The position numbers and the translations under genes are program-made. Below the pieces are notes generated by a model that worked only from the letters and a program-made list of their open reading frames with translations, made no database searches and was not told where the DNA came from. Shown here in pieces: positions 1 through 64,000 of a stretch of 64,000 bases of DNA (positions are counted from its first letter, which is position 1; the number at the start of each line of letters is the position of its first letter). This DNA is from Clostridia bacterium (GTDB lineage Bacteria; Bacillota; Clostridia; Oscillospirales; CAG-272), in assembly GCA_017456895.1 (NCBI GenBank), contig JAFTIN010000003.1:1-64000 (forward strand), written 5' to 3'.

Positions 1-90
1 CATGACAATGCATAGCGCAAACGAAAGAAGCTTGGTCATGACGCTGTTACGCCTTATAAATCTGAAAAACGATCTCATTTTCTCTTTCAT
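1..90 (-). CDS. N-terminus of an exported or membrane protein (cut by window edge)
   Basis: Only the first 30 codons are present, beginning at an ATG at 90 and running off the left edge. The start is supported by a GGAG ribosome binding site eight bases upstream (99-102). The peptide begins MKEKMRSFFRFIRR and continues into an uncharged stretch (LLSFALCIVM). This is the profile of a basic N-region followed by a signal peptide or first membrane segment. Upstream lies an ECF-type promoter (188-215) nearly identical to that of the next gene at 285-695. I therefore infer control by the sigma factor encoded at 856. The function cannot be read from this fragment. Confidence 0.6.
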   Translation of the reverse strand, partial: MKEKMRSFFRFIRRNSVMTKLLSFALCIVM

Positions 91-132
91 TTCTTTTTCT
101 CCTTTTCCATTTTTACTTTTGAAAAACAACCG

Positions 133-156
133 TTAAACTAAACTCTGCATTGGCAT
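133..156 (-). other. Possible 7-codon leader ORF
   Basis: In the leader of the partial gene at 1-90 there is a strong Shine-Dalgarno-like GGGGAGG followed by ATG CCA ATG CAG AGT TTA GTT TAA. A second ATG lies at a more usual distance (9 nt). It could be an upstream ORF or simply an unused Shine-Dalgarno-like sequence. No conservation evidence is available. Confidence 0.22.
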
Positions 157-187
157 ATACCTCCCCAAAATATATTTCTATATATTA

Positions 188-215
188 ATAGACTTTTTTG
201 ATCAAAAAAGTTTCA
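188..215 (-). promoter_or_regulatory. ECF-sigma-type promoter (TGAAAC-N16-GTCTAT)
   Basis: On the minus strand TGAAAC (215-210) is followed after 16 nt by GTCTAT (193-188). TGAAAC with a downstream GTC element is the pattern of SigM/W/X/V-type ECF promoters in Firmicutes. The spacer lies inside a perfect 20-bp palindrome (192-211). The same architecture recurs at 733-760, and an ECF sigma gene lies nearby at 856. This would drive the partial gene at 1-90. Confidence 0.6.
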
Positions 216-246
216 CATAACGCCTATTGTTCACAAAATATTAACA

Positions 247-272
247 AAAGCACCCTCAAAAGAAGGTGCTTT
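247..272 (-). terminator. Intrinsic terminator of the 285-695 gene
   Basis: An 8-bp stem (AAAGCACC/GGTGCTTT) lies just beyond the stop of the minus-strand gene and is followed by a T-rich tract on that strand. Confidence 0.7.
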
Positions 273-284
273 CGCTGTTTTTTC

Positions 285-695
285 TTAGTTTTTCACAGTT
301 ATTTCATTGGTATGTACATCCGCACTTCCGCCGCTACCTTCTACGGTAACCTCAAAGGTGCAACGATATGTACCGCTGCCAACGTCCTTTGTGAATTCGA
401 AAGTTTCCGTAGCATTAGTAGAAGAAGCAGTCCACTCATCTACGTCACTCCACCAAAGGCCAAATAATCCTTTTTTCTCAAGGATTGCTTTAGCAGATAT
501 ACGAGAAGTAACGCCGCTATATCCAATAACATTTATAGATATATACGCAATATCATTTTCTATATCGAATACGCAATTTATATTGCTCACATTATTATAT
601 CGCGGTGTTACTGCGTACTCTTCTGCTGAAGCTACAACATTCATTCCAAAGCTCAGAAGAAGGCAAAGCGCAAGGACAAAAGAGATCTTTTTCAT
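285..695 (-). CDS. Small secreted protein, probable ECF-sigma target
   Basis: This is a 136-residue protein of unknown function. I chose the ATG at 695 because AAAGGAGGTG lies directly upstream; the reading frame is open 22 codons further but has no ribosome site there. Residues 1-26 form a classical signal peptide (MKK, hydrophobic core, then VASA before the predicted cut). The mature part is rich in beta-type Ser/Thr/Val stretches. It contains a WW pair near the middle and ends with a Gly/Ser-rich segment after SGTYRCTFEV, so an all-beta, Ig-like fold is plausible but unproven. The gene has its own ECF-type promoter and terminator and points away from the sigma factor gene. I infer it is an envelope-stress or surface target of that sigma. 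Confidence 0.75.
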   Translation of the reverse strand: MKKISFVLALCLLLSFGMNVVASAEEYAVTPRYNNVSNINCVFDIENDIAYISINVIGYSGVTSRISAKAILEKKGLFGLWWSDVDEWTASSTNATETFEFTKDVGSGTYRCTFEVTVEGSGGSADVHTNEITVKN

Positions 696-732
696 TTTTT
701 CACCTCCTTTCGCATATATTATATATTTCTTA

Positions 733-760
733 TTAGACAAAAAATGTCGAAAAAGTTTCA
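733..760 (-). promoter_or_regulatory. ECF-sigma-type promoter (TGAAAC-N16-GTCTAA)
   Basis: TGAAAC (760-755) and GTCTAA (738-733) are separated by 16 nt, upstream of the gene starting at 695. The promoter shares the extended GTGAAACTTTTT block and the GTCTA -10 with the promoter at 188-215. A perfect Spo0A-box core TGTCGAA (745-751, plus strand) lies inside the spacer; its relevance is unknown. Confidence 0.62.
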
Positions 761-802
761 CTTTTTCAAAAATTTAATAAAATTTAATATATCCAAAAAG
801 TA

Positions 803-831
803 TTGTCTTTGTAAAATCAATAGTATATAAT
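803..831 (+). promoter_or_regulatory. SigA promoter of the ECF sigma operon
   Basis: TTGTCT (803-808) and TATAAT (826-831) are spaced by exactly 17 bp, 25 nt before the sigma factor start codon. The operon therefore appears to have a housekeeping promoter; I see no TGAAAC element on this strand. Confidence 0.75.
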
Positions 832-855
832 AAAAACACAAAAAAGGAGGACGAT

Positions 856-1407
856 ATGATGCTAACCGTTTATCTTGCTATGCTTGACACCGAGGCTGAG
901 AAGCAAAGCTTTGAGAAAATATATAAAAAATACAAAGATCAAATGATAGGAATAGCCTTCTCTATCCTAAATGATAAGTACTACGCAGAGGAAGCGCTTG
1001 ATGACGCATTCGTGGCCATAGCAAAAACTATACACTCATTGCCGCAGGATGATGAGCTGCATACGAGTAATTACGTTTACAAAGTGGTCAGAAACGCAGC
1101 TATAAGGGTTTTGAAAAAGAATAACAAAAGCGCACCCCTTGACGTATATGCCGATCTGAATAATTTATCTGATCATCAATCTCCCTTAGATAATCTGATT
1201 GACCAAGAGAACGTCAAGAGGATTTCAGACTACATAAAAGGGATGTCTGAGGATTCACGTAACATTCTGATGATGAGATTTCTCCACAATATGAGCTACG
1301 TCGACATATCTGTTTCGCTCGGTATCAATTTGAACACCGTGAGGACAAAATTGAAACGAGGAACGGCTATACTTCAGGAACGAATAGAGGTAGGATATAA
1401 AAGATGA
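856..1407 (+). CDS. ECF-type RNA polymerase sigma factor
   Basis: This 183-residue sigma-70 family protein directs RNA polymerase to alternative promoters. Region 2 covers roughly residues 15-80, with the typical ILNDKYYAEEALDDAF core helix. Region 4 covers roughly residues 125-178 and ends in a helix-turn-helix (SLGINLNTVRTKLKRG). No region 1.1 or 3 is present, which defines the extracytoplasmic-function group. The ATG at 856 has an AGGAGG site five nt upstream. The stop overlaps the next start by four bases (ATGA), so translation is coupled to the putative membrane anti-sigma factor. Two nearby divergent genes have matching ECF-type promoters, giving a likely local regulon. Confidence 0.9.
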   Translation: MMLTVYLAMLDTEAEKQSFEKIYKKYKDQMIGIAFSILNDKYYAEEALDDAFVAIAKTIHSLPQDDELHTSNYVYKVVRNAAIRVLKKNNKSAPLDVYADLNNLSDHQSPLDNLIDQENVKRISDYIKGMSEDSRNILMMRFLHNMSYVDISVSLGINLNTVRTKLKRGTAILQERIEVGYKR

Positions 1408-2072
1408 CTGCTGAGAATTTAAAATTAATAAAAGATGCTTTGTATATAGTTGCGCGTGAAGAAAACGAAGCAATAGAAAGAGCCATAGCAAGCTCTCCAA
1501 AGCCACCCGAGTCATTGTACAAAAAGTGCGATGAAATGGTGGATGAGCTATTAAAAAAGCAAAAACGTTGCTTACCCATTAAAAAAGCAATAACGATTCT
1601 TATTGCCTCAGCTATTCTTATATCAGTGTTTGCTATTGCTGCATACGCTTTAAGAGATAAAATAGGCGGATTTTTCGTAGATTTCTTTGAAAAATATGTT
1701 TACCTCTCAACCGATCACACTGACTCACCTACCGTTTTGCCATCTGATGTTAGTGTAACATATATCCCCGAAACATTTGAGGAAACAAGACGGGATATCG
1801 GTCATAGATCCGGAGTGATAGAGTGGAAAGATAACAATTCCACTATTACCCTGCAAATCAGTTGTTTAACAAACAGATTTTTCGCGATCGATAATGAAAA
1901 TTCCGATTACACGCTAATAGAATTGGGAGAGCTTTCTTTACATCGAACAGAAAAATACGGACAAACCAACGTAACATGGACCGATGAAAAAATGGTATAC
2001 ACCCTCGCAACCACCGGCGTCGAGTGGGATGAGATGGTAAAGATCATTGAAGGAATAAGGGTTGAAGAATAA
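1404..2072 (+). CDS. Putative transmembrane anti-sigma factor (DUF4367-like C-terminus)
   Basis: The protein has 222 residues. Residues 1-57 are charged and presumably cytoplasmic, one membrane helix spans about 58-82 (AITILIASAILISVFAIAAYAL), and the rest lies outside the membrane. The C-terminal part has the pattern seen in DUF4367 proteins that accompany clostridial ECF sigma factors (GELSLHRTEKYGQTNVTW, then a helix ending EGIRVEE). I see no zinc-binding His-Cys-Cys anti-sigma motif at the N-terminus, so it is not a classical ZAS protein. Its four-base overlap with the sigma gene supports an anti-sigma or sensor role. That role is inferred from position and topology rather than from a diagnostic motif. 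Confidence 0.72.
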   Translation: MTAENLKLIKDALYIVAREENEAIERAIASSPKPPESLYKKCDEMVDELLKKQKRCLPIKKAITILIASAILISVFAIAAYALRDKIGGFFVDFFEKYVYLSTDHTDSPTVLPSDVSVTYIPETFEETRRDIGHRSGVIEWKDNNSTITLQISCLTNRFFAIDNENSDYTLIELGELSLHRTEKYGQTNVTWTDEKMVYTLATTGVEWDEMVKIIEGIRVEE

Positions 2073-2078
2073 AAAAAC

Positions 2079-2124
2079 ACGGCAAGTTGATCCGCTTTTG
2101 ACAGATGCTTGCCGTGATATTTTT
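2079..2124. terminator. Bidirectional terminator between sigma operon and metH
   Basis: A CACGGCAAG/CTTGCCGTG stem (2079-2087 and 2109-2117) has T-runs on both strands: ATATTTTTTATTTT on plus, and seven T on minus. It serves the anti-sigma gene on plus and metH on minus. An extra copy of one arm lies at 2141-2148. Confidence 0.75.
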
Positions 2125-2154
2125 TATTTTGGACGGATGCTTGCCGTTTTGCAA

Positions 2155-4521
2155 TCACTCTTTATTGATCTCTTCCACATACCTCACCGCGCTGATGGCG
2201 TCGGGAGCGTAGAAGTCAGCGCCGATCTTCCTTGCGTAGGTGCCGGTAAGCACCGCTCCGCCCACGATGATCCTTACGTGGGGCAGCTCCCTTTTCACAA
2301 GAGCGACCGTCCTCTCCATCGCGGGGAGCGTGGTGGTCATCAGGGCGCTGAGTCCGAGCAGGTCCGCTCCGCTCGAGCGTAGTGCGTCAAGCACCGCAGT
2401 CTCGGGTACGTCACGGCCGAGGTCAACAACCCTGTAGCCGTAGCTCTCAAAGATGAGCTTGACGATATTCTTGCCTATATCGTGGATATCTCCCTTCACC
2501 GTCGCGAGAACTATACTTCTCCCTATCTTCTCGGAGGCAGGCACGCTCTCACGTATCAGGGAGAATGCGGCGTTTGCCGCCTCGGCGCTCATAAGGAGTC
2601 CGGGGAGGTATATCCTCTTTTCCTCAAACCCCTTGCCCACTCTGTCGAGCGCGGGGATGATCTCCTCGTTTATAATATCCAACCCGCCCTTGGTCTCAAG
2701 GAGCCTTCCCGTCACCGCTACGGCCTCTGCCTTGAGGCCTTTTTCTATAGCTTCGCCCAGGGGCGTGTCGACTTTTTGCCCGTTATCCTTGCTTTCCGCC
2801 CGGGTTACGTGCCCCTCAACGTACGCTATATAGTCACTAAATCCCTCGTCGTGTCCGTCGAGCGCGAGGTAGGAGTGATAGGCCCTCATCATACTCTCGC
2901 TCTCGGGATTAATGATCGCAAGATCAAGGCCTCTAAACAGAGCCGCGGTGTAAAAGGCGGAGTTGATAACCTCCCTCTCGGGGAGGCCGAAGGATACGTT
3001 GGAGACACCGAGCGCGCACTTGTATCCGAGCGCCTTAAGGCGTCTGACGGTCTCGAGAGTAATTCTCGCATTATCCTTACCCGACGCTACGGTGAGCGTC
3101 AAGGGATCAAAGATCAGCTCCTTTGGATCAATGCCGTATTTCTTTGCCTCGCTGATTATTTTCTCGGCTATCTCTACACGGCCGTCCGCCGTCTCGGGAA
3201 TTCCCGACTCGTCCATAGTTAGAGCAATAACTGCAGCTCCGTACTTTTTCACAAGCGGGAACACGGCGGCCATACTCTCGCGAGAGCCGTTGACCGAGTT
3301 GAGCAGCGGCTTTCCGTTGTATATTCTCAGTGCGGACTCCATTACCTCCTTCTTTCCGGTGTCTATTGACAGAGGCAGATCCGTTACCGCCTGTATCTCA
3401 CGGACAGCGCGGCGCATCACGGCCTCCTCATCTATATCCGCAAGACCGGTGTTCAGATCGAGAAGATGAGCTCCCGCCGCCTCCTCCGAGAGCGCGACGG
3501 ACAGAAGGTAGGACATATCGCCCGAGCGCAGAGCTTCCTTGAGCCTCGGCTTGCCCGTGGGATTGAGCCTTTCACCCACAATTTTTGACACGCCCCCCAC
3601 CCTTACCGCGTGAGTATAGGAGGAAACGTAGGTTATTTCCTTTTTCTCGGGGATCGACACGGGTATATCCCTTGCCATATCAACGAGCGCGCGTATATGC
3701 TCGGGAGTCGTACCGCAGCATCCGCCGACAAGACAGGCACCCATCCTGCAGGCCTCCGTCATAAGAGAGGCGAAGGCCTTGGGAGTGAGGTCGTAGACGG
3801 TCTCGCCGTCAACCACCTTCGGGAGTCCTGCATTTGGGTTAAGAATAATAGGAACAGACGAGCACTCAAGCAGGCCGGGGAGAAGCTTAAGCATATTCTC
3901 CGGTCCCACCGAGCAGTTCATTCCTATAGCGTCGGCGCCGAGTCCCTCTAAAGCAGCAACCATAGCCTCGGGTGTGGCGCCGGTGAGCAGCTTTCCGTCG
4001 GAGCCGAAGGCGCAGGTGACGAACACCGGCAAGGAGGAGCTCTCCTTTGCGGCAAGGACGGCCGCCTTTGTCTCGTAGAGATCGCTCATTGTCTCAATAA
4101 GTATAAGGTCTGCGCCCAGCCTCTCGGCGAGTCGCATATTCGTAGCAAAAACGCTCACCGCGTCCTCAAAGTCAAGGTCGCCAAACGGCTTCAGCATTCT
4201 TCCCGTAGGACCGACGTCAAATGCGACGTACGCCTCCTTACCCGACCTCCTTACAGCCTCCTTGGCGAGGCCGACCGCGAGCGTCAGCTCCTTTTCCACC
4301 TCGTCGCACTTGAGCGAGTTTATTCCAAAGGAGTTCGTTTTGATCACGTCCGCCCCTGCCAGAAGATAGGCAAGATGCAGGGATATGACCGCCTCGGGAT
4401 CCTTGGTATTCATGAGTTCTGTGGGCTCACCGGGTAAGAGCCCCTTGCCCTGGAGCACGCTTCCCGTACCTCCGTCGAAGAACAGACGGTCTTTTTTTAT
4501 TCTTTCGGTAATTTTCATCAT
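2155..4521 (-). CDS. metH: Cobalamin-dependent methionine synthase lacking its activation domain
   Basis: This enzyme transfers the methyl group of 5-methyltetrahydrofolate to homocysteine through methylcobalamin. Domains run in order: homocysteine-binding barrel at about 1-295 (zinc ligands in MNCSVGP near 200 and GGCCGT near 266), pterin-binding barrel at about 310-560, then a B12 cap and B12-binding domain. The cobalamin-ligating motif DIHDIG lies near residue 680. The protein ends there, at 788 residues instead of the roughly 1200 of four-domain MetH, so the S-adenosylmethionine-dependent reactivation domain is missing. That function appears to be supplied by the gene just upstream. I start at the ATG at 4521, six nt after GGAG; an in-frame GTG four codons earlier and an ATG one codon later are alternatives. 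It is the last gene of metF-activator-metH. Confidence 0.93.
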   Translation of the reverse strand: MMKITERIKKDRLFFDGGTGSVLQGKGLLPGEPTELMNTKDPEAVISLHLAYLLAGADVIKTNSFGINSLKCDEVEKELTLAVGLAKEAVRRSGKEAYVAFDVGPTGRMLKPFGDLDFEDAVSVFATNMRLAERLGADLILIETMSDLYETKAAVLAAKESSSLPVFVTCAFGSDGKLLTGATPEAMVAALEGLGADAIGMNCSVGPENMLKLLPGLLECSSVPIILNPNAGLPKVVDGETVYDLTPKAFASLMTEACRMGACLVGGCCGTTPEHIRALVDMARDIPVSIPEKKEITYVSSYTHAVRVGGVSKIVGERLNPTGKPRLKEALRSGDMSYLLSVALSEEAAGAHLLDLNTGLADIDEEAVMRRAVREIQAVTDLPLSIDTGKKEVMESALRIYNGKPLLNSVNGSRESMAAVFPLVKKYGAAVIALTMDESGIPETADGRVEIAEKIISEAKKYGIDPKELIFDPLTLTVASGKDNARITLETVRRLKALGYKCALGVSNVSFGLPEREVINSAFYTAALFRGLDLAIINPESESMMRAYHSYLALDGHDEGFSDYIAYVEGHVTRAESKDNGQKVDTPLGEAIEKGLKAEAVAVTGRLLETKGGLDIINEEIIPALDRVGKGFEEKRIYLPGLLMSAEAANAAFSLIRESVPASEKIGRSIVLATVKGDIHDIGKNIVKLIFESYGYRVVDLGRDVPETAVLDALRSSGADLLGLSALMTTTLPAMERTVALVKRELPHVRIIVGGAVLTGTYARKIGADFYAPDAISAVRYVEEINKE

Positions 4522-4581
4522 ATAATTCTCCACGCCCCGGGGGTAAAGCGCATTTTTACCTCCGTCGCGCTGTTTATTACT

Positions 4582-5154
4582 CTATCGTTTTTTTATAGGG
4601 ATGATCGCGCTGACGCTCTTTTTCGGCACCATAAGTCCGCTCTCGGTCAGTCTTATTCCGAGCCTTTTGTCCGCCTCGGTAAGCGCCACTATCTCCGCGC
4701 CCACTCCAAGCTCAAGGTCGGCATATCCCGGGCTGAAGCGTCCGCCGACAGCCTCGCTCACCTCGCTCTCGGCAAGGTCGCACAAGGCCTCCGCCATAGC
4801 GTCGGCCAGCGCATCAATAATAAACGCCTCGGCAGGAGATATCTCTGCCCTCTTGAGTATCAGTCTGTCCACCTGCACGCCGAGTGTAGCGACCATCAGG
4901 CAGCACTCCGACGCTTCCCCGATCACCTTACCGAGCGCGCGGCTTTCGGTTTTTATTCTGCCTATTCTGATGGCATCTCCGTCTCTCTCGATACGTATGC
5001 GCCGAATAACGTACCCGGGACTTGCCGCCGAGCAAAGGGCCTCATATCCGGATGCAAAATACTCTCCTTCAGCTCCCACGGGTATAGACATCCTTGCCGA
5101 TAACTCACGCGGGTCAAGTCTGAGAGATGAGGGATCAACAGTCTTATAGATCAT
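4582..5154 (-). CDS. MetH reactivation-domain protein (stand-alone)
   Basis: This 190-residue protein resembles the C-terminal activation domain of cobalamin-dependent methionine synthase. That domain binds S-adenosylmethionine and re-methylates cob(II)alamin after accidental oxidation. Features seen are an RRIRIERDGDAIRIG strand region, a long helical EAFIIDALADAMAEAL segment, and the conserved GGRFSPGYADLEL stretch, the RxxPGY-like signature of this domain. The chosen ATG at 5154 lies four bases after the metF stop, with AGGTG upstream; an in-frame start 14 codons earlier would overlap metF. A split arrangement, with the activator next to a truncated MetH, is known from Thermotoga maritima and many Firmicutes. 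Confidence 0.88.
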   Translation of the reverse strand: MIYKTVDPSSLRLDPRELSARMSIPVGAEGEYFASGYEALCSAASPGYVIRRIRIERDGDAIRIGRIKTESRALGKVIGEASECCLMVATLGVQVDRLILKRAEISPAEAFIIDALADAMAEALCDLAESEVSEAVGGRFSPGYADLELGVGAEIVALTEADKRLGIRLTESGLMVPKKSVSAIIPIKKR

Positions 5155-5158
5155 TATT

Positions 5159-6028
5159 TCACCTATCCCTTCCGATAATTTCGGATACGCCGTCAAGGAT
5201 CAGCCTTGCGACGTCGGGCTTGTTCATTGAATACACGTGTACGGCGTTAAAGCCGCCTGCGTAAAGATCGACTATCTGCTCTATGGCAAAGGCTACTCCC
5301 GCCTGTCTCATAGCGGCAGGATCATCTCCGTATCTGTCGATAATGCGCATAAACTTCTTCGGCAGGGCGTTGCCGGATATCGACGTGATCCTCACTATTT
5401 GCTTAGCGTTGGTGACCGGCATTATTCCGGGAACGACCGGTACGTCCACACCCGCTGCTAAGAGCTTATCCATATAGGAATAGATGATCTCGTTATCGAA
5501 GAACATCTGAGTGGTGAGAAACTCGCATCCTGCATCCGTCTTTCTCTTTATATTCTCTATATCCGCCTCAATGCTCGCGCTCTCGGGGTGTCCCTCGGGA
5601 TAGCAGGCTCCGCCTATGCAGAAGCCGCCAAAGGAGCGGATCTTGGCAACCAGCTCGGAGGCATACTTATACACGCCCCCGTGTGTCGAGCCATCCTTGG
5701 GTATATCTCCTCTGAGGGCGAGAATATTCTCTATTCCTCTTTTTTTGAGCTCGGAGAGTATTCTCTCCACCTTTTCCTCATCCGCCCCTATGCAGGTAAG
5801 ATGAGCAAGAGGAGTTACTCCTCGCTCCGCGATACACGAGGCTATCTCGGGAGTATATATATCCGTGCTTCCTCCCGCGCCGTAGGTCACGCTCATATAC
5901 CCGGGCTTAAGATCGGCGATTTCCACCGTCGCCCGCCTCACAGCCTCAAAGCTGTCAAAGCTCTTGGGCGGAAAGACCTCGAAGGATAAGGAGGGATTGC
6001 TTCCATTAATTATATCGGTAATCTTCAT
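5159..6028 (-). CDS. metF: Methylenetetrahydrofolate reductase
   Basis: This 289-residue flavoenzyme reduces 5,10-methylenetetrahydrofolate to 5-methyltetrahydrofolate, the methyl donor for the MetH encoded downstream. Diagnostic stretches are SLSFEVFPPK near the N-terminus, MSVTYGAGGST, HLTCIGAD, LALRGDIP and the C-terminal FNAVHVYSMNKP. The length matches the bacterial TIM-barrel enzyme. The ATG at 6028 is preceded by AGAGGAAAA. Upstream in-frame codons to 6109 overlap the promoter and lack a ribosome site, so they are excluded. It is the first gene of the three-gene methionine operon. I found no SAM or cobalamin riboswitch in the 45-nt leader. Confidence 0.94.
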   Translation of the reverse strand: MKITDIINGSNPSLSFEVFPPKSFDSFEAVRRATVEIADLKPGYMSVTYGAGGSTDIYTPEIASCIAERGVTPLAHLTCIGADEEKVERILSELKKRGIENILALRGDIPKDGSTHGGVYKYASELVAKIRSFGGFCIGGACYPEGHPESASIEADIENIKRKTDAGCEFLTTQMFFDNEIIYSYMDKLLAAGVDVPVVPGIMPVTNAKQIVRITSISGNALPKKFMRIIDRYGDDPAAMRQAGVAFAIEQIVDLYAGGFNAVHVYSMNKPDVARLILDGVSEIIGRDR

Positions 6029-6080
6029 TTTTCCTCTTTTACAGCGAACGTTACCGTCCGCACAGTTTTTTTGTAAATAT

Positions 6081-6109
6081 ATTATACTATATATTTGAAG
6101 CTTTTTCAA
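6081..6109 (-). promoter_or_regulatory. SigA promoter of the metF operon
   Basis: TTGAAA (6109-6104) and TATAAT (6086-6081) are spaced by 17 bp. The predicted leader of about 45 nt is too short for a known riboswitch class. Confidence 0.8.
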
Positions 6110-6129
6110 TACATTTTTTCCTCCCGATC

Positions 6130-6166
6130 AAAAAAAGAGCTGCCGCAAACCGAGGTCTGCGGCAGC
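6130..6166 (-). terminator. Intrinsic terminator after the secreted heparinase-like gene
   Basis: A 9-bp GC-rich stem (GCTGCCGCA/TGCGGCAGC) is followed by seven T on the minus strand, 24 nt after the stop codon at 6190. Confidence 0.85.
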
Positions 6167-6189
6167 CGAAGCTTATTTATTTAAAGGTA

Positions 6190-9100
6190 TTACTTCAAGC
6201 TCATAAGCTTGTATACGAACTCAAGCTGTCCCTTCTGGAGCTCGGAGACTGCCTTGCGGTATGCCGCGAATGCCTCTCTGTACTCCTTAAGAGCTGCGAT
6301 CTGATCCTCATAGCCTGAGGGCATATCCACGCCGAGTGTTCTTACACAGTAGTAAGCGTCGGTAAGAGCGCGGTAGTAATCGGTAATCTTATCGGTGTAA
6401 AGAATACCCTGCTCTTCCATAGCTGCTATCTTTGCAAGACCCTGTACGAAGTGCTTCTCAACGCTGGGCTTACCACGTCTGATGATGGTATCGCCTTCAT
6501 CAACCTTAACGTTACGGGTATCAGCGTAGGGAACCCAGCTATCCATGTTATCCATGGTGTAGCCTACTGCGGGCTCGGTCTTCTTGCCTATGGTCTTGTC
6601 GTCGATCATCTCGATAACGACTGCGATCTCAAAGCTTACTGCCTCACCGCTGCAGATAGCGAGCTTTCTGTACTGGCTTCTGTCACGCTCATACTCCGTA
6701 CCGAGCTTTGCAACGTCCTCGGGAGAGTAGGTAGCGCTGTTACCGGTGGTGTGGATGAAGGTGTAGCAGTCCATGATCTCAAACTTAAGACTCGGGTTGG
6801 GAGAAAGAAGGGAGAATCTGACGGTCTGATAAATCGTCTCGCCGTGCTCGTTCTTGCCCATCTCCTGCTTCATGTAAGCAGTTCTGCCGTCCTTGGAGAT
6901 CTCAACCTTGTCAACGTATCTGAGAGAATAGTGTGCGAACCAGTATACGGTCTGCATGCTCTTGAAGGAGATCTGGTCCTGGATAACGGTAGTCTTTCTG
7001 TCATTGGTAAGAAGCATACCGCGCTCCCATCTGTTAACCTGAGCGCCAAGAGCGGTACCCATATTATATACTGCGTATGCGCCGTGCTCGTTGCTGCCCC
7101 AATCGTAAGAGTCGGCAACAGAGTTGAGTGTCTGTCCGTAAGGAACGCCGACGGGATCCGAGCTGATAGCGACGGTGTTGTTACCCTCGGGCTTCATTAC
7201 GTAATATCTGTATCTGGTAGCGTCGGGCCAGAAGCCGGGCGCGTTGTAGTTCTCGGTACCGAGATCGTATACCCAGATGTTACCGCCATTGTGGTAAACG
7301 AACGCACCCGCGTCGATCTGACCGTGAGTTACGTTGTTCTTACCGCCAATGATGGATGCAAAGAGCGCTCCTCTTTCCCAGCTGGCTCTGGTAGCGAAGA
7401 GGTCAATGTTATCGGAGTAGTAGTCAAGCTGAACCGCTTCAGCGTTGATCTCTACGTCACGGGGATAGTAGATAAGGTCAATGGGAGTAGCCCACTTAAC
7501 GTTGCCGTTGATCTGCTTAAGTCTTACGTCGTAAAGAGTGTCATCACCGTAGTGCTGAGCAACGTAGAAGAAGTAGCTGGTATCCTGCGAGCCAAGGGTT
7601 GCATCGTGGAAGGGGAAGTAATGAGAATCATTATCCTCGGTGTGGCAAGCGTAGTAGCAGGTAGTGTCAAGTCCCCAGCAATCAAGAAGACCGTAGTTGG
7701 TGCCGGCTGCGGAATCAAGAGCAGCGCACATACGGAAGAGATTGTTGGTACCGTAGTTCCAATATCCGGGAGACTCGTTGTAGGCTCCGTCGGGAGCGTA
7801 ACAGTCAAGACCGCTATTGTTAATAAGAGTATCGAAGTTGCTGGAGAGGATGTACTTAGCCTCGTATGTGTACTGCTCGTCAACGTCGCCAAGGATAGCG
7901 AGAGCCGCAACAGCCATACCGCCGGTACATACAGCCGCCCAGTTGTTATTTCTTTCGGTATAGTGACCGCCGCCTGTACCTACTACAGGGCTAAGGTGAT
8001 CACTCGTCTTGTTGATAGTGGAGTAGTAGCCCTCGTGAACACCCTGTCTTGCAAGGATCTCTGCGAGAACGGAAACCTCATAGTCGGATCCGTCAAGACG
8101 CTTAACACCTGCGTTCTTGAGCTCTACGTAGCCATTGTAGGTCCAGTCATAGAATACTGCGTAATCGTTAGAGGAGTCTGCGCAGTTGAGGAAGTGACCG
8201 GGACCCCAGTGAGTCCAGTTACCGAGGATCAAAGCGACCTCGTAGCAGAGCTGAAGGTACTTAACATCCTTAGTAAGGACGTAAGCGAATGCCATACCCT
8301 CAAGACGGTTGGTACGGTTAGTTATATCAGAACGTCCGCCGACGTCATAGCCGAAGGTATCCATATAGTTCTGATCAAGGCTGTGAGTACCGCGGAGGTT
8401 GTTACCCTTTGCGTCGTACTGATCGGGCTCAACGCCTGCGAAGGTGTCGTAGGTACCGTTAGCATCGCGCTTAGCGTAATACTTGTAGTAGCTCTCGCCC
8501 GCGTCAACTATTCTCTGATAGTGTACCCACATCCAATATTCCTCGGAGCCCTCCTCGAGCTCGTCAGCCTCTGCTTTGGCGTTGAGAGCCTGGTACTCAT
8601 TGTACATAAGGTCGATCTGCTCGCCGTTAGCAAGAATGTAGGGGTGCTGGAAGCCGTTAGTATTGTTCTTAACGTCCTCGTAGATCTGATCGGCAGTGAA
8701 GTAATCGAATACGAATTCCTTCATAACAGCTACCATAGCCGCAAGATTTACGTCTCTGTCAAGTATATTACGATATTCGGAAATTGCGATATATCCCATA
8801 TCATCGTAATCGCTGTGATATCCGGGGAAGAGACTGTCAACGTCGGAAAGCGCGATAGCGATGAAGGTGTTGCCGTCAGCATCGGTAACGTATCCGGGAG
8901 CTGTGTTGAGATCTACAACTATACCGCCAACGGTAGCCTCCTTCTTACCTATGAAGAGATAGGTCGCGGAAAGTCCGGTGGAAATATCGATAGTGGATCC
9001 GTCAGGATGCACGTAAGAGGGGTAACCTATATATTCGAGAACCTTGTCAAGGGAGATCATGACCTCTCCGTTAATTCTTACGGGAGCGCCGAATGCAGTG

Positions 9101-10146
9101 CCGTCATCAGCAACAGCTATAGGCTTTCTTTCCTTTCCTATGTAGCAATAGTCAACGCCTATCTTCATGGAAAGAGCGTCGAGAATATCCTTGGAAGGAT
9201 TAGCGGAAACCGCGCCGCCGATGATATTCTCGGTCTTGGGAGCGCCCTCGTTAACGAGAGAACCGCAACCCATAGACGCGTTTACGGGATAGACATAATT
9301 TACGCCGTCATATACCTTGAAGTTATCAAAGCAGATGCTGGTACCGTAATTTTCGGGCTTGTCAGAGCCTGTGGACTGGAATCTGAAGAGCTCAATTCCC
9401 TTACCCGCATCACCGTACATAAGGAGGGGCTCGCCTGTCCAGAGCTCCATTCCCTTAGAGCCGTCCGGAGAACCGATGTAGATGTAAAGGAGGAAATACT
9501 TGGTGTTGGTTTCCGCAGCATTAGCCTTTTCAGCATCGGTCATATCGTCGGTTATACTTACATGCTCGTAAGTGTAATCAAAAACAAGCTGGATTCTGGT
9601 CCATTCGTTGGTAAGCTCGAATGCAGGCTCTGAGCTGCCGCCCTCGTGAGGGCCGTTACTCATCAGATATACCTGATTGTCAACTACCTTCATGAAGTCA
9701 TAAGTGCTTCTGGTAGTTCCGCGCTTGGTACCAAAATGGATAACGTTAGAGAAGTTACAAATGTCGTCGCTCTTTACGTCAAACTCAAATACGGTACCTA
9801 CATCCTGGTTAGTACCGAAATTGATCTGAGCGTAGTCGTTGTCGCTCGAGTTGAGCTCAAGACGCCAGAAGTAGTTGATCTCAAAATCAGCTGTCTCCTC
9901 ATAATCAATAGTGAAGGTGGTAGAGCCGGTAGAGCCCTGATCCTGGATCTGCATACCGTTGTTCACACCCCAACCCTCGTCATAGGTACGGTTGTAGAGG
10001 AGCTTGATCGGGCTCTCTTCTTCCGTATCCTCTGTTTCGCCTTCGCCGCTCTCGGTCTCTTCAGCGTTTGCAAAGATCGCAAACATGGAGAGCAAGGAAG
10101 ACATAACGAGAATGAGTGCGAGTAGTCTCAGAAATTTGCTTTTCAT
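6190..10146 (-). CDS. Large secreted heparinase II/III-like protein
   Basis: This 1318-residue exported protein probably acts on an acidic polysaccharide by beta-elimination. Residues 1-29 are a signal peptide ending ANA, followed by a Glu/Thr-rich linker. Residues about 45-300 look like a beta-sandwich carbohydrate-binding or LamG-like module. Residues about 310-460 resemble the copper amine oxidase N-terminal-like domain of Firmicute surface proteins. Residues about 470-860 form the alpha-toroid part (HWGPGHFLNC near 649, SQDTSYF near 855). Residues about 880-1180 form the heparinase II/III beta-sheet domain, with HGQIDAGAF near 940. The C-terminus is helical, with no sorting motif seen. 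It shares many blocks with the cytoplasmic protein at 53025-55379. The start has GGAG upstream. Substrate cannot be read from sequence. Confidence 0.85.
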   Translation of the reverse strand: MKSKFLRLLALILVMSSLLSMFAIFANAEETESGEGETEDTEEESPIKLLYNRTYDEGWGVNNGMQIQDQGSTGSTTFTIDYEETADFEINYFWRLELNSSDNDYAQINFGTNQDVGTVFEFDVKSDDICNFSNVIHFGTKRGTTRSTYDFMKVVDNQVYLMSNGPHEGGSSEPAFELTNEWTRIQLVFDYTYEHVSITDDMTDAEKANAAETNTKYFLLYIYIGSPDGSKGMELWTGEPLLMYGDAGKGIELFRFQSTGSDKPENYGTSICFDNFKVYDGVNYVYPVNASMGCGSLVNEGAPKTENIIGGAVSANPSKDILDALSMKIGVDYCYIGKERKPIAVADDGTAFGAPVRINGEVMISLDKVLEYIGYPSYVHPDGSTIDISTGLSATYLFIGKKEATVGGIVVDLNTAPGYVTDADGNTFIAIALSDVDSLFPGYHSDYDDMGYIAISEYRNILDRDVNLAAMVAVMKEFVFDYFTADQIYEDVKNNTNGFQHPYILANGEQIDLMYNEYQALNAKAEADELEEGSEEYWMWVHYQRIVDAGESYYKYYAKRDANGTYDTFAGVEPDQYDAKGNNLRGTHSLDQNYMDTFGYDVGGRSDITNRTNRLEGMAFAYVLTKDVKYLQLCYEVALILGNWTHWGPGHFLNCADSSNDYAVFYDWTYNGYVELKNAGVKRLDGSDYEVSVLAEILARQGVHEGYYSTINKTSDHLSPVVGTGGGHYTERNNNWAAVCTGGMAVAALAILGDVDEQYTYEAKYILSSNFDTLINNSGLDCYAPDGAYNESPGYWNYGTNNLFRMCAALDSAAGTNYGLLDCWGLDTTCYYACHTEDNDSHYFPFHDATLGSQDTSYFFYVAQHYGDDTLYDVRLKQINGNVKWATPIDLIYYPRDVEINAEAVQLDYYSDNIDLFATRASWERGALFASIIGGKNNVTHGQIDAGAFVYHNGGNIWVYDLGTENYNAPGFWPDATRYRYYVMKPEGNNTVAISSDPVGVPYGQTLNSVADSYDWGSNEHGAYAVYNMGTALGAQVNRWERGMLLTNDRKTTVIQDQISFKSMQTVYWFAHYSLRYVDKVEISKDGRTAYMKQEMGKNEHGETIYQTVRFSLLSPNPSLKFEIMDCYTFIHTTGNSATYSPEDVAKLGTEYERDRSQYRKLAICSGEAVSFEIAVVIEMIDDKTIGKKTEPAVGYTMDNMDSWVPYADTRNVKVDEGDTIIRRGKPSVEKHFVQGLAKIAAMEEQGILYTDKITDYYRALTDAYYCVRTLGVDMPSGYEDQIAALKEYREAFAAYRKAVSELQKGQLEFVYKLMSLK

Positions 10147-10179
10147 AAGAGGTTCTCCTTTTTATAATTTGCTGATTTT

Positions 10180-10208
10180 AGAATAACACGCCATTTTTTA
10201 AAAGTCAA
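10180..10208 (-). promoter_or_regulatory. SigA promoter of the secreted heparinase-like gene
   Basis: TTGACT (10208-10203) and TATTCT (10185-10180) are spaced by 17 bp, 34 nt before the start codon. Confidence 0.7.
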
Positions 10209-10291
10209 GGGAGAAAATAAGTAATATTAAATAAAAAAATAAAACTATACAAAAATACGTTGGAAGCACTGTTCATTCTTCACAAAACATA

Positions 10292-10324
10292 AGCGGAGAG
10301 CCTCTTTCCCGTCGGCTCTCCGCT
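10292..10324 (-). terminator. Hairpin after the histidine kinase gene
   Basis: A perfect 11-bp stem (AGCGGAGAGCC/GGCTCTCCGCT) lies six nt beyond the kinase stop. The following T-tract on minus is broken (TTATGTTTTG), so efficiency is uncertain. Confidence 0.6.
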
Positions 10325-10329
10325 CGTTT

Positions 10330-11628
10330 TCAAAATATCATCGTAATATCTACCGTAACACCGTCTTCACTCTTAGCCTTTACGGTTCCTCCGTGAGCTC
10401 TCACAATAGCCTGAACTACCGAAAGGCCTATTCCCGAGCCGCCCGTAGCGGAATTTCTCGAGAGATCGGTACGGTAAAAACGGTCAAACCACCTGTCGAG
10501 TGAGCCCTTCTCTACCCCTTCCGTGGTGTTGGATACGGTGAGCTCAACTCCGTTTGGCAGCTTCTGTATTCTTACCGAGACGCTTCCGCCCTCGTTGACA
10601 TATCTGAAGGCATTATCGAGTAGGAGCATAATACATCTTCTGATCTCGCCCTCGTTTCCGACAAGCATAACGTTCTCAGAAACTGCCACATTAAACGACA
10701 CGCCCCCCGACATAGCGATGCTTTTATACTGCTCGGAGGTATCGAAAAAGGCCTCGGAAAGCGAAAATTCACTCATCTCGAGCTTAACTCCCTCCTCCAT
10801 CTTTGAGAGGATAACGAGCTTTTCTGTAAGCGAGGCGAGCTTGGATACCTGATTCTTTATACCCTCGGTCCACTGACTCTCTCCGTTTTCCATTTCTATT
10901 ACCTCTGCGTTCGCGGAGATAACGGTCAAGGGCGTTTTCATCTCATGGCCCGCATCCGTGATGAATCTTTTCTGCTTCTCATAGCTCTCTATGATCGGTC
11001 TGAGAGCTGTTTCCGAGAGCAGTATAACAAGCAGGAATATAGCCACAAGACCAACACCCGTAATGATAAGGCTTGAGACAAGGAAGGACCTCATAGAGTC
11101 AAACTCGCGCGTTGCGTCGAGGAAAACGTAGATTATACATCCGTCCTCCGTACCGCCTCTCTTGTACTTATAGCTGTCCAAGTATCCGTCGCTCCAGTCC
11201 TCTGCGAACATTTTTGCAGCCAGATTCTTTGCCTCTTCATAATCCACGGCAGCTATTTTTGTAGTGTCAACAGTCAAAACGTTGCCACCCGTGTCAAATT
11301 TAACAGTAAAATATCTCGTCTCGAAGGGAGTCTCGGGGCTCATATGCTGACGCTTGTCCTCTTCCTCCTCCTTTTCGGTCTGATCGGCGTTCTCGCCGTC
11401 TTCAGCGGTGTTCGCATCTTCCTTTCCCTCATCGGGATCCGGCTCCTCGATAGGTGGGAACTCGGGCATTTTTCCTTCATTTTCAACGATCAGCGAAAGC
11501 TTGTCCTCAAGCTGTGAATCAACCGAGACGAAGCTGGCTATGTTGATAGCGGCGATAATGATGCCGAGAACAATAGTCACCGAGGTCATTACGATAAGTA
11601 TATACTTCCTTTTCAGGCGCTTGATCAT
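10330..11628 (-). CDS. Membrane sensor histidine kinase
   Basis: This is a 432-residue kinase of a two-component system. Helix one spans about 9-36, followed by an external sensor region (37-182) containing a very acidic, Glu/Asp-rich low-complexity segment at about 55-95. Helix two spans about 184-206. The dimerisation/phosphoacceptor domain has FITDAGHEMKTPLTVI with the phosphorylated histidine at 228. The ATP-binding domain follows, with LLLDNAFRYV as N-box and GSGIGLSVVQ as G-box. The start overlaps the stop of the response regulator gene by four bases (ATGA). The signal is unknown; the acidic external segment could bind cations or basic peptides, but this is inference. Confidence 0.92.
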   Translation of the reverse strand: MIKRLKRKYILIVMTSVTIVLGIIIAAINIASFVSVDSQLEDKLSLIVENEGKMPEFPPIEEPDPDEGKEDANTAEDGENADQTEKEEEEDKRQHMSPETPFETRYFTVKFDTGGNVLTVDTTKIAAVDYEEAKNLAAKMFAEDWSDGYLDSYKYKRGGTEDGCIIYVFLDATREFDSMRSFLVSSLIITGVGLVAIFLLVILLSETALRPIIESYEKQKRFITDAGHEMKTPLTVISANAEVIEMENGESQWTEGIKNQVSKLASLTEKLVILSKMEEGVKLEMSEFSLSEAFFDTSEQYKSIAMSGGVSFNVAVSENVMLVGNEGEIRRCIMLLLDNAFRYVNEGGSVSVRIQKLPNGVELTVSNTTEGVEKGSLDRWFDRFYRTDLSRNSATGGSGIGLSVVQAIVRAHGGTVKAKSEDGVTVDITMIF

Positions 11629-12299
11629 TTACCCGCCTCCAGAGAGTAGCCGAGATTTCTGTGAGCCTCAATGACCACGGATGATCCGAGCCCCTGCAGC
11701 TTTCTGCGAAGATAGGATACGTAAACCCATACCACGTTTTGCTCGGTCTCGCTGTCGTAGCCCCATATCTTATCCATAAACCTATCTACGGAAATTATTC
11801 CGCCGTCGGCGCTGATAAGCATCTCGAGCATCTGAAACTCCTTATTGGTGAGTCTGACCTTCTCCTCGCCAGAGATAAGCATACACGACGAGAGTTCAAG
11901 AGTGATATCTCCAAAGGTGAGGCTGGTATCCACGTTCTCGGTACGGCGTCTGAGCATAGCCCTGACTCTGGCTAACAGCTCCTTCATAGCGAAGGGCTTG
12001 GTGAGATAGTCATCCGCTCCCGCATCGAGTCCCTCAACACGGTCGTCTATATCTGATTTCGCCGTTAAAATCAACACGGGTATGCTGTTTCCTTCTTCCC
12101 TGACCTTACGAAGCACCGACATTCCGTCCAGCTTCGGCATCATTATATCAAGGATAGCTCCGTCATAATTTCCGTTTTCGAGATAACAAAGAGCCTCCTC
12201 ACCGTCATGCACGACGTCGACGGAATAATTGTTGTGGCGGAGAATGACCGCCAGAGCCTTGGCGAGCTCCTTTTCATCCTCTGCAAGAAGCAATCTCAT
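11625..12299 (-). CDS. OmpR-family response regulator
   Basis: This 224-residue DNA-binding regulator is the partner of the kinase at 10330. The receiver domain (1-115) contains the acidic pair EDE at 7-9, the phosphoacceptor Asp51 in ILDIMMP, and the LTAKS and KPFAMKEL motifs. The C-terminal winged helix (about 130-222) shows the typical LTNKEFQMLEML and VWVYVSYLRRKL. I choose the ATG at 12299, which is preceded by AAGGAGG; six upstream in-frame codons from 12317 are unsupported. It is translationally coupled to the kinase. The target genes are not evident; the neighbouring secreted protein is a candidate only by proximity. Confidence 0.93.
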   Translation of the reverse strand: MRLLLAEDEKELAKALAVILRHNNYSVDVVHDGEEALCYLENGNYDGAILDIMMPKLDGMSVLRKVREEGNSIPVLILTAKSDIDDRVEGLDAGADDYLTKPFAMKELLARVRAMLRRRTENVDTSLTFGDITLELSSCMLISGEEKVRLTNKEFQMLEMLISADGGIISVDRFMDKIWGYDSETEQNVVWVYVSYLRRKLQGLGSSVVIEAHRNLGYSLEAGK

Positions 12300-12413
12300 A
12301 TAATCCTCCTTGGGCAAGAGATTCTCGGTACAGATACCGCTTCCCTCTTCGCCGCTTTAAAAATATTTTCAACCATAGGCTACCAAACGTAGCTTAAAGA
12401 AACTTAAAATAGT

Positions 12414-12446
12414 AGCCGCCCTTTAATTTTAACATATCGGGCGGCT
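12414..12446 (-). terminator. Hairpin after the SpoVAF-like gene
   Basis: An 8-bp AGCCGCCC/GGGCGGCT stem lies 20 nt past the stop at 12467, followed by a T-rich tract (ACTATTTTAAG) on minus. Confidence 0.65.
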
Positions 12447-12466
12447 TATTTCAAGCGTATTCTTTA

Positions 12467-13873
12467 TTATTCCTTTGGTAAATCGTTTTTCTTTACGCGG
12501 AAGATGAGGTGCGCCATCGCCCGACCGTCGAAGGGTATGAGCGGATACAGATATCCCGATCTGCCCGTAACGGTAACGTTGGTAACGAGGAGAAACGAGA
12601 AAAGCAGCATACCTGCCAAAAGGCCCCAAGCGCCAAGAAAATAGGTAAGGATGAGCATAGCCACCCTGACAAACTTAAAGGCGTATCCGAGCTCTACGTT
12701 CTGCTGAGCAAAATTGGCTATAGCAACAAAAGCCATATAGAGGATGACGTCCTCGCACACCCACCCTACCCCTACGGCAAAATCGCCAAGCAGAAGCGCG
12801 CCGACGACCGACAGAGAGTTGGATAGCATATCCGGAGTGTTCATTGAAGCTATCTTCAGTCCGTCGATAGCGATCTCTATGAGCAAAAGCTGTAAAATGA
12901 TAGGCAGAGCGCCCGGATCATCGGGGATCAAAAACCCGAGATACTGGGGGAGCGTGTCGGAAAATTCAAGACAAAGATACCAAACGGGTGTGATTATTAC
13001 CGACAGCAGCAGTATAAGCGTTCGTACTATACGCAGGTAACTGCCGGTGAGCGGCGGAAAATAATAATCATCGGTCTGCTGAAGGTAGTCAAAGATCGAG
13101 GTCGGAAGGATCATGACCTGCGGCGATGTGTCGCATATGATCAGTACGCTCCCCTCAAGCAGCTGAGCAGATGCGGTATCCGGACGCTCTGTCACGCGTA
13201 TTTTCGGAAACGGGTTCCACCATCCGCGCCTAACTAAGCTCTCGGCAAGGCTGCGGTAACCGAGGCATACCCCCTCGGGTCTGATCTGTCCGAGTCTCGA
13301 CGAGATATTCTCTACCAGCTTCCTGTCCGCCACTCCTTCAACGTAACAGAGTACAATATCGGTACGCGAGGAGCCGCCGAGACCGAAGTGCCGCATCGTC
13401 AATCGCGGATCGCGTATTCTCCTTCGGATGAGAGCGGTGTTCATCACCAGAGTCTCGACAAAACCGTCTCTTGAGCCCTGCATCACCCTGTCCGTGTCCG
13501 GTTCGGCAGTAGTACGTGCGGGATAGGTCCTCGCGTCTATCAGTATCGACTCGGTCGGGAATGACGAAGATAGGACCGCGGTTTGTCCGGAAAGTACAGC
13601 GGTGATTATTCCGTCAATATCATCTGCGAGCTCGACCTCAATGTACGGCAGGTCGCTGACCAACGCATTGGCGCCACCGATGCTCTTTTTTGAAAGCAGA
13701 TACTGCATCAGCCTCTGCATCTCCGAGTCCTTGGTAAATCCGTCGACGTAGAAAAAACACACGTCATCCTGCCCGACGGTAAGATGTCTTTCAATGACGT
13801 CAAAGTTCTCCCCTACCCTGAGCCTCGAGGACAGGAGTGAGACGTTTGCCTTGTGGGATAGACTTAAGCTCAT
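12467..13873 (-). CDS. GerA-family spore protein, SpoVAF-like
   Basis: This 468-residue membrane protein belongs to the GerA family of spore germinant receptor A subunits and SpoVAF. The N-terminal soluble part has VGENFDVIERHL and VCFFYVDGFTKD, which fits SpoVAF better than GerAA. The VEGVADRKLVENI segment, the PQVMILPTSIFDYLQ region and the five or so C-terminal membrane helices (from about 290) are family hallmarks. The start at 13873 lies five nt after GGAGG; an earlier GTG at 13879 is too close to that site. It stands alone, without spoVAE or gerB/gerC genes next to it. A possible SigG -35 element lies upstream. Expected location is the inner forespore membrane. Confidence 0.85.
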   Translation of the reverse strand: MSLSLSHKANVSLLSSRLRVGENFDVIERHLTVGQDDVCFFYVDGFTKDSEMQRLMQYLLSKKSIGGANALVSDLPYIEVELADDIDGIITAVLSGQTAVLSSSFPTESILIDARTYPARTTAEPDTDRVMQGSRDGFVETLVMNTALIRRRIRDPRLTMRHFGLGGSSRTDIVLCYVEGVADRKLVENISSRLGQIRPEGVCLGYRSLAESLVRRGWWNPFPKIRVTERPDTASAQLLEGSVLIICDTSPQVMILPTSIFDYLQQTDDYYFPPLTGSYLRIVRTLILLLSVIITPVWYLCLEFSDTLPQYLGFLIPDDPGALPIILQLLLIEIAIDGLKIASMNTPDMLSNSLSVVGALLLGDFAVGVGWVCEDVILYMAFVAIANFAQQNVELGYAFKFVRVAMLILTYFLGAWGLLAGMLLFSFLLVTNVTVTGRSGYLYPLIPFDGRAMAHLIFRVKKNDLPKE

Positions 13874-13894
13874 ACACACCTCCGTTTTCTTAGG

Positions 13895-13924
13895 ATTATT
13901 GACGGGGAGCGATATTTGTATTCA
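13895..13924 (-). promoter_or_regulatory. Possible forespore (SigG-type) promoter
   Basis: TGAATA (13924-13919) matches the SigG -35 perfectly. Seventeen nt downstream is CAATAAT, only a partial match to the CATNNTA-type -10. It is plausible given the spore gene downstream, but weak. Confidence 0.3.
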
Positions 13925-13944
13925 TCCTGAGTTGTTTTAAGTGC

Positions 13945-13984
13945 AAAAAACACCCGTGTAGCCTCAAATAAAGCCACACGGGTG
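13945..13984 (-). terminator. Intrinsic terminator of the U32 peptidase gene
   Basis: A CACCCGTGT/ACACGGGTG stem with six T following on minus lies just past the stop at 14007. Confidence 0.85.
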
Positions 13985-14006
13985 CCATCTTATCTGTTTT
14001 TCACGG

Positions 14007-16052
14007 TCAGTCGATCTTTCTTTTTCCCATCCTTCTGAACTGTCCGTCAAGCGGGAATGGAGCCCCTTCGCGAAAGGCTCTGACAACCCTTGCGACCTCG
14101 CGGGAAGTCTCCGTGGTGAAGATAAAGTGATATCCTCTGACGCCGCGTATATCCGAAAGCTTATCCGCCATATAGGTGTATGCGGAATTGAAGATAAGGT
14201 TGCGGTGCGAGAACTCACGCATCATCGGGAAGGCTATTCCCTTTCTGTCAACGAGAGTGCATTTTCCACACTTATCACATCCGAAGTTATCCTTCATAAA
14301 ACAGCGCTCGGTTATCATCAACGGTATCCTGCCGTAGACGATGGCGCGGGCACCTATGCCTCCGGCCTGCCTTGCCGTAAGCTCTGCAGATACGGTAACG
14401 CTCTGTACACCGATATCCTTAAGAGCGAAAAGCGAGTCGGAATTGGTGACGTTCAGTCTGAAATCGCCCAGTGGCGTAAGGCCGTATTTCTTAGCCAGTA
14501 CAACGTGAGAAAGATTGCCTATAAGAGCGTAGCGAGCCCCCTGCTCCTTAGCATCCCCGATAAGCTCCTCTACCGTCTTTATTTCATCCTCCATTATCAC
14601 CGGAGGCAGGTATATTCCGTTGGCCTTATCCTTGACAGCCCCGTAATCGGTAAGAGGCGCAAAAATAACGTCAAAGTGGCTAAGAACGTCCTCTACGAGA
14701 GAAGAAAGAGTATCCGCGCGGTGGAAAACGGCTATGCTTTTCAGCGCATTTTCCTCTAAAAACGCGGGGGGCGTGTCGAGTTTTCGGCCGTTTTCATCAT
14801 CCGTCCATGCCCTACCGAAGCACTCGAATTTCTCCGCCGCCTCACGTCTTAATCTGTTCAACGAGGCGACAGACATATTAACACCGGAGTCGAGCTCAAG
14901 CTCGATATCCGAGGGGGAGAGCGAAAGAAACGTGTTGCCCATCTTAGAGAGTCTTTCCTTCACCGCATCCTCGGTAAGAGGGGCACTTTTGGCCACGTCG
15001 GCGCAGTCGCCGCGCACGGTAACCTCTCGGTCTGTATCAATGCCGTAAACCGTCATTTCGGATGGCTCTCCGAGCTTTATTTTCACACGTGCCCTGACCT
15101 TCACTCTGTCGGGAGTGAAATCCCCGGTCGCATCCATCCTCGAGGCCTGCTTGTCCGCCTCGGTCCTGACACCGGTCATTCTGCCAAACGTGTCGCCCCT
15201 AAAGTAACCGTCGGTAAAGCCGCCGCGAGAGAAGGCGCGTTCAAGTCGTCTGTTCTCTTCTCTTGTGGAATTCCTGTGCTCGTCAAGAAGCCTTCGGTAT
15301 ATCGAGGTCACGGTATATACGTAATCCGCAGACTTCATACGTCCCTCGATCTTAAGCGATGCGACACCCGACTCTATAAGCTCCGTGACGTGCTCTGCCA
15401 GCGAAAGATCGCTGAGCGAAAGTATATACTTACCGTCGTTATACGGAAGGCGGCAAGGCTGGGCGCACTCTCCGCGATTTCCGCTCCTGCCTCCGATCAT
15501 GGATGAAAACAGGCATTGTCCGGAGTGACATACACATAGTGCTCCGTGTAAAAACACCTCTGTCTCAGCCTTACATCTCTCGGTCACCGCCCTGATATTT
15601 TTACCCGAAAGCTCCCTTGCAAGTACTACACGGGTACACCCTAACGAGTATGCAAGGTCCGCGCCGAGTGAATTGTTGACCGACATCTGAGTGGAGGCGT
15701 GGAGCTCAAGATCCGGAATCTCTCTCCTCAATCTTCTGATAAGCCCGAGATCCGCGACTATAAGCGCATCTACGCCAAAAACGTATAGCTCCTTGGCAAA
15801 GGCAACGGCTTCGTCGAGCTCATTACCGAAGAGAAGTATATTCATGGTGACGTACAGCTTCACGCCGTGGAGGTGACAGTAGGACACCGCTTTTTTAATT
15901 TCATCCGAGTCAAAGTTCTTCGCATACGCCCTCGCGGAAAACGCCTTTCCGCCTATGTAGACGGCATCCGCTCCGCCTCTGACAGCAGCCACGAGACACT
16001 CAAAGTCGCCCGCGGGAGCGAGCAGCTCGGGAAGATCATCTTTTCTTCTCAT
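14007..16052 (-). CDS. U32-family peptidase / RlhA-like protein
   Basis: This 681-residue protein belongs to the collagenase-like U32 family. The N-terminal barrel starts LPELLAPAGDFECL with the GADAVYIGG motif. The family signature surrounds HGALCVCHSGQC and RGECAQPCRLPY, whose cysteines are likely iron-sulfur ligands in RlhA-type enzymes. The C-terminal half contains a second cysteine cluster, CFMKDNFGCDKCGKC. RlhA in Escherichia coli hydroxylates 23S rRNA C2501. Whether this protein does so or is a peptidase cannot be decided by motif. I use the ATG at 16052, five nt after AGAGG; the adjacent ATG at 16055 is an alternative, and the frame stays open to 16139 without a ribosome site. Confidence 0.87.
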   Translation of the reverse strand: MRRKDDLPELLAPAGDFECLVAAVRGGADAVYIGGKAFSARAYAKNFDSDEIKKAVSYCHLHGVKLYVTMNILLFGNELDEAVAFAKELYVFGVDALIVADLGLIRRLRREIPDLELHASTQMSVNNSLGADLAYSLGCTRVVLARELSGKNIRAVTERCKAETEVFLHGALCVCHSGQCLFSSMIGGRSGNRGECAQPCRLPYNDGKYILSLSDLSLAEHVTELIESGVASLKIEGRMKSADYVYTVTSIYRRLLDEHRNSTREENRRLERAFSRGGFTDGYFRGDTFGRMTGVRTEADKQASRMDATGDFTPDRVKVRARVKIKLGEPSEMTVYGIDTDREVTVRGDCADVAKSAPLTEDAVKERLSKMGNTFLSLSPSDIELELDSGVNMSVASLNRLRREAAEKFECFGRAWTDDENGRKLDTPPAFLEENALKSIAVFHRADTLSSLVEDVLSHFDVIFAPLTDYGAVKDKANGIYLPPVIMEDEIKTVEELIGDAKEQGARYALIGNLSHVVLAKKYGLTPLGDFRLNVTNSDSLFALKDIGVQSVTVSAELTARQAGGIGARAIVYGRIPLMITERCFMKDNFGCDKCGKCTLVDRKGIAFPMMREFSHRNLIFNSAYTYMADKLSDIRGVRGYHFIFTTETSREVARVVRAFREGAPFPLDGQFRRMGKRKID

Positions 16053-16110
16053 CATTACCTCTTCGCGCCCTCGGTCGCTTGCCCTTAAGCGCTTAAAATT
16101 TATCGGTAAT

Positions 16111-16139
16111 ATTTTATCATATAGGGTAAAAAAAGTCAA
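16111..16139 (-). promoter_or_regulatory. SigA promoter of the U32 peptidase gene
   Basis: TTGACT (16139-16134) and TAAAAT (16116-16111) are spaced by 17 bp. The -35 abuts the hairpin that ends dpaB. Confidence 0.75.
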
Positions 16140-16141
16140 TA

Positions 16142-16172
16142 CGCCGCGCCCACGTGATATATGAGCGCGGCG
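16142..16172 (-). terminator. Hairpin after dpaB
   Basis: An 8-bp CGCCGCGC/GCGCGGCG stem lies six nt beyond the dpaB stop. The T-run on minus begins eight nt later, within the downstream promoter, so terminator and promoter are fused. Confidence 0.55.
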
Positions 16173-16178
16173 ATCGGC

Positions 16179-16763
16179 TTAGTGCGAACCTTTGGGCACG
16201 GAAAGAAAGATCGGTCTTTGCTGCTCACCCTTTAGAGCGGCGTTAATAACCGAAGGAATCAGCTCAAACTCCGCTACGAGAGAATGCGGCTTAGCCTTAG
16301 GACTATCTTGAAGCATAGGAACAAAATACACGGCCTTACGGTTGAGCATAAGGGAGATGTTATATAGATTTTGACTCATAGCGTCGTTCGAGGCGAGAGC
16401 TATGACGAGCGGTCTGTCAGCTCTTAGATGAGCCTTGATAGCCATGGTCGCCGCCGTATCCGTTATTCCGTTTGCCACCTTGCCGAGAGTATTACCCGTG
16501 CATGGCGCAACGACGAGAAGATCAAGGGGCGAGGCAGGTCCGAGAGGCTCGGCATCCACCACCGTGTGAATTATTTTTCTTCCGCATACGCTTTCAACCC
16601 GCCGAGAAAATTCCTCTGCCCTCTGAAATCTCGTGTCAGTGTAATATGCGTTTTCGCTCATAATGGGCAGGACGTCATAGCCACAGCCGACAAGCTCGCA
16701 GAGTACCCCGAGCGAGCGCTCAAGAGTACAGAAGGAGCCGGTAAAGCAATAACCGATCTTCAT
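16179..16763 (-). CDS. spoVFB: Dipicolinate synthase subunit B
   Basis: This 194-residue flavoprotein-fold subunit of dipicolinate synthase (DpaB) makes dipicolinic acid in the mother cell from the diaminopimelate pathway intermediate. Recognisable stretches are MKIGYCFTGSFCTLE, DLLVVAPCTGNTLGKVANGITDTA and the C-terminal KPHSLVAEFELI. The length matches the family. It follows dpaA by 49 nt in the same direction, the usual spoVF gene order, although here without dapG/dapA downstream. The presence of both subunits is direct evidence for endospore formation. Confidence 0.93.
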   Translation of the reverse strand: MKIGYCFTGSFCTLERSLGVLCELVGCGYDVLPIMSENAYYTDTRFQRAEEFSRRVESVCGRKIIHTVVDAEPLGPASPLDLLVVAPCTGNTLGKVANGITDTAATMAIKAHLRADRPLVIALASNDAMSQNLYNISLMLNRKAVYFVPMLQDSPKAKPHSLVAEFELIPSVINAALKGEQQRPIFLSVPKGSH

Positions 16764-16812
16764 CCCTGTAAGTCTCCTTTAAATGTGTATTTCAAAGGAG
16801 TAAGCCGGACGG

Positions 16813-17556
16813 CTACCCCTCCTTTATCAGACGGCGCTCTATAGCCCTTCCCCACGCTGTACCGGCGGACACGGGAAACATTTTCGCAGGGATAGAAGGA
16901 TACCTTTCCACCCCGGGAACATCCGGGAAGTTATCTCCCGAGGCAAGCTCCATAATACGCAGCCCGTCGGGTATATCGGAAGGGGAAAACAGCGGCGCCG
17001 GCGCCGTGTTGATCAGTATATCAAGTCCTGACAGATCCGCCCCCTCGGTACTCGACGCGCTGCCTATTCCGTACCTTGAAAGTTCAATACGGGCATCCGG
17101 CCTTGTGGTATAGACGCGTACCGTTGCTCCAAGATATAAAAAGAGATTGGTAAGCTTTTTACCAATCCTTCCGTATCCGACTATTCCAATTTTCGTGTCA
17201 CAAGGACAAAGCCTTGAAGTGCAGAGAAAAACACCGAGTGCGCATACAGCGGTAATCGAGGCGTTATCAAGTAAGAACTCCTCATCCGCCGATAGATCGT
17301 GGACGGTCGCTCCGAGCTCCTCCGCCTCCTTAATAAATTCTCCCGGCATCCCGTACCCGGATATTAGCGTGTGACCGCTTATCGTATCTAAAACATCATA
17401 AATGCAAATATTAGTTTTCAAAATCGTATGTTTATCCTTCGTTGTCGGTATAGGCAACAATATCATTTTGTCAACGTCATCTGCACATTTTACGCTTCTT
17501 ATATATTCAATACACGCGTCTGCCCTCGGGCCATTTTCATAAGAATGTATAATCAT
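16813..17556 (-). CDS. spoVFA: Dipicolinate synthase subunit A
   Basis: This is the NAD(P)-binding subunit DpaA of dipicolinate synthase. Rossmann features are TKIGIVGYGRIGKKLTNLF near the middle and ILINTAPAPLF later; LRIMELASGDNFPDVPG matches the C-terminal family block. At 247 residues it is shorter than the roughly 297-residue Bacillus subtilis protein, mainly at the N-terminus, where the first nucleotide-binding-like segment seems reduced. I prefer the ATG at 17556, five nt after GAGG; an ATG at 17577 with GGTGAG upstream is equally possible. A SigK-like promoter and a long leader hairpin lie upstream. It works with the DpaB encoded 49 nt downstream. Confidence 0.9.
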   Translation of the reverse strand: MIIHSYENGPRADACIEYIRSVKCADDVDKMILLPIPTTKDKHTILKTNICIYDVLDTISGHTLISGYGMPGEFIKEAEELGATVHDLSADEEFLLDNASITAVCALGVFLCTSRLCPCDTKIGIVGYGRIGKKLTNLFLYLGATVRVYTTRPDARIELSRYGIGSASSTEGADLSGLDILINTAPAPLFSPSDIPDGLRIMELASGDNFPDVPGVERYPSIPAKMFPVSAGTAWGRAIERRLIKEG

Positions 17557-17618
17557 AATGTCCTCAACCTTTGGCATAAGCTCACCCCGGAAAATGACCT
17601 CAGCACCCCGGGACGGTA

Positions 17619-17664
17619 CCTCAAGATCCCACGAGGAAAAATAATACCGCGAGGGATCCTGAGG
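17619..17664 (-). other. Strong RNA hairpin in the spoVFA leader
   Basis: The arms at 17664-17653 (CCTCAGGATCCC on minus) and 17630-17619 (GGGATCTTGAGG) form a 12-bp stem. One position is G-U on the minus-strand RNA but an A/C mismatch on the plus strand, favouring a minus-strand RNA. The inner loop can pair further. It lies at the predicted 5' end of the transcript. Confidence 0.6.
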
Positions 17665-17673
17665 TTACTTTAG

Positions 17674-17700
17674 TATTATATGAGAATAATTAAAACGTGT
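17674..17700 (-). promoter_or_regulatory. Candidate SigK-type promoter of spoVF
   Basis: CATATAATA (17682-17674) matches the SigK -10 CATANNNTA. An AC dinucleotide 16 nt upstream (17700-17699) fits its minimal -35. In Bacillus spoVF is SigK-dependent in the mother cell, so the match is expected; the motif is short and could also be read as a SigA -10. Confidence 0.45.
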
Positions 17701-17885
17701 TACTCCGAGGATGTGAGGTCGCACTTTTCTCTGCCGCCGAACATGGAAGTCATCTTATGGCAGACACATTTCGTAGTCCTTTTTGCGCACCTTACAACGT
17801 TGAAGGCGCCTATCATAGCGAGCGTGCCGATCATCGCCGCAGCGTAAGGATGCGATCTTTTATGCTCTGTTTTTCCAAAAAACAT
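17700..17885 (-). CDS. Small membrane protein of unknown function
   Basis: This predicted 61-residue protein begins MFFGKTEHKRSHPYAAAMIG. It has one hydrophobic stretch (about 15-30, AAAMIGTLAMIGAFNVV), followed by a basic, cysteine-containing tail (VRCAKRTTKCVCHKMTSMFGG). An AGGAG site eight nt before the ATG supports real translation. Nothing else is encoded opposite this stretch. It directly precedes the spoVF promoter, whose -35 abuts its stop codon, so a sporulation link is possible but unproven. I do not recognise a named family. Four cysteines, three within twelve residues, could bind metal. Confidence 0.6.
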   Translation of the reverse strand: MFFGKTEHKRSHPYAAAMIGTLAMIGAFNVVRCAKRTTKCVCHKMTSMFGGREKCDLTSSE

Positions 17886-17948
17886 TTCAACTCTCCTTTT
17901 TTCGTTGTTTTCTTAGTATTCCACGTCTTTTATTTTTTATTAATCCCG

Positions 17949-17977
17949 TTGACAAAACTGTCGGTTTGTTGTAAAAT
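17949..17977 (+). promoter_or_regulatory. SigA promoter of the Sel1-repeat gene
   Basis: A perfect TTGACA (17949-17954) and TAAAAT (17972-17977) are spaced by 17 bp, 33 nt before the start codon. Confidence 0.82.
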
Positions 17978-18009
17978 TAATATAAGAAAAAATAAATGGA
18001 GAGTGAATT

Positions 18010-19764
18010 ATGATTCATTGTAACAAGTGTGGCTACGTCGGCGCATATTACGGCCCGAAGTGTCCCTCTTGCAAAGAAGCTTTTAATCTCACACCCGAAG
18101 AGATAGAAGAAAAGATAATTGAAATCGAGAAGGCGGAGGAGTCAAAGCAATATGAACTCGCTGCCGAGGGACACCACGTCCTGGCCGACGCGGGAAGAAC
18201 CGAGTCCCAGAAAAAATACGCGGCTATGCTCGAGAAGGGCGACGGTGTCGCGCGCGACCTTGACGCCGCGATGGAATACTACTATATGGCTGCGGAGAAG
18301 AACGACGCTATGAGCGCCTACCGTTACTCACGTCTTGCGGAGAGGACGAGCGATAAGGCCGCCTTCTTCTGGCTCAACTATGCCGCCGCGCTCGGATGTG
18401 TGGAGTCCTACCCCGCCCTTGCTGAAAAGCTGGCGAGAAACGGCGAGGACGAGCTCGCAAACTACTACTACGCTCTCTCTGCCGCGTACGACGTTACCGA
18501 CTCTATCGTCACCTTGGCTAAGAGATACTACAACGGTATAGGCACCGAGCAGAATCTCCCCTACGCCAAGTGGTATATGGACAAGCTCATTCTCCCGCCG
18601 ATCCACGCCATCAAGATGGCATATAAGCTCCGCTCGGTAAAGGCGGAGGATCCGGGAGTACCAAGGCACCCCGACTTCGACAAAATGCTCCGCCGTCTGG
18701 CTATCAGAGCGCAGGACTACGGCTATATCAAGGCCTATCACAATCTGTGCAAAATGCTCAGCGACAGAGATGATATGCAGGCAAGAATGATCCTCGGTAT
18801 GCTCTATGCAGAGGGTACCGGATGCAACCGAGATATAGATACTGCGCTCGCCCTGCTCTCGAGCTCCGCCTCCCACGGTAACGCCGAGGCATACCGTCAT
18901 ATGGGAGACATCTTTGTCTCGGGTAAGCTCGTAAAGGCAGACGCAGATAAGGCTCTCGAGTGCTATAAAGCAGCCGCCGAGCTCGGTATGACCAACGCAT
19001 ACGAAACCATGGGTGACATATACCGACTCGGTGAGATCGTCCCCCGTGACGTGGCAAGAGCGATCGAGCTTTACGATATAGGCGCCAAGGAGGGACACTC
19101 CGGCGCAAGAGAAAAGTCCGAGACGCTCAAAGCCAAGCGAGAGGAGCTATACAACGTCGGACTCGCAATGAGAAGCTCAACCCCCGAGCAATCATTCCGT
19201 GCTCTCGCCATCTCCTCGAGTATGGGATATATCCCGGCATACAAGGAAATGGCCCGCTCCTTCCTCCACGGCTACGGCGTAAAGAAAAACCGCACTCAGG
19301 CCTACCTCTGGTTTGAGAAGGCTGTGAAGAGCGGTGACGACGAGGCTATCTATGAATACGGCCTTTGCTTCTCGAGGGGCATAGGCACCGCCTTTAACTT
19401 TGACAACGCCACGAGAGTACTCTCCGTAGCGGTAAGGCTCGGATCTGCCGAGGCAAAGGCCGAGATCGAGAGACTTATGGAAAACAAGCGCCGTCATATG
19501 CTCAAGAAGGTATACTCAAAGGCCATGACGCTTATCCACAAAAAGGACTTTAAAGAGGCCGAAAAGCTCCTTAGAATTTGCCTAAGACTCGGTCACGGCA
19601 AGGGAATATACACCCTCGGCTGTCTCAACGAGTTCGGACTCGGTATCCCAACAAACAGAGAGATCGCCTTCCGTCTTTATGAGACCGCGTTTGAATTGAA
19701 GTTTAGAGACCCCAGAGCAGTATACAAGCTTAGAATACTCAGAATGGCAAGAACTTATAGCTGA
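18010..19764 (+). CDS. Sel1-like repeat (TPR-type) protein with N-terminal zinc ribbon
   Basis: This is a 584-residue cytoplasmic protein with no signal peptide. Residues 4-21 hold two CxxC pairs ten residues apart (CNKC...CPSC), a zinc-ribbon signature. From about residue 45 there are tandem Sel1-type helical repeats of about 36 residues, visible as A..YY..A....A..G.....L..LY..G.G. For example AMEYYYMAAEKND, ALECYKAAAELGM and AYLWFEKAVKSGDDEA. Sel1 repeats are protein-interaction scaffolds; no catalytic domain is visible. It is a single-gene transcription unit with its own promoter and terminator. The partner is unknown. A ribosome site (GGAG) precedes the ATG. Confidence 0.85.
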   Translation: MIHCNKCGYVGAYYGPKCPSCKEAFNLTPEEIEEKIIEIEKAEESKQYELAAEGHHVLADAGRTESQKKYAAMLEKGDGVARDLDAAMEYYYMAAEKNDAMSAYRYSRLAERTSDKAAFFWLNYAAALGCVESYPALAEKLARNGEDELANYYYALSAAYDVTDSIVTLAKRYYNGIGTEQNLPYAKWYMDKLILPPIHAIKMAYKLRSVKAEDPGVPRHPDFDKMLRRLAIRAQDYGYIKAYHNLCKMLSDRDDMQARMILGMLYAEGTGCNRDIDTALALLSSSASHGNAEAYRHMGDIFVSGKLVKADADKALECYKAAAELGMTNAYETMGDIYRLGEIVPRDVARAIELYDIGAKEGHSGAREKSETLKAKREELYNVGLAMRSSTPEQSFRALAISSSMGYIPAYKEMARSFLHGYGVKKNRTQAYLWFEKAVKSGDDEAIYEYGLCFSRGIGTAFNFDNATRVLSVAVRLGSAEAKAEIERLMENKRRHMLKKVYSKAMTLIHKKDFKEAEKLLRICLRLGHGKGIYTLGCLNEFGLGIPTNREIAFRLYETAFELKFRDPRAVYKLRILRMARTYS

Positions 19765-19810
19765 TTTTGACAACCTAAGTTTTCATATTTTTGTATTTAA
19801 TAATAAAAAC

Positions 19811-19835
19811 AAGGCGAGGATTTTTTCCTCGCCTT
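19811..19835. terminator. Bidirectional terminator
   Basis: A 10-bp AAGGCGAGGA/TCCTCGCCTT stem lies between two convergent genes. T-rich sequence follows on both strands, so it can end both the Sel1 gene and the trigger-factor-like gene. Confidence 0.85.
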
Positions 19836-19852
19836 AATTTATTTATTCGTTT

Positions 19853-21496
19853 TTAGATCTTGTTTGCGTTAGCAATAAGCTTTTCTATAGCATAGTCATA
19901 GACAACGAGCTCGAACCAGTAATCATCGTCAAACTGTCCCTTTACGGTATTCTTTGCATCCTCGAGCTTAGTCTCGTAATCCTCGGAATCCTCGGTGATC
20001 TTGTAGTAGTCAAGGTATGTCTGAAGATGCTCGTCAAAGATCTCCTCGTAGATAGCGTCATACTCCTCATCTTCGGGAATAAGATTCTCCTCGCGGATGA
20101 TGTAGTAGAACGCGAGCTTCTGCTTTATAGCAGTTTCCGCGTTGTCACGTACCGCCTTCTTCCAGTCGCTGCCGCTCTCGAGACCGAGATAAGCAAGCGC
20201 GAAGTAATCAACGCTGCTGTAATAGCTGGAGTATCCGCTCACATAAAGAGAATTGATTTCTGCGATCTCGCTGTTATACTGCTCCTCGACCTCGCTCTCG
20301 GGGAGCTTCTTGTAATTTGCATTTGCAATTACGTGATCCCAAAGTGCAAGCTCAACAGCAGATCTGACCTTAGCGTCATATTCCTCCTTAAGATCTGCCA
20401 TAAGAGAATTCTTATACTTCTCTACGAGAGTCTCACCCTCGAAAGAAGCAAGATCCTCAGCCTTAAGCTTAAGAGTCTCGGTGATGAACTTATCATCGAG
20501 CTCGGGGGTCTCATAATCCTGAGCGGTCTTGATGTATACCTCAAAGTATGCGGTCTTGTTGCGGAGGCTCTCCTCGTTGTAGTCGTAGGGGAAATAAGTC
20601 TCAACGACAAGTCTTTCGCCCTCGCTGATCCTGTAGGCCTCAGAGATAGTCATATCGAAGTAAACGTCGGTGGGATTTACGTCATCGCTCTCTCTGGTGC
20701 TCTCAACTCTGAGCTTATTTTCACTGTCGGCATCTGTACCGAATTTTACTCCGATAGGCTTGCCGGCGTGCTTGTTGAAGTACTCTGCAAAGCCCTTGCC
20801 CCATTCCTCGTCAACCGCCTCGGGATCGGAGAGGTCGATGATAGCGGTCTGTGCCATTCTCGCAGTACCGTCCGCGTGGTAGGAGGAGTAGGTGAGCTTG
20901 ATAATGTCACCGGATGCGGTATTTCCGCTGGTGAGCTTGGTAAAGGTCGCGTAGTCCTTCTGATTTTTTCCTATAAGATTATACTCAAAGCCGGAGATAA
21001 AGCTGCCGGAGCCGATCTCGAGCGAGTAATAGGTAGAGTCTGTAAAGTTGCATCCGCCGTCAAAGTATTCCTTCTCGCCATCCTCACCGAGGGTGTAACC
21101 GCGGTAATAAATGTTGGCAACGTCGCCCACGGAAAGCGTAACGTTCGGACGGTTGATAGGCTTGTCGTCAGGTACTATCTTGTTCTTGCAGAGAACCTTG
21201 ATTATCGCGTTATTAAGATCCTTCTCGTTTACCTCGGGAACCTCGATCTTAACGTCGTAGCTCGAGTAGACGTCAGCGGATATCGTAACGTACTTCGAGA
21301 GATTCGTCTTCATATAGTCGATCGACTTATTCTTGTTAACGTTAAGCGCAATCGCAACTATAACGCTTGCTAAAATGCCTACGAGAGCTATGGAAGCGAA
21401 GACGATCAGAAAGATTCCGGTCGCGTCGAGCTTCTTTTTCTCCTCGCCATTCTTAGGCTGCTGTTTTGCAGGCTTTGTATTATTCTTATTTGACAT
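19853..21496 (-). CDS. Membrane-anchored trigger-factor/FKBP-like protein
   Basis: This 547-residue protein has a short Lys/Gln-rich cytoplasmic start, one membrane helix (about 30-54), and a long external part. An FKBP-type prolyl isomerase-like domain starts near 122 (GDVANIYYRGYT, then EIGSGSFISGFEYNLIGK), the same block found in the PPIase domain of trigger factor. A second related unit follows near 200 (GDIIKLTYSSYH, AIIDLSDPEAVD). The C-terminal 200 residues are helical and acidic, like trigger-factor arms. I infer an extracytoplasmic folding helper. The stop of rnhA is 18 nt upstream and the ATG has GGAG six nt upstream, so it is probably co-transcribed with rnhA and perhaps with the lipoprotein gene before it. 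Confidence 0.75.
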   Translation of the reverse strand: MSNKNNTKPAKQQPKNGEEKKKLDATGIFLIVFASIALVGILASVIVAIALNVNKNKSIDYMKTNLSKYVTISADVYSSYDVKIEVPEVNEKDLNNAIIKVLCKNKIVPDDKPINRPNVTLSVGDVANIYYRGYTLGEDGEKEYFDGGCNFTDSTYYSLEIGSGSFISGFEYNLIGKNQKDYATFTKLTSGNTASGDIIKLTYSSYHADGTARMAQTAIIDLSDPEAVDEEWGKGFAEYFNKHAGKPIGVKFGTDADSENKLRVESTRESDDVNPTDVYFDMTISEAYRISEGERLVVETYFPYDYNEESLRNKTAYFEVYIKTAQDYETPELDDKFITETLKLKAEDLASFEGETLVEKYKNSLMADLKEEYDAKVRSAVELALWDHVIANANYKKLPESEVEEQYNSEIAEINSLYVSGYSSYYSSVDYFALAYLGLESGSDWKKAVRDNAETAIKQKLAFYYIIREENLIPEDEEYDAIYEEIFDEHLQTYLDYYKITEDSEDYETKLEDAKNTVKGQFDDDYWFELVVYDYAIEKLIANANKI

Positions 21497-21514
21497 TGTT
21501 TTCTCCTGTATTTT

Positions 21515-21958
21515 TTAGAACGGACTGTTTTCTAAGGAATCTGCGTATGAGGTGGCGAGCTTATCACATCTTTCATTGTACGGATGACCGTTATGCCCCT
21601 TGATCCACACGAATGTGACGCGGTGTATCTCGGTGAGCTCATACAGTCTCTGCCAGAGGTCGGGATTTTTAAGTCCGCCCGATTTACTCCAGCCCTTATC
21701 ACGCCAGGCATATATCCACCCCTCGTTGTAGGCGTCGACAAGATACTTAGAGTCCGACTGCAGCGTGACACAGCACGGCTCCTTCAGAGCCTCGAGCCCC
21801 TTGATGGCGCCGAGCAGCTCCATTCTGTTATTCGTGGTTTCGATTTCTCCGCCGGACAGCTCCTTTTCATACTTGCCGTATACGAGGATCGCACCCCAGC
21901 CGCCGGGACCGGGATTCCCCCTGCAGGCGCCATCCGTGTAAAGACTTACTTGCTTCAT
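21515..21958 (-). CDS. rnhA: Ribonuclease HI
   Basis: This 147-residue enzyme cleaves RNA in RNA-DNA hybrids, for example at replication primers and R-loops. Catalytic acidic residues are visible: Asp9 in [14 protein letters not shown], Glu in [10 protein letters not shown], Asp in [11 protein letters not shown], and the C-terminal ERCDKLA. The mobile histidine lies in [13 protein letters not shown]. The length matches the bacterial type. It is separated by 18 nt from the downstream trigger-factor-like gene. A hairpin lies between it and the upstream lipoprotein gene, so its expression may depend on readthrough or on a weak promoter I cannot identify. Confidence 0.95.
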
Positions 21959-21977
21959 AGTCTTCCTTTTTATAATT

Positions 21978-22013
21978 AAAGGACTGTACCTTCATTAAAT
22001 AGGACAGTCCTTT
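21978..22013 (-). terminator. Hairpin between the FKBP-like lipoprotein gene and rnhA
   Basis: A perfect 10-bp stem (AAAGGACTGT/ACAGTCCTTT) lies 14 nt after the lipoprotein stop. The T-tract after it on minus is short (TTTAATTATAAAAAG), so it may be leaky and allow rnhA transcription. Confidence 0.6.
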
Positions 22014-22027
22014 AATTCGTCGGTTAA

Positions 22028-24364
22028 TTATTTATCCTCTGCCTCGGTGGTGTAGCTTACGTGCTTGTAAATTACGTCGAGAACGACATCCTCCATGGAC
22101 TCGTCAACCTCGAGAAGGTAATTCATAGCCTTGTCGAACTGACCTGCATGATAGCTGTCGTCTACGTTGTAGGTGAAGGAAAGACCGTACTGCTGATAAA
22201 GGAGAGCGGTGTTCTCAAGGTTCTTCTTGATTTCCTTCTTCTCATCCTTAGTGAGAGTAACGTCTGCGCCTTCCCACTTCTCTTCAACCGCATTAGCGAA
22301 TACGTAGATAATGATGATATCCTTTACGGTATCTTCAGCTTCCTTCTGGATGTTCGCCTTAACGTCATCCATATCGCCCTTGTTGTTGGTTACCTTATCG
22401 ATAAGGTAAAGGTCGAAGTCGCCGTTGTAATGAGCAAAGTTGGTCTCAGTGCTGGTAGAGGTCGTGCTTCCGGTTGCGGAATACTTGCCCTCGTAGAAGT
22501 CGTACTTATAAGTGTTCATGATCGCCTTGTAAGCATTCTTAACAGCCCTCTTGGGAAGGTTGCCCTCAAAGGTTACGTTCTTCTCAAGGTACTCGATAAC
22601 CTTAGCAGCGATCTTATTGTTGATATCAGACTTGTATGCAGCCTCGAGAGCATCGTACTGATAGGTCTCGTAGTTCTCAACAAGGCCTTCTGCAACGCCG
22701 GTCTCACCCTTCTTGCATGCGAGGATAGCGTCTATCTTTTCCTCTACTTCCTTCTCTGCGTTATCAGCAGCGGTCTTAGCGGTGAGATAATCCTTAGTAG
22801 CGTTCTGAAGCTTGGTCTTAAGAGATGCGGTCTCACTCTCGGAGGTACCTGCATCCTTAGCAAGGTTGGACTGAGCGGTGGTGAGAGCCTTAAGAGCGTC
22901 TGCAACTGCCTTCTCCTTGGTGGTGATAGTGCTGTTGAGAGTTACGAGCTCACCAACGAGAGCTGCAAGGGTCTTGTCACCGTTCTTATATTCATCATCG
23001 TTGAGAATGTCGAATACGTACTCGGTCTCGTGCTCGTGCTCCTCCTCGGTGTGGTCATGCTCCTTGGTCTGAGTAGCATTAACGGTGGAGTAGAACTCGC
23101 GGAGGATAAGCTCTGCGCTTACCTTTTCAACGTCAAGATAATATACGGGGAATACGTAGTATGTGAGCTCCTTCTCGTTGAGCTCGATCTTGTCGCCGTA
23201 GGTGTTGGTCTCGGTCTTCTTATTGGTCTTCTCCTCGTTGAGAGCCTCGGGATAAGGAGTGTACTTGATCTCGATAGCCTCGTTTATTTCGTTAACGATC
23301 CAGTTTACCTTAACGTTGGTGTACTTGATCTCAACGGTCTGGTCACCAACAGTACCCTTCTTCTCGGTAATGGAGGAGGTAGTAGAGCCTGCGGTCTTGC
23401 CAACGAGCTGACCGATGAAGGTCTTGTCATCAGCGGCAACCGTGTCGGAGCCCTCAGCGGGAACGTCAGCAACTGCCTTAAGAGCCTCGTAGGAAACGGT
23501 TGCCTTGTAGTTGCCCTCGCCGTCTACGTTAGAAGCGGAGAAGCCCTCGGGAAGCTTGTAGGTGCTTGTCTCCTCGTCGAACCAAGGAGTAGCGTCGAAG
23601 CTGTATGTGTAGGTAACGAAGATGGTGTCGCCGTCAGCTACGGTAGAGGAGCTGTTGTCCTTAACGATAGACTCGATCTTAACCTCGGAGTAGGTGCACT
23701 CGATCTCATTCTCGGTAACCTTGATTTCGTCAAGAGTAACGCCAACCTGCTTGCCGATAAGAGCAGCGTGGAGCTCGTTGTTCTCGCCGAGAACTACGTA
23801 GTCGTTATACTTCTTCTCAGTCTTGGTCTGATCGCCCTCGAGCCAGGTCTTAACGTAAGAAAGAGAGATAGCGTCACCCTTTCCTGCTACGGAAGCGGAA
23901 GAGGTGGAGTAAATGTGATCAGCGATGTCGCCTGCGGAGATAACGCCGTCGGAAATAGCCTTGTTAAGGTCTACGAGAGAGGTAACGCCTACCTGAAGGT
24001 TGGTCGCCTTGGTCTCGTCCATCTTTGCAGCGTAGAAGACGTTGCCATCCTCATCCATTGCAAAATAGCAGAAGTAGAGAGAGTCATACTTCTCTACGTT
24101 GCCGGCAAACTTCTTGTCGGTGGTATCGGTAACCTTAAGAATTGCTGCGGCAATAGCCTCCTCAACCTTTACAAGTCTGGTAGCCTCATCAGTACCGAAG
24201 TCGCCGTCCTCGATGGAGAGCGCCTGGAGAGCAGAATAGAACTTGTCAAAGTCAAGCGTTGCGTACTCGGACACATCATCCTTAGCATAGTTGTATGCAC
24301 AACCGGTAAGGGTGAGGAATGCCAGAGCAACAACAAGAATTAAACTGATAATTCTCTTTTTCAT
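22028..24364 (-). CDS. Lipoprotein with FKBP/trigger-factor-like repeats
   Basis: This 778-residue lipoprotein has a signal ending in the lipobox LTGC (Cys near 23). Two divergent FKBP-like units are suggested: GKGDAISLSYVKTW with LHAALIGKQVGV (about 170-240), and VDGDTIFVTYTYSF with FIGQLVGKTAGS (about 275-370). A His/Glu-rich linker lies near residue 440 (KEHDHTEEEHEHETEY), then a coiled coil (about 485-560) and a helical C-terminus. I choose the ATG at 24364, which has GAGGAA upstream; the frame is open 31 codons further without support. A consensus promoter precedes it. It is likely a surface-exposed foldase or substrate-holding protein. Catalysis is not certain, because key FKBP aromatic residues look poorly kept. 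Confidence 0.65.
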   Translation of the reverse strand: MKKRIISLILVVALAFLTLTGCAYNYAKDDVSEYATLDFDKFYSALQALSIEDGDFGTDEATRLVKVEEAIAAAILKVTDTTDKKFAGNVEKYDSLYFCYFAMDEDGNVFYAAKMDETKATNLQVGVTSLVDLNKAISDGVISAGDIADHIYSTSSASVAGKGDAISLSYVKTWLEGDQTKTEKKYNDYVVLGENNELHAALIGKQVGVTLDEIKVTENEIECTYSEVKIESIVKDNSSSTVADGDTIFVTYTYSFDATPWFDEETSTYKLPEGFSASNVDGEGNYKATVSYEALKAVADVPAEGSDTVAADDKTFIGQLVGKTAGSTTSSITEKKGTVGDQTVEIKYTNVKVNWIVNEINEAIEIKYTPYPEALNEEKTNKKTETNTYGDKIELNEKELTYYVFPVYYLDVEKVSAELILREFYSTVNATQTKEHDHTEEEHEHETEYVFDILNDDEYKNGDKTLAALVGELVTLNSTITTKEKAVADALKALTTAQSNLAKDAGTSESETASLKTKLQNATKDYLTAKTAADNAEKEVEEKIDAILACKKGETGVAEGLVENYETYQYDALEAAYKSDINNKIAAKVIEYLEKNVTFEGNLPKRAVKNAYKAIMNTYKYDFYEGKYSATGSTTSTSTETNFAHYNGDFDLYLIDKVTNNKGDMDDVKANIQKEAEDTVKDIIIIYVFANAVEEKWEGADVTLTKDEKKEIKKNLENTALLYQQYGLSFTYNVDDSYHAGQFDKAMNYLLEVDESMEDVVLDVIYKHVSYTTEAEDK

Positions 24365-24478
24365 TGTTTGTTTCCTCGTATATAATTTATTTTTTAGAAC
24401 ATTTTTAAGTACCGTTCCGGGGTACGTCCGCCCGTAAAAATCACCTGTTTTTCGCATGGTGACAATTCAAGCCATAAC

Positions 24479-24507
24479 ATTATATCATATTATTTTATAA
24501 AATGCAA
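24479..24507 (-). promoter_or_regulatory. SigA promoter of the FKBP-like lipoprotein gene
   Basis: TTGCAT (24507-24502) and TATAAT (24484-24479) are spaced by 17 bp, about 115 nt before the start. The 120 bases between here and the next gene are AT-rich and hold only a weak 5-bp hairpin with a T-run on the plus strand. Confidence 0.7.
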
Positions 24508-24625
24508 ACCTTTTTCCAAAAAATAATAATTTTTTTAAACTTTTTTACGCTATGACGGATTTAGTCCGTTTTTTTTCACTTTTTTATGCGATTTTCATAG
24601 CAAAGATCGGGTTTTGCACTAAAAA

Positions 24626-27610
24626 TCAAGTGTAGCTGACGCCCTCGTCAACCTCCTTACCGTTAAGAAGATAGATATAATGGTTTACGAGCTTCTTAAA
24701 GGCGAACGTCGTGACGTAATAATCCGAAACCTCGCCAAGGTGCTCGATCTTGTTTCCATCCGCGTCACTTCTGTAGAAGCGGACCATAATGCGGCGGTCA
24801 TCGAGTCTGTAGAAATCGTAGGTATAGTAATATTCCTTACCGTCAACGCGAAGATGCATACGCAAGATCCTCGGCCCTGTAAGACCGACGGCCTGCTCGT
24901 CCTCGGTGAGGTAATCGAAATATCTGGTGAGCTGCAGCGTCTCGTATACGCTGTTGAAGTATGCGGCGCCGAGCGTGTCATTGGTGCCGGGATAGTACGC
25001 GGTCTTTCCGCCTCCTATCGTGTGATCGTAAAGCGTGGAGATATCTCCCCACTCATTTCCGAACATTTTTGTAAACTCGGTCTCAAACGAGCCCTCGGCC
25101 GCCTTGACTCTGACTATCTCGTGCTCGATGGGTGAGGAGCCCTGGAAGGCCTCTTCTCTGATCACGTAGTCGTTGCCGACGTATCCGCCGTAAGCTTCCT
25201 TAAAGACCACGTCGAAATTATAAGTGCCGGAAAGATCCTGCATATTGAACTCAAGCTTCAATCCCCGGAGCTTAGTAATGTCCATCATTACAAGATTCTT
25301 TCTCGCCCAGAAGTCGACGAAGCCGTACTCGAGGAAATCAAAGTCTGCGGAAGGAACCTTGGCTACAAGGTCGTACATATCCGAGCCGATATATCTGATC
25401 CTCGATCCGTCCTCATCGTACACGGGGTCGCTGATATAAAGAGTAAAGCCGAGGGTTGATATCCAACCGAAATCACTCATATCGTTGCTGTTATCGCCCT
25501 CGAGGTCCTCGCTGGCGTCGTAAATACCTCTCGGCATCTCGAAGTAGATCCTGTGAGCAAAGAGGCCGTACTTTTCCATATTCTCAAGAGTGAGTCCTAT
25601 GGCCACGGTGGTGCCGGAAAGGCCTACAGCGCTGTTACTGTCCTTTCCTATTCCGCCAAGAAGCTTGACCGCGGTCTCACAGGAGCCGGAGTTGAGTCCG
25701 TAAAGCCTGTACTCGTTAGTGAGAGTGTTCTCAAAGAAGGTATCTCCGTAGAATGGGTCTCTCTCGGAGGCGTTGCGGAATCTGAATGAGACAATTATCT
25801 CGTTAGCGACGAAATACTCGATCCTTGAGATCTCGTAGGTCACGAACTCTCTCATAAATTCATAAGAGAACGTCTCGTTGTAGATCACCTCATTGTAGCT
25901 TCCCTTACCCTTACCGAGAAGGAAGGTCTTAAGAGGAGCAAGCTTATCCGTATCGGAAATGTCCGCAAGACGGATTATTGCGCTGCCCGTCTTGGCAGCA
26001 TCGGTGCCTGCGGTACGCTTGTAGGTAATGGTAACGTAGGTGTCCTCGGTTACCGTGTTGACCACCGCGCCGTACTCGTCAAAGATAGAGGTGACTCCGG
26101 TGAGCACGTACTTCTCTGTCGATTTAAGCGAATTGTCCTTGGTATATTCAACCGTAAGTGTGACGGCATCCGCGCCGAGATCCTTACCTATCTCAAGGCC
26201 GACGAACTTATCTGCGTCAAGCGACGTGAGATCTCCTACATCAATTATACCGTGACAGTCGTAATTTACCGTTTGCCCCCCTACCGTGTAGCGGTAAGTG
26301 ACCTTAAAGAGCTTGTGAGATGAGTCGGTAATGCCACTCGTTATCTCGTCTGTATCGGTCAGCACGGACTCTATTTTCGTCACGCTGTACGTGTATTCAA
26401 CGTTCTCGGACTCGCCAAAGGAGAGCTTCTTTTCCTCTGTCTGGAAGAGCTCTGTAATAAGCGTTATCAGTATCTCGTTTCCGTCGTAAGAGCCGACGTT
26501 CTTACCCTTTAAGGCAGCCTTTATTCTCTCATAATCGGGATGAGCCTTGAGCGCCTCAAGATCGAAGGAAAGGCTTGTACTTTCCTCGGTATCATAACCG
26601 GAGAAGTCGCCCGACTCGGGAACAAACTCAAGCCCCTTGTCAACGCTGGCGTAGTAAGAACCGTTAACTACCACGTTGGGATTCTCATAGTTCTTATAGA
26701 CCGCATCGTCGGACGTGAAGACTCTGTCCGACTCTTCCTTAAACACGGTACCCGTCCACTTCTTGAAATCGGTGGTGAGGTAGGGGCCGTAGACAGACTC
26801 GCCCTCGAGTCCCTCGGCAACGAGCATGCCCTTGATAAATTCATTGAAGCCTGCAAGAGCGTACTTGAAGTACTCGCTCTTGGTGTAGTAGACGTAATCT
26901 CTGCCGTCTACCATAAAGTAATATCCGACGCCCGAGAGCGCCTTGTCGCCGATGATGATAACGTGCGCCTCATCGGTGCCCTCGATTATCTGTCCGGTCT
27001 TTTTGTCCCTCTCTCCGTAGATGAAGGAAACCGTCGAGCTCTCGCTCTTTGTAAGACCGTACTCTCGGAGGAGCGCGTCTCTTCTCGCCGCGCCCTCCTC
27101 GTTGTCTGCCGAGGGAAGCTCTATTCTCTCTGTAAAGTAAGGAGCTCCTATAGCCGAGCAAAGGTAGGTGAGATAGTATATCATACCGTATCCGTCACCC
27201 GTCTCTGTGGCGTAAAGGTCCTCGTAATCAAACTCACCCTCTGCGCCGACAATAGGGGGCGTGTAAGGAATTGCGCCCTCTTTTCCGTCCACGTAGTAGT
27301 GGAAGAGGAAGCTTCCCTGGTCGTCGGGGTATCTTGAAAGGCCGAAGTTACCTGTCTTATTCTTGAGCTCGACAAAGAGTATCTGTCCTTCCTCTATCCA
27401 GGGATAGGCGATCATCTGATTCAGGTAAGTCGACTCTCCGGGCTTAAGCTCGGGCCTCTCGGCCGTCTGCCCGTTGCCCTTGTTGTTTTCGGATATCTTC
27501 TTGATCACGAGCACGGTCGTTAGGCACGCCGCGGCAAGGACAAGAGATATTATCAGAAGCCAGATGGTAGCGATCTGCGCTTTGCTCAGTTTTCTTTCTA
27601 CTGCTCTCAC
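24626..27610 (-). CDS. DUF4340-like membrane-anchored protein with FKBP-like repeats, Gld-type ABC operon
   Basis: This is a 994-residue protein with one N-terminal membrane helix (about 12-37) and an external remainder. Residues about 65-270 fit the DUF4340 pattern that often accompanies GldG-type genes: LLREYGL, VIIIGDKALSGVGYYFMV, DYVYYTKSEYF. Two repeats then resemble degenerate FKBP units: LFKVTYRYTVGG with HGIIDVGDL and FVGLEIGKDLG, and YVTITYKRTAGT with AIIRLADI. The C-terminal third is beta-rich and unrecognised. The start is GTG at 27610, five nt after AAGGAGG. It is the fifth and last gene of the ABC operon, 10 nt after the GldG-like gene. I infer an accessory envelope subunit of that transporter. 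Confidence 0.65.
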   Translation of the reverse strand: MRAVERKLSKAQIATIWLLIISLVLAAACLTTVLVIKKISENNKGNGQTAERPELKPGESTYLNQMIAYPWIEEGQILFVELKNKTGNFGLSRYPDDQGSFLFHYYVDGKEGAIPYTPPIVGAEGEFDYEDLYATETGDGYGMIYYLTYLCSAIGAPYFTERIELPSADNEEGAARRDALLREYGLTKSESSTVSFIYGERDKKTGQIIEGTDEAHVIIIGDKALSGVGYYFMVDGRDYVYYTKSEYFKYALAGFNEFIKGMLVAEGLEGESVYGPYLTTDFKKWTGTVFKEESDRVFTSDDAVYKNYENPNVVVNGSYYASVDKGLEFVPESGDFSGYDTEESTSLSFDLEALKAHPDYERIKAALKGKNVGSYDGNEILITLITELFQTEEKKLSFGESENVEYTYSVTKIESVLTDTDEITSGITDSSHKLFKVTYRYTVGGQTVNYDCHGIIDVGDLTSLDADKFVGLEIGKDLGADAVTLTVEYTKDNSLKSTEKYVLTGVTSIFDEYGAVVNTVTEDTYVTITYKRTAGTDAAKTGSAIIRLADISDTDKLAPLKTFLLGKGKGSYNEVIYNETFSYEFMREFVTYEISRIEYFVANEIIVSFRFRNASERDPFYGDTFFENTLTNEYRLYGLNSGSCETAVKLLGGIGKDSNSAVGLSGTTVAIGLTLENMEKYGLFAHRIYFEMPRGIYDASEDLEGDNSNDMSDFGWISTLGFTLYISDPVYDEDGSRIRYIGSDMYDLVAKVPSADFDFLEYGFVDFWARKNLVMMDITKLRGLKLEFNMQDLSGTYNFDVVFKEAYGGYVGNDYVIREEAFQGSSPIEHEIVRVKAAEGSFETEFTKMFGNEWGDISTLYDHTIGGGKTAYYPGTNDTLGAAYFNSVYETLQLTRYFDYLTEDEQAVGLTGPRILRMHLRVDGKEYYYTYDFYRLDDRRIMVRFYRSDADGNKIEHLGEVSDYYVTTFAFKKLVNHYIYLLNGKEVDEGVSYT

Positions 27611-27620
27611 ATCTGCCTCC

Positions 27621-29282
27621 TTATAAGAATTTACGCTTGATGAACACGACTATACCAAGAGCTGCCGCAGTCACGGGCACAGCCAAAACTATGACCGTGT
27701 AAATAACGATAGCCGTGGAGCCAAGACCCTTGTTATACTTAACGACCTCCGTTGCATCCCAGGAGTAGACCTTGGTGGGAGAGGAGGACAGAGTCGTGCT
27801 GGCAGTCTGCTTTCCTCCAAAGGAGGGGGAGTTGTATGACAAGCCGCCGAGCTCTATGGTAGCGTATCTGTCGGTTCTGGATATATTGCTGATCACCGAC
27901 GCCAAAACGTCGTAGTTGGCGTAAGAGGTGTTGCCGAGCAGCTCGTTGGAGAAGAAGTCGGCGCTGTTGGTACAAAATAGGTATGACGAGGAGTTCTCGG
28001 CGGTGTAGCTGTCAAGATTCTTTCTGACACCTGCCGCAACGAGAGTCTTGACGCTCGTGTCGGTCGCACCGCCCGAATAGACGTACGCGTTATCCGACGT
28101 ACCGATGAAGGCGGCGTAGTTTCTCGAGCCGTATTTATTGCCCGACTCGATCATGGATTCACTCATATCAATTGAGCAATAGACGTACCCCGTGTTAGAA
28201 AATACCATCTTCGGAGCGCTGGAAAGCGAGGAAAATCCGCCGTAGTAAGCGTAGCCGAAGTTCTGCTCGTTCTGATCGTATACGCCCGAGAATACCGAGT
28301 CGTCGCTCTCGCCGTTAGAATCGGTGAAAAGCGCGTTATCGGGATCGAACACCTGCGTGTCTCCGAAGCGGATGCCCCACTCTGCCGCAAAGTTCTCTAG
28401 CAGGGGAAGATCGACGTCAAAGGCCTTATTGAGCATTACCGCGCCCGACTCGCCCATGAGATATCTGTCTATCTTCTCAAGGTCGGATACATAACCGAAG
28501 CTGTCGAGCTTTGTGTCATCATAGGTAAAATCCGTCCTCGGATCGTTTATGATAAGGAGCGCGCAGTCGTCGGGGATCGCATCGACCGCCCCAAGACTGA
28601 TAGTCTTTATCGCAAGGCCGCGCTCGGTTAGAAGGTCGGCAAGATATCCAAGACTCTTGCTCATCTCGGAATCCGGGTTCTCGGGATCGTAGTATCTCTC
28701 GCCGTGATCGGTCACAAAATACGCCACGGGACGGTTGATGGCCGTGATGGAGGCGAGGATGGAAGCTACTCTGTACTCTCCGTTGTAGGAGAAGTTGTCG
28801 CTGGTCCAGAAGCCTGTCGCATTGACGATCTTATACTTTGCTCCGTAGGAGAAGATAACGTCTGTTGCCGAAATAGTGTCTCTGGACGTGGTTCTGTACA
28901 TAGATACCGCGGTAGGATCGAGAGCTACGTTTACCGTCTCAACCGTCACGTTATCAAATTCATTCTGCATTGCGAGCGCCATAAAGTAGGTCGCGCGCAT
29001 TTTATCACTTCCGATGAGGTAGTCGGGGTCTGTGCAGAAGGTGATCTTTATCTGCTTTTTATTCCCGCTCTCATCAGCGTCAAGTATCTCGTGGCACACC
29101 TCGAGCATCTTATCACTCATAGTGTAGAAGCCCTCGGGAGTGAGGTCGATCATAAACAGCTTCTGTCCGCCAAAGTAGGTAAGAATGAGGTTTAAGCCGA
29201 GGAGAAGCACAATACCGACTATAGTGATAACGGAAAATATTTTCGTTCGGGTGCTTTTACCCTTAAATATCGACTTTTTCAT
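27621..29282 (-). CDS. GldG-like ABC transporter accessory protein (copy 2)
   Basis: This 553-residue protein has an N-terminal membrane helix (about 15-36), a large external domain and a C-terminal helix (about 525-548) followed by KRKFL. The external part shows the GldG/ABC-type uncharacterised transport layout: FMIDLTPEGFYTMSDKMLEV, then VAYFVTDHGERYYDPE, then ALLIINDPRTDF, with LMGESGAVMLNKAFDVDLP further on. In Bacteroidota GldG works with GldA and GldF in gliding; in Firmicutes the role of this family is unknown. The gene starts three nt after the stop of its paralogue, which implies coupled translation. The lack of a strong ribosome site fits coupling. Confidence 0.82.
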   Translation of the reverse strand: MKKSIFKGKSTRTKIFSVITIVGIVLLLGLNLILTYFGGQKLFMIDLTPEGFYTMSDKMLEVCHEILDADESGNKKQIKITFCTDPDYLIGSDKMRATYFMALAMQNEFDNVTVETVNVALDPTAVSMYRTTSRDTISATDVIFSYGAKYKIVNATGFWTSDNFSYNGEYRVASILASITAINRPVAYFVTDHGERYYDPENPDSEMSKSLGYLADLLTERGLAIKTISLGAVDAIPDDCALLIINDPRTDFTYDDTKLDSFGYVSDLEKIDRYLMGESGAVMLNKAFDVDLPLLENFAAEWGIRFGDTQVFDPDNALFTDSNGESDDSVFSGVYDQNEQNFGYAYYGGFSSLSSAPKMVFSNTGYVYCSIDMSESMIESGNKYGSRNYAAFIGTSDNAYVYSGGATDTSVKTLVAAGVRKNLDSYTAENSSSYLFCTNSADFFSNELLGNTSYANYDVLASVISNISRTDRYATIELGGLSYNSPSFGGKQTASTTLSSSPTKVYSWDATEVVKYNKGLGSTAIVIYTVIVLAVPVTAAALGIVVFIKRKFL

Positions 29283-29285
29283 CGG

Positions 29286-30818
29286 TTATCTGTTCTTTCT
29301 CCTTATGATAGTAATCGCGCCGATAACGGCAAGTGCCACGGGGATCGCTAAAATTATAGCTGTGTATATTTTGGCAGTACCCATAGTAAGATTTTCGAGT
29401 ATTTTGGATCTGTACATTACCTGGTTGGTGCCTCTTGGAGCAGAGTTCGAATCAAAGAGGACCTCAAGCACGGAGTAGAGGAAGTCCTTGTTCGAGTAGC
29501 TCTCCGAAAGAAAGGCGTCGACCGACGTAATGTACGCGGTGGGTATAACGAATACCACGGACTCCTTGCCATCCTTCTCTTCTCTTACCGAATAGGCGGC
29601 AACGGCATAGCCGCCCTCGCTGTCGGTCACCTTACCGCCCGCGTGGGTGGAGGAGGTGCTGCCCGAGATAAGCAGGGGGTGTGCGCCGAGAGAGGAGTCG
29701 AGCTTAAGACTCGTCACCTCGCTGACGAGCACACGGTCGTCACCGAATTTAGACACCTTGGAGTATATCTCGTCGGATACGGCGTTTTGCGCATGGGTTG
29801 CGACGAAGGTGTATCCGTCCGGTGTGATGGCGTTGGAATTTTCCCTGACTATGTCGCGCACGAGTACGCCGTGCTCATTATATTCGCCCGAGAGGGTTAT
29901 ACCCCACTTTTTGATGAGACCCTCGAGGTTTTTAAGCTCCTTGACGTACGGATCTAAGGCGACGTAGAGCTTACCGCCCGACTCAAGGTAGTCCTCGATC
30001 TTGTTGAGCTCGCCTCTGACCTCGGCATTCTCTACGGAAAGCTCAAAGTCGGAGGTGGGGTTGGAGATTATGATCATGCCCGCATCCTTCGGTATCTCGG
30101 ACTTGCGCAGGTTAATAGCCTCAACGTAATATCCCGCGCAGGTGAGAAGGTTGCTGAAGGCAACGTCGGCGGTCTCACCGTGGTTCTGCGTAAAGTAAGC
30201 GACGGGGTGATCGTCGTGGAGCACCCAGGATATCATAGCGGCAATTATCTCCTCGCCGTTATAGGCGACGATGTTGGCGGACGAGTCGAGCGTGTAGAAG
30301 TCAACGAAGCCCGCGGAGGTGGCCGTATCGGTGATAACGCGGCAGCTCCATTCCTCCCCCTCTCCCGCCTCGAAGATGACAGAGTTCTGCTTGAGCTTGT
30401 TCTTGCCGCCGTCTAAGTATTTTTCAAAATTAACGATATTACCGTCCTCGTCAAGCTTGGTGAGGAGGTTAACGAATCTTAGGTCAACGAGCTCGGGATA
30501 TCTCTCTTGAAAAGCGCGCGCTGTTGTCAAAACGAGGCTACCCGTGTCGTGTTTTTCCAGCTGATCCTCCGGATAACAGAAGGTTATAGTGACCCTTTTG
30601 CCGAGGAGGATCGCATTGGCGAAAAGCTCGTCGGTGTTGCCCGAAATGGAAAGGTCGTCCACGTCGGGAGAATACAGATACAGTCCGAACGCGTTGGTGA
30701 GTGTGTAGGCGAGAATGTTGATAAGCACGACCATGGCTATGATGACCACGGTCATGGTATTACCTATTCCCTTTCTGCCGGTCAGCCTGCGCCCGAGCTT
30801 CTTAAAGAATTCCTTCAT
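29286..30818 (-). CDS. GldG-like ABC transporter accessory protein (copy 1)
   Basis: This 510-residue paralogue of the next gene has the same topology. An N-terminal helix lies at about 22-48 and a C-terminal helix at about 478-503, ending in RRKNR, with an external Rossmann-like domain between. Shared motifs include HPVAYFTQNHGE, MIIISNPTSDFE and LESGGKLYVALDPYVKELKNLEG. It follows the ABC permease gene by 19 nt, with GGAG ten nt before the ATG. Two GldG-like proteins in tandem suggest a heterodimer on the outer face of the membrane. What is moved, or which mechanical work is done, cannot be told from sequence. Confidence 0.82.
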   Translation of the reverse strand: MKEFFKKLGRRLTGRKGIGNTMTVVIIAMVVLINILAYTLTNAFGLYLYSPDVDDLSISGNTDELFANAILLGKRVTITFCYPEDQLEKHDTGSLVLTTARAFQERYPELVDLRFVNLLTKLDEDGNIVNFEKYLDGGKNKLKQNSVIFEAGEGEEWSCRVITDTATSAGFVDFYTLDSSANIVAYNGEEIIAAMISWVLHDDHPVAYFTQNHGETADVAFSNLLTCAGYYVEAINLRKSEIPKDAGMIIISNPTSDFELSVENAEVRGELNKIEDYLESGGKLYVALDPYVKELKNLEGLIKKWGITLSGEYNEHGVLVRDIVRENSNAITPDGYTFVATHAQNAVSDEIYSKVSKFGDDRVLVSEVTSLKLDSSLGAHPLLISGSTSSTHAGGKVTDSEGGYAVAAYSVREEKDGKESVVFVIPTAYITSVDAFLSESYSNKDFLYSVLEVLFDSNSAPRGTNQVMYRSKILENLTMGTAKIYTAIILAIPVALAVIGAITIIRRKNR

Positions 30819-30837
30819 ACTGTAAGCTCTCCGATCA

Positions 30838-31545
30838 TCAACCGAATCTGCGGCGGTCGTACACTCTGATGGTGAGCCAGAGGAAGATTCCGCTCACGGA
30901 GAGATAATAAATGACCGATGCAAACTCAAAATAGCCGTTGACGAAGCTCTGGAATCTGGTGAAGATAGAGATAGCGTCAAATACGTATCTTATAGCGTAC
31001 GATGTGGGTATAAGCGAATTTACAAGGCCTATACCAAGGAAGCCGAGGATAATGGCGATAGTGCCTATAGCCGCGGAGAGCTGGTTCTCGGTAAGGGCCG
31101 AAACAAAGATACCTATAGAGATAAATACCATTCCCACAAGCAAAAGAGCTATGAGGTTGCCGAAGAGCACGGCGAACTTAAGCTGGGTATAGGGAATGAG
31201 GAAGAGGAAGTAAAGCGAGGTAAGTACGGTTGCAGCGCCAAAAACTGTGTAGGAAGCAAGGAATTTGCCGAAAACCATCGCAGGAAGTGACACGGGTGCC
31301 GTCAAAATGAGCTGCTCGGTCTTTGTCTTTCTCTCCTCGCTGAAGGATTTCATAGTAAGAAGAGGGAGAACCACCGCCGAGAAAACAAGCATTAGGGTGA
31401 AGTAGTTCGTCACATCCGAGGACATAGAGAACATGGTGGTATAGCTGAAGAGTATGCCGGCGATAGCGAGATAGATAACGAGAAATACGTATCCTATCAC
31501 GCCGACGAAATAGCTCTTTAATTCTCTTTTGTAGATTGCAAGCAT
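30838..31545 (-). CDS. ABC-2 type permease, GldF/NosY-like
   Basis: This 235-residue integral membrane protein has six predicted helices and an ABC-2 layout. It begins MLAIYKRELKSYFVG and carries the coupling segment FSEERKTKTEQLILTAPVS followed by VFGKFLASYT, which is typical of GldF/NosY permeases. The ATPase gene ends 11 nt upstream, and the first GldG-like gene starts 19 nt downstream. The ATG has GAGGAAAAG upstream. It would form the membrane channel or motor base with the ATPase encoded first in the operon. Confidence 0.88.
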   Translation of the reverse strand: MLAIYKRELKSYFVGVIGYVFLVIYLAIAGILFSYTTMFSMSSDVTNYFTLMLVFSAVVLPLLTMKSFSEERKTKTEQLILTAPVSLPAMVFGKFLASYTVFGAATVLTSLYFLFLIPYTQLKFAVLFGNLIALLLVGMVFISIGIFVSALTENQLSAAIGTIAIILGFLGIGLVNSLIPTSYAIRYVFDAISIFTRFQSFVNGYFEFASVIYYLSVSGIFLWLTIRVYDRRRFG

Positions 31546-31556
31546 TTATCTTTTCC

Positions 31557-32528
31557 TCACTTTCTGCGTTTCTTTGTCTCATTCACCTTATCCGAACGAT
31601 CGACAAGGCGGATGAATACAGTCTCAAGGTCGGTGCCCGAGGGCTCCATACCTATGATAGGCCAGTTGTTTGACACACAGAGGTTGAACACCGACTTTCT
31701 GACGTCGACGTTTTTCTCGCTCTCGACAACGTAAGAGTATGAGTCGAGATCTCTCTCGCCGGTGGACTCCACGCTCTTGATACCGTTTATTCTGCGCAGA
31801 GCAAGCTCTACCTCACGCGCGGGGCCGCATATTTTAACCTTGTAGCGGTAGCCGTCCTCGATCGTCTTGACGATATCGTCCGTACGCTCGTCGGCAATTA
31901 TGCTGCCCTTATTGATAATGATGACTCTCTCGCAGACGGCCTGTACCTCTGCGAGAATATGAGTGGAGAGTACGACCGTGTGACGGCGCGCCAGGGTTCT
32001 CAGAAGATTTCTCACGGCTATGATCTGCTTAGGATCAAGACCGATAGTAGGTTCGTCAAAGATAACGACCTTGGGATCTCCGATAAGCGCCTGAGCTATG
32101 CCGACTCTCTGCTTATTACCCTTTGAGAGGTTGCGGATGAGCCTGTCCTTTACCTCGGAGAGCTTGGTCACCGAGATGATCTCCTCAATGTGGGGCTCTC
32201 TCTCAAGCTCGCATCCCTTGAGCTCGTATACGAAGTTCAGGTATTCGGTTACCGTCATCTCGGGATAGAGAGGAGGCTGCTCGGGGAGAAAGCCTATATT
32301 CTTCTTTGCCTCGATAGGATCGTCGAGGATATTCACTCCGTTTATGTATACCTCACCCGACGTGGAGGATAGGTATCCCGTAAGGATATTCATAGCGGTA
32401 CTCTTGCCCGCTCCGTTGGGGCCGAGCAGACCAACGATCTCGCCCTCGCCTATCTCAAAGCTAACGTCGTTCAGGGCGTAGTTGGATCCGTATCGCTTAA
32501 CCAGATTCTGAACCTTGATCATAGTCAT
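31557..32528 (-). CDS. ABC transporter ATPase, GldA/CcmA-like
   Basis: This is a 323-residue nucleotide-binding subunit. Walker A is GPNGAGKS near 39, the Q-loop lies in LPEQPPLYPEM, the signature LSKGNKQRVGIAQAL near 134, Walker B VVIFDEPTIGLDP near 157, and the switch histidine in LSTHILAEV. A C-terminal extension of about 90 residues resembles DUF4162-type regulatory tails. It is the first gene of a five-gene operon with permease, two GldG-like proteins and a DUF4340-like protein. The start at 32528 lacks a normally spaced ribosome site; AAAGGA is separated from it by a 15-nt hairpin that would bring it into range. Confidence 0.92.
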   Translation of the reverse strand: MTMIKVQNLVKRYGSNYALNDVSFEIGEGEIVGLLGPNGAGKSTAMNILTGYLSSTSGEVYINGVNILDDPIEAKKNIGFLPEQPPLYPEMTVTEYLNFVYELKGCELEREPHIEEIISVTKLSEVKDRLIRNLSKGNKQRVGIAQALIGDPKVVIFDEPTIGLDPKQIIAVRNLLRTLARRHTVVLSTHILAEVQAVCERVIIINKGSIIADERTDDIVKTIEDGYRYKVKICGPAREVELALRRINGIKSVESTGERDLDSYSYVVESEKNVDVRKSVFNLCVSNNWPIIGMEPSGTDLETVFIRLVDRSDKVNETKKRRK

Positions 32529-32533
32529 TTAAC

Positions 32534-32555
32534 GTCGGTAAAACCGACTTCCTTT
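32534..32555 (-). promoter_or_regulatory. Ribosome site bridged by a small hairpin
   Basis: AAAGGA (32555-32550) lies 21 nt before the ATG at 32528. Fifteen of those bases form a 6-bp hairpin, GTCGGT-TTT-ACCGAC (32548-32534). Folding would leave about six nt of effective spacing. Confidence 0.5.
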
Positions 32556-32630
32556 CGAATATATGTAAAATTTTTATCACTTTTAAAAGCTTTTTAGGGG
32601 CTCTCCGAGCCGATATCAAGCTAATTCAAC

Positions 32631-32639
32631 ATTATACCA
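32631..32639 (-). promoter_or_regulatory. Extended -10 promoter of the Gld-like ABC operon
   Basis: TGGTATAAT on minus is an extended -10 (TGnTATAAT); no good -35 lies 17 bp upstream. The 369-bp divergent region 32529-32897 also holds a small GGCTC/GAGCC hairpin in this leader, the ribosome-site hairpin and the trpS promoter; I see no gene in it. Confidence 0.5.
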
Positions 32640-32827
32640 CACAATTGTAAATAAATTATTAACAAAATAAATAAAATTTAAATATTATAATGTACGGTCG
32701 GTAAACATTTTTAGAGTATTGGTTCATTTTTACTCACAAATCTCGCTTTCAAGCCGTACGACACTGCATTTTTTCAATAAAAACGGGAGTTTATGCCCTA
32801 AAAGAGGTCTTCTTTTCATTTCTCGGC

Positions 32828-32856
32828 TTGACAAAAGTGAGAAAGGGTTGTATAAT
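32828..32856 (+). promoter_or_regulatory. SigA promoter of trpS
   Basis: A perfect TTGACA (32828-32833) and TATAAT (32851-32856) are spaced by 17 bp, 41 nt before the start. The short leader excludes a T-box. Confidence 0.9.
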
Positions 32857-32897
32857 CTTGGTATATCTTTGTTTATCCCCGTAAGGAGAATATAAAA

Positions 32898-33896
32898 ATG
32901 GCAGAAAACGATAAGAAAATAGTATTTTCCGGAGTGCAGCCCTCGGGCAACCTCACTCTCGGCAACTACCTCGGCGCTATCAAGAATTTCTCTCGCTTCT
33001 CCGAGGACTATAAGACCTTTTACTGTGTTGTTGATCTTCACGCTATAACCGTCAGACAGGTTCCCGCAGAGCTCAGAAAAAGGACCTATGAGACTCTCGC
33101 TCTCTATATGGCGTGCGGCCTCGATCCCGAGAAAAACACCCTGTTTGTTCAGTCGCACGTGCCCCAGCACGCCGAGCTCGGTTGGATACTCGACTGCTAC
33201 ACTATGTTCGGTGAGCTCTCGAGAATGACTCAGTTCAAGGACAAGAGCGCAAAGAACGCGCAGAATATAAACGCGGGCCTCTTCACCTACCCTGCCCTTA
33301 TGGCGGCGGATATTCTGCTCTACCAGACCGATATCGTACCGGTAGGCATTGATCAAAAGCAGCATCTTGAGCTCGCGCGCGACGTTGCCGCAAGATTCAA
33401 CCTCATATACTCCGACACCTTCAAGATCCCCGAGGGATACATTCCCACCGATACTATGAAAATAATGTCGCTTCAGGAGCCCACCGCAAAGATGTCTAAG
33501 TCCGACCCTAACGAGAACGCGGTCATCCGTATACTCGACTCCAAGGACGACGTAATGCGAAAGTTCAAGAGAGCGGTCACCGACTCCGAGACCTCGGTGC
33601 GCTACTCCGAGGACAAGCCAGGCGTATCCAACCTTATGACCATCTACCGCGCCTTCACCGGCAAGACCTTCGAGGAGATCGAGCGTGAGTTTGACGGCAA
33701 GGGCTACGGTGACTTCAAGCTTGCTGTAGGCGAGGCTTGTGCCGACGGACTTAAGGACGTAAGAGACGAGTTTGCAAGGCTTATGCAGGATAAGGCTTAT
33801 CTCGAAGCAGTAATGAAAAAGGGTGCCGAGGAAGCGTACGGCTACGCAAGACGTACTATGTCCAAGGTAAGAAGAAAGATCGGTTTTGTGAACTGA
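32898..33896 (+). CDS. trpS: Tryptophanyl-tRNA synthetase
   Basis: This 332-residue class I synthetase charges tRNA-Trp. The HIGH-like motif lies in SGNLTLGNYLGAIK near 15 and the KMSKS signature in PTAKMSKSDPN near 193. YQTDIVPVGIDQKQHLELARD in the middle is the tryptophan-binding region of bacterial TrpRS, and the C-terminal ARRTMSKVRRKIGFV completes the family pattern. AAGGAG lies nine nt upstream of the ATG. It is a single-gene unit with consensus promoter and terminator, apparently expressed constitutively. Confidence 0.97.
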   Translation: MAENDKKIVFSGVQPSGNLTLGNYLGAIKNFSRFSEDYKTFYCVVDLHAITVRQVPAELRKRTYETLALYMACGLDPEKNTLFVQSHVPQHAELGWILDCYTMFGELSRMTQFKDKSAKNAQNINAGLFTYPALMAADILLYQTDIVPVGIDQKQHLELARDVAARFNLIYSDTFKIPEGYIPTDTMKIMSLQEPTAKMSKSDPNENAVIRILDSKDDVMRKFKRAVTDSETSVRYSEDKPGVSNLMTIYRAFTGKTFEEIEREFDGKGYGDFKLAVGEACADGLKDVRDEFARLMQDKAYLEAVMKKGAEEAYGYARRTMSKVRRKIGFVN

Positions 33897-33902
33897 TAAT
33901 GT

Positions 33903-33937
33903 AAGCAGGACTCCGCTTGGAGTCCTGCTTTTTTACT
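33903..33937 (+). terminator. Intrinsic terminator of trpS
   Basis: A 12-bp stem (AAGCAGGACTCC/GGAGTCCTGCTT) with a four-base loop is followed by TTTTACTTTT, directly after the stop. Confidence 0.92.
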
Positions 33938-33967
33938 TTTAATCGCTATTTTTGTCAGCTTCAGTTG

Positions 33968-34477
33968 TCATATTTCGCTCTTTATTCTACGTTCTCTTTT
34001 GAGAAGTGAGAGCTTGATGTCGATCATCACTCCGACGAACAGCGCGAGAAAAACAGCATACCACACCGGCGCGCTAAGAAAAAGGATCAAGCGATCAAGA
34101 AGGGGAACGAGCCTTATTACCAGAGCGATAGCCACACCCCAGATCACAGAAAATCTCGGACAGACGTAGCCGAGGATATTGCCTCCCTCAAGTGAGTAAT
34201 CCCACAGTCTCTCACCAAGGACACGGTCGGCAAAAAGACCGACCAAAAACTCAACGAGAGTCGCTATAGCCATAGAGAAAAGAGCGAGTAAAATAAAGCT
34301 GTCAACGCCGGATAAAAGCAGATACGATAGGCAAATACCAACCCCGTATATGGGGCAAAAAGGCCCGTAACAAAGCCCGCGGTTGATAAAGCGTCCTGTC
34401 TTGACAGCCGAGTAAATAACCTCGAGAAGCCAGCCTAAAAAAGAAAAGGCAAGAAAATATATCAGGTACTTATACAT
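33968..34477 (-). CDS. CmpB-family membrane protein (putative ABC transporter permease)
   Basis: This 169-residue integral membrane protein has about five helices. The N-terminal FLGWLLEVIYSAVKTGRFINRG and the following LCYGPFCPIYGVG are the diagnostic block of PF06541, a Firmicute family annotated as putative ABC transporter permease (CmpB-like). LWDYSLEGGNILGYVCPRFSVIWG in the second half also fits. No ATPase gene accompanies it here, so a transport role is uncertain. The ribosome site is weak (AGGGT next to the start). Its stop is 71 nt from the trpS stop, on the opposite strand. Confidence 0.85.
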   Translation of the reverse strand: MYKYLIYFLAFSFLGWLLEVIYSAVKTGRFINRGLCYGPFCPIYGVGICLSYLLLSGVDSFILLALFSMAIATLVEFLVGLFADRVLGERLWDYSLEGGNILGYVCPRFSVIWGVAIALVIRLVPLLDRLILFLSAPVWYAVFLALFVGVMIDIKLSLLKRERRIKSEI

Positions 34478-34517
34478 ACCCTTATTTTCTTACCTTTTTC
34501 AGATTTTATTACCCAAT

Positions 34518-35207
34518 TTATAACTCGACCGTCTCGTATGGGGAGATGATCATTCTGTCATCAAAATCAAAATCGTCGGGATCGACGTCGTCAACGAGTC
34601 CGTAGTGAATCGGTACAGCACACTTTGCGCCTATCTCGTAGGCAAAGTCGGCAGCATCCTTCGCATTCATGTTATTGCCCTTTCCGTTAATGGGAAGGAA
34701 GGCGTAGTCCACACCGTCCTCGACGAGGTCGAGACAATCGTCAATAACGTCAAAGTTATAGAGAGTATCACCGCTTACGTAATAGGTCTTCTCTCCGTCG
34801 TCAAGAATAAATCCGACTGCTTCCGTTTCGCTGTGCTCCGCCTTGACGGAGTAGAACGTCACACCGCCCTCGCTCCATACAGAGTGAGGAACAAGACGCA
34901 CAAGGTTGTGCTCATATCCGAGCTCGGTAAGTCGCTCGTAGGCCGAGCCGCCGGCAAGTACGGTTATCTCCTTACCGCCCCTCTTAAGAAACACGTCGAG
35001 TGTCGCGGGATCAAGGTGATCTATATGCGAGTGAGTAATGAGTATCACGTCAGGCTCCACTTCAAAGAAGCTCTCGTCAACGGGTATCCTACGTCTCTTC
35101 CTTTCGCACCTATCCCCGAGCGAGTCGGAAAGATAGGGATCGACCAGAACGGTCAGTCTGTCATTCTCAAAAAGCAGTCCTGCCTGAGTTAACCATGTTA
35201 CCTTCAT
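34518..35207 (-). CDS. Metallo-beta-lactamase-fold hydrolase, UlaG-like
   Basis: This 229-residue hydrolase has the metal-binding HSHIDH motif near residue 60 (ILITHSHIDHLDP). A second ligand set appears in KAEHSETEAVGF, YYVSGDTLYNF and the late IPIHYG histidine. The N-terminal MKVTWLTQAGLLFE, where H in the usual GHAG-type motif is replaced by QAG, and DPYLSD are typical of the UlaG/L-ascorbate-6-phosphate lactonase-like branch. The true substrate is unknown. The ATG at 35207 follows TTGGAGAAATAT; a TTG four codons earlier would start inside the ribosome site. Confidence 0.85.
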   Translation of the reverse strand: MKVTWLTQAGLLFENDRLTVLVDPYLSDSLGDRCERKRRRIPVDESFFEVEPDVILITHSHIDHLDPATLDVFLKRGGKEITVLAGGSAYERLTELGYEHNLVRLVPHSVWSEGGVTFYSVKAEHSETEAVGFILDDGEKTYYVSGDTLYNFDVIDDCLDLVEDGVDYAFLPINGKGNNMNAKDAADFAYEIGAKCAVPIHYGLVDDVDPDDFDFDDRMIISPYETVEL

Positions 35208-35542
35208 ATATTTCTCCAATCAATTATAAATATCGTTCTCGTTCCGTTATTACGCAAATTTGACAATTATAGTTTACTAAAATTAGCAACTCCGCAAATT
35301 CGGCCGTTACTTTTGTCTTTGTATACTTATACACCGCGGAGCAAAACATATATCTCGGATAGCCCTATATTCGTCAAAGTGGCCTACCGTACATAAAGCC
35401 TGCCTCACACATTCTCGTATCAGGCCTCCATCTTATCTATACCTTTTCTCCGTTTTTTATTCTTCCCTTATATCTTATCACAAAATACGCTTACTTGTCA
35501 ATCAAAACTTATTACGCTTTTACTATTATTTAAAATAAGGTA
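35208..35542. other. AT-rich intergenic stretch, no gene seen
   Basis: No credible ORF, tRNA or known RNA is visible. The only structure noted is a set of overlapping inverted repeats, GCCTG (35398-35402)/CAGGC (35421-35425) and GGCCT (35381-35385)/AGGCC (35422-35426), which are mutually exclusive. It may contain the promoter of the hydrolase gene on minus; a TATAAT is present there but the -35 is poor. Confidence 0.5.
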
Positions 35543-35571
35543 TTGACTTTTCTTTATCTTTGTAGTAAAAT
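35543..35571 (+). promoter_or_regulatory. SigA promoter of the ileS T-box leader
   Basis: TTGACT (35543-35548) and TAAAAT (35566-35571) are spaced by 17 bp, just before the T-box RNA. Confidence 0.8.
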
Positions 35572-35589
35572 CTATATGTAAAAAATCTA

Positions 35590-35910
35590 AAGACTGTGAC
35601 GAAGACAGTAGCCGTACGGAAAAGGTGCAGAGAGTCGGGGTAGGTGTGAGCCCGATACGGAGTACGTACAGACGGTTATCCGAGACGGATCTCATCCCGG
35701 AGCACCGTGGCAGACGATGAAGGGGCGCTCCCTCTCCTGCCGTGAATATCACTTCCGAGTCGCGCTTGTGAAAGCAGGAGCACCCTTACCGCTTCCCTGA
35801 TAAGTAATGAGCGTCGGAGCCCTACCGTAATATCGGGCGCATATTGATGGATATGTGAATGGATGGTATAAGTGTTTTTTCCGTTTCCATATTGGGGGCG
35901 GTTTTTTTAT
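35590..35910 (+). ncRNA. T-box leader, isoleucine-specific
   Basis: A T-box senses uncharged tRNA and prevents termination. Stem I closes by GTGAC-GAAG (35597-35605) with CTTC-CGA-GTCGC (35753-35764). The loop-E AGTA lies at 35608, the distal AGAGA-type GCAGAGAG at 35628-35635, and the GGTG partner loop at 35644. The specifier context GAATATCAC places ATC (Ile) at 35749-35751, matching the ileS gene downstream. TGGT (35864-35867), able to pair with the tRNA ACCA end, lies just before the terminator. The antiterminator departs from the usual TGGNACCGCG consensus. Stem I contains about 70 extra bases forming two hairpins. Identification rests on motifs and the downstream gene. Confidence 0.85.
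35881..35908 (+). terminator. T-box-controlled terminator
   Basis: CCGTTTCC pairs with GGGGGCGG (GU-rich eight-base stem) and is followed by seven T. Its 5' arm overlaps the expected antiterminator, the normal T-box switch. Confidence 0.75.
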
Positions 35911-36183
35911 TTGTCGGAACGACAAATAAAAAATGAAGCGCACCTTAGCGGTGCATGAAAAATGAAGCAGCCTGCGGCTATGAAGCGTGGCTTCGCCACA
36001 CGGAGAAGTTAGAGTGCGCTTCGCTTCATGTTCCGCTTGCGGAATGCTTCATACGAACGAAGTGAGTGCTTCATGAAAGTCGACAGACTTTTGCTTCATA
36101 TCGCGTAAGCGATGCTTCATTCAATGAAGTTGCTGCTTCATATTCGCATGGCAAATGCTATGTATCGCTGCACGAATGCTTTT
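35909..36183. repeat. Array of variable mini-hairpins separated by the heptamer ATGAAGC/GCTTCAT
   Basis: Between the T-box terminator and ileS the heptamer ATGAAGC occurs at 35933, 35962 and 35980, then in reverse orientation as GCTTCAT at 36023, 36046, 36068, 36093, 36114 and 36135. Between heptamers sit short hairpins with different sequences but preserved pairing: 35940-35954 (GCACC/GGTGC), 35970-35978 (GCC/GGC), 35987-35999 (GTGGC/GCCAC), 36031-36044 (TTCCGC/GCGGAA), 36076-36091 (AAAGTC/GACTTT), 36100-36113 (ATCGC/GCGAT) and 36142-36156. An 8-bp hairpin (35909-35927) precedes the array. In the right half units recur every 21-25 bp. No ORF spans it. I know no named element of this form. 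Confidence 0.8.
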
Positions 36184-36232
36184 TGAAATTAATTGTTAAA
36201 ATATACACGGGCTATGCCCAAAAGGAGAAAAA

Positions 36233-39200
36233 ATGGATATCTATGAGAAGGTCTCAACGAACTTAAACTTTGTTGAGAGAGAAAAAGCTACCAGAAAATT
36301 CTGGGAAGAAAACAAAGTCTTCGAGAAGAGTATCGCCGACAGGGAGGGTCACGACAATTACACCTTCTTTGACGGCCCGCCTACCGCCAACGGTAAGCCC
36401 CATATCGGCCACGTGCTCACTCGAGTAATCAAGGATATGGTACCCCGCTACCAGACCATGAAGGGCAAGCGCGTCCTCCGTAAGGCAGGCTGGGATACAC
36501 ACGGTCTGCCCGTTGAGCTCGAGGTTGAGAAAAAGCTCGGTATCGACGGCAAGGATCAGATCGAGGCTTACGGCCTCGAGCCCTTCATCGGACACTGCAA
36601 GGAGTCCGTATGGAAGTACAAGGAAATGTGGGAGGACTTCTCCGGAACTGTCGGCTTTTGGGCTGATATGGAGCACCCCTACGTAACCTACACTAACGAC
36701 TTTATCGAGTCCGAGTGGTGGGCTCTAAAGCAGATCTGGGATAAGGGCCTTCTTTACAAGGGCTTCAAGATAGTTCCCTACTGCCCCCGTTGCGGCACTC
36801 CCCTCTCCAGCCACGAGGTCGCGCAGGGCTATAAGACCGTAAAGGAGAAGTCCGCTATCGCGCGCTTCAAGTGCAGGGATGAGGACGCCTACTACCTCGC
36901 GTGGACCACAACCCCCTGGACTCTGCCCTCCAACGTTGCGCTCTGTGTTAACCCCAAGGACACATACTGCAAGGTATCCTGCATTGACGGCAACGTCTAC
37001 TATATGGCAGAGGCTCTGCTCAACAAGGTGCTCTCTCCTCTTGCTAAGGAGGAGGGCGAGGTAGCCTACACCGTGCTTGAAAGAATGACCGGTAAGGACC
37101 TCGAAAGACGCGAGTACGTGCCCCTCTTCGACTTCACCGCCGACGAGGTAACCAGACAGAAGGCAAAGGCGCACTACATCGTATGCGACGACTACGTAAC
37201 CATGTCCGACGGTACCGGTATCGTACACATTGCTCCCGCATTCGGCGAGGATGACTCCAAGGTCGGCAGAAAGTACGACCTGCCCTTCGTACAGTTCGTT
37301 GACGGCAAGGGTGAGCTCACGTCGGGCACCCCCTATGCAGGCATCTTCGTCAAAAAGGCTGACCCTATCATCCTTGAGGACCTCGCGAAGATGGGTAAGC
37401 TCTTCTCCGCTCCCAAGTTTGAGCACGACTATCCTCACTGCTGGAGATGTAACACGCCCCTCATCTACTACGCTCGCGACACTTGGTTTATCAAAATGAC
37501 CGCCGTACGCGATAATCTCATAAAGAACAACAACACAGTCAACTGGATCCCCGAGAATATCGGTAAGGGACGCTTTGGCGACTGGCTCGAGAACGTGCAG
37601 GACTGGGGTCTCTCCCGTAACAGATACTGGGGCACGCCCCTCAACATCTGGGAGTGCTCCTGCGGTCACAGGCATTCCATCGGCTCTATCGCCGAGCTTA
37701 AGAGCATGTCAAAGAACTGCCCCGAGAACATTGAGCTTCACCGCCCCTTCATCGACGCGGTAACCATCACCTGTCCCGAGTGCGGCGGCGAGATGAAGCG
37801 TGTCAGCGAGGTTATCGACTGCTGGTTCGACTCGGGCTCTATGCCCTTTGCTCAGTGGCACTACCCCTTCGAGAACAAGGAGGTCTTCCACTCTCAGTTC
37901 CCCGCAGACTTCATCAGTGAGGGCGTTGACCAGACACGCGGCTGGTTCTACTCTCTCATGGCTATATCCACCCTCATCTTTGACTGCGCGCCCTACAAGA
38001 ACGTTCTCGTTCTCGGTCACGTCCTCGATAAAGAGGGACAGAAGATGTCCAAGTCCAAGGGCAACGCGGTAGATCCCTTCGAGGCTCTCGAGACCTACGG
38101 CGCAGACGCCATCCGCTGGTACTTCTACTCCAACTCCGCTCCCTGGCTTCCCAACCGTTTCTTCGGTGAGGCCGTAGTCGAGGGACAGAGAAAGTTTATG
38201 GGTACGCTCTGGAACACCTACGCGTTCTACGCTCTGTACGCCAACATCGACGGCTTTGATCCTACCAAGTATACACTCAACAAGGATACCCTCTCCGTAA
38301 TGGATAAGTGGATCCTCTCCAAGCTCAACTCGGCAGTAAAGTCGGTTGACAGCATGCTCGCTTCCTATAAGATCACCGAGGCTACGAGAGTCCTTGAGGA
38401 CTTCGTCGACCAGCTCTCCAACTGGTACGTGCGCCGCAGCCGTGAGAGATTCTGGGTCAAGGACATGCCCGAGGATAAGGTCAACGCATACCTCACCCTC
38501 TACAACTGTCTTGTAACCATCGCTAAGGTGTCCGCTCCCATGATCCCCTTCATGACCGAGGATATATACAGAAACCTCGTCGGAAGTGTGGATAAGTCGG
38601 CACCCGTGTCAATTCATCTGTGCTCCTTCCCCGAAGCAGACGAGTCTATGATCGACAAGTCTCTTGAGGAAAATATGGAGGAGGTTATGGATATCGTCGT
38701 GCTCGGCAGAGCCTGCAGAAACGCGGCGGCTATCAAGAACCGTCAGCCCATCGGCAAGATGTACGTCAAGACCGATAAGGTGCCCGACGGCAGCTTCGTA
38801 CCGGTTATCGCAGAGGAGCTCAACCTCAAGGAAGTTGAGTTCACCGACAACGTACGCTCCTTCACCACCTACACCTTCAAGCCCCAGCTCCGTACCGTAG
38901 GACCTAAGTACGGTAAGTTCCTCGGCGGCATCAGAAATACCCTTGCTACCCTCGACGGCAACGACGCTATGGATGAGCTTGAGGCTAAGGGCTCGATCAC
39001 CTTTGAGGTTGGAGGCTCCGAGATCGTTCTCACCAAGGAGGATCTGCTCATCGAGATGACCAAGAAGGAGGGCTTCGAGTCGCTCCAGGATCACGGTGTG
39101 ACCGTAGTTATCGACAAGAACCTCACCCCCGAGCTTATCGAGGAGGGTAACGTCCGCGAGATCATCTCCAAGATCCAGACCATGCGTAAGGATTCCGGCT

Positions 39201-39391
39201 TTGAGGTTATGGATAACATCAAGATCTCCTTCACCGGCAACGCGACCGTTGAGGCTATTGCAGGCAGAAACGCAGAGGAGATCAAGTCCGAGACACTCGG
39301 TGTCGAGCTCACCGTAGGCAAAACTCTCACCCACTCCAAGGAATGGAACATCAACGGCGAGAACGTAACTATCTCGGTCGAGAAGGTCTAA
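36233..39391 (+). CDS. ileS: Isoleucyl-tRNA synthetase
   Basis: This 1052-residue class I synthetase charges tRNA-Ile and edits mischarged valine. The HIGH motif lies in GPPTANGKPHIGHVL near 49 and KMSKS in GQKMSKSKGNAVDPF near 602. The editing domain (about 190-400) contains AWTTTPWTLPSN and GTGIVHIAPAFGEDD. The anticodon-binding domain follows, and then a long C-terminal part like that of the mupirocin-resistant-type (eukaryote-like) IleRS of many Clostridia. Its size, about 1050 rather than 930, and the YPHCWRCNTPLIYYARDTWF block fit that type. AGGAG lies six nt before the ATG. Expression is controlled by the T-box about 320 nt upstream, through the hairpin array. Confidence 0.97.
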   Translation: MDIYEKVSTNLNFVEREKATRKFWEENKVFEKSIADREGHDNYTFFDGPPTANGKPHIGHVLTRVIKDMVPRYQTMKGKRVLRKAGWDTHGLPVELEVEKKLGIDGKDQIEAYGLEPFIGHCKESVWKYKEMWEDFSGTVGFWADMEHPYVTYTNDFIESEWWALKQIWDKGLLYKGFKIVPYCPRCGTPLSSHEVAQGYKTVKEKSAIARFKCRDEDAYYLAWTTTPWTLPSNVALCVNPKDTYCKVSCIDGNVYYMAEALLNKVLSPLAKEEGEVAYTVLERMTGKDLERREYVPLFDFTADEVTRQKAKAHYIVCDDYVTMSDGTGIVHIAPAFGEDDSKVGRKYDLPFVQFVDGKGELTSGTPYAGIFVKKADPIILEDLAKMGKLFSAPKFEHDYPHCWRCNTPLIYYARDTWFIKMTAVRDNLIKNNNTVNWIPENIGKGRFGDWLENVQDWGLSRNRYWGTPLNIWECSCGHRHSIGSIAELKSMSKNCPENIELHRPFIDAVTITCPECGGEMKRVSEVIDCWFDSGSMPFAQWHYPFENKEVFHSQFPADFISEGVDQTRGWFYSLMAISTLIFDCAPYKNVLVLGHVLDKEGQKMSKSKGNAVDPFEALETYGADAIRWYFYSNSAPWLPNRFFGEAVVEGQRKFMGTLWNTYAFYALYANIDGFDPTKYTLNKDTLSVMDKWILSKLNSAVKSVDSMLASYKITEATRVLEDFVDQLSNWYVRRSRERFWVKDMPEDKVNAYLTLYNCLVTIAKVSAPMIPFMTEDIYRNLVGSVDKSAPVSIHLCSFPEADESMIDKSLEENMEEVMDIVVLGRACRNAAAIKNRQPIGKMYVKTDKVPDGSFVPVIAEELNLKEVEFTDNVRSFTTYTFKPQLRTVGPKYGKFLGGIRNTLATLDGNDAMDELEAKGSITFEVGGSEIVLTKEDLLIEMTKKEGFESLQDHGVTVVIDKNLTPELIEEGNVREIISKIQTMRKDSGFEVMDNIKISFTGNATVEAIAGRNAEEIKSETLGVELTVGKTLTHSKEWNINGENVTISVEKV

Positions 39392-39429
39392 CAGCCTTTA
39401 AAATTCAGCTCCCCGATAAAGGGAAAATA

Positions 39430-39461
39430 AAGCGGCTATCTTTTTCGGTAGCCGCTTTTTC
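39430..39461 (+). terminator. Intrinsic terminator of ileS
   Basis: AAGCGGCTA/TAGCCGCTT stem with a T-tract, 38 nt after the stop. birA begins 16 nt later. Confidence 0.85.
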
Positions 39462-39476
39462 AAAAAAGGATATATT

Positions 39477-40268
39477 ATGCTTTTAAGTAAGTTAAGAATA
39501 AAGCGCAAGTTAGGCGCTTTATCCAAGGATTTGTCCATAAACATTTACAAAACAATAGATTCTACAAATACTCAGGCTAAACTGCACGCAGAACACGGTA
39601 GATGTAAAAATGCGATATTCATCGCTAAGGAGCAAACTGCGGGCAGGGGAAGGATGGGCAGGAGCTTTATCTCCGAGAGAGGCAAGGGGCTCTATCTTAC
39701 CGTGCTTATCTCAGAGAGGCTGCCCGCCTCCTTCGCTACCTCCCTTACCACCTATATGGCAGTGATAGCCGCCGAAGCTATAGAATCGCTCTCGGGTATA
39801 AGCGTGAATATCAAGTGGGTGAATGACCTCTTAGTCGGAGGTAAAAAGCTCGCCGGCATACTGACCGAGGGGCGCGCAAGCGACGACGGAGAGAGCCTTG
39901 AATATGCCGCGATAGGAATAGGCATAAATCTTTTGAAGCAATCCTTCGATAGCGAAGTCTCAAGGATAGCGACTACGCTCGAGGACGAGTGCGCAAAAAG
40001 GATAGACGCCTATACACTCGCCATAGAGATAGTTAAGCGTTTCTTTGATTCGCTCGATCTCGTCGGCTCGCCCGAGATCGCCGACAGATACAGAAGCCGC
40101 TCCTTCCTTATAGGCAATAGCGTTACCGTGATCAAGGCCGCGGGGAGCTACCCCGCCTTGGTCGAGGGCATAACCGATAGGTGCGAGCTCCTTATCAAGC
40201 GTGAGGACGGAGAAATTGAGATCCTCTCAACAGGTGAGGTCTCGGTAAGGCCAAGCGAGCAAATATAA
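39477..40268 (+). CDS. birA: Biotin-[acetyl-CoA-carboxylase] ligase (no DNA-binding domain)
   Basis: This 263-residue ligase activates biotin as biotinyl-AMP and attaches it to carrier proteins. The catalytic signature GRGRMGRSFISERGKGLY lies near 57-74, and KWVNDLLVGGKKLAGILTE near 114-132 is the family block. The C-terminal SH3-like cap is also present. The N-terminal winged helix of bifunctional BirA is absent, so this is the monofunctional type and not a repressor. AAAAGGA precedes the ATG. It lies just after the ileS terminator, so its promoter is either weak or it depends on readthrough. Confidence 0.92.
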   Translation: MLLSKLRIKRKLGALSKDLSINIYKTIDSTNTQAKLHAEHGRCKNAIFIAKEQTAGRGRMGRSFISERGKGLYLTVLISERLPASFATSLTTYMAVIAAEAIESLSGISVNIKWVNDLLVGGKKLAGILTEGRASDDGESLEYAAIGIGINLLKQSFDSEVSRIATTLEDECAKRIDAYTLAIEIVKRFFDSLDLVGSPEIADRYRSRSFLIGNSVTVIKAAGSYPALVEGITDRCELLIKREDGEIEILSTGEVSVRPSEQI

Positions 40269-40319
40269 TTTCTCCCTACCGAATTTTTACAGCTTCATTG
40301 ATCAAATTATATAAAAATA

Positions 40320-40362
40320 GCCTCAAAACCCGCACCCGTGCAGAGTTTTGAGGCATTTTTTT
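40320..40362. terminator. Bidirectional terminator between birA and addA
   Basis: A 10-bp GCCTCAAAAC/GTTTTGAGGC stem has seven T on plus and a T-rich tract on minus, between convergent genes. Confidence 0.88.
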
Positions 40363-43300
40363 ATCTTGACACGTCAACCGTGTCCCCGAGAGGTAACGAG
40401 TAGACCTCTATGGTTTTCGGGTACTTACCGAACATTAGCTCGACCGCCTTGGCGTAATAGGAGAGCTGGAGCGAATGAGCCTTCTTTAGCTTTTCCTGCG
40501 CTAAGGCCTTATTCTCCCTCTCCTCGGGGGTGAGTCTGTCGGTCTTGTAGTCTATGAGATGATACTCTCCGAGAGAGTCAACGTAAAGACAGTCTATAAC
40601 ACCCTGGACAAGTATGCTCTCATCCTTCAAGAGCTTCTTCTGCTCCTCGTCCTCGGTAAAATCGGATGCTGAGAGCTTGACGTTGAATCTGAACTCGCGA
40701 TAGAGCTTGTCCGCGGAGAGCATATCCTCAAGAAGCCTTGATTTAGCAAAGCCCTCGGCCTCTTTTATTCTTACGAGTGAGGCGTCCTTCTCGGAGAGGA
40801 AGCCCTTCCCCTTAAGAGCTGCGAGCTCTGCCCTTGCTCCGTTCTTATATATCCTCTCAAGGTCACAGAACTGTAGGAGCATATGCGTCGCTATACCGCG
40901 CTCTGCGCTGAGATTAACGCTGTCGGGATTGCGGAATCTCGGCAGGTATCCGCGCTTTTCAGTCTCATCTTCCTCCTCGGTATCTATAACCACCGAGTGC
41001 TCGTCAGAGCCGTCAAGAATGGCGGGATAGAGCTTGGAAACAGAGAGCTTACCGGGTAGGCGTGTCAAATGAGCGCGGGGATATTCGTATTCAAAGCGTC
41101 TCTTCAGCTCCCCAGCAAGTGTGCCGTCGTTAGCGTCCTCGGTTATGGTCAAGCCTTCCTTCTCGAGCTTGTCCTCGCTTGTCACCGTCACCTCATCCTC
41201 GAGCTCCTCCACCGTCATGTCATACGCCTCATCGGTGTAAATGAAGGGTGGCTCACGCAAGAACTCGGTGGGAGTCAGAGTCTTAAACTCCTTCATCTCG
41301 AGTATCATCTTAAGAAGCGAGGAAACACCGTAGACCGAGTACTCGGACATATATTCCCTGCGGGCGGCGATCTCCGCCTCAAAATCATCGAGCTTGGACT
41401 TGGCCTGTCCGACGACGTAAAGCCTTTCTCTGGCTCTGGTGAGAATAACGTAGAGGACTCTCGCCTCCTCCTCTATCTTCTTTCTGTGTCTGTAGTGCTT
41501 TATTACGTTTTTGGTCGAGTTTCTGACCAGGGCAAGGCCGGAGTCGGTACGCAAGAACATACCCATACCGAAGCCCTCCTCGTACTCAAATCTCGGCGGC
41601 TCCATATTATCATGGCTTTGGTTGAAGCTGGCAGTGCCGCCCGCAAAGAAAACTATCGGGTACTCAAGTCCTTTGGAGCCGTGAGCGGTTATGATCCTTA
41701 CCGCGTCGCACTCACCGGGCGCCTCCCTCTTGTCAAAGTCACTTTCCCTGCCCGTCAGCTGATTGATATAGCTTATAAAGTTATACAGCCCTTTGAAGGA
41801 GCCGGACTCAAATCTTCTTGAGTGCTCGTAGAGCAGCATAAGATTATCCTTGCTCTCCTTCTTGCTCGAGCAAAGAGCCAAAAGGCCTGTCTCGTGATAG
41901 AGCCTCATCAAGAGCTTATCCGTCGGTACACCCTCGGAAAGAAGTCTGTAATATGCGAGCTTATCGAGGAATTTCTTTACACGTCCCCCGTCTTCTCCCT
42001 CTGCGCACTTGACGAGCGAGTCATAGAGAGTGTCCGCCTCATATAGCTTTCTGATCAGGGCGATATCACCGATCTTGAAGCCGTATATGGGCGAGCACAT
42101 AAGTCCCGCGAGGTAAACGTCCTTGTGAGGATTGTCAATAGAGTTGAGAAGACACAGCACCAAAAGCACGTCCGCGTTGATGAAGAATCTCTCACTCTCA
42201 GCCATAGCCGAGGGGATACCGTGCTTCTTAAGAGCTCTCGCGTACTTTTCTCCCTTGCCCTTGACGTTACGCATAATTATAGCTATATGCCTCGGCTGAA
42301 TTTTCTCTCCGTTATCGAGATAGCCGTCCTCGAGGAGCTCCTTTATTTTCTCTGCCACGACCTCAGGCACGAGCATAGAGGCATCCTTGACCAGAGAGGC
42401 GCGGGGATCCGTCGGCGGTATGCTCGGAACGAGACATATCTCGGGATATACGTATTTCGGCTCCTCGTGATCATATTTCTTGCTGTATTTGAGTCTATCA
42501 TCCTCTACGTATCCGATACTGTCGCGCAGATAGTAGAACAGTCTGTCGAATATATCGTTCACAAAGTCGATGACACCCTCGTCACACCTGAAGTTATTCG
42601 ACATAAAGATAGAGGCATAAGGGTAGTCACCGTTTGTTCCGAGGGGCGGAAAACTCTTTTTCATCCCCGCGAAGATCCGTGGATTAGCGCTTCTGAACTC
42701 GTAGATAGATTGCTTTATATCACCTACCATAAAACGGTTGGTGTCGGTCGAGATGGCCTCGAATATTTTATTCTGAAGACTGTTGACGTCCTGGTACTCG
42801 TCGATATAAACGGCGCGGTAGAGCCCTGCCTGATCCCTTGCGACGTCGGTCCTCTCACCGTTTTGCCAGAGGCACTCGTAGGTATAACGCTCAACGTCGG
42901 TAAACTCGCAGATACCCCTTCTTATCTTCTCCTGTCTGAAGAGCCTGTCAAACTCGCGGATCACGCGGTATAAGACGTCGAACTGACGGTGAAGCCCCGA
43001 ATAGGCTATCCTCCACTCCTCCTCTGTATGGCGGAAGAAGTCGTCGCGCATCTTAAACAGCTCCTCCTTGAAGGAGTTGCGCACAGCGGTGATGGGCGGA
43101 AGATTGTCCTTCTTGGAGACCGAGGCTCCTCTCTTAAACTCGCAGAGCATAAGAGCCTCTCTTATCTGTTCATACCCGTTTTTAGCCGCGAGAGTGTCGA
43201 CCATGGTTATAGCATCGGTAATCATCTCGACGATCTTTGCGTGCTTAGGATCTCCTATAGCCTCCACCTCGTCAAGTATGTCCGTAAACACCTTTTTGTA

Positions 43301-43999
43301 GTGAGCGAGCAGCTCGGACAGTCTTGCGAGAATATATTTGCCAAAGCCGGTCTCCTCAACCGTGGTAAAGCTATCGGGGTCATACTCGTCGACGAGCAGA
43401 CCGATAGAGCCCACGCCCTCGAGCGAGTCGAGTGTCGACGCGTAGATCCTTCTGATTATCACCGGCAGCTCCTTCTGTTTTCTCGCCTGGGCAAGACAGT
43501 CGGTGAGAGAGTCTATCTCCGCCGGTGTCGCCACCTCGGGGCTCTTGCCCTCATATATCGACTCGAGAAGTCCGTCGAGAATATTTTCCCCAAGAAGCTG
43601 AGCCTCCGCTCCGTCCGGTACGCGGAAGGATGGACTCACTCCCACCCTCTCTGCGTTGGCTCTGAGGATATCGGCGCAGAAGGCGTCTATGGTGCTGATC
43701 TTGGCGCTGGGGAGCATATGGAGCTGCTTTTCGAGCCGCTCGTCTCCCGGGCGCTCTTTTATAGCTTTTTTTACAGCCTTGCCTATTCTTTCCTTCAATT
43801 CACCCACGGCTGCGCGGGTATAGGTTACGATAAGCATATCCTCAATATTGATAGGGTCCTTCTCATCGAGGATGGAGCATATTATTCTCTCCGTCAGAGT
43901 AGCGGTTTTTCCGGAGCCTGCCGCGGCGGAGACCAAAAGAGTTCTGTCTCTGGTATTTATCGCGTCAAGCTGACTTTTGGTCCAACTTCTTTCTGCCAT
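40361..43999 (-). CDS. addA: AddA-type ATP-dependent helicase/nuclease subunit
   Basis: This 1212-residue UvrD-like helicase-nuclease resects double-strand breaks. Walker A is AAAGSGKTATL near 25-35. Motif Ia lies in VTYTRAAVGELKERI, Walker B in VYIDEYQDVNSLQ, and motif VI-type sequence in EARVLYVILTRARERLYV. The RecB-like nuclease domain at the C-terminus has GVIDCLYVDSLGEYHLIDYKTDR near 1140. Length and order match AddA of Bacillus. The usual partner addB, normally just upstream, is absent: truB ends nine nt upstream instead. AddB may lie elsewhere. The ATG at 43999 has GAGGA upstream. Confidence 0.94.
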   Translation of the reverse strand: MAERSWTKSQLDAINTRDRTLLVSAAAGSGKTATLTERIICSILDEKDPINIEDMLIVTYTRAAVGELKERIGKAVKKAIKERPGDERLEKQLHMLPSAKISTIDAFCADILRANAERVGVSPSFRVPDGAEAQLLGENILDGLLESIYEGKSPEVATPAEIDSLTDCLAQARKQKELPVIIRRIYASTLDSLEGVGSIGLLVDEYDPDSFTTVEETGFGKYILARLSELLAHYKKVFTDILDEVEAIGDPKHAKIVEMITDAITMVDTLAAKNGYEQIREALMLCEFKRGASVSKKDNLPPITAVRNSFKEELFKMRDDFFRHTEEEWRIAYSGLHRQFDVLYRVIREFDRLFRQEKIRRGICEFTDVERYTYECLWQNGERTDVARDQAGLYRAVYIDEYQDVNSLQNKIFEAISTDTNRFMVGDIKQSIYEFRSANPRIFAGMKKSFPPLGTNGDYPYASIFMSNNFRCDEGVIDFVNDIFDRLFYYLRDSIGYVEDDRLKYSKKYDHEEPKYVYPEICLVPSIPPTDPRASLVKDASMLVPEVVAEKIKELLEDGYLDNGEKIQPRHIAIIMRNVKGKGEKYARALKKHGIPSAMAESERFFINADVLLVLCLLNSIDNPHKDVYLAGLMCSPIYGFKIGDIALIRKLYEADTLYDSLVKCAEGEDGGRVKKFLDKLAYYRLLSEGVPTDKLLMRLYHETGLLALCSSKKESKDNLMLLYEHSRRFESGSFKGLYNFISYINQLTGRESDFDKREAPGECDAVRIITAHGSKGLEYPIVFFAGGTASFNQSHDNMEPPRFEYEEGFGMGMFLRTDSGLALVRNSTKNVIKHYRHRKKIEEEARVLYVILTRARERLYVVGQAKSKLDDFEAEIAARREYMSEYSVYGVSSLLKMILEMKEFKTLTPTEFLREPPFIYTDEAYDMTVEELEDEVTVTSEDKLEKEGLTITEDANDGTLAGELKRRFEYEYPRAHLTRLPGKLSVSKLYPAILDGSDEHSVVIDTEEEDETEKRGYLPRFRNPDSVNLSAERGIATHMLLQFCDLERIYKNGARAELAALKGKGFLSEKDASLVRIKEAEGFAKSRLLEDMLSADKLYREFRFNVKLSASDFTEDEEQKKLLKDESILVQGVIDCLYVDSLGEYHLIDYKTDRLTPEERENKALAQEKLKKAHSLQLSYYAKAVELMFGKYPKTIEVYSLPLGDTVDVSR

Positions 44000-44008
44000 A
44001 CGTCCTCC

Positions 44009-44917
44009 TCACTGTCTGAACTGTCTGATAGGCTTTATTGCAAGGCCGCTATCAAATTCACGCACCTCGCCTACCGCAAAAAAGCCCTCGGAGTCCGCAA
44101 TATTTACCACGTCCCCCACCTTAAAGCTCTTTTTTATCTTGTTAAGGTATATCTCTTGACCCGAGTGAGCAAGGCGAGCAAAGAAGTCGGGGAGCGTCAC
44201 CGTCTCGTATTTTTCAAAGATACGCTCTATGGGATATACAGCGGCGCGCCTTTCCTCATCGGTCATATTTTCATACTCCGAGAGCGTCCTTGCCTCGTCG
44301 ATGGAGTAGCCGGAGGCGGTGAGTCTTTTGAGCGTTTTCATCACTCCGCCGACACCGAGCGAGGCGCCTATATCTGCGCACAGAGTTCTGATATAGGTAC
44401 CCTTTGAGCATGTGACGTCAAGGTAGTATTCCCTGTCGTTTATTCTCTCTGCCTTTATGGCGTGGACGGTTATTTCCCTCGGCTCGCGCTCCACGGTCTG
44501 TCCCTGTCTTGCAAGGTCGCACAGCTTCTTTCCGCCAACCTTGAGAGCCGAGTACATAGGGGGAGTCTGCATGATTTTGCCCACAAACTTTTTTATAGCG
44601 CCGAGAACATCTTCCTCGCTGAGCTCCACCTCGTTCTCGGTAAGCACCGTTCCCGTCACGTCCTCCGTGTCGGTCGTCACGCCGAGGAGCAGAGTCGCGC
44701 CGTAGTGCTTGTCGCCGGTGAGCATAAATTCGCTCGCCTTGACGCCCCTGCCTATAAGCACGGGGAGTACACCGGTAGCCATAGGGTCAAGGGTGCCCGT
44801 GTGTCCCGCCTTGGAAACACCGAATATTCTCTTTACGCGGTTGACAACGCCCTGAGAGGTGATACCCTCCTCCTTATTAACTATGACGAGGCCGCAAAGC
44901 TCACCTGACTTTTCCAT
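44009..44917 (-). CDS. truB: tRNA pseudouridine-55 synthase
   Basis: This 302-residue enzyme makes pseudouridine 55 in the T-loop of tRNAs. The catalytic motif GHTGTLDPMATGVLPV contains the active aspartate. KHYGATLLLGVTTDTEDVTG and CSKGTYIRTLCADIG are other family blocks, and a short PUA-like C-terminus follows. The start at 44917 has AAGGAG eight nt upstream; the frame is open for 20 more codons, but these overlap the promoter. In many Firmicutes truB sits in the nusA-infB-rbfA cluster; here it is paired with addA (9-nt gap). Confidence 0.95.
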   Translation of the reverse strand: MEKSGELCGLVIVNKEEGITSQGVVNRVKRIFGVSKAGHTGTLDPMATGVLPVLIGRGVKASEFMLTGDKHYGATLLLGVTTDTEDVTGTVLTENEVELSEEDVLGAIKKFVGKIMQTPPMYSALKVGGKKLCDLARQGQTVEREPREITVHAIKAERINDREYYLDVTCSKGTYIRTLCADIGASLGVGGVMKTLKRLTASGYSIDEARTLSEYENMTDEERRAAVYPIERIFEKYETVTLPDFFARLAHSGQEIYLNKIKKSFKVGDVVNIADSEGFFAVGEVREFDSGLAIKPIRQFRQ

Positions 44918-44948
44918 ATCGCGACTCCTTTCTGTGTTCTTATCAAAT

Positions 44949-44977
44949 ATTTTAACATATATTATCCGAAATTTCAA
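44949..44977 (-). promoter_or_regulatory. SigA promoter of truB-addA
   Basis: TTGAAA (44977-44972) and TAAAAT (44954-44949) are spaced by 17 bp, 31 nt before the truB start. Confidence 0.8.
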
Positions 44978-45150
44978 CCGATTTTTCCGTCTCTTATAAG
45001 ACTTGGCCGAATATATTCGTCTCTTCCGTGATTTATGCAGTCAAAATATCGCAGAATACGTGTGCTTTAGCAAATAAACAAGGTTTTTTTATGCTTTTCC
45101 CTCTCGAGCGACACGCATCTTTCTTTTCTCTCACCTTGCGACAGTCCTTG

Positions 45151-45185
45151 CTCGACAAAATAATGCGGCGGCCCCGCGTTAAAAT
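45151..45185 (+). promoter_or_regulatory. Candidate Spo0A box and -10 of spoIIE
   Basis: CTCGACAAAA (45151-45160) is the reverse complement of TTTTGTCGAG, nine of ten bases of the Spo0A box. A TGTCG-containing partial match lies near 45138-45143, and TAAAAT lies at 45180-45185. Spo0A-activated SigA control of spoIIE is known in Bacillus. The rest of the 325-bp gap (44918-45242) holds the truB promoter and no gene. Confidence 0.45.
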
Positions 45186-45242
45186 AGATACGAAGGAAGC
45201 AGTGCGCAAAAATGCGCCTCACCTTACGAAAGGAGATTATTT

Positions 45243-47669
45243 ATGGATAAAGCAAGCCGTGAAGAGGCTAAGGAAAAAAGAAAAAGAGGTGCAGGGGTTG
45301 TCAGATCCATCAAGCACTCGATAGAGGAAGCGAGGATGAAAAGAGAGGCTCCGCTGCTTGACGTGATGACATTCTTCGTCGCCTTCATATTCTCAAGATG
45401 TCACGTTATTTTCGGCTCACACCCGCTGGCTCTGGCATTTGTAGCCGTTCTGCCGACAAGGGTGTGGATAGCAGTGCTCGGCGCGGTATCGGGCGCTCTG
45501 ACTCTCGGTAAATCCGGCATAGTCTACTCTATGATCTCGGTCATAGTCGTGTTTTTAAGAATTATCGTGTCTGGCACGGATAAGGACGAGGACGGTGAGA
45601 GGATATATATGAGGTGGTTCTCCGAGGGGCTTTTGCTTAAGATGTCGGCCTCCCTGATCGGCGGATTTATCGCGGCCATCTACGAGGTGCTCCTCTCCGG
45701 CTTTACACCCACCACAGTCCTCTTTGGTCTGTCTATGGTGATCCTGCCTCCCTTCATCACCTTCGGTCTGTCCGGACTCTTTGACGCCGATGTCTCATTT
45801 TTAAAAATATTTGACAACGCTACTAATGTGTTTTCAAGCAAAGGAAAGAGCGAAAAAGAAAAGTTTAATTTACTTTTCTTCCGTTTATCCTCTTTACTTC
45901 TAATCTTCCTTATATCTATATCATTCAGAGAATATGAGCTCGTAGGCATCAGTCTTGCATACATATTCTCGGGGGCTGTCACTCTCATCGTGGCAAAAAG
46001 ATTTGGCGCCCTTTCGGGATGCATAGTCGGTTTTGTCTCCTCATTTGGACTCTCGAGCGCATACTCGGTATCCTTTGCCCTTGCGGGTATTGCGGCAGGC
46101 GGTCTCTTTTCCCTCGGACTCCCTTACGGAGTGATCGGCGGCGGAGTTCTGCTCGGATCATGGGCGGCGTATGCCGGCTCGCTTGAGGGACTGCTCACCA
46201 TACTGCCCGAATACGCCATAGCCTCGCTCACCGTTTCTCCAATACTAAAGCGTATCTCTGTCGAGAAGACCGAGGGCGAGTGTGAGGAGGTAGAGAAGAG
46301 CGCCATGGATATGGTCGGTACAGTCGCTCTCTCTTACCGTAACAGATATAAAGGGGCGCTATCCTCCCTCGAAATGTCCCTCTCGGCAATGTCCTCGTCG
46401 ATCAAGGCGTATAACGAGAGCTCGGCTCACCCGACGAGGGAGGAGCTCTCCGACCTCATCCTCGAGTGCGCGGACAAGTACTGCAGAGCTTGTGAAGGGC
46501 GCGGCGCCTGTATGACGAAGGGCGACCGCAAATTTATAGACAACACACACGAGCTCGCCGACCTCCTCTATAAAAACGGAAAAATAACCGAGGAGGACCT
46601 CGGCGCCTATCCCGAATACTGCCGTCTTTCCCCCAATATAGCCGAGGCTATCAACCGCGGAGCGGCTATACTCGCAGAGGAGAAGTTCCGCGAGATGAAA
46701 AAGGATACCTCGTCCGAGGACTTCGGACTGATTGCCAAGCTGATAAACGAAGCAAGACTCGAGGACGAAAAGGAAAAATCGATCAACGAGCCCCTATCGG
46801 AAAGACTCGCAGAGGTCATGCTCGACGCCGGAATGCCGGACGGAGTGATCAGAGCGTTTGGAGAAAGGCGCCCCTACTTTATACTCGCTGCCGAGGACGA
46901 AACGGGAAGCAAGATCACAGCGCCCGAATTAAAGAAAAACATTGAGTCGATAAGCGGGGTGAGACTCGGCACACCCGAGTTCTACCGCAGGGGAAAGATG
47001 GCTCTCATGGAGTGCCCGAGCGAGAAGTCCTACGCAGCAGAGTGCGCGGTAGCCTCTATTGCCGGAGAAAGAGACGAGGTCTCAGGCGATAGCGCAACCG
47101 CCTTTGAGAGTGAATGCGGCTTCTTCTACTCCCTGCTCTCTGACGGAATGGGCTCGGGAAAGGAGGCAAAAGAGGTCTCGTCATTGGTCACCGACTTTAT
47201 GACTCGCGCCCTTGAGTTTAACCCGGAGGGACAGACCGTGCTCAAAATACTCAACCACACCGTGCGTCATAAACACCGTGAGTGCTCTGCCACGGTAGAC
47301 CTGTTCTCTGTCGACCTGTACAGGGGTGACGCAGAGTTCTTAAAGAGCGGCGCGGCCGCCTCCTACGTTAAGCGCGGCTCGTCGATCTTCAGAATAAAGT
47401 CAAAGACCGCCCCCCTCGGCCTTATGAAAAACGTGGACGCCGAGAAGATAAAGATAGACCTTGAGGGTGATGACTACATAATCATGCTCTCCGACGGAAT
47501 AGGCGGTGCAGCAGAGGATACCCCTTGGCTGCTCGACCTTTTATCCAAGCCTCCGAAGAGAAACCTCAAGGAATATGCAGACTCTATACTCGCTGCAGCT
47601 CTCAAAAATCTGCCGCACAATGACGATATGACGGTCGCAGTCACAAGAGTTATAAAAACAAAGGACTGA
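45243..47669 (+). CDS. spoIIE: Stage II sporulation protein E (PP2C phosphatase)
   Basis: This 808-residue membrane phosphatase dephosphorylates SpoIIAA and so activates SigF in the forespore. About ten N-terminal membrane helices span roughly 40-335. A central cytoplasmic region holds a cysteine-rich patch, CADKYCRACEGRGAC, near 415. A C-terminal PP2C domain (about 590-805) carries YSLLSDGMGSGKEAKEVS and DYIIMLSDGIGGAAED, whose aspartates bind the metal pair, and ends in HNDDMTVAVTRV. Length and order match SpoIIE. AAAGGAG lies seven nt upstream. It is a single-gene unit with a possible Spo0A box. Confidence 0.95.
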   Translation: MDKASREEAKEKRKRGAGVVRSIKHSIEEARMKREAPLLDVMTFFVAFIFSRCHVIFGSHPLALAFVAVLPTRVWIAVLGAVSGALTLGKSGIVYSMISVIVVFLRIIVSGTDKDEDGERIYMRWFSEGLLLKMSASLIGGFIAAIYEVLLSGFTPTTVLFGLSMVILPPFITFGLSGLFDADVSFLKIFDNATNVFSSKGKSEKEKFNLLFFRLSSLLLIFLISISFREYELVGISLAYIFSGAVTLIVAKRFGALSGCIVGFVSSFGLSSAYSVSFALAGIAAGGLFSLGLPYGVIGGGVLLGSWAAYAGSLEGLLTILPEYAIASLTVSPILKRISVEKTEGECEEVEKSAMDMVGTVALSYRNRYKGALSSLEMSLSAMSSSIKAYNESSAHPTREELSDLILECADKYCRACEGRGACMTKGDRKFIDNTHELADLLYKNGKITEEDLGAYPEYCRLSPNIAEAINRGAAILAEEKFREMKKDTSSEDFGLIAKLINEARLEDEKEKSINEPLSERLAEVMLDAGMPDGVIRAFGERRPYFILAAEDETGSKITAPELKKNIESISGVRLGTPEFYRRGKMALMECPSEKSYAAECAVASIAGERDEVSGDSATAFESECGFFYSLLSDGMGSGKEAKEVSSLVTDFMTRALEFNPEGQTVLKILNHTVRHKHRECSATVDLFSVDLYRGDAEFLKSGAAASYVKRGSSIFRIKSKTAPLGLMKNVDAEKIKIDLEGDDYIIMLSDGIGGAAEDTPWLLDLLSKPPKRNLKEYADSILAAALKNLPHNDDMTVAVTRVIKTKD

Positions 47670-47722
47670 TCACAAATAAGAAGAGGGTTATTTTTGCTTA
47701 ACCCCCGATTATGACAACTAAA

Positions 47723-47765
47723 ATAGGCAATACAACCGTTTAGGAAGTATTGCCTATATTTTTTA
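47723..47765. terminator. Terminator after spoIIE, shared with the protease gene
   Basis: A 10-bp ATAGGCAATA/TATTGCCTAT stem is followed by six T on plus and overlaps the stop of the convergent protease gene; the minus side is less T-rich. A smaller GGGTTA/TAACCC hairpin lies at 47688-47706. Confidence 0.8.
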
Positions 47766-49049
47766 CTTTATAAGAGTGAGTGACTTCTCCGTGATCTCGA
47801 TATTAAGATCAAGAGTCTCGTTTCCTCTCGTTACCCTGATCGAGACTACTGATCCGACCCTTGCCGAGAGCATAGAGTCCGTCACAATATACATTTTGTC
47901 AACCTCATACGTCACACCGTCAACAGTTATGGAATTGATAATATCCCCCTCAAGAAGAACACCCTCGGCGAGTCCGCCCTTCTCGGTAGAGATGACGCTG
48001 ATCTGCTCGCGCTTATGCACCTTGCCGGTCTCTTCATCATAAACCGTGTACAGCTTGCTAGGGCTGACCACTATACCGAGATAGCATCTGTATACGTTCT
48101 CGAGGTTAGTTCCGTCGCAGTAGTAGAGGATATTCTCCGCTACGCTCTTAACAAAGTTCGACGGGATGGCGTAGCCCATATTATCGGTGTTATTCAGCTT
48201 GGCGTTGACTATACCGATCAACTTCCCCTCGCTGTTAAAGAGTCCTCCGCCGGAGTTTCCGCTATTTACCGCGGTATCGGTTCTCATTACTCTTATCTGT
48301 ATCTCCGTCGCTCCGTCCGCGCCCTCCATGCGGATGTACTCGCTCTCAACGTTTATATATCCGAGAGTTGCCGAGATCCCGAGAGCCGCCGGATTACCTA
48401 CCGCTATTGCTCTGTCAAGCACAGCCACCTCATCCGAGTCCGCAAGATCCGCTTCTGTCGCGTTACTCTCGGCAAGAATACGGCTGCCGTCAACCTTAAG
48501 CAGAGCGAGGTCGTAATTCATCGACCCTCCGACGTAAGTCGCGGGGATGGCGTAGTCCGCGCTCTCCTGGCCGTATAGATACACCGTTATGTTGTCGCTG
48601 ATACCGTTTTCCGTATCCGACTGATTGTAGTATACCACATGATAGTTTGTTAGAATGTAGGCGTCGCCGTTATTCTTATCCAGCTTATAGATAACGCCCG
48701 ATCCGGCAGAGGTCTTCTCGCGGCCGGTGGAGGCTCCGGGCTGATATGACATCCCGTACGACACGGTTCTGAAAACGCATCTTATACTCACGGAGCAAAG
48801 CAGAGCCTTGGCGGCCGCAACGTTGTCGTTCTCCACTCCGTTTATCGTAATATCGTAATTATCTCCGCCCTCAACCGTGACGTTGTCTCCCATATTGTTG
48901 TTTATCATATTCTGCACCTCATCCTTAGTGAGGTACTCGTCGTTATCTTTAAGACCGAGACCGATCAGATTGCAGGATGACATACAGAGAGACGATATCA
49001 ATAAAATTATCATAAGAAGGACGAGTGAGCGCCCTGTTCTTCTACTCAT
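47763..49049 (-). CDS. HtrA/DegP-like trypsin-type lipoprotein protease
   Basis: This 428-residue S1C serine protease has a PDZ domain. The signal peptide ends in the lipobox SSC (Cys near 26), so it is membrane-anchored outside the cell. Catalytic residues are His in ILTNYHVV, Asp in MNYDLALLKV and Ser in NSGNSGGGLFN. The PDZ domain covers about 330-420 (CYLGIVVSPSKL, GLAEGVLLEGDIINSITV). It probably degrades or refolds damaged exported proteins. GGAG lies five nt before the ATG. The leader contains a GTCCGT/ACGGAC hairpin (49064-49081). Its TATAAT near 49113 has no good -35. Confidence 0.9.
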   Translation of the reverse strand: MSRRTGRSLVLLMIILLISSLCMSSCNLIGLGLKDNDEYLTKDEVQNMINNNMGDNVTVEGGDNYDITINGVENDNVAAAKALLCSVSIRCVFRTVSYGMSYQPGASTGREKTSAGSGVIYKLDKNNGDAYILTNYHVVYYNQSDTENGISDNITVYLYGQESADYAIPATYVGGSMNYDLALLKVDGSRILAESNATEADLADSDEVAVLDRAIAVGNPAALGISATLGYINVESEYIRMEGADGATEIQIRVMRTDTAVNSGNSGGGLFNSEGKLIGIVNAKLNNTDNMGYAIPSNFVKSVAENILYYCDGTNLENVYRCYLGIVVSPSKLYTVYDEETGKVHKREQISVISTEKGGLAEGVLLEGDIINSITVDGVTYEVDKMYIVTDSMLSARVGSVVSIRVTRGNETLDLNIEITEKSLTLIK

Positions 49050-49169
49050 AAATGCTCCGATCCGTCCGTGAAAATACGGACATTTATTTTTATCTTACGT
49101 ACCTATTATATATCAACTTTATTACGATACTGTTACCAAAAAAAGAAATTAAAATAAAATTTTCCAAAG

Positions 49170-49206
49170 AAAAAAGCAAGCACTATCCTTGTCCGTAGCG
49201 CTTGCT
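49170..49206 (-). terminator. Intrinsic terminator of the THUMP methyltransferase gene
   Basis: AGCAAGC/GCTTGCT stem, extended inward by CTA/TAG, with a T6 tract on minus, immediately after the stop. Confidence 0.85.
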
Positions 49207-49213
49207 CTTCCTT

Positions 49214-50332
49214 TTATTTATTCTTGAAGAACTGATATAAGTAGCAGGGGATCATACCGTTATACAGCTTCTTGACCTTATCGGCCTTCTTGCCGTAGAG
49301 TCTCTCAAATCCTTCGTGCGAGGTGATAACGTAGATCTGCCAGGGAGCTAAGGAGCGGAAGTGAGTGCCGATATCGCGGTATAGCCTCTCGACCTCCTCC
49401 ACAGTGCCTATCCTCTCGCCGTAGGGCGGATTTGTAACCACGGTCCCGCGCCTTCCGGGAGCCGAGATACGTCTTGCATCCTGGCGGAAAACCTTAATAG
49501 AATTTAACACGCCTGCCCTGTAAGCGTTATCCTTGGTCAATTTTACACACTCCTCGTCGATGTCCGAGGCGTATACCTCAAAGCTCGACTGCACGATACC
49601 TTCAAGCGCCTCTTCCTTGGCATTTTTCCAAAGAACGTGAGATACGTACGGGAATTTTTCAGCCGCAAAATTACGGCGCATACCGGGGGCTATATTTCTC
49701 ATCTGCATAGCCGCCTCGATAGCTATTGTACCGCTGCCGCACATAGGGTCCCAGAGGAGCACGTCCTCTCTGGGGCGCGAGGTGGCCACGATCGCCGCGG
49801 CGAGCGTTTCACGGATAGGAGCCGCGTTTGCCTCACGGCGGTAGCCTCTCTTGTGCAGGGGCTCTCCCGAGGTATCTATCATAAGCGTCGCCTCGTCGTT
49901 GAGTATAAAGAACTCGACCTGGTATTTTACCCCCTCCTCGGGAAAGACGGATATACCGTACACCTCCGACATGCTCCTGACTATAGCCTTCTTGATAATA
50001 GCCTGACAGTCGGGTATGGAGAAGAGCTGTGACTTGATCGAGTGGCCCTTGACGGGGAAGGCGTCGTTTCTGCCTATAAACTCCGACCAGGGGAGGGCGC
50101 GCGTTCCCTCAAATAGCTCCTCAAAGCTGGCCGCCTTAAAGGAGCCGAGCTTAATATACACCCTCTCCGCATAACGGAGAAAGACGTTGGACAGAGCCAC
50201 CGCCTCCTCATCTCCGATGAAGGTAACTCTGCCGTTTATAGTCGAGACACGCTCGTAGCCGAGCCTCTCGATCTCCTCGCCGAGCAGGTGCTCAAGGCCG
50301 AAAAGACAGGTCGCAACAAGTTGTATTCTCAT
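49214..50332 (-). CDS. THUMP-domain 23S rRNA (guanine-N2) methyltransferase, RlmL-like
   Basis: This 372-residue SAM-dependent methyltransferase has an N-terminal ferredoxin-like plus THUMP part (1-160). LHKRGYRREANAAPIRETLAAA then introduces the Rossmann methyltransferase. The SAM site lies in LLWDPMCGSGTIAIEAA, and the catalytic motif is TNPPYGERIG. This is the layout of the RlmL/YpsC family, which modifies guanine in 23S rRNA. The exact position modified cannot be proven from sequence. It is 11 nt downstream of the glycerophosphodiesterase gene. The ribosome site is weak, so coupling is likely. Confidence 0.9.
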   Translation of the reverse strand: MRIQLVATCLFGLEHLLGEEIERLGYERVSTINGRVTFIGDEEAVALSNVFLRYAERVYIKLGSFKAASFEELFEGTRALPWSEFIGRNDAFPVKGHSIKSQLFSIPDCQAIIKKAIVRSMSEVYGISVFPEEGVKYQVEFFILNDEATLMIDTSGEPLHKRGYRREANAAPIRETLAAAIVATSRPREDVLLWDPMCGSGTIAIEAAMQMRNIAPGMRRNFAAEKFPYVSHVLWKNAKEEALEGIVQSSFEVYASDIDEECVKLTKDNAYRAGVLNSIKVFRQDARRISAPGRRGTVVTNPPYGERIGTVEEVERLYRDIGTHFRSLAPWQIYVITSHEGFERLYGKKADKVKKLYNGMIPCYLYQFFKNK

Positions 50333-50343
50333 ATCGGATCAAT

Positions 50344-51177
50344 TTATTCCTCGGGAATATATCCCTCAAAGATGACAGCGTCAAAGCCGTGGCTGATAGC
50401 AGCCTTTTCCTCATCCTGTGACTTGATAGTCCAGGCGACAAGAGCGGTGCCGAAGCTGCGGCGGACGAATCTCAAGCCCTTGACCTTATAGCCGTTCTTT
50501 TCGTATGCGATAAAGTCGGGGCGCACCATAAAGTTGAGCATGAGATGCTGGAGCAGAGTGTAAAGGATCTTGCCCTTATGCTTCTCCTCCTTGAGATACT
50601 CTGCGGCGAGAATACCGCGCAGAATGTCGGGGCGCAGTTTTCTGATTATTTTAAGAGCTATGGGGTTGAAGGACTCGACCACGTAGTCACCCTTGTACCC
50701 CTCAAGAACCTCGACAAGCTTCTCGGAAATTCCCTTCTCCTCTCCATGCATCTTGACCTCGATGATGAGAGGAACAGCGCCGTCGATAAGGTCGAGAACC
50801 CGGCGGAAGGTGGGAACGCCGTCGGCAGTACCGGAGAGGCTCATTTTGGAGAGCTCCTCGGCGGTATAATCTATTACTTTTCCGTCAATACCCACTACAC
50901 GTGTTAAGTTATCGTCGTGAAACACCACGAGCTCCCCATCCTTGGAAAGACGAACGTCGAGCTCGATTCCGTAGCCCTTTTCCTTAGCGGCGGCAAAGGC
51001 AGACATGGAGTTTTCCGCCTTGGTATCATCGTGCAGTCCGCGGTGAGCATATCTGTAGGACTTAAACTTCTCCATCTCGGGACGCTTTTTGCCCGGATAG
51101 ATCATATACAGCATTAAAAGCAGCGCCACAAGAACCAATGCCAATAACACTATCAGTACGATAAAAATAGGGTGCAT
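50344..51177 (-). CDS. Membrane-anchored glycerophosphodiester phosphodiesterase
   Basis: This 277-residue enzyme splits glycerophosphodiesters into glycerol-3-phosphate and an alcohol. One N-terminal membrane helix (about 3-28) precedes the catalytic barrel. Key blocks are RYAHRGLHDDTKAENSMSAF, with the first catalytic His, then YGIELDVRLSKDGELVVFHDDNL, with metal-binding Glu/Asp and the second His, and VPLIIEVKMH. The end WTIKSQDEEKAAISHGFDAVIF is also typical. GAGGAAATAT precedes the ATG. It forms a two-gene unit with the rRNA methyltransferase; the link looks accidental. It may act in lipid or teichoic acid turnover. Confidence 0.92.
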   Translation of the reverse strand: MHPIFIVLIVLLALVLVALLLMLYMIYPGKKRPEMEKFKSYRYAHRGLHDDTKAENSMSAFAAAKEKGYGIELDVRLSKDGELVVFHDDNLTRVVGIDGKVIDYTAEELSKMSLSGTADGVPTFRRVLDLIDGAVPLIIEVKMHGEEKGISEKLVEVLEGYKGDYVVESFNPIALKIIRKLRPDILRGILAAEYLKEEKHKGKILYTLLQHLMLNFMVRPDFIAYEKNGYKVKGLRFVRRSFGTALVAWTIKSQDEEKAAISHGFDAVIFEGYIPEE

Positions 51178-51202
51178 ATATTTCCTCTTTTATAAGTCAT
51201 TC

Positions 51203-51234
51203 AAAGCGAACGGCGTTTTCTCGCCGTTCGCTTT
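51203..51234 (-). terminator. Hairpin after the MFS transporter gene
   Basis: A perfect 13-bp AAAGCGAACGGCG/CGCCGTTCGCTTT stem with a six-base loop. The minus-strand T-tract is short. Confidence 0.75.
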
Positions 51235-51271
51235 ATTGATGTTAAATTTTAGCCGTTAATTTCACACGGTA

Positions 51272-52777
51272 TCAGTCGTCTGCTCCCGCGAGGCTCTCAA
51301 GAGCACCCTGCTTCTCGGGCTTTGCATCTCCGTGCCTAACGAAGAACATAGTGACGAAGGAGAGGACTACGAACAGAGTACCGAAGGAGAAGAACATAGC
51401 TCTCATACCGAACAGGTCGTAGAGCGCGCCGGAGAGAATGGGAGCAACGATCTGTGCAGCCATGGAAGCCGTGTAGTAATAACCGGTGTACTTACCAACC
51501 TCTCCGCCCTTGGCAAGCTCAACGACCATGGGGAAGGAGTTGACGTTGATAGTAGCCCAACCAATACCCGCAAGAGCGAAGATGGGATACATAATAAGCA
51601 TATTGGAGCCTGCGCTGATGAAGTTACCGATGAAGAAGGCGGTAGCAAGCATGGTGATACCTGCGAGAATAGTCTTTCTTCTACCGAACTTGGAGGCCAC
51701 GATACCTACGGGAATGTAGGAGATTATAGCCGCCGCCTGCGCAACGATGAGGGTGAGACCGTAGTCAACGCCGAGCACGTTTGCGGAATAAACCGAATAC
51801 TTACTGGTGATGGAGTTGTAGCCGATGTACCAGAGAGCAACCGACGCGAGGATAAGCATAAGAGACTTGAACTCCGCCTTATCAAGAGCGCGCTTGGGCT
51901 GACCGTCATCTAAAGCGGCCTCTTCAAGGCCGAGATCACGGGAGGCCTTCTCCATATCGTCCGACCACTGCTTCTCCTTAACGGTAAGCATAAAGACCGC
52001 CAGACCTGCCACCATTACAACACAGGTAGCGATGACGTAGCCGGTATAGGACATATAGGGGTTCTTGGAGATACCGAAGATAGAGCTGAGAGCGAGTACG
52101 ATAATACCGCCGGCAGTACCCATAAGGTTGATGATCGCGTTACCCTTGGAACGAAGGGGCTTAACGGTTACGTCGGGCATAAGCGCGACCGCAGGAGAGC
52201 GGAAGGTAGCCATAGCGATAAGAACGATAAGGAGCACGCCGATGAATCCGACGAGAGGCCAGATGTTCTCGAGAGTGAGAGCGAGAGCATCCTCTTTAAG
52301 AGTAGTCTTAACAGCGTCAAAGATCGACTCTGCCTCGGCAATAGCGGAATTGTATGCGGACTGACTGAGAATACCTGCGTCAAGACTGCTCTTGAGTCCC
52401 TCGGAGGTGTTCTTAAAGGCCTCTGCAGCCGCATTGTATCTATCTATAATACCGGAGTCGGCAAGAGCGTTGATCTGAATTCCGTTTACAACAGTAAGAA
52501 GGATGAAGGAGAGGACTGCGGCAACCGTACCCACGAAGATGAAGGGAGTACGCTTACCGAACTTGGTCATGACCTTATCCGAGATCGCGCCGAAGATAGG
52601 CAGCATGAATACCGCAAGAATGTTATCCACGGACATAATAATACCCGAGATGGTCTGCGGGAGTCCGAAGTGGTTTGTAAGTGCAAGGGGTACGATAGCG
52701 TCGTAAGCCTGCCAGAACGCGCTGATAAGGAAGAAAGCAAAGCCTACGAGAATTGTTCTTTTGTAGTTGAGTTTCAT
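51272..52777 (-). CDS. MFS / GPH-type sugar transporter
   Basis: This 501-residue protein has twelve predicted helices and a long central loop. N-terminal blocks AFWQAYDAIVPLALTNHFG and AVFMLPIFGAISDKVMTKFGKRTPFI carry the major-facilitator loop motif (D-x(5)-G-R/K-R). It resembles the SLC45/GPH sugar-proton symporter group. A 100-residue segment with polar helices between helices 3 and 4 (about 105-165) is unusual. The heparinase-like gene at 53025 is divergent from a 247-bp shared control region. I infer import of an oligosaccharide that the cytoplasmic enzyme then cuts. AAAGGG precedes the ATG. Confidence 0.85.
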   Translation of the reverse strand: MKLNYKRTILVGFAFFLISAFWQAYDAIVPLALTNHFGLPQTISGIIMSVDNILAVFMLPIFGAISDKVMTKFGKRTPFIFVGTVAAVLSFILLTVVNGIQINALADSGIIDRYNAAAEAFKNTSEGLKSSLDAGILSQSAYNSAIAEAESIFDAVKTTLKEDALALTLENIWPLVGFIGVLLIVLIAMATFRSPAVALMPDVTVKPLRSKGNAIINLMGTAGGIIVLALSSIFGISKNPYMSYTGYVIATCVVMVAGLAVFMLTVKEKQWSDDMEKASRDLGLEEAALDDGQPKRALDKAEFKSLMLILASVALWYIGYNSITSKYSVYSANVLGVDYGLTLIVAQAAAIISYIPVGIVASKFGRRKTILAGITMLATAFFIGNFISAGSNMLIMYPIFALAGIGWATINVNSFPMVVELAKGGEVGKYTGYYYTASMAAQIVAPILSGALYDLFGMRAMFFSFGTLFVVLSFVTMFFVRHGDAKPEKQGALESLAGADD

Positions 52778-52811
52778 AATATCCCTTTCTGTTTTTTAAT
52801 AATACACGCAT

Positions 52812-52840
52812 ATTTTAGCACAGAATAGGTCTTTTGTCAA
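52812..52840 (-). promoter_or_regulatory. SigA promoter of the MFS transporter gene
   Basis: TTGACA (52840-52835) and TAAAAT (52817-52812) are spaced by 17 bp, 34 nt before the start. Confidence 0.85.
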
Positions 52841-52942
52841 ACATATTGATTATTTTCTAACTTTTGTTTAAAAAAGAAGAAAATATTTAGTGCATAACAA
52901 ACAAACTTATTTAGCAATCCTAACAATTTTCCAAAAAATCAA

Positions 52943-52971
52943 TGGACATAAGTGACGAGTTGTGTTAAGAT
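52943..52971 (+). promoter_or_regulatory. SigA promoter of the cytoplasmic heparinase-like gene
   Basis: TGGACA (52943-52948) and TAAGAT (52966-52971) are spaced by 17 bp. Between it and the divergent transporter promoter (52841-52942) I see only AT-rich DNA, no clear operator. Confidence 0.55.
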
Positions 52972-53024
52972 TAATCCGTAAAAATATTTATGCATAGCGC
53001 ACGAGCGCAAGGAGGCAATCTCTT

Positions 53025-55379
53025 ATGAATACGGTTAAGAACATCCCCACCCTTTGTCTTAAAGCAAACGTAAGTGCCGCGCTTGTAAACGGCAAGCGAG
53101 TCACGCTCTCCGCTCCGCCAAAGCAAACGGCGGACGGTCTTCTTATTCCGAAAGAGGCTCTCGCCCTCGTTGGCATCAACGCAGCGGAAGGTTACGTAAG
53201 CTCAAACGAGATAACCGGCCTTTACAGGGTATACGAGGGAATGGGACTTCTCTTCCTTAACAAAGAGGACGGACACCCGGGTTACGACACCGAGGCAGAT
53301 CTTGTCGAGATACTCACTCTCGCTCACTCCTTCATTTTTGATATAGAGGTTGGTAAGCTCGCCCTTGACTATGCTCCCGCGACCGCCGAGGAGAGAGAGG
53401 GCTTTGTCAAAGTCGGACAACAGCTCCGCTCGCTTTTGCTCGAAAGAGGTAACACGCACCCCTTCCTGTTTGGTACACAAGAGATTTTTGACAAACTGAG
53501 AAAGATATATTCGTCGGCCGACGGCAGCGAGGAATACAAGCTGATAAAGTCGCTTATCGACAGAGCCGACCGTTACGCAAGCAGCTTCCCCTCCCTTAAT
53601 GAAAAGGGTGACGGCCTCGTCAGAGATATAGATCCCACGGGCTACGGCGAGACCGAATACGACGTAGGCGGCAGACACTCGCACTCGGAGGGCAGACTCC
53701 TCGAGATCGCGCACCTTGCCTTCGCTTATCAGATGACGCTCGACGACAGGTATGCAAAGCAGGCCTACTACTGTACCCTCGGCGTTATCTCCAGACTCCA
53801 CTGGGGCCCCGGCCACTTTCTCAACTGCTCGGGCGCGACTATGCGCCTTTCTATGGTTTACGACTGGCTCTATAACGCGTGGAAGGGCTTAAAACTCGAC
53901 ACGGGTGCAGTCAAACGCGGAATTTACACACAGGGTCTGCACCACGGCTTCAACTCGGTGATACACGACTCGTGCGACTTCCCGAGCCCTATGCAGGGTA
54001 CGGGCTGGCGTTTTAAATTAAAGAACGATAACTGGAACTCGGTATGTAACTCGGGTATGATAATCGGCTCGCTCTGCGTTCTTGCCGAGGGCGCGGATGA
54101 GGTGATAAACGAGGAAGAATACGAGAAGGTAACAGAGCTTCTCGGCGCCTCGCTCACCAGCACTATGCAGCCCCGACTCGTCTACACGCAGTACGCTCCG
54201 GACGGCTCATACGTTGAGTCCAACTCCTATTGGGCGTACGGCACGGTCAACCTTATGAACACCATGGCCTCGCTCTACGACTCTCTCGGCACAGACCTCG
54301 GTCTCTCGCGCGGCTGCGGACTTGACAAGACCTGCTACTACGCCATCAACACCGAAAGCGCCGATTTCGTCGGCTGGAACTACCACGACGGACACGCGAG
54401 CAGTCAGGACACCTCAGCCTTTAATCAGTTTGCGCTCATATCGGGCGACCACTCGCTCTTTGCCATAAGACGAAATCAGCTCGAGGGCGGAAAGTACGTT
54501 TCGCTTCTCGATATGATGTACCACCCCACGGTGAGAGGGGTAGAGATACCCGAGCTCGACGCCATGCCCCTCGACTACGCTATGGAGGGCATTGACGCAT
54601 TTACGGTAAGGAGCGGTTGGGAAAAGGGCTCGCTCTTTGCCGGTATGATCGGCGGAGCTAACCCCTCGGGAGGCAGCCATTGTCAGATCGACTCGGGCGC
54701 CTTCGTCTACCATAATCTCGGCAAGCTCTGGATCACCGATCTCGGCCCCGACAACTACAACTCCCGCGGCATAAAGAACGGTATAGGCTACTTCGGCAAT
54801 AATGCCCTCTACAAGAGAAACGCCGAGGGCAACAACTGCCTGTGCCTCACCTCCCTCCCCTACGGCCAGCTCACGGGCGGCCGAGGATATATGACCGAGT
54901 ATAAGTCATCGGATAACGCATCATACTGTATCATAGAGAACTCGACCGTTTACGGAGAGGACAAGGTAAAGAGCGCAAAGCGCGGTATGCTCTTGACAAA
55001 CGGAAGAAAAACTCTCGTCATTAAGGACGAGGTAGAGTTTAAAGATACACAGACCGCCTTCAGCACCCTGCACTTTGAGTCGGATAAGATCAAGGCCGAT
55101 CTCTCGGATACAGGTAAAAAATGCGCCCTCACCCACAAGGACGGAGAGAGAATATATCTCACTCTGCTCGGTGACGGACACTTCGAGCTCCTCGACTGCA
55201 AGGAGGGACTCCTTACCGGAACAGAGCCGGCGGAGGGTGAGCAGTCAAGAGACAATTACTCTCGTCTTGTTATACACTACAAGAAGGCAAAGTCTATAAA
55301 CACCGCGGTCGTGATAGACACGGATGAAAATTCCAAATATAAGAAAAATACAAGCATTGATACCTGGAAAGCAATTTGA
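53025..55379 (+). CDS. Cytoplasmic heparinase II/III-like protein
   Basis: This 784-residue protein has no signal peptide, so it is probably an intracellular polysaccharide or oligosaccharide lyase. An N-terminal segment resembles the copper amine oxidase N-terminal-like repeats of the secreted paralogue. The alpha-toroid follows (HWGPGHFLNC near 260, YAPDGSYVESNSYWAYG near 390, SQDTSAF near 461). The beta-sheet domain has HCQIDSGAFVYHN near 552 and RGMLLTNGRKTLVI near 660. All these blocks recur in the secreted protein at 6190-10146. It is divergent from an MFS sugar transporter. An AAGGAGG site lies before the ATG. The substrate is unknown; a uronic-acid-containing glycan is the family expectation. 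Confidence 0.85.
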   Translation: MNTVKNIPTLCLKANVSAALVNGKRVTLSAPPKQTADGLLIPKEALALVGINAAEGYVSSNEITGLYRVYEGMGLLFLNKEDGHPGYDTEADLVEILTLAHSFIFDIEVGKLALDYAPATAEEREGFVKVGQQLRSLLLERGNTHPFLFGTQEIFDKLRKIYSSADGSEEYKLIKSLIDRADRYASSFPSLNEKGDGLVRDIDPTGYGETEYDVGGRHSHSEGRLLEIAHLAFAYQMTLDDRYAKQAYYCTLGVISRLHWGPGHFLNCSGATMRLSMVYDWLYNAWKGLKLDTGAVKRGIYTQGLHHGFNSVIHDSCDFPSPMQGTGWRFKLKNDNWNSVCNSGMIIGSLCVLAEGADEVINEEEYEKVTELLGASLTSTMQPRLVYTQYAPDGSYVESNSYWAYGTVNLMNTMASLYDSLGTDLGLSRGCGLDKTCYYAINTESADFVGWNYHDGHASSQDTSAFNQFALISGDHSLFAIRRNQLEGGKYVSLLDMMYHPTVRGVEIPELDAMPLDYAMEGIDAFTVRSGWEKGSLFAGMIGGANPSGGSHCQIDSGAFVYHNLGKLWITDLGPDNYNSRGIKNGIGYFGNNALYKRNAEGNNCLCLTSLPYGQLTGGRGYMTEYKSSDNASYCIIENSTVYGEDKVKSAKRGMLLTNGRKTLVIKDEVEFKDTQTAFSTLHFESDKIKADLSDTGKKCALTHKDGERIYLTLLGDGHFELLDCKEGLLTGTEPAEGEQSRDNYSRLVIHYKKAKSINTAVVIDTDENSKYKKNTSIDTWKAI

Positions 55380-55417
55380 GCTATCCGATCTAAAATGCAA
55401 AAAAGAAAGGAGGAAAT

Positions 55418-56356
55418 ATGAACGTAGTATACTATTCTTACCCCTCGGCTCTCGAGCTCGGGAAAATAGCGGTAGCGCTCGGCTACTTTGACGGAGTACA
55501 CGTAGGACACAGAGAGCTCATATCCCTCCTGGTCCGTGAAGCGAGGGCAAAGGGGTTAAGCCCCTATGTCTTAACATTCGCAGACTCCCTGTCTAAAACC
55601 AAGAAAACGCAAAGTATAATTTACAATACAGAGGAAAAGATCAAGATTTTCTCATCCTTAGGAGTTGAGGGGGTTATCGTAACCGACTTTTCCTCGATCT
55701 CGGGGCTCTCACCGGAGAGCTTCATCGGTGACGTGCTGGTGGACAGCCTCGGAGTCGAGCTTGCCATCTCGGGATACAACTTCCGCTTCGGTAAGGGCGC
55801 GGCAGCAGACTCGCTCGCTCTGGTCGAGCTGATGGAGAAGGCGGGCAAGAGCGCCATTATCCTCTCCGAGCAGAAAATAGACGGCAAGCCGCTATCGGCA
55901 ACCGTAATAAGAGATCTTATTTCGGAAAAGCGCCTTGAGGAGGCGACGAGGATGCTCGGACTCCCCTACGCTATCGAGGGTGAGGTAGAAAGAGGGCTCG
56001 GACTCGGCAAGGCGTACGGCTTCCCTACCGTGAATCTCCCCCTAAGAAGGACCTCTCCTCTCTCGACGGGAGTCTACCGTACCGCTGTTATCATCGACGG
56101 CAGAGCCTACACCGGAGTAACGAACGTTGGCTCCTGCCCGACCGTATCCGAAAGAGAGATACACACCGAGACGCTGATAGCCGACTTTGAGGGCGACCTC
56201 TACGGTAAGACGGTACGCATATACTTCCTCGGTTATTTAAGAGAGGAAAAGCGCTTTGACTCAATAGAAGAGCTGCGCGACAGAATATATCTTGATAAAG
56301 ACATAGCAAAAAAAGAAAACGGAGATTTATTATGGCTGGAAACTGGACTAAACTGA
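55418..56356 (+). CDS. ribF: Bifunctional riboflavin kinase / FAD synthetase
   Basis: This 312-residue enzyme phosphorylates riboflavin to FMN and adenylates FMN to FAD. The N-terminal nucleotidyltransferase has GYFDGVHVGHRELI (HxGH motif) and GYNFRFGKGAAAD. The C-terminal kinase has GLGLGKAYGFPTVNLPL (with the conserved PT) and YTGVTNVGSCPTVSE. GGAGG lies four nt before the ATG, 38 nt after the heparinase-like gene. Its last 25 nt overlap prmA, so translation of the two is coupled. Confidence 0.96.
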   Translation: MNVVYYSYPSALELGKIAVALGYFDGVHVGHRELISLLVREARAKGLSPYVLTFADSLSKTKKTQSIIYNTEEKIKIFSSLGVEGVIVTDFSSISGLSPESFIGDVLVDSLGVELAISGYNFRFGKGAAADSLALVELMEKAGKSAIILSEQKIDGKPLSATVIRDLISEKRLEEATRMLGLPYAIEGEVERGLGLGKAYGFPTVNLPLRRTSPLSTGVYRTAVIIDGRAYTGVTNVGSCPTVSEREIHTETLIADFEGDLYGKTVRIYFLGYLREEKRFDSIEELRDRIYLDKDIAKKENGDLLWLETGLN

Positions 56357-57258
56357 CTGTAACCGGACACGTAAAGGACCTTGACGGAATATGTGCCGTA
56401 ATGAGTATGCTTGACAACGGCTTGATGATAGAAGACTACAGCGACTTTTCCTTAAGCGGAATGTACGGTGAGCTCGTGGACGAGTCGATACTCAACGCAG
56501 ACAGAGAGACTGTCAAGGTATCCATATTCGTACCCGAGGAAAAGAACTTCGCGGAATACCGCGTATACCTTGAGGCAAGGCTCTCCTCCCTCGGCATAAA
56601 TCACGAGATATCCATAGAGGGTATGAACGAGGAGGACTGGTCGGAGAGCTGGAAGCAGTATTACAAGCCTATTCCCCTCGGCAAGGTAACAATAGTTCCC
56701 GCCTGGGAAAAATATGACGCCAAGGAAGGCGAGATAATCATAAGAATGGATCCCGGCATGGCCTTCGGCACCGGAACACACGAAACGACGAGACTCGTTA
56801 TGAGAATAATGCAGGACCTCATCAAGGGCGGAGAAAGAGTGCTTGACGTCGGTACCGGCTCGGGTATACTCTCCATCTGCGCCTCCAAGCTCGGGGCAAG
56901 ATCCTGCAACGCCTATGACATCGATCCCGTGGCGGTCAAGGTAGCGAGAGAGAACGCCAAGGACGACGGCTGCGACAACATCACCGTCGGAGTGTCCGAC
57001 CTCTTGAAGGGTGTCGACAGATCGGGCGGAAAGTACGACTTCTGCGTGGCTAATATAGTCTCTGACATCATCATCCGTATGATGCCCGATATCCACGGAT
57101 ATCTTACGGACACAGCTCCCCTTATCCTCTCGGGAATCATCATTGACAGAGCCGATGAGGTCAGAGCCTCGGTAAAGGAGAACGGGTACACCGTCATCCG
57201 CGAGGAGAAGGAAAACGACTGGGTTGCCCTGCTTTGTAAAAGGCAAATCAACTCATAA
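56332..57258 (+). CDS. prmA: Ribosomal protein L11 methyltransferase
   Basis: This 308-residue SAM-dependent enzyme trimethylates ribosomal protein L11. The N-terminal substrate-recognition domain is followed by the Rossmann part. GMAFGTGTHETTRL precedes the SAM-binding VLDVGTGSGILSICASKLG; YDIDPVAV and CVANIVSDIIIRM (the NxxPPF-like catalytic region in this family) follow. The length is standard. It begins inside the 3' end of ribF with GGAG upstream. rsmE follows after 99 nt, the common prmA-rsmE order. Confidence 0.95.
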   Translation: MAGNWTKLTVTGHVKDLDGICAVMSMLDNGLMIEDYSDFSLSGMYGELVDESILNADRETVKVSIFVPEEKNFAEYRVYLEARLSSLGINHEISIEGMNEEDWSESWKQYYKPIPLGKVTIVPAWEKYDAKEGEIIIRMDPGMAFGTGTHETTRLVMRIMQDLIKGGERVLDVGTGSGILSICASKLGARSCNAYDIDPVAVKVARENAKDDGCDNITVGVSDLLKGVDRSGGKYDFCVANIVSDIIIRMMPDIHGYLTDTAPLILSGIIIDRADEVRASVKENGYTVIREEKENDWVALLCKRQINS

Positions 57259-57357
57259 GCGCTTCATCTCATTAGCGCCCCGAGTTGTATCTCACCACGA
57301 CTCTAAAGTGCATCTAATTTCTATTTTTTCACACAATTCTTTACATAGGAGCGGTTT

Positions 57358-58095
57358 ATGGCAAGATTCTTTGTCACAAAGGATAACATAAGCGAAAGTA
57401 CAATAACCATACGGGGCGCTGACGCCTACCACATCGCCAGATCCTTAAGAATGGCGGTTTTAGACCCCGTCACCGTCTGCGACGAGTGTGGCAACGAGTA
57501 TCTCTGTACCCTTCTGCGCATCCGCGACGATGAGTGCATAGCCGAGATAAAGGAGGTAAGACCGGGCGCCACCGAGTCCCCCGTGAATATCACCCTCTAT
57601 ATGGCCTACCCGAAGGGAGATAAGCTCGAGACAGTGGTGCAAAAATCGGTAGAGCTCGGCGCCTCGTATATCGTCCCCTTTGAGTCCTCAAGATGTATAA
57701 AGCGTCCTACCGAGGACAAGCTCGGTAAGATCACCGACAGGCTCTCGAGAATAGCCGAGGAGGCCGCAAAGCAGTGCGGCAGATCAAGGCTGCCGAAGGT
57801 GGAGAGAATGATAAAATTCAAGGATCTGCTCCAAAGAACAAAGGACTATGACCTCACCCTCTTTTGCTACGAGGGAGAAGGCACCGAGTCATTAAAGAGC
57901 GTACTCGAGGGCTACGGCAGAGCTGACGGAAATATCGCCGTTATCATAGGCTCCGAGGGCGGCTTCTCCAAAGAGGAGGCGGCGGCAATAACCGACTCCG
58001 GAGCAAAATGCGTCAGTCTCGGCCCGAGGATCCTGCGCTGTGAGACCGCGCCCGACTACTGTCTCTCGGCCATATCCTATCATTTTGAACTCTGA
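57358..58095 (+). CDS. rsmE: 16S rRNA (uracil-1498-N3)-methyltransferase
   Basis: This 245-residue SPOUT-class enzyme methylates U1498 of 16S rRNA. The N-terminal PUA-like part starts MARFFVTKD and has HIARSLRM. The knotted SAM-binding region contains IIGSEGGFSKEEA and LGPRILRCETAP, both diagnostic of RsmE. The length is standard. TAGGAG lies about eight nt before the ATG. It is the last gene of the ribF-prmA-rsmE group and is followed by a strong terminator. Confidence 0.96.
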   Translation: MARFFVTKDNISESTITIRGADAYHIARSLRMAVLDPVTVCDECGNEYLCTLLRIRDDECIAEIKEVRPGATESPVNITLYMAYPKGDKLETVVQKSVELGASYIVPFESSRCIKRPTEDKLGKITDRLSRIAEEAAKQCGRSRLPKVERMIKFKDLLQRTKDYDLTLFCYEGEGTESLKSVLEGYGRADGNIAVIIGSEGGFSKEEAAAITDSGAKCVSLGPRILRCETAPDYCLSAISYHFEL

Positions 58096-58119
58096 TTTCA
58101 AAAACACAACTCATATTAC

Positions 58120-58166
58120 ACCGCGCCACGGACCGAGCCAAGCTCAATGTGGCGCGGTATTTTTGC
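58120..58166 (+). terminator. Intrinsic terminator of ribF-prmA-rsmE
   Basis: A 10-bp ACCGCGCCAC/GTGGCGCGGT stem followed by ATTTTTGCTCTTTTT, 25 nt after the rsmE stop. Confidence 0.9.
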
Positions 58167-58278
58167 TCTTTTTAGGCTTATTTAAAGCATAAATGAACAT
58201 TTTAATATAACTAATGTTAATTTTCACAATGATTTTGTGACTGTTTTGTGTATTTCGTAATATTTTTTTTAAAAACTA

Positions 58279-58307
58279 TTGAAATTTGTCCAAAAATAAT
58301 GTAAAAT
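58279..58307 (+). promoter_or_regulatory. SigA promoter of the PucR/CdaR-type regulator gene
   Basis: TTGAAA (58279-58284) and TAAAAT (58302-58307) are spaced by 17 bp. The leader is about 120 nt. Between the rsmE terminator and here (58167-58278) I see only AT-rich sequence. Confidence 0.75.
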
Positions 58308-58324
58308 ATAGTACAGTATAGACA

Positions 58325-58380
58325 AATCGACCTTACCACATTTCATGCGGTAGGGTTTTCGATTACGAAAGACATCGAAT
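58325..58380 (+). promoter_or_regulatory. Structured leader with two alternative hairpins
   Basis: AATCGA-CCTTACC (58325-58337) can pair with GGTAGGG...TCGATT (58349-58364). The same TCGAT can instead pair with ATCGA (58374-58378). The two folds exclude each other. A T7 run occurs about 20 nt further on. This is suggestive of a switch, unproven. Confidence 0.4.
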
Positions 58381-58435
58381 ATTGCGGCAAAATACAAGAT
58401 TTTTTTACTGCAGAAGAATGAAAGGATAATTAATT

Positions 58436-59521
58436 ATGTCTAACCGCTTGTTCCAGACGGTGATCCACCAGATGAAGGATATTGTAGGACGTACTATCGG
58501 CGCGATCGACGAAAACGGCATTATTATCGCCTGCTCCGAGCTTGCAAAGATAGGCGAGTCAAGACAGCGTGTAAAGGAGGAGCTCTCCTTCTCCCGCGAC
58601 TCCATGGTCATAGACGGCTACACCTACAAGTTCATCAACGCCAACAGCAAAAACGACTGCATCGTCTTCGTTGAAGGAGATGACAAGGAGGCTGAAAAGG
58701 TAGCGCAGATCCTCGCGGTATCTCTCGGCAATATCAAGAGCCTGTACGACGAGAAATACGACAAGGGCTCATTTATCAAGAACATTATCCTTGACAACAT
58801 TCTTCCCAACGACATATACATCAAGTCCAACGAGCTCCATATGGGTAACGACGAGTACCGCGCGGTAATCGTTGTTAAGTTCCAGGGCGCTACGGAGGTC
58901 GCTCCCTATGAGATCATCCAGAACATTGTATCGGATAAGACCAAGGATTACGTTATCAACATCAGTGAGCAGGACATAGTAATAGTAAAGGAAGTATCGG
59001 ACGGCACCACCTCCGAGGATCTCGAGGCTGAGGTCCAGGGCATCCTCCGTCAGGCGCAGACCGAGTATGCGGCAAAGCTCCTTATCGGTATCTCCTCTAT
59101 TGTTGAAAAGCTCAAGGATCTTGCAAGAGCGTATAAGGAAGCAAGGATCGCTCTCGAGGTAGGTAAGGTGTTCGACATCGAGCGCCCCATCATGTCCTAC
59201 GACAACCTCGGCATCGGCAGACTTATCTACCAGCTCCCCACCACTCTTTGCGAAATATTCCTTCAGGAAGTATTTAAGAAGGGCTCGCTCGAGTCGCTCG
59301 ACCGCGAGACTCTTATGACCGTACAGAGCTTCTTCGAGAACAACCTCAACGTTTCCGAGACCTCAAGAAAGCTCTTCGTACATAGAAATACCCTTGTTTA
59401 CCGTCTTGAGAAGATCAGAAAGCTCACCGGACTTGACCTTCGTGAGTTCGACCACGCCGTAACCTTTAAGGTTGCGCTCATGGTCAAGAAATATCTCAAC
59501 GGCAAACCCACCAAATTCTGA
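58436..59521 (+). CDS. PucR/CdaR-family transcriptional regulator
   Basis: This 361-residue regulator has an N-terminal sugar-diacid-recognition-like domain (LFQTVIHQMKDIVGRTIGAID, then NGIIIACSELAKIG). A GGDEF-like central region (about 130-230) follows, then a C-terminal helix-turn-helix of the PucR type (LNVSETSRKLFVHRNTLVYRLEKI near 310-335, ending DHAVTFKVALMVKKYL). CdaR proteins respond to sugar acids such as glycerate or glucarate in other bacteria; here the ligand is unknown. No sugar-acid genes are adjacent. The S41 protease gene lies 70 nt downstream. AAAGGA precedes the ATG after a 120-nt structured leader. Confidence 0.87.
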   Translation: MSNRLFQTVIHQMKDIVGRTIGAIDENGIIIACSELAKIGESRQRVKEELSFSRDSMVIDGYTYKFINANSKNDCIVFVEGDDKEAEKVAQILAVSLGNIKSLYDEKYDKGSFIKNIILDNILPNDIYIKSNELHMGNDEYRAVIVVKFQGATEVAPYEIIQNIVSDKTKDYVINISEQDIVIVKEVSDGTTSEDLEAEVQGILRQAQTEYAAKLLIGISSIVEKLKDLARAYKEARIALEVGKVFDIERPIMSYDNLGIGRLIYQLPTTLCEIFLQEVFKKGSLESLDRETLMTVQSFFENNLNVSETSRKLFVHRNTLVYRLEKIRKLTGLDLREFDHAVTFKVALMVKKYLNGKPTKF

Positions 59522-59591
59522 TTACTTTGCGAGGCTGTCGTTTGCGGCAGCCCCGTTTCTTGACAATATCAAATGAATAAGGAGATAGAAT

Positions 59592-60971
59592 ATGTCAATG
59601 AACTACTCTTCCCCTCTTAGGAAACTTAGAGTTGCCGTCATCATTTGCTGTCTCATTCTGATCATTGGCATCCTCGGATACGCTTTTCTCACCAACAAAG
59701 AGACCACCGTTCTCGACAAGAACGAGATCACCGACAACGTACAGACTCTCGGCGGTGAGGACTATGGATACACCTTTGTTTCCTCATACCTCAAAAAGTA
59801 CGGCATCGGGAACATCAACTCCTACAAAATGAATGCTATAGAATCTCAGCTTGAGAGCGACTTCTATAAAGAGCTGCCCGAGGAGAGACAGATAGCTAAG
59901 GACACCGCACTCCTGTTTGTCGAATACTACTACGACGTGATCGACCTCGAGAACAAGAAGGAGGTCACAGACGCGCTTCTCAAGTGCTTCTTCTCCTCTA
60001 TAGGAGATCCTTACGCCTTCTACCGCACGGAGGAGGAGTTCGCCGAGTTTATCGGCAGCCTCGAGGGTGGCAGAGAGTTCGTCGGTATCGGCGTACTTAT
60101 GAATCAGGAGACGCTCGAAATACAGATGGTCTACCCGGACTCGGGAGCGGCAGAAGCCGGCATTAAGCCGAGAGACGTCATCTACGCGGTCGACGGAGTA
60201 ACCCTTGAGGAGGCATCCGCGGAGGAGCTCGTCTCAATGGTTGCGGGCGAGGTAGACTCCACGGTAAAGGTCACCGTCAGACGCGGCGACGAGCTCATAG
60301 AGTTCACCGTGACCAGAAGGATCATTTCCGAGAGAACCGTCCTCTACGATATAGACGAGGATAAGGTCGGATATATCCAGATCACCCAGTTCCTCCAGAA
60401 CACTCCCGCCGAGTTTAAGGAGGCTGTGGATCACTGCGAGGCAAACGGCGCGGTCGCGCTTATTATAGATATGAGATACAACCCCGGCGGACTTCTTACC
60501 TCGGTCGTGGACGTTATCGACTATCTTGCCCCGGACAGCGAGTCCAGAAGGATCGGCTCATATACCCAAAACGGTCATGAAAACGTGTATTACACCAAAG
60601 ACGGACACTCCGTCGATCTTCCTATAGCCGTCCTCTGTAACGAGGGCACCGCCTCTGCGGGCGAGCTCTTCACCGCGGCTATGAGAGATTACGGCAAGGA
60701 GGGTGTGCTCGACACAGTCATCGTCGGCACCACCACCTACGGCAAGGGCGTGGCGCAGAACAGCTACTCTCTTTACGATATGTCCGGCATAACCTACACC
60801 ATCGGCTACTTTAACCCGCCCTCGGACGTCAACTTTGACGGCATCGGAGTTATCCCCGAATACGTGGTCGAGGAGGTATCCGACAAGGACGCTCCCTTTG
60901 AATGTGCAAAGGAAGAAATACTCAAGCTAACAAAAGGCGGCACCACGGTTAATCTCGGAGTCGCAGCATAA
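59592..60971 (+). CDS. S41-family C-terminal processing protease
   Basis: This 459-residue membrane-anchored protease has one N-terminal helix (about 12-32). The PDZ domain covers about 145-235 (FVGIGVLMNQETLEIQMVYP, GIKPRDVIYAVDG). The S41 catalytic domain has DMRYNPGGLLTSVVDV, the nucleophile Ser in NEGTASAGELFTAAM and the general-base Lys in TTYGKGVAQ. The architecture is that of CtpA/CtpB-type proteases, which cut exported proteins and, as CtpB, act in sporulation signalling. No SpoIVFB or SpoIVFA gene is nearby, so the role is open. AAGGAG precedes the ATG. Confidence 0.93.
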   Translation: MSMNYSSPLRKLRVAVIICCLILIIGILGYAFLTNKETTVLDKNEITDNVQTLGGEDYGYTFVSSYLKKYGIGNINSYKMNAIESQLESDFYKELPEERQIAKDTALLFVEYYYDVIDLENKKEVTDALLKCFFSSIGDPYAFYRTEEEFAEFIGSLEGGREFVGIGVLMNQETLEIQMVYPDSGAAEAGIKPRDVIYAVDGVTLEEASAEELVSMVAGEVDSTVKVTVRRGDELIEFTVTRRIISERTVLYDIDEDKVGYIQITQFLQNTPAEFKEAVDHCEANGAVALIIDMRYNPGGLLTSVVDVIDYLAPDSESRRIGSYTQNGHENVYYTKDGHSVDLPIAVLCNEGTASAGELFTAAMRDYGKEGVLDTVIVGTTTYGKGVAQNSYSLYDMSGITYTIGYFNPPSDVNFDGIGVIPEYVVEEVSDKDAPFECAKEEILKLTKGGTTVNLGVAA

Positions 60972-60995
60972 ATAAATACATTGGAGAAAAAGAAA

Positions 60996-61475
60996 ATGGA
61001 ACAGAAATTTTACACGCCCCAGGGCTTCAAGGCTCTGCAGGATGAGCTCGACCACCTTATTAACGTAAGAGTTGAGGAGAACAAAAAGGAAATATCCAAA
61101 GCGAGAGCTTACGGCGACCTCTCCGAAAACAGCGAGTACGATGCAGCTAAGCAGGAGCAGGCGGTTATACATGCAAGAATCGACGAATTACGCGAGATGA
61201 TCGCAAACGCAAAGGTTATCGACGAGTCTCAGATCGACGAGAGCAAGGTCAGCGTCGGCTCCATCGTAGTTCTCTACAACGTGGAGAGAAAGAGAGAGTT
61301 CACCTACCACATCGTAGGCTCCTATGAGACCGATCACGAGAACGGTAAGATCTCCGACTCCTCCCCCATCGGTATGGCTCTTCTCGGTGCGTCCGAGGGT
61401 GACGAGGTCGTTGTCGAGGGCGCGAGAGTCCAGCACCTCCAGATCAAGAGCGTATCCAGAGCAAAGGACAACTAA
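60996..61475 (+). CDS. greA: Transcription elongation factor GreA
   Basis: This 159-residue factor rescues backtracked RNA polymerase by stimulating transcript cleavage. The N-terminal coiled coil has the conserved acidic tip ARAYGDLSENSEYDAAKQEQ near 40-60. The C-terminal FKBP-like domain has VGSIVVLYNVERKREFTYHIVG and SPIGMALLGASEGDEV. The ATG at 60996 follows TTGGAG by about ten nt; an in-frame TTG at 60981 overlaps that site and is unlikely. It lies 24 nt after the S41 protease gene and 64 nt before lysS, the frequent greA-lysS pairing. Confidence 0.96.
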   Translation: MEQKFYTPQGFKALQDELDHLINVRVEENKKEISKARAYGDLSENSEYDAAKQEQAVIHARIDELREMIANAKVIDESQIDESKVSVGSIVVLYNVERKREFTYHIVGSYETDHENGKISDSSPIGMALLGASEGDEVVVEGARVQHLQIKSVSRAKDN

Positions 61476-61539
61476 TATTAGCATTTTACAGTGACTTTCA
61501 GTAGTCGCTTTATATCCATAAAAATGAAAGGAATTCAAA

Positions 61540-63036
61540 ATGGACAACAATCAGATCCAAAGCACCAGCGAGCTTGCCATCAGACGCGAGAAGCTCGCAA
61601 ACCTTGTTGCGCAGGGCAAAAATCCTTTTGAAATCACAAAGTACGACGTTACCCATTCCGCTCCCGAAGCTATTCGTGAGTTCGAGGAGCGCGAGAATAC
61701 ACTCAAAGAGGGCGAGAGCATAACCGTAAGAGTTGCCGGCAGAATGGTCGGCAAGAGAGTTATGGGCAAGGCGTCCTTCGCCCACCTTCTTGACGGCGAG
61801 GGTAAGATCCAGCTCTACGTCGCGAGAGACTCCATCGGCGAGGAGGACTACGCCTCCTTCAAGAAGTGGGATATCGGTGACTGTCTCGGTGTTGAGGGTA
61901 CCCTTTTCCGCACCAGGACCGGAGAGATCTCCATCCACGCGACGAGCGTTACCCTTCTTGCCAAGGCGCTCCTTCCCCTTCCCGAGAAGTTCCACGGTCT
62001 TACCAATCTTGAGCAGAGATACAGACAGAGATACGTCGACCTCATCGTCAACCCCGAGGTCAAGGACACCTTTGTAAAGCGCTCCAAGATACTCAAGCTC
62101 ATCAGACAGTATCTCGACGACAAGGGCTTCCTTGAGGTTGATACCCCTATACTCCTCCCTCTCGAGATCGGAGCAAACGCGCGCCCCTTCAAGACTCACC
62201 ACAACACCCTCGATATTGATATGTACCTCCGTATAGAGACCGAGCTCTACCTCAAGCGTCTTATCGTCGGCGGTATGAACAAGGTATACGAGGTTGGCAG
62301 GATCTTCAGAAACGAGGGCATGGACCCCAAGCACAACCCCGAGTTCACCACCATTGAGCTCTACCAGGCTTACACCGACTACTACGGAATGATGGACCTT
62401 GTTGAGGAGCTGTACAAGATGCTCGCCAAGGAGGTTTGCGGCGATACTAAGATCACCTACCAGGGTACCGAGATCGACCTCGGCCACTGGGACAGACTCA
62501 CCATGGTTGAGGCTGTGAAGAAGTATTCCGGCATTGATTACAACGACTGGGCAGACGACGAGGCGGCGCGCGAGTGCGCCAAGGCTCACCACGTTGAGGT
62601 TCCCAAGGATGCGACAAAGGGCACCGTTCTCGTTGAGCTCTTCGACGCCTTCGTGGAGGATAAGCTCATCCAGCCCACCTTCATCTACGACTACCCCGTG
62701 GAGAATTCTCCCCTCGCAAAGAGAAAGCCCACAGATCCAAACTTCACCGAGAGATTCGAGTACTTCATCAACTGCACCGAGTACGGTAACGCATTCTCCG
62801 AGCTTAACGATCCCATCGACCAGCGCGAGAGATTTGAGAGTCAGGTTGCGGCAAAGAGAGCGCAGGATCCCAACACCACCGCAGAGGTCGACTACGACTA
62901 CATCACCGCGCTTGAGTACGGTCTGCCTCCCACAGGAGGTCTCGGCTTCGGCGTTGACCGTCTCGTAATGCTTCTTACCGACTCCGCGTCGATAAGAGAC
63001 GTGCTTCTCTTCCCCACAATGAAGCCTGAAGTTTAA
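61540..63036 (+). CDS. lysS: Lysyl-tRNA synthetase (class II)
   Basis: This 498-residue class II synthetase charges tRNA-Lys. The anticodon-binding OB-fold occupies about 60-165 (RVAGRMVGKRVMGKASFAHLL). Motif 1 lies near RQRYVDLIVNPEV, motif 2 in EVGRIFRNEGMDPKHNPEFT, and motif 3 in GLPPTGGLGFGVDRLVMLL. The C-terminus PTMKPEV is normal. The last coding bases are repeated 165 bp downstream with two synonymous changes. AAAGGA precedes the ATG. No T-box is seen in the short leader; co-transcription with greA is likely. Confidence 0.97.
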   Translation: MDNNQIQSTSELAIRREKLANLVAQGKNPFEITKYDVTHSAPEAIREFEERENTLKEGESITVRVAGRMVGKRVMGKASFAHLLDGEGKIQLYVARDSIGEEDYASFKKWDIGDCLGVEGTLFRTRTGEISIHATSVTLLAKALLPLPEKFHGLTNLEQRYRQRYVDLIVNPEVKDTFVKRSKILKLIRQYLDDKGFLEVDTPILLPLEIGANARPFKTHHNTLDIDMYLRIETELYLKRLIVGGMNKVYEVGRIFRNEGMDPKHNPEFTTIELYQAYTDYYGMMDLVEELYKMLAKEVCGDTKITYQGTEIDLGHWDRLTMVEAVKKYSGIDYNDWADDEAARECAKAHHVEVPKDATKGTVLVELFDAFVEDKLIQPTFIYDYPVENSPLAKRKPTDPNFTERFEYFINCTEYGNAFSELNDPIDQRERFESQVAAKRAQDPNTTAEVDYDYITALEYGLPPTGGLGFGVDRLVMLLTDSASIRDVLLFPTMKPEV

Positions 63037-63204
63037 CACTTTATTCCCTCTATGACTCTGCCCGCCACCGTCGCATAGTCGCGTACTATCGCCTCCGCAA
63101 GTCTGCGGCTCTGCCCGCTTCTTGCTTTGGGCGGTTTCGCTGCGCAAAAACAACATTCAGTTATTTTTTGCTTGCTACCCACAATGAAGCCCGAGGTTTA
63201 AAAC
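63012..63204. repeat. Duplicated lysS 3' end flanking a 140-bp insert
   Basis: The last coding bases of lysS, CCCACAATGAAGCC through the TAA (63013-63036), recur at 63078+100 (63178-63201) with two changes, CCT to CCC and GAA to GAG. Both are synonymous, so both copies encode PTMKPEV-stop. The 140 bp between contain a 10-bp direct repeat CTCTGCCCGC, an ATAGT/ACTAT hairpin and a CCGC/GCGG hairpin. On minus the insert is open for 49 codons from GTG 63182 to stop 63033, without a ribosome site. It looks like an insertion or recombination that regenerated the gene end. Confidence 0.65.
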
Positions 63205-63252
63205 ACGGAGAATAATTGAGCTTTTTGTCAAAAGCTCGCAAAAGCTTCACAA

Positions 63253-63300
63253 AAAGAGCTATGAAGGATACCGCCAAGGTACCGTTTCGTAGCTCTTTTT
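63253..63300 (+). terminator. Intrinsic terminator of greA-lysS
   Basis: AAAAGAGCTA/TAGCTCTTTT stem with a structured loop, followed by TCATTTTTTC. It now lies more than 200 nt beyond the lysS stop, beyond the insert, consistent with an insertion between gene and terminator. Confidence 0.8.
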
Positions 63301-63309
63301 CATTTTTTC

Positions 63310-63338
63310 TTGACTTTTTCATTATAATAGGGTAATAT
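63310..63338 (+). promoter_or_regulatory. SigA promoter of the SPFH gene
   Basis: TTGACT (63310-63315) and TAATAT (63333-63338) are spaced by 17 bp, 47 nt before the start codon. Confidence 0.75.
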
Positions 63339-63385
63339 AAAGATAGAGTAGTAATTACTTTATAAAAATAAAAAGGAGATTTATT

Positions 63386-64000
63386 ATGCCGTTTTTAATT
63401 ATTGGAATAGTTCTTGCTCTCATTATTGCAATTCTGGCCGCTTGTATCAAGATCGTACCCCAGGCGCACGAGTACGTTATCGAGTTCCTCGGTAAGTACA
63501 AGACCACCTGGACCGCAGGTATCCACATCAAAATACCGATCCTTGAGAGAATAGCAAATACAGTTACCACCAAGGAGCAGGTGCTCGACTCTCCCCCTCA
63601 GCCCGTTATCACCAAGGATAACGTAACCATGCAGATCGACACCGTCATCTACTTTGCAGTCTATGACGCTAAGCTCTACGCTTACGGTGCGGTAAACCCC
63701 ATATCCGCGCTCTCCAACCTTGCGGCTACCACTCTTCGTAACATCGTAGGTGAGCTTGAGCTCGACGGTACGCTCACCTCCCGTGATACAATCAACGCCA
63801 AGATGACCGAGATCCTCGACGAGGCGACCGACAAGTGGGGCATCAAGGTCAACCGTGTTGAGCTTAAGAATATCATTCCTCCCGCAGAGATCCAGAACGC
63901 GATGGAAAAGCAGATGAAGGCAGAGCGCGACCGTCGTGAGACCCTCCTCCAGGCAGAGGGACACAAGGCGGCTGCCATCACCCGCGCAGAGGGTGACAAG
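63386..64000 (+). CDS. SPFH/band-7 (stomatin-like) membrane protein, truncated by window edge
   Basis: The first 205 codons are present, in frame to the last base, with no stop. One membrane helix (about 3-22) is followed by PQAHEYVIEFLGKYKTTW, the start of the SPFH domain. VLDSPPQPVITKDNVTMQID and the long helix MEKQMKAERDRRETLLQAEG then give the classical stomatin/QmcA pattern. Such proteins form oligomeric membrane microdomain scaffolds. In many bacteria a NfeD-like membrane protein is encoded next to them; that gene would lie outside the window. AAGGAG lies about seven nt before the ATG. Confidence 0.93.
   Translation, partial: MPFLIIGIVLALIIAILAACIKIVPQAHEYVIEFLGKYKTTWTAGIHIKIPILERIANTVTTKEQVLDSPPQPVITKDNVTMQIDTVIYFAVYDAKLYAYGAVNPISALSNLAATTLRNIVGELELDGTLTSRDTINAKMTEILDEATDKWGIKVNRVELKNIIPPAEIQNAMEKQMKAERDRRETLLQAEGHKAAAITRAEGDK

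Follow-up and report, generated by a model that had tools for sequence, protein, structure and literature searches.

A hairpin array between the T-box terminator and ileS of a Clostridia bacterium, probably a solo member of a mobile array family linked to 23S rRNA IVP genes

The window (the whole 64-kb stretch of DNA that was analysed) carries an array of small hairpins directly ahead of ileS. This array is probably a solo, non-autonomous member of a family of mobile hairpin arrays linked to 23S rRNA IVP genes, inserted beside a palindrome that would copy its target. At the sequence level, the comparisons presented here show the family, its common plan, its link to IVP genes, its sites behind gene 3' ends or terminators and, at many copies, a target-matching palindrome. 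The window copy has the inverted word blocks, the core that inverts the left end and the boundary palindrome of this family. No IVP gene lies directly downstream of it, and it was therefore filed as a non-autonomous relative.

Structure of the ileS array

Between positions 35933 and 36141, nine copies of the word GCTTCAT or its complement ATGAAGC alternate with small hairpins of unlike stems (Table 1). ATGAAGC starts at 35933, 35962 and 35980, and GCTTCAT at 36023, 36046, 36068, 36093, 36114 and 36135; the original prediction of nine perfect heptamers, three followed by six inverted, is thus confirmed. The whole window holds 18 copies of the word, nine of them inside the array. The stems found between words are GCACC/GGTGC, AGCC/GGCT, GTGGC/GCCAC, TTCCG/CGGAA, AAAGTC/GACTTT, ATCGC/GCGAT and ACGAAC/GTGAGT, the last with two tandem G.A mismatches, and the unit at 36121-36134 barely pairs. 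Two features had been overlooked earlier. The segment 35903-35933 is a perfect palindrome with 14-nt arms that shares its final base with the start of the first word, and 36014-36022 is an exact inverted copy of 35935-35943.

Table 1. Features of the array region and its surroundings (positions in the window)
Feature	Position	Strand	Remarks
T-box leader and terminator of ileS (host DNA ahead of the insertion)	35587..35892	+	Rfam RF00230, below gathering score; layout shared with same-genus ileS leaders
Boundary palindrome TTTTTTATTTGTCG-GAA-CGACAAATAAAAAA	35903..35933	.	Arm 1 begins in the terminator T-run, arm 2 abuts the first word
Left half: three ATGAAGC words (GCTTCAT on the minus strand), hairpins 35940-35954, 35969-35979, 35987-35999	35933..35999	-	Conserved in relatives
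Core; its 36014-36022 (GTGCGCTTC) inverts left-end 35935-35943	36000..36022	+	Same relation in other word classes
Right half: six GCTTCAT words, hairpins 36030-36045, 36053-36067 (tandem G.A), 36075-36092, 36100-36113; 36121-36134 weak	36023..36141	+	
Last, longer unit (ATTCG...CGAAT, degenerate GCTT at 36178), probable insertion end	36142..36190	+	Exact end inferred
ileS, occupying the IVP-gene place of IVP-bearing copies	36233..39391	+	

A periodicity expected by chance had been named as grounds for rejection, and the shuffle test shows that it exceeds chance. Counted in hexamers, the word-chain score of the array is 9, including one ATGAAG within a unit, and the top score in 1000 dinucleotide shuffles of 35783-36232 was 4. 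The fold energy of the array gave z = -5.3 as DNA and -5.1 as RNA, with 0 of 200 shuffles equally stable. A second chain of five words at 496-596 of the window is AT-rich, lies within reading frames and was judged to be a chance occurrence. The array matched no Rfam family at gathering score; at E values up to 1, just preQ1-II, TUG1_2 and Flavo-1 appeared beside the T-box, all far below their cut-offs. A phage or plasmid origin was rejected, with 0 matches in the phage collection and 0 in the plasmid collection.

Insertion into the ileS leader

A T-box had been placed ahead of the array. RF00230 matches there with an E value of 7.9e-7, which agrees with this assignment, at a score of 38.1 bits, which lies under the curated gathering cut-off of 93. 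Three or more words were found in none of the 29 ileS leaders from the same genus, and the array is not part of the conserved T-box leader; in most of these leaders only a short distance separates the last T-run from the start codon (the layout view by eye has a gap around L250 and L251, and the word-chain test spans all 29 loci). Among a further 80 ileS loci from named records, some of them with short upstream sequence, no three-word cluster was found. The leader resembles those of its two closest species (G212 and G162) up to 35911, and again from 36200 in G162 and from 36221 in G212. Judged from these alignments, the window array is an insertion behind the putative T-box terminator.

It had been proposed that the array could affect the mRNA stability, antitermination or translation of ileS. 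A general role in ileS control is unsupported, because 0 of the 29 same-genus leaders carry the array and its other copies adjoin unrelated genes. In this single genome, the array may influence ileS expression.

As seen by eye, the slot after the T-box varies by species: G162, G212 and G219 hold other things there, and the chain test flags none of them. In G212, the closest species found, an insertion of about 650 nt follows the T-box terminator (L237) and has flanking inverted repeats and a reading frame that resembles, by appearance, a DUF559-type endonuclease. The G162 leader (L238) has a different repeat-like insertion, with GCC...GGC ends, directly behind the same T-box T-run. In G219 (L254), a hairpin array with another, GATGATATAC-like word is visible by eye after the terminator, and the chain test is negative.

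Distribution of GCTTCAT arrays

The pattern, for which absence from related genomes had been named as grounds for rejection, is present in them. Within the genome of the window, the array recurs at two more sites, on contig C32 and on contigs C16/C72; the last two share identical sequence around the array, possibly through assembly redundancy. The conserved left part was matched in 15 of 59 relatives, this genome counted. Three words in a row were found in 26 of 146 family genomes (this genome counted) versus 1 of 146 in the backwards control; six of the 26 (G021, G031, G053, G067, G087 and G119) are, by eye, coding or plain tandem repeats, which leaves about 20.

A recognisable core is present in 28 GCTTCAT arrays. 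An IVP gene lies no more than 1 kb away from 4 of them and is lacking near 22, and the other 2 are too close to a contig end. The window copy (L128) is of the solo type, with ileS standing where the IVP gene would stand. The rarity of IVP neighbours in this word class (4 of 28) counts against an IVP-linked reading of the window copy. The arrays of L173 and L177 lie directly upstream of a PF05635 (23S_rRNA_IVP) gene, and L176 has a PF05635 gene nearby. Seven IVP genes are present in this genome, whose assembly is 65% complete; by eye they have other words or no clear array, and none is of the GCTTCAT class. Arrays of the GATTTCATC word occur at L123, L141 and L227. Because the one at L123 adjoins a GCTTCAT array, word classes can lie side by side.

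Association with IVP genes

PF05635 (23S_rRNA_IVP, S23) comprises small helical proteins that form a four-helix bundle; one solved relative was found by sequence, the uncharacterised protein 2rld. Among related gut bacteria, the element is often adjacent to a gene of this kind. IVP genes occur in 52 of 60 genus genomes and in 51 of 147 class genomes. The upstream screen covered 100 of 109 distinct IVP loci, namely those with at least 300 nt upstream, and the loci were chosen from the better-scoring IVP matches. A chain of at least 4 was present upstream of 75 of these 100 genes (25 fail). The corresponding figures are 9 of 370 for control genes, the ileS of this window being one of the nine, and none of 500 for shuffles. 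Chains of at least 5 were found upstream of 51 IVP genes versus 2 control genes. The upstream check of low-scoring IVP lineages revealed no array. Of 29 IVP loci from across the class, 7 have a chain of 4 and 4 reach chain 5 (all with the word GCTAAAT); L421-L423 have an ATATCAC word by eye, below the chain threshold.

The arrays upstream of IVP genes mostly carry words other than GCTTCAT, including ACTTCAC, ATTTCAT, GATTTCATC, AATTCAT, ACATCAT, ATATCAC, TCATAAC and more. Twelve word classes, assigned by eye before the tree, were placed on the IVP protein tree. Over 69 labelled rows, of which L266 is probably mislabelled, they require 13 changes (minimum 11), against a shuffled mean of 50.1 and a lowest value of 44 in 300 shuffles. 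Dropping five rows after the tree had been seen gave 11 changes over 64 rows, a figure that was not used. Taken on tree and word classes, this shows that array and IVP gene travel as a unit. Linkage alone would make word and IVP gene co-segregate, and their co-segregation does not prove recognition.

Common plan and hairpin units

Read toward the downstream gene, the copies share one order: target palindrome, left words with hairpins, a core that inverts the left end, inverted right words with hairpins, and the gene. Promoter-like sequence often lies, by eye, between array and gene. An inverted repeat of at least 8 nt between core and left end was found at 35 of 44 loci versus 29 of 2200 shuffled, a count that is aided by the word itself, which is worth six bases.

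The original prediction also stated that pairing is kept while the sequence changes. Over the conserved part of 16 copies, 95.7% of stem cells are paired (shuffled mean 87.5), 21 cells show two-sided changes, a count reached by none of 500 shuffles (mean 7.4), and both partners have changed in 6 of 15 pairs (3.4 in shuffles). One of the five measures, the count of additional pair types, showed no excess (10 versus 10.1 in shuffles). The claim is thus upheld by the two-sided changes, and the pair-type count does not add to it.

When the loops are read in the GCTTCAT direction, 42 of 71 triloops are GNA and 3 are the mirror form TNC, and 13 of 27 tetraloops are GNRA and none is the mirror form TYNC; these counts come from 140 units that are non-independent, a few of them from coding repeats. 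The loop bias therefore indicates that the units are directional and that the two halves are mutual inversions. GNA loops are known to give very stable single-stranded DNA hairpins. A tandem G.A hairpin, found in the window at 36053-36067, is present in 24 of 109 IVP upstream regions on the strand of the gene and in 8 on the opposite strand, versus 8 and 7 of 545 in shuffled sequences.

This strand preference would suit a cis-acting RNA, that is, a structured leader that stabilises the mRNA, ends transcription or controls the next gene and is selected for its fold. The compensatory changes and the strong RNA fold agree with such a function, as do those copies that, by eye, abut the IVP start codon and leave no room for a promoter. 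However, the array is missing from the other ileS leaders, its copies adjoin unrelated genes, and mirror-image halves with reversed loop polarity fit two DNA ends better than one RNA. We consider a cis-acting RNA to be quite an unlikely explanation. The earlier suggestion of a small mobile or slipped-replication repeat is retained in its first part; slippage would leave the ordered parts, the conserved core and the partner gene unexplained.

Target sites and boundary palindromes

Arrays were found behind guaA, rlmD, tRNA genes and the ileS T-box, and not inside 23S rRNA helices. The ends of guaA and rlmD are common island sites. A perfect stem of at least 10 nt lies ahead of 31 of 75 IVP arrays versus 27 of 390 gene 3' flanks, ordinary terminators being included among the latter. 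At L269, a 25-nt palindrome arm reaches into the 3' end of a tRNA gene.

Nine of 30 guaA loci have a TCATAAC-type array. In six of these nine ends, and in 0 of the 21 others, the palindrome pairs with the last codons of the gene itself. The six stems are 15-19 nt long, start 14-16 nt upstream of the stop-codon end and track the synonymous and stop-codon variants of the host. The remaining three array-bearing ends comprise two stems of 10 nt that start 3 nt upstream of this point, and one that is broken. In the 21 loci lacking a TCATAAC-type array no stem starts farther than 9 nt upstream of it. Six of these loci, including the guaA locus of this genome, appear by eye to have another word class right after the stop. 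In this genome (L349, contig C18), guaA is followed by a palindrome and the apparent left end of a GATTTCATC-class array.

For rlmD, 25 of 30 loci were usable, five without the motif having been dropped. The five native-type ends have stems of 3-5 nt. The 20 array-bearing ends have stems of 17-18 nt in four cases and of 6-9 nt in fifteen, and L374 has none. These short palindromes (6-9 nt in 15 of 20, absent in one) count against the main reading. In addition, at least two palindrome arms mismatch the present host (L271 and L377), which was also counted against the main reading. Of the 20 array-bearing ends, 11 have TCC as the serine codon preceding the palindrome, and four of the five native-type ends have AGT; the element may therefore bring a piece of the gene end along.

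That the element seems to supply the gene end would also be expected of an integration cassette, in which the array would serve as attachment site for a site-specific recombinase acting in trans, in the manner of elements that insert at gene 3' ends, and the IVP gene and the genes behind it would be cargo. The choice of gene 3' ends (guaA, rlmD, tRNA) as targets is consistent with this explanation. The rlmD 3' end is moreover a hotspot where the genes after IVP differ between genomes (L326-L328, L330 and L334-L336), L274 has an rlmD end of native appearance downstream of its IVP gene, and L336 contains another remnant of an rlmD end (HVESVVCLTR). Around IVP elements, however, direct repeats are not general: most of 97 loci were at the shuffled level, in a scan whose three top rows are a slicing artefact and several of whose other rows are second arrays. 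The guaA palindrome arm, too, tracks the host's own variants, unlike a fixed attachment site. A cassette of this kind appears unlikely on balance.

Candidate enzymes and proposed mechanism

The arrays could also be REP/BIME-like repeats spread by a RAYT or another Y1 transposase, with IVP as a bystander. The logic of a short tag and a hairpin in inverted pairs is the same, as far as the available part of PMC8266576 describes it. Against this, Y1_Tnp (PF01797) is present, within the genus sample, in 4 of the 13 genomes with arrays and in 6 of the remaining 27 and has no match in this genome (65% complete), and the adjacency of arrays to IVP genes is far over control. RAYT was rejected as the array partner, since the presence of PF01797 does not track the arrays, and we regard this origin as very improbable.

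Retrohoming by a reverse transcriptase, as in diversity-generating retroelements (DGR) or group IIC introns, would be in line with the requirement of DGR targets for a hairpin whose stem may have any sequence and whose loop is GRNA, and with the settling of group IIC introns after terminators (both from the accessible portion of PMC3240598). RVT_1, however, has no match in this genome (65% complete) and is present in 3 of 20 chosen IVP-bearing genus genomes. With a reverse transcriptase undetected in 17 of these 20, it was rejected as the array enzyme, and retrohoming is hardly to be expected. Reverse transcriptase and Y1 transposase are both unfit as a general enzyme, and an integrase that would act in trans is the main rival.

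If the window array is a solo member of an IVP-linked family, the following steps can be envisaged. The IVP protein would identify the hairpins by loop and word, independently of the stem sequence, and the two inverted halves would be the two ends of the element. On insertion, the element would become joined to a folded-back target 3' end, and an inverted duplicate of the target would result. The copy in the window would have been mobilised in trans and deposited between the T-box terminator and ileS, any effect on ileS being a by-product. A more specific proposal is made here only tentatively, as one that may well prove wrong: IVP protein and array could together form a mobile element needing no transposase or reverse transcriptase of its own, which would read hairpin shape and loop and join a snapped-back gene 3' end, each insertion being sealed by an inverted target copy.

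If this proposal is true, it bears on the old question of the origin of the S23-bearing IVS elements with their terminal inverted repeats. Independently of it, IVP proteins outside rRNA gain a constant partner, the hairpin array, and each IVP clade is predicted to bind its own word class. The arrays are a clean case of conserved shape and loop combined with unconstrained stem sequence, and an unusual, testable insertion step is suggested by the target-matching palindromes.

Comparison with known systems

The family of IVP-linked mobile hairpin arrays is apparently undescribed. The literature searched, which excludes most subscription papers and all preprints, held no description of such arrays beside IVP genes. 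In PMC10910872, the part available includes a figure legend on CRISPR adaptation modules that names 23S rRNA IVP, and its section on other interspersed arrays deals with different systems.

The 23S rRNA IVS with an S23p/IVP ORF, known from Coxiella and Leptospira, involves the same Pfam family and is a small selfish element with terminal inverted repeats (available sections of PMC4990558). The same sections treat the Coxiella IVS as a selfish element and report heptamer repeats upstream of its S23p ORF, as well as an S23p homologue that forms a pentamer. They give no known function for S23 proteins and cite a mobile-element theory for the IVS, whether it was ever mobile being an open theory. 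The PF05635 ORF of the IVS is also present in the IVP-bearing array copies, whereas the window copy has ileS in its place. The IVS sits in a 23S rRNA helix, and the array copies do not. In contrast to the IVS, the arrays are multi-hairpin, use class-specific words, have many targets and include solo copies without the gene.

REP/BIME elements with RAYT, as described in the accessible parts of PMC3733652 and PMC8266576, resemble the arrays in having a directional short tag and a hairpin, inverted pairs, extragenic positions and solo copies that are believed to move in trans. Like the array hairpins, REP stems of E. coli carry a conserved tandem mismatch, according to the same parts of this literature (PMC3733652, PMC8266576). 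The arrays differ in that their partner is IVP and not Y1, their stems differ between units and their palindrome matches the target. The REP tag is GTAG or CGTC, whereas the array words are GCTTCAT, ACTTCAC, ATTTCAT and others.

Integron gene cassettes and their attC sites, by their general description, are like the arrays in keeping structure over sequence in a recombination site and in placing varied genes at one hotspot. The arrays differ from them in being multi-hairpin and in having many different target genes. Among DGR components, Avd shares the IVP fold. The DGR target with Avd has in common with the arrays a free stem sequence, a G..A-type loop that matters and a position at gene 3' ends, in the portion of PMC3240598 available; the arrays differ in having many hairpins and in that reverse transcriptase is absent from most carriers tested. 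REP/BIME, IVS, DGR and T-box leader each fail to fit the window array in a defining feature that was tested. By analogy, and on that portion of PMC3240598, the DGR target with its free stem and GRNA loop is the nearest experimental parallel to the array hairpins. As an alternative label, the array family may be a far variant of the S23-bearing selfish elements.
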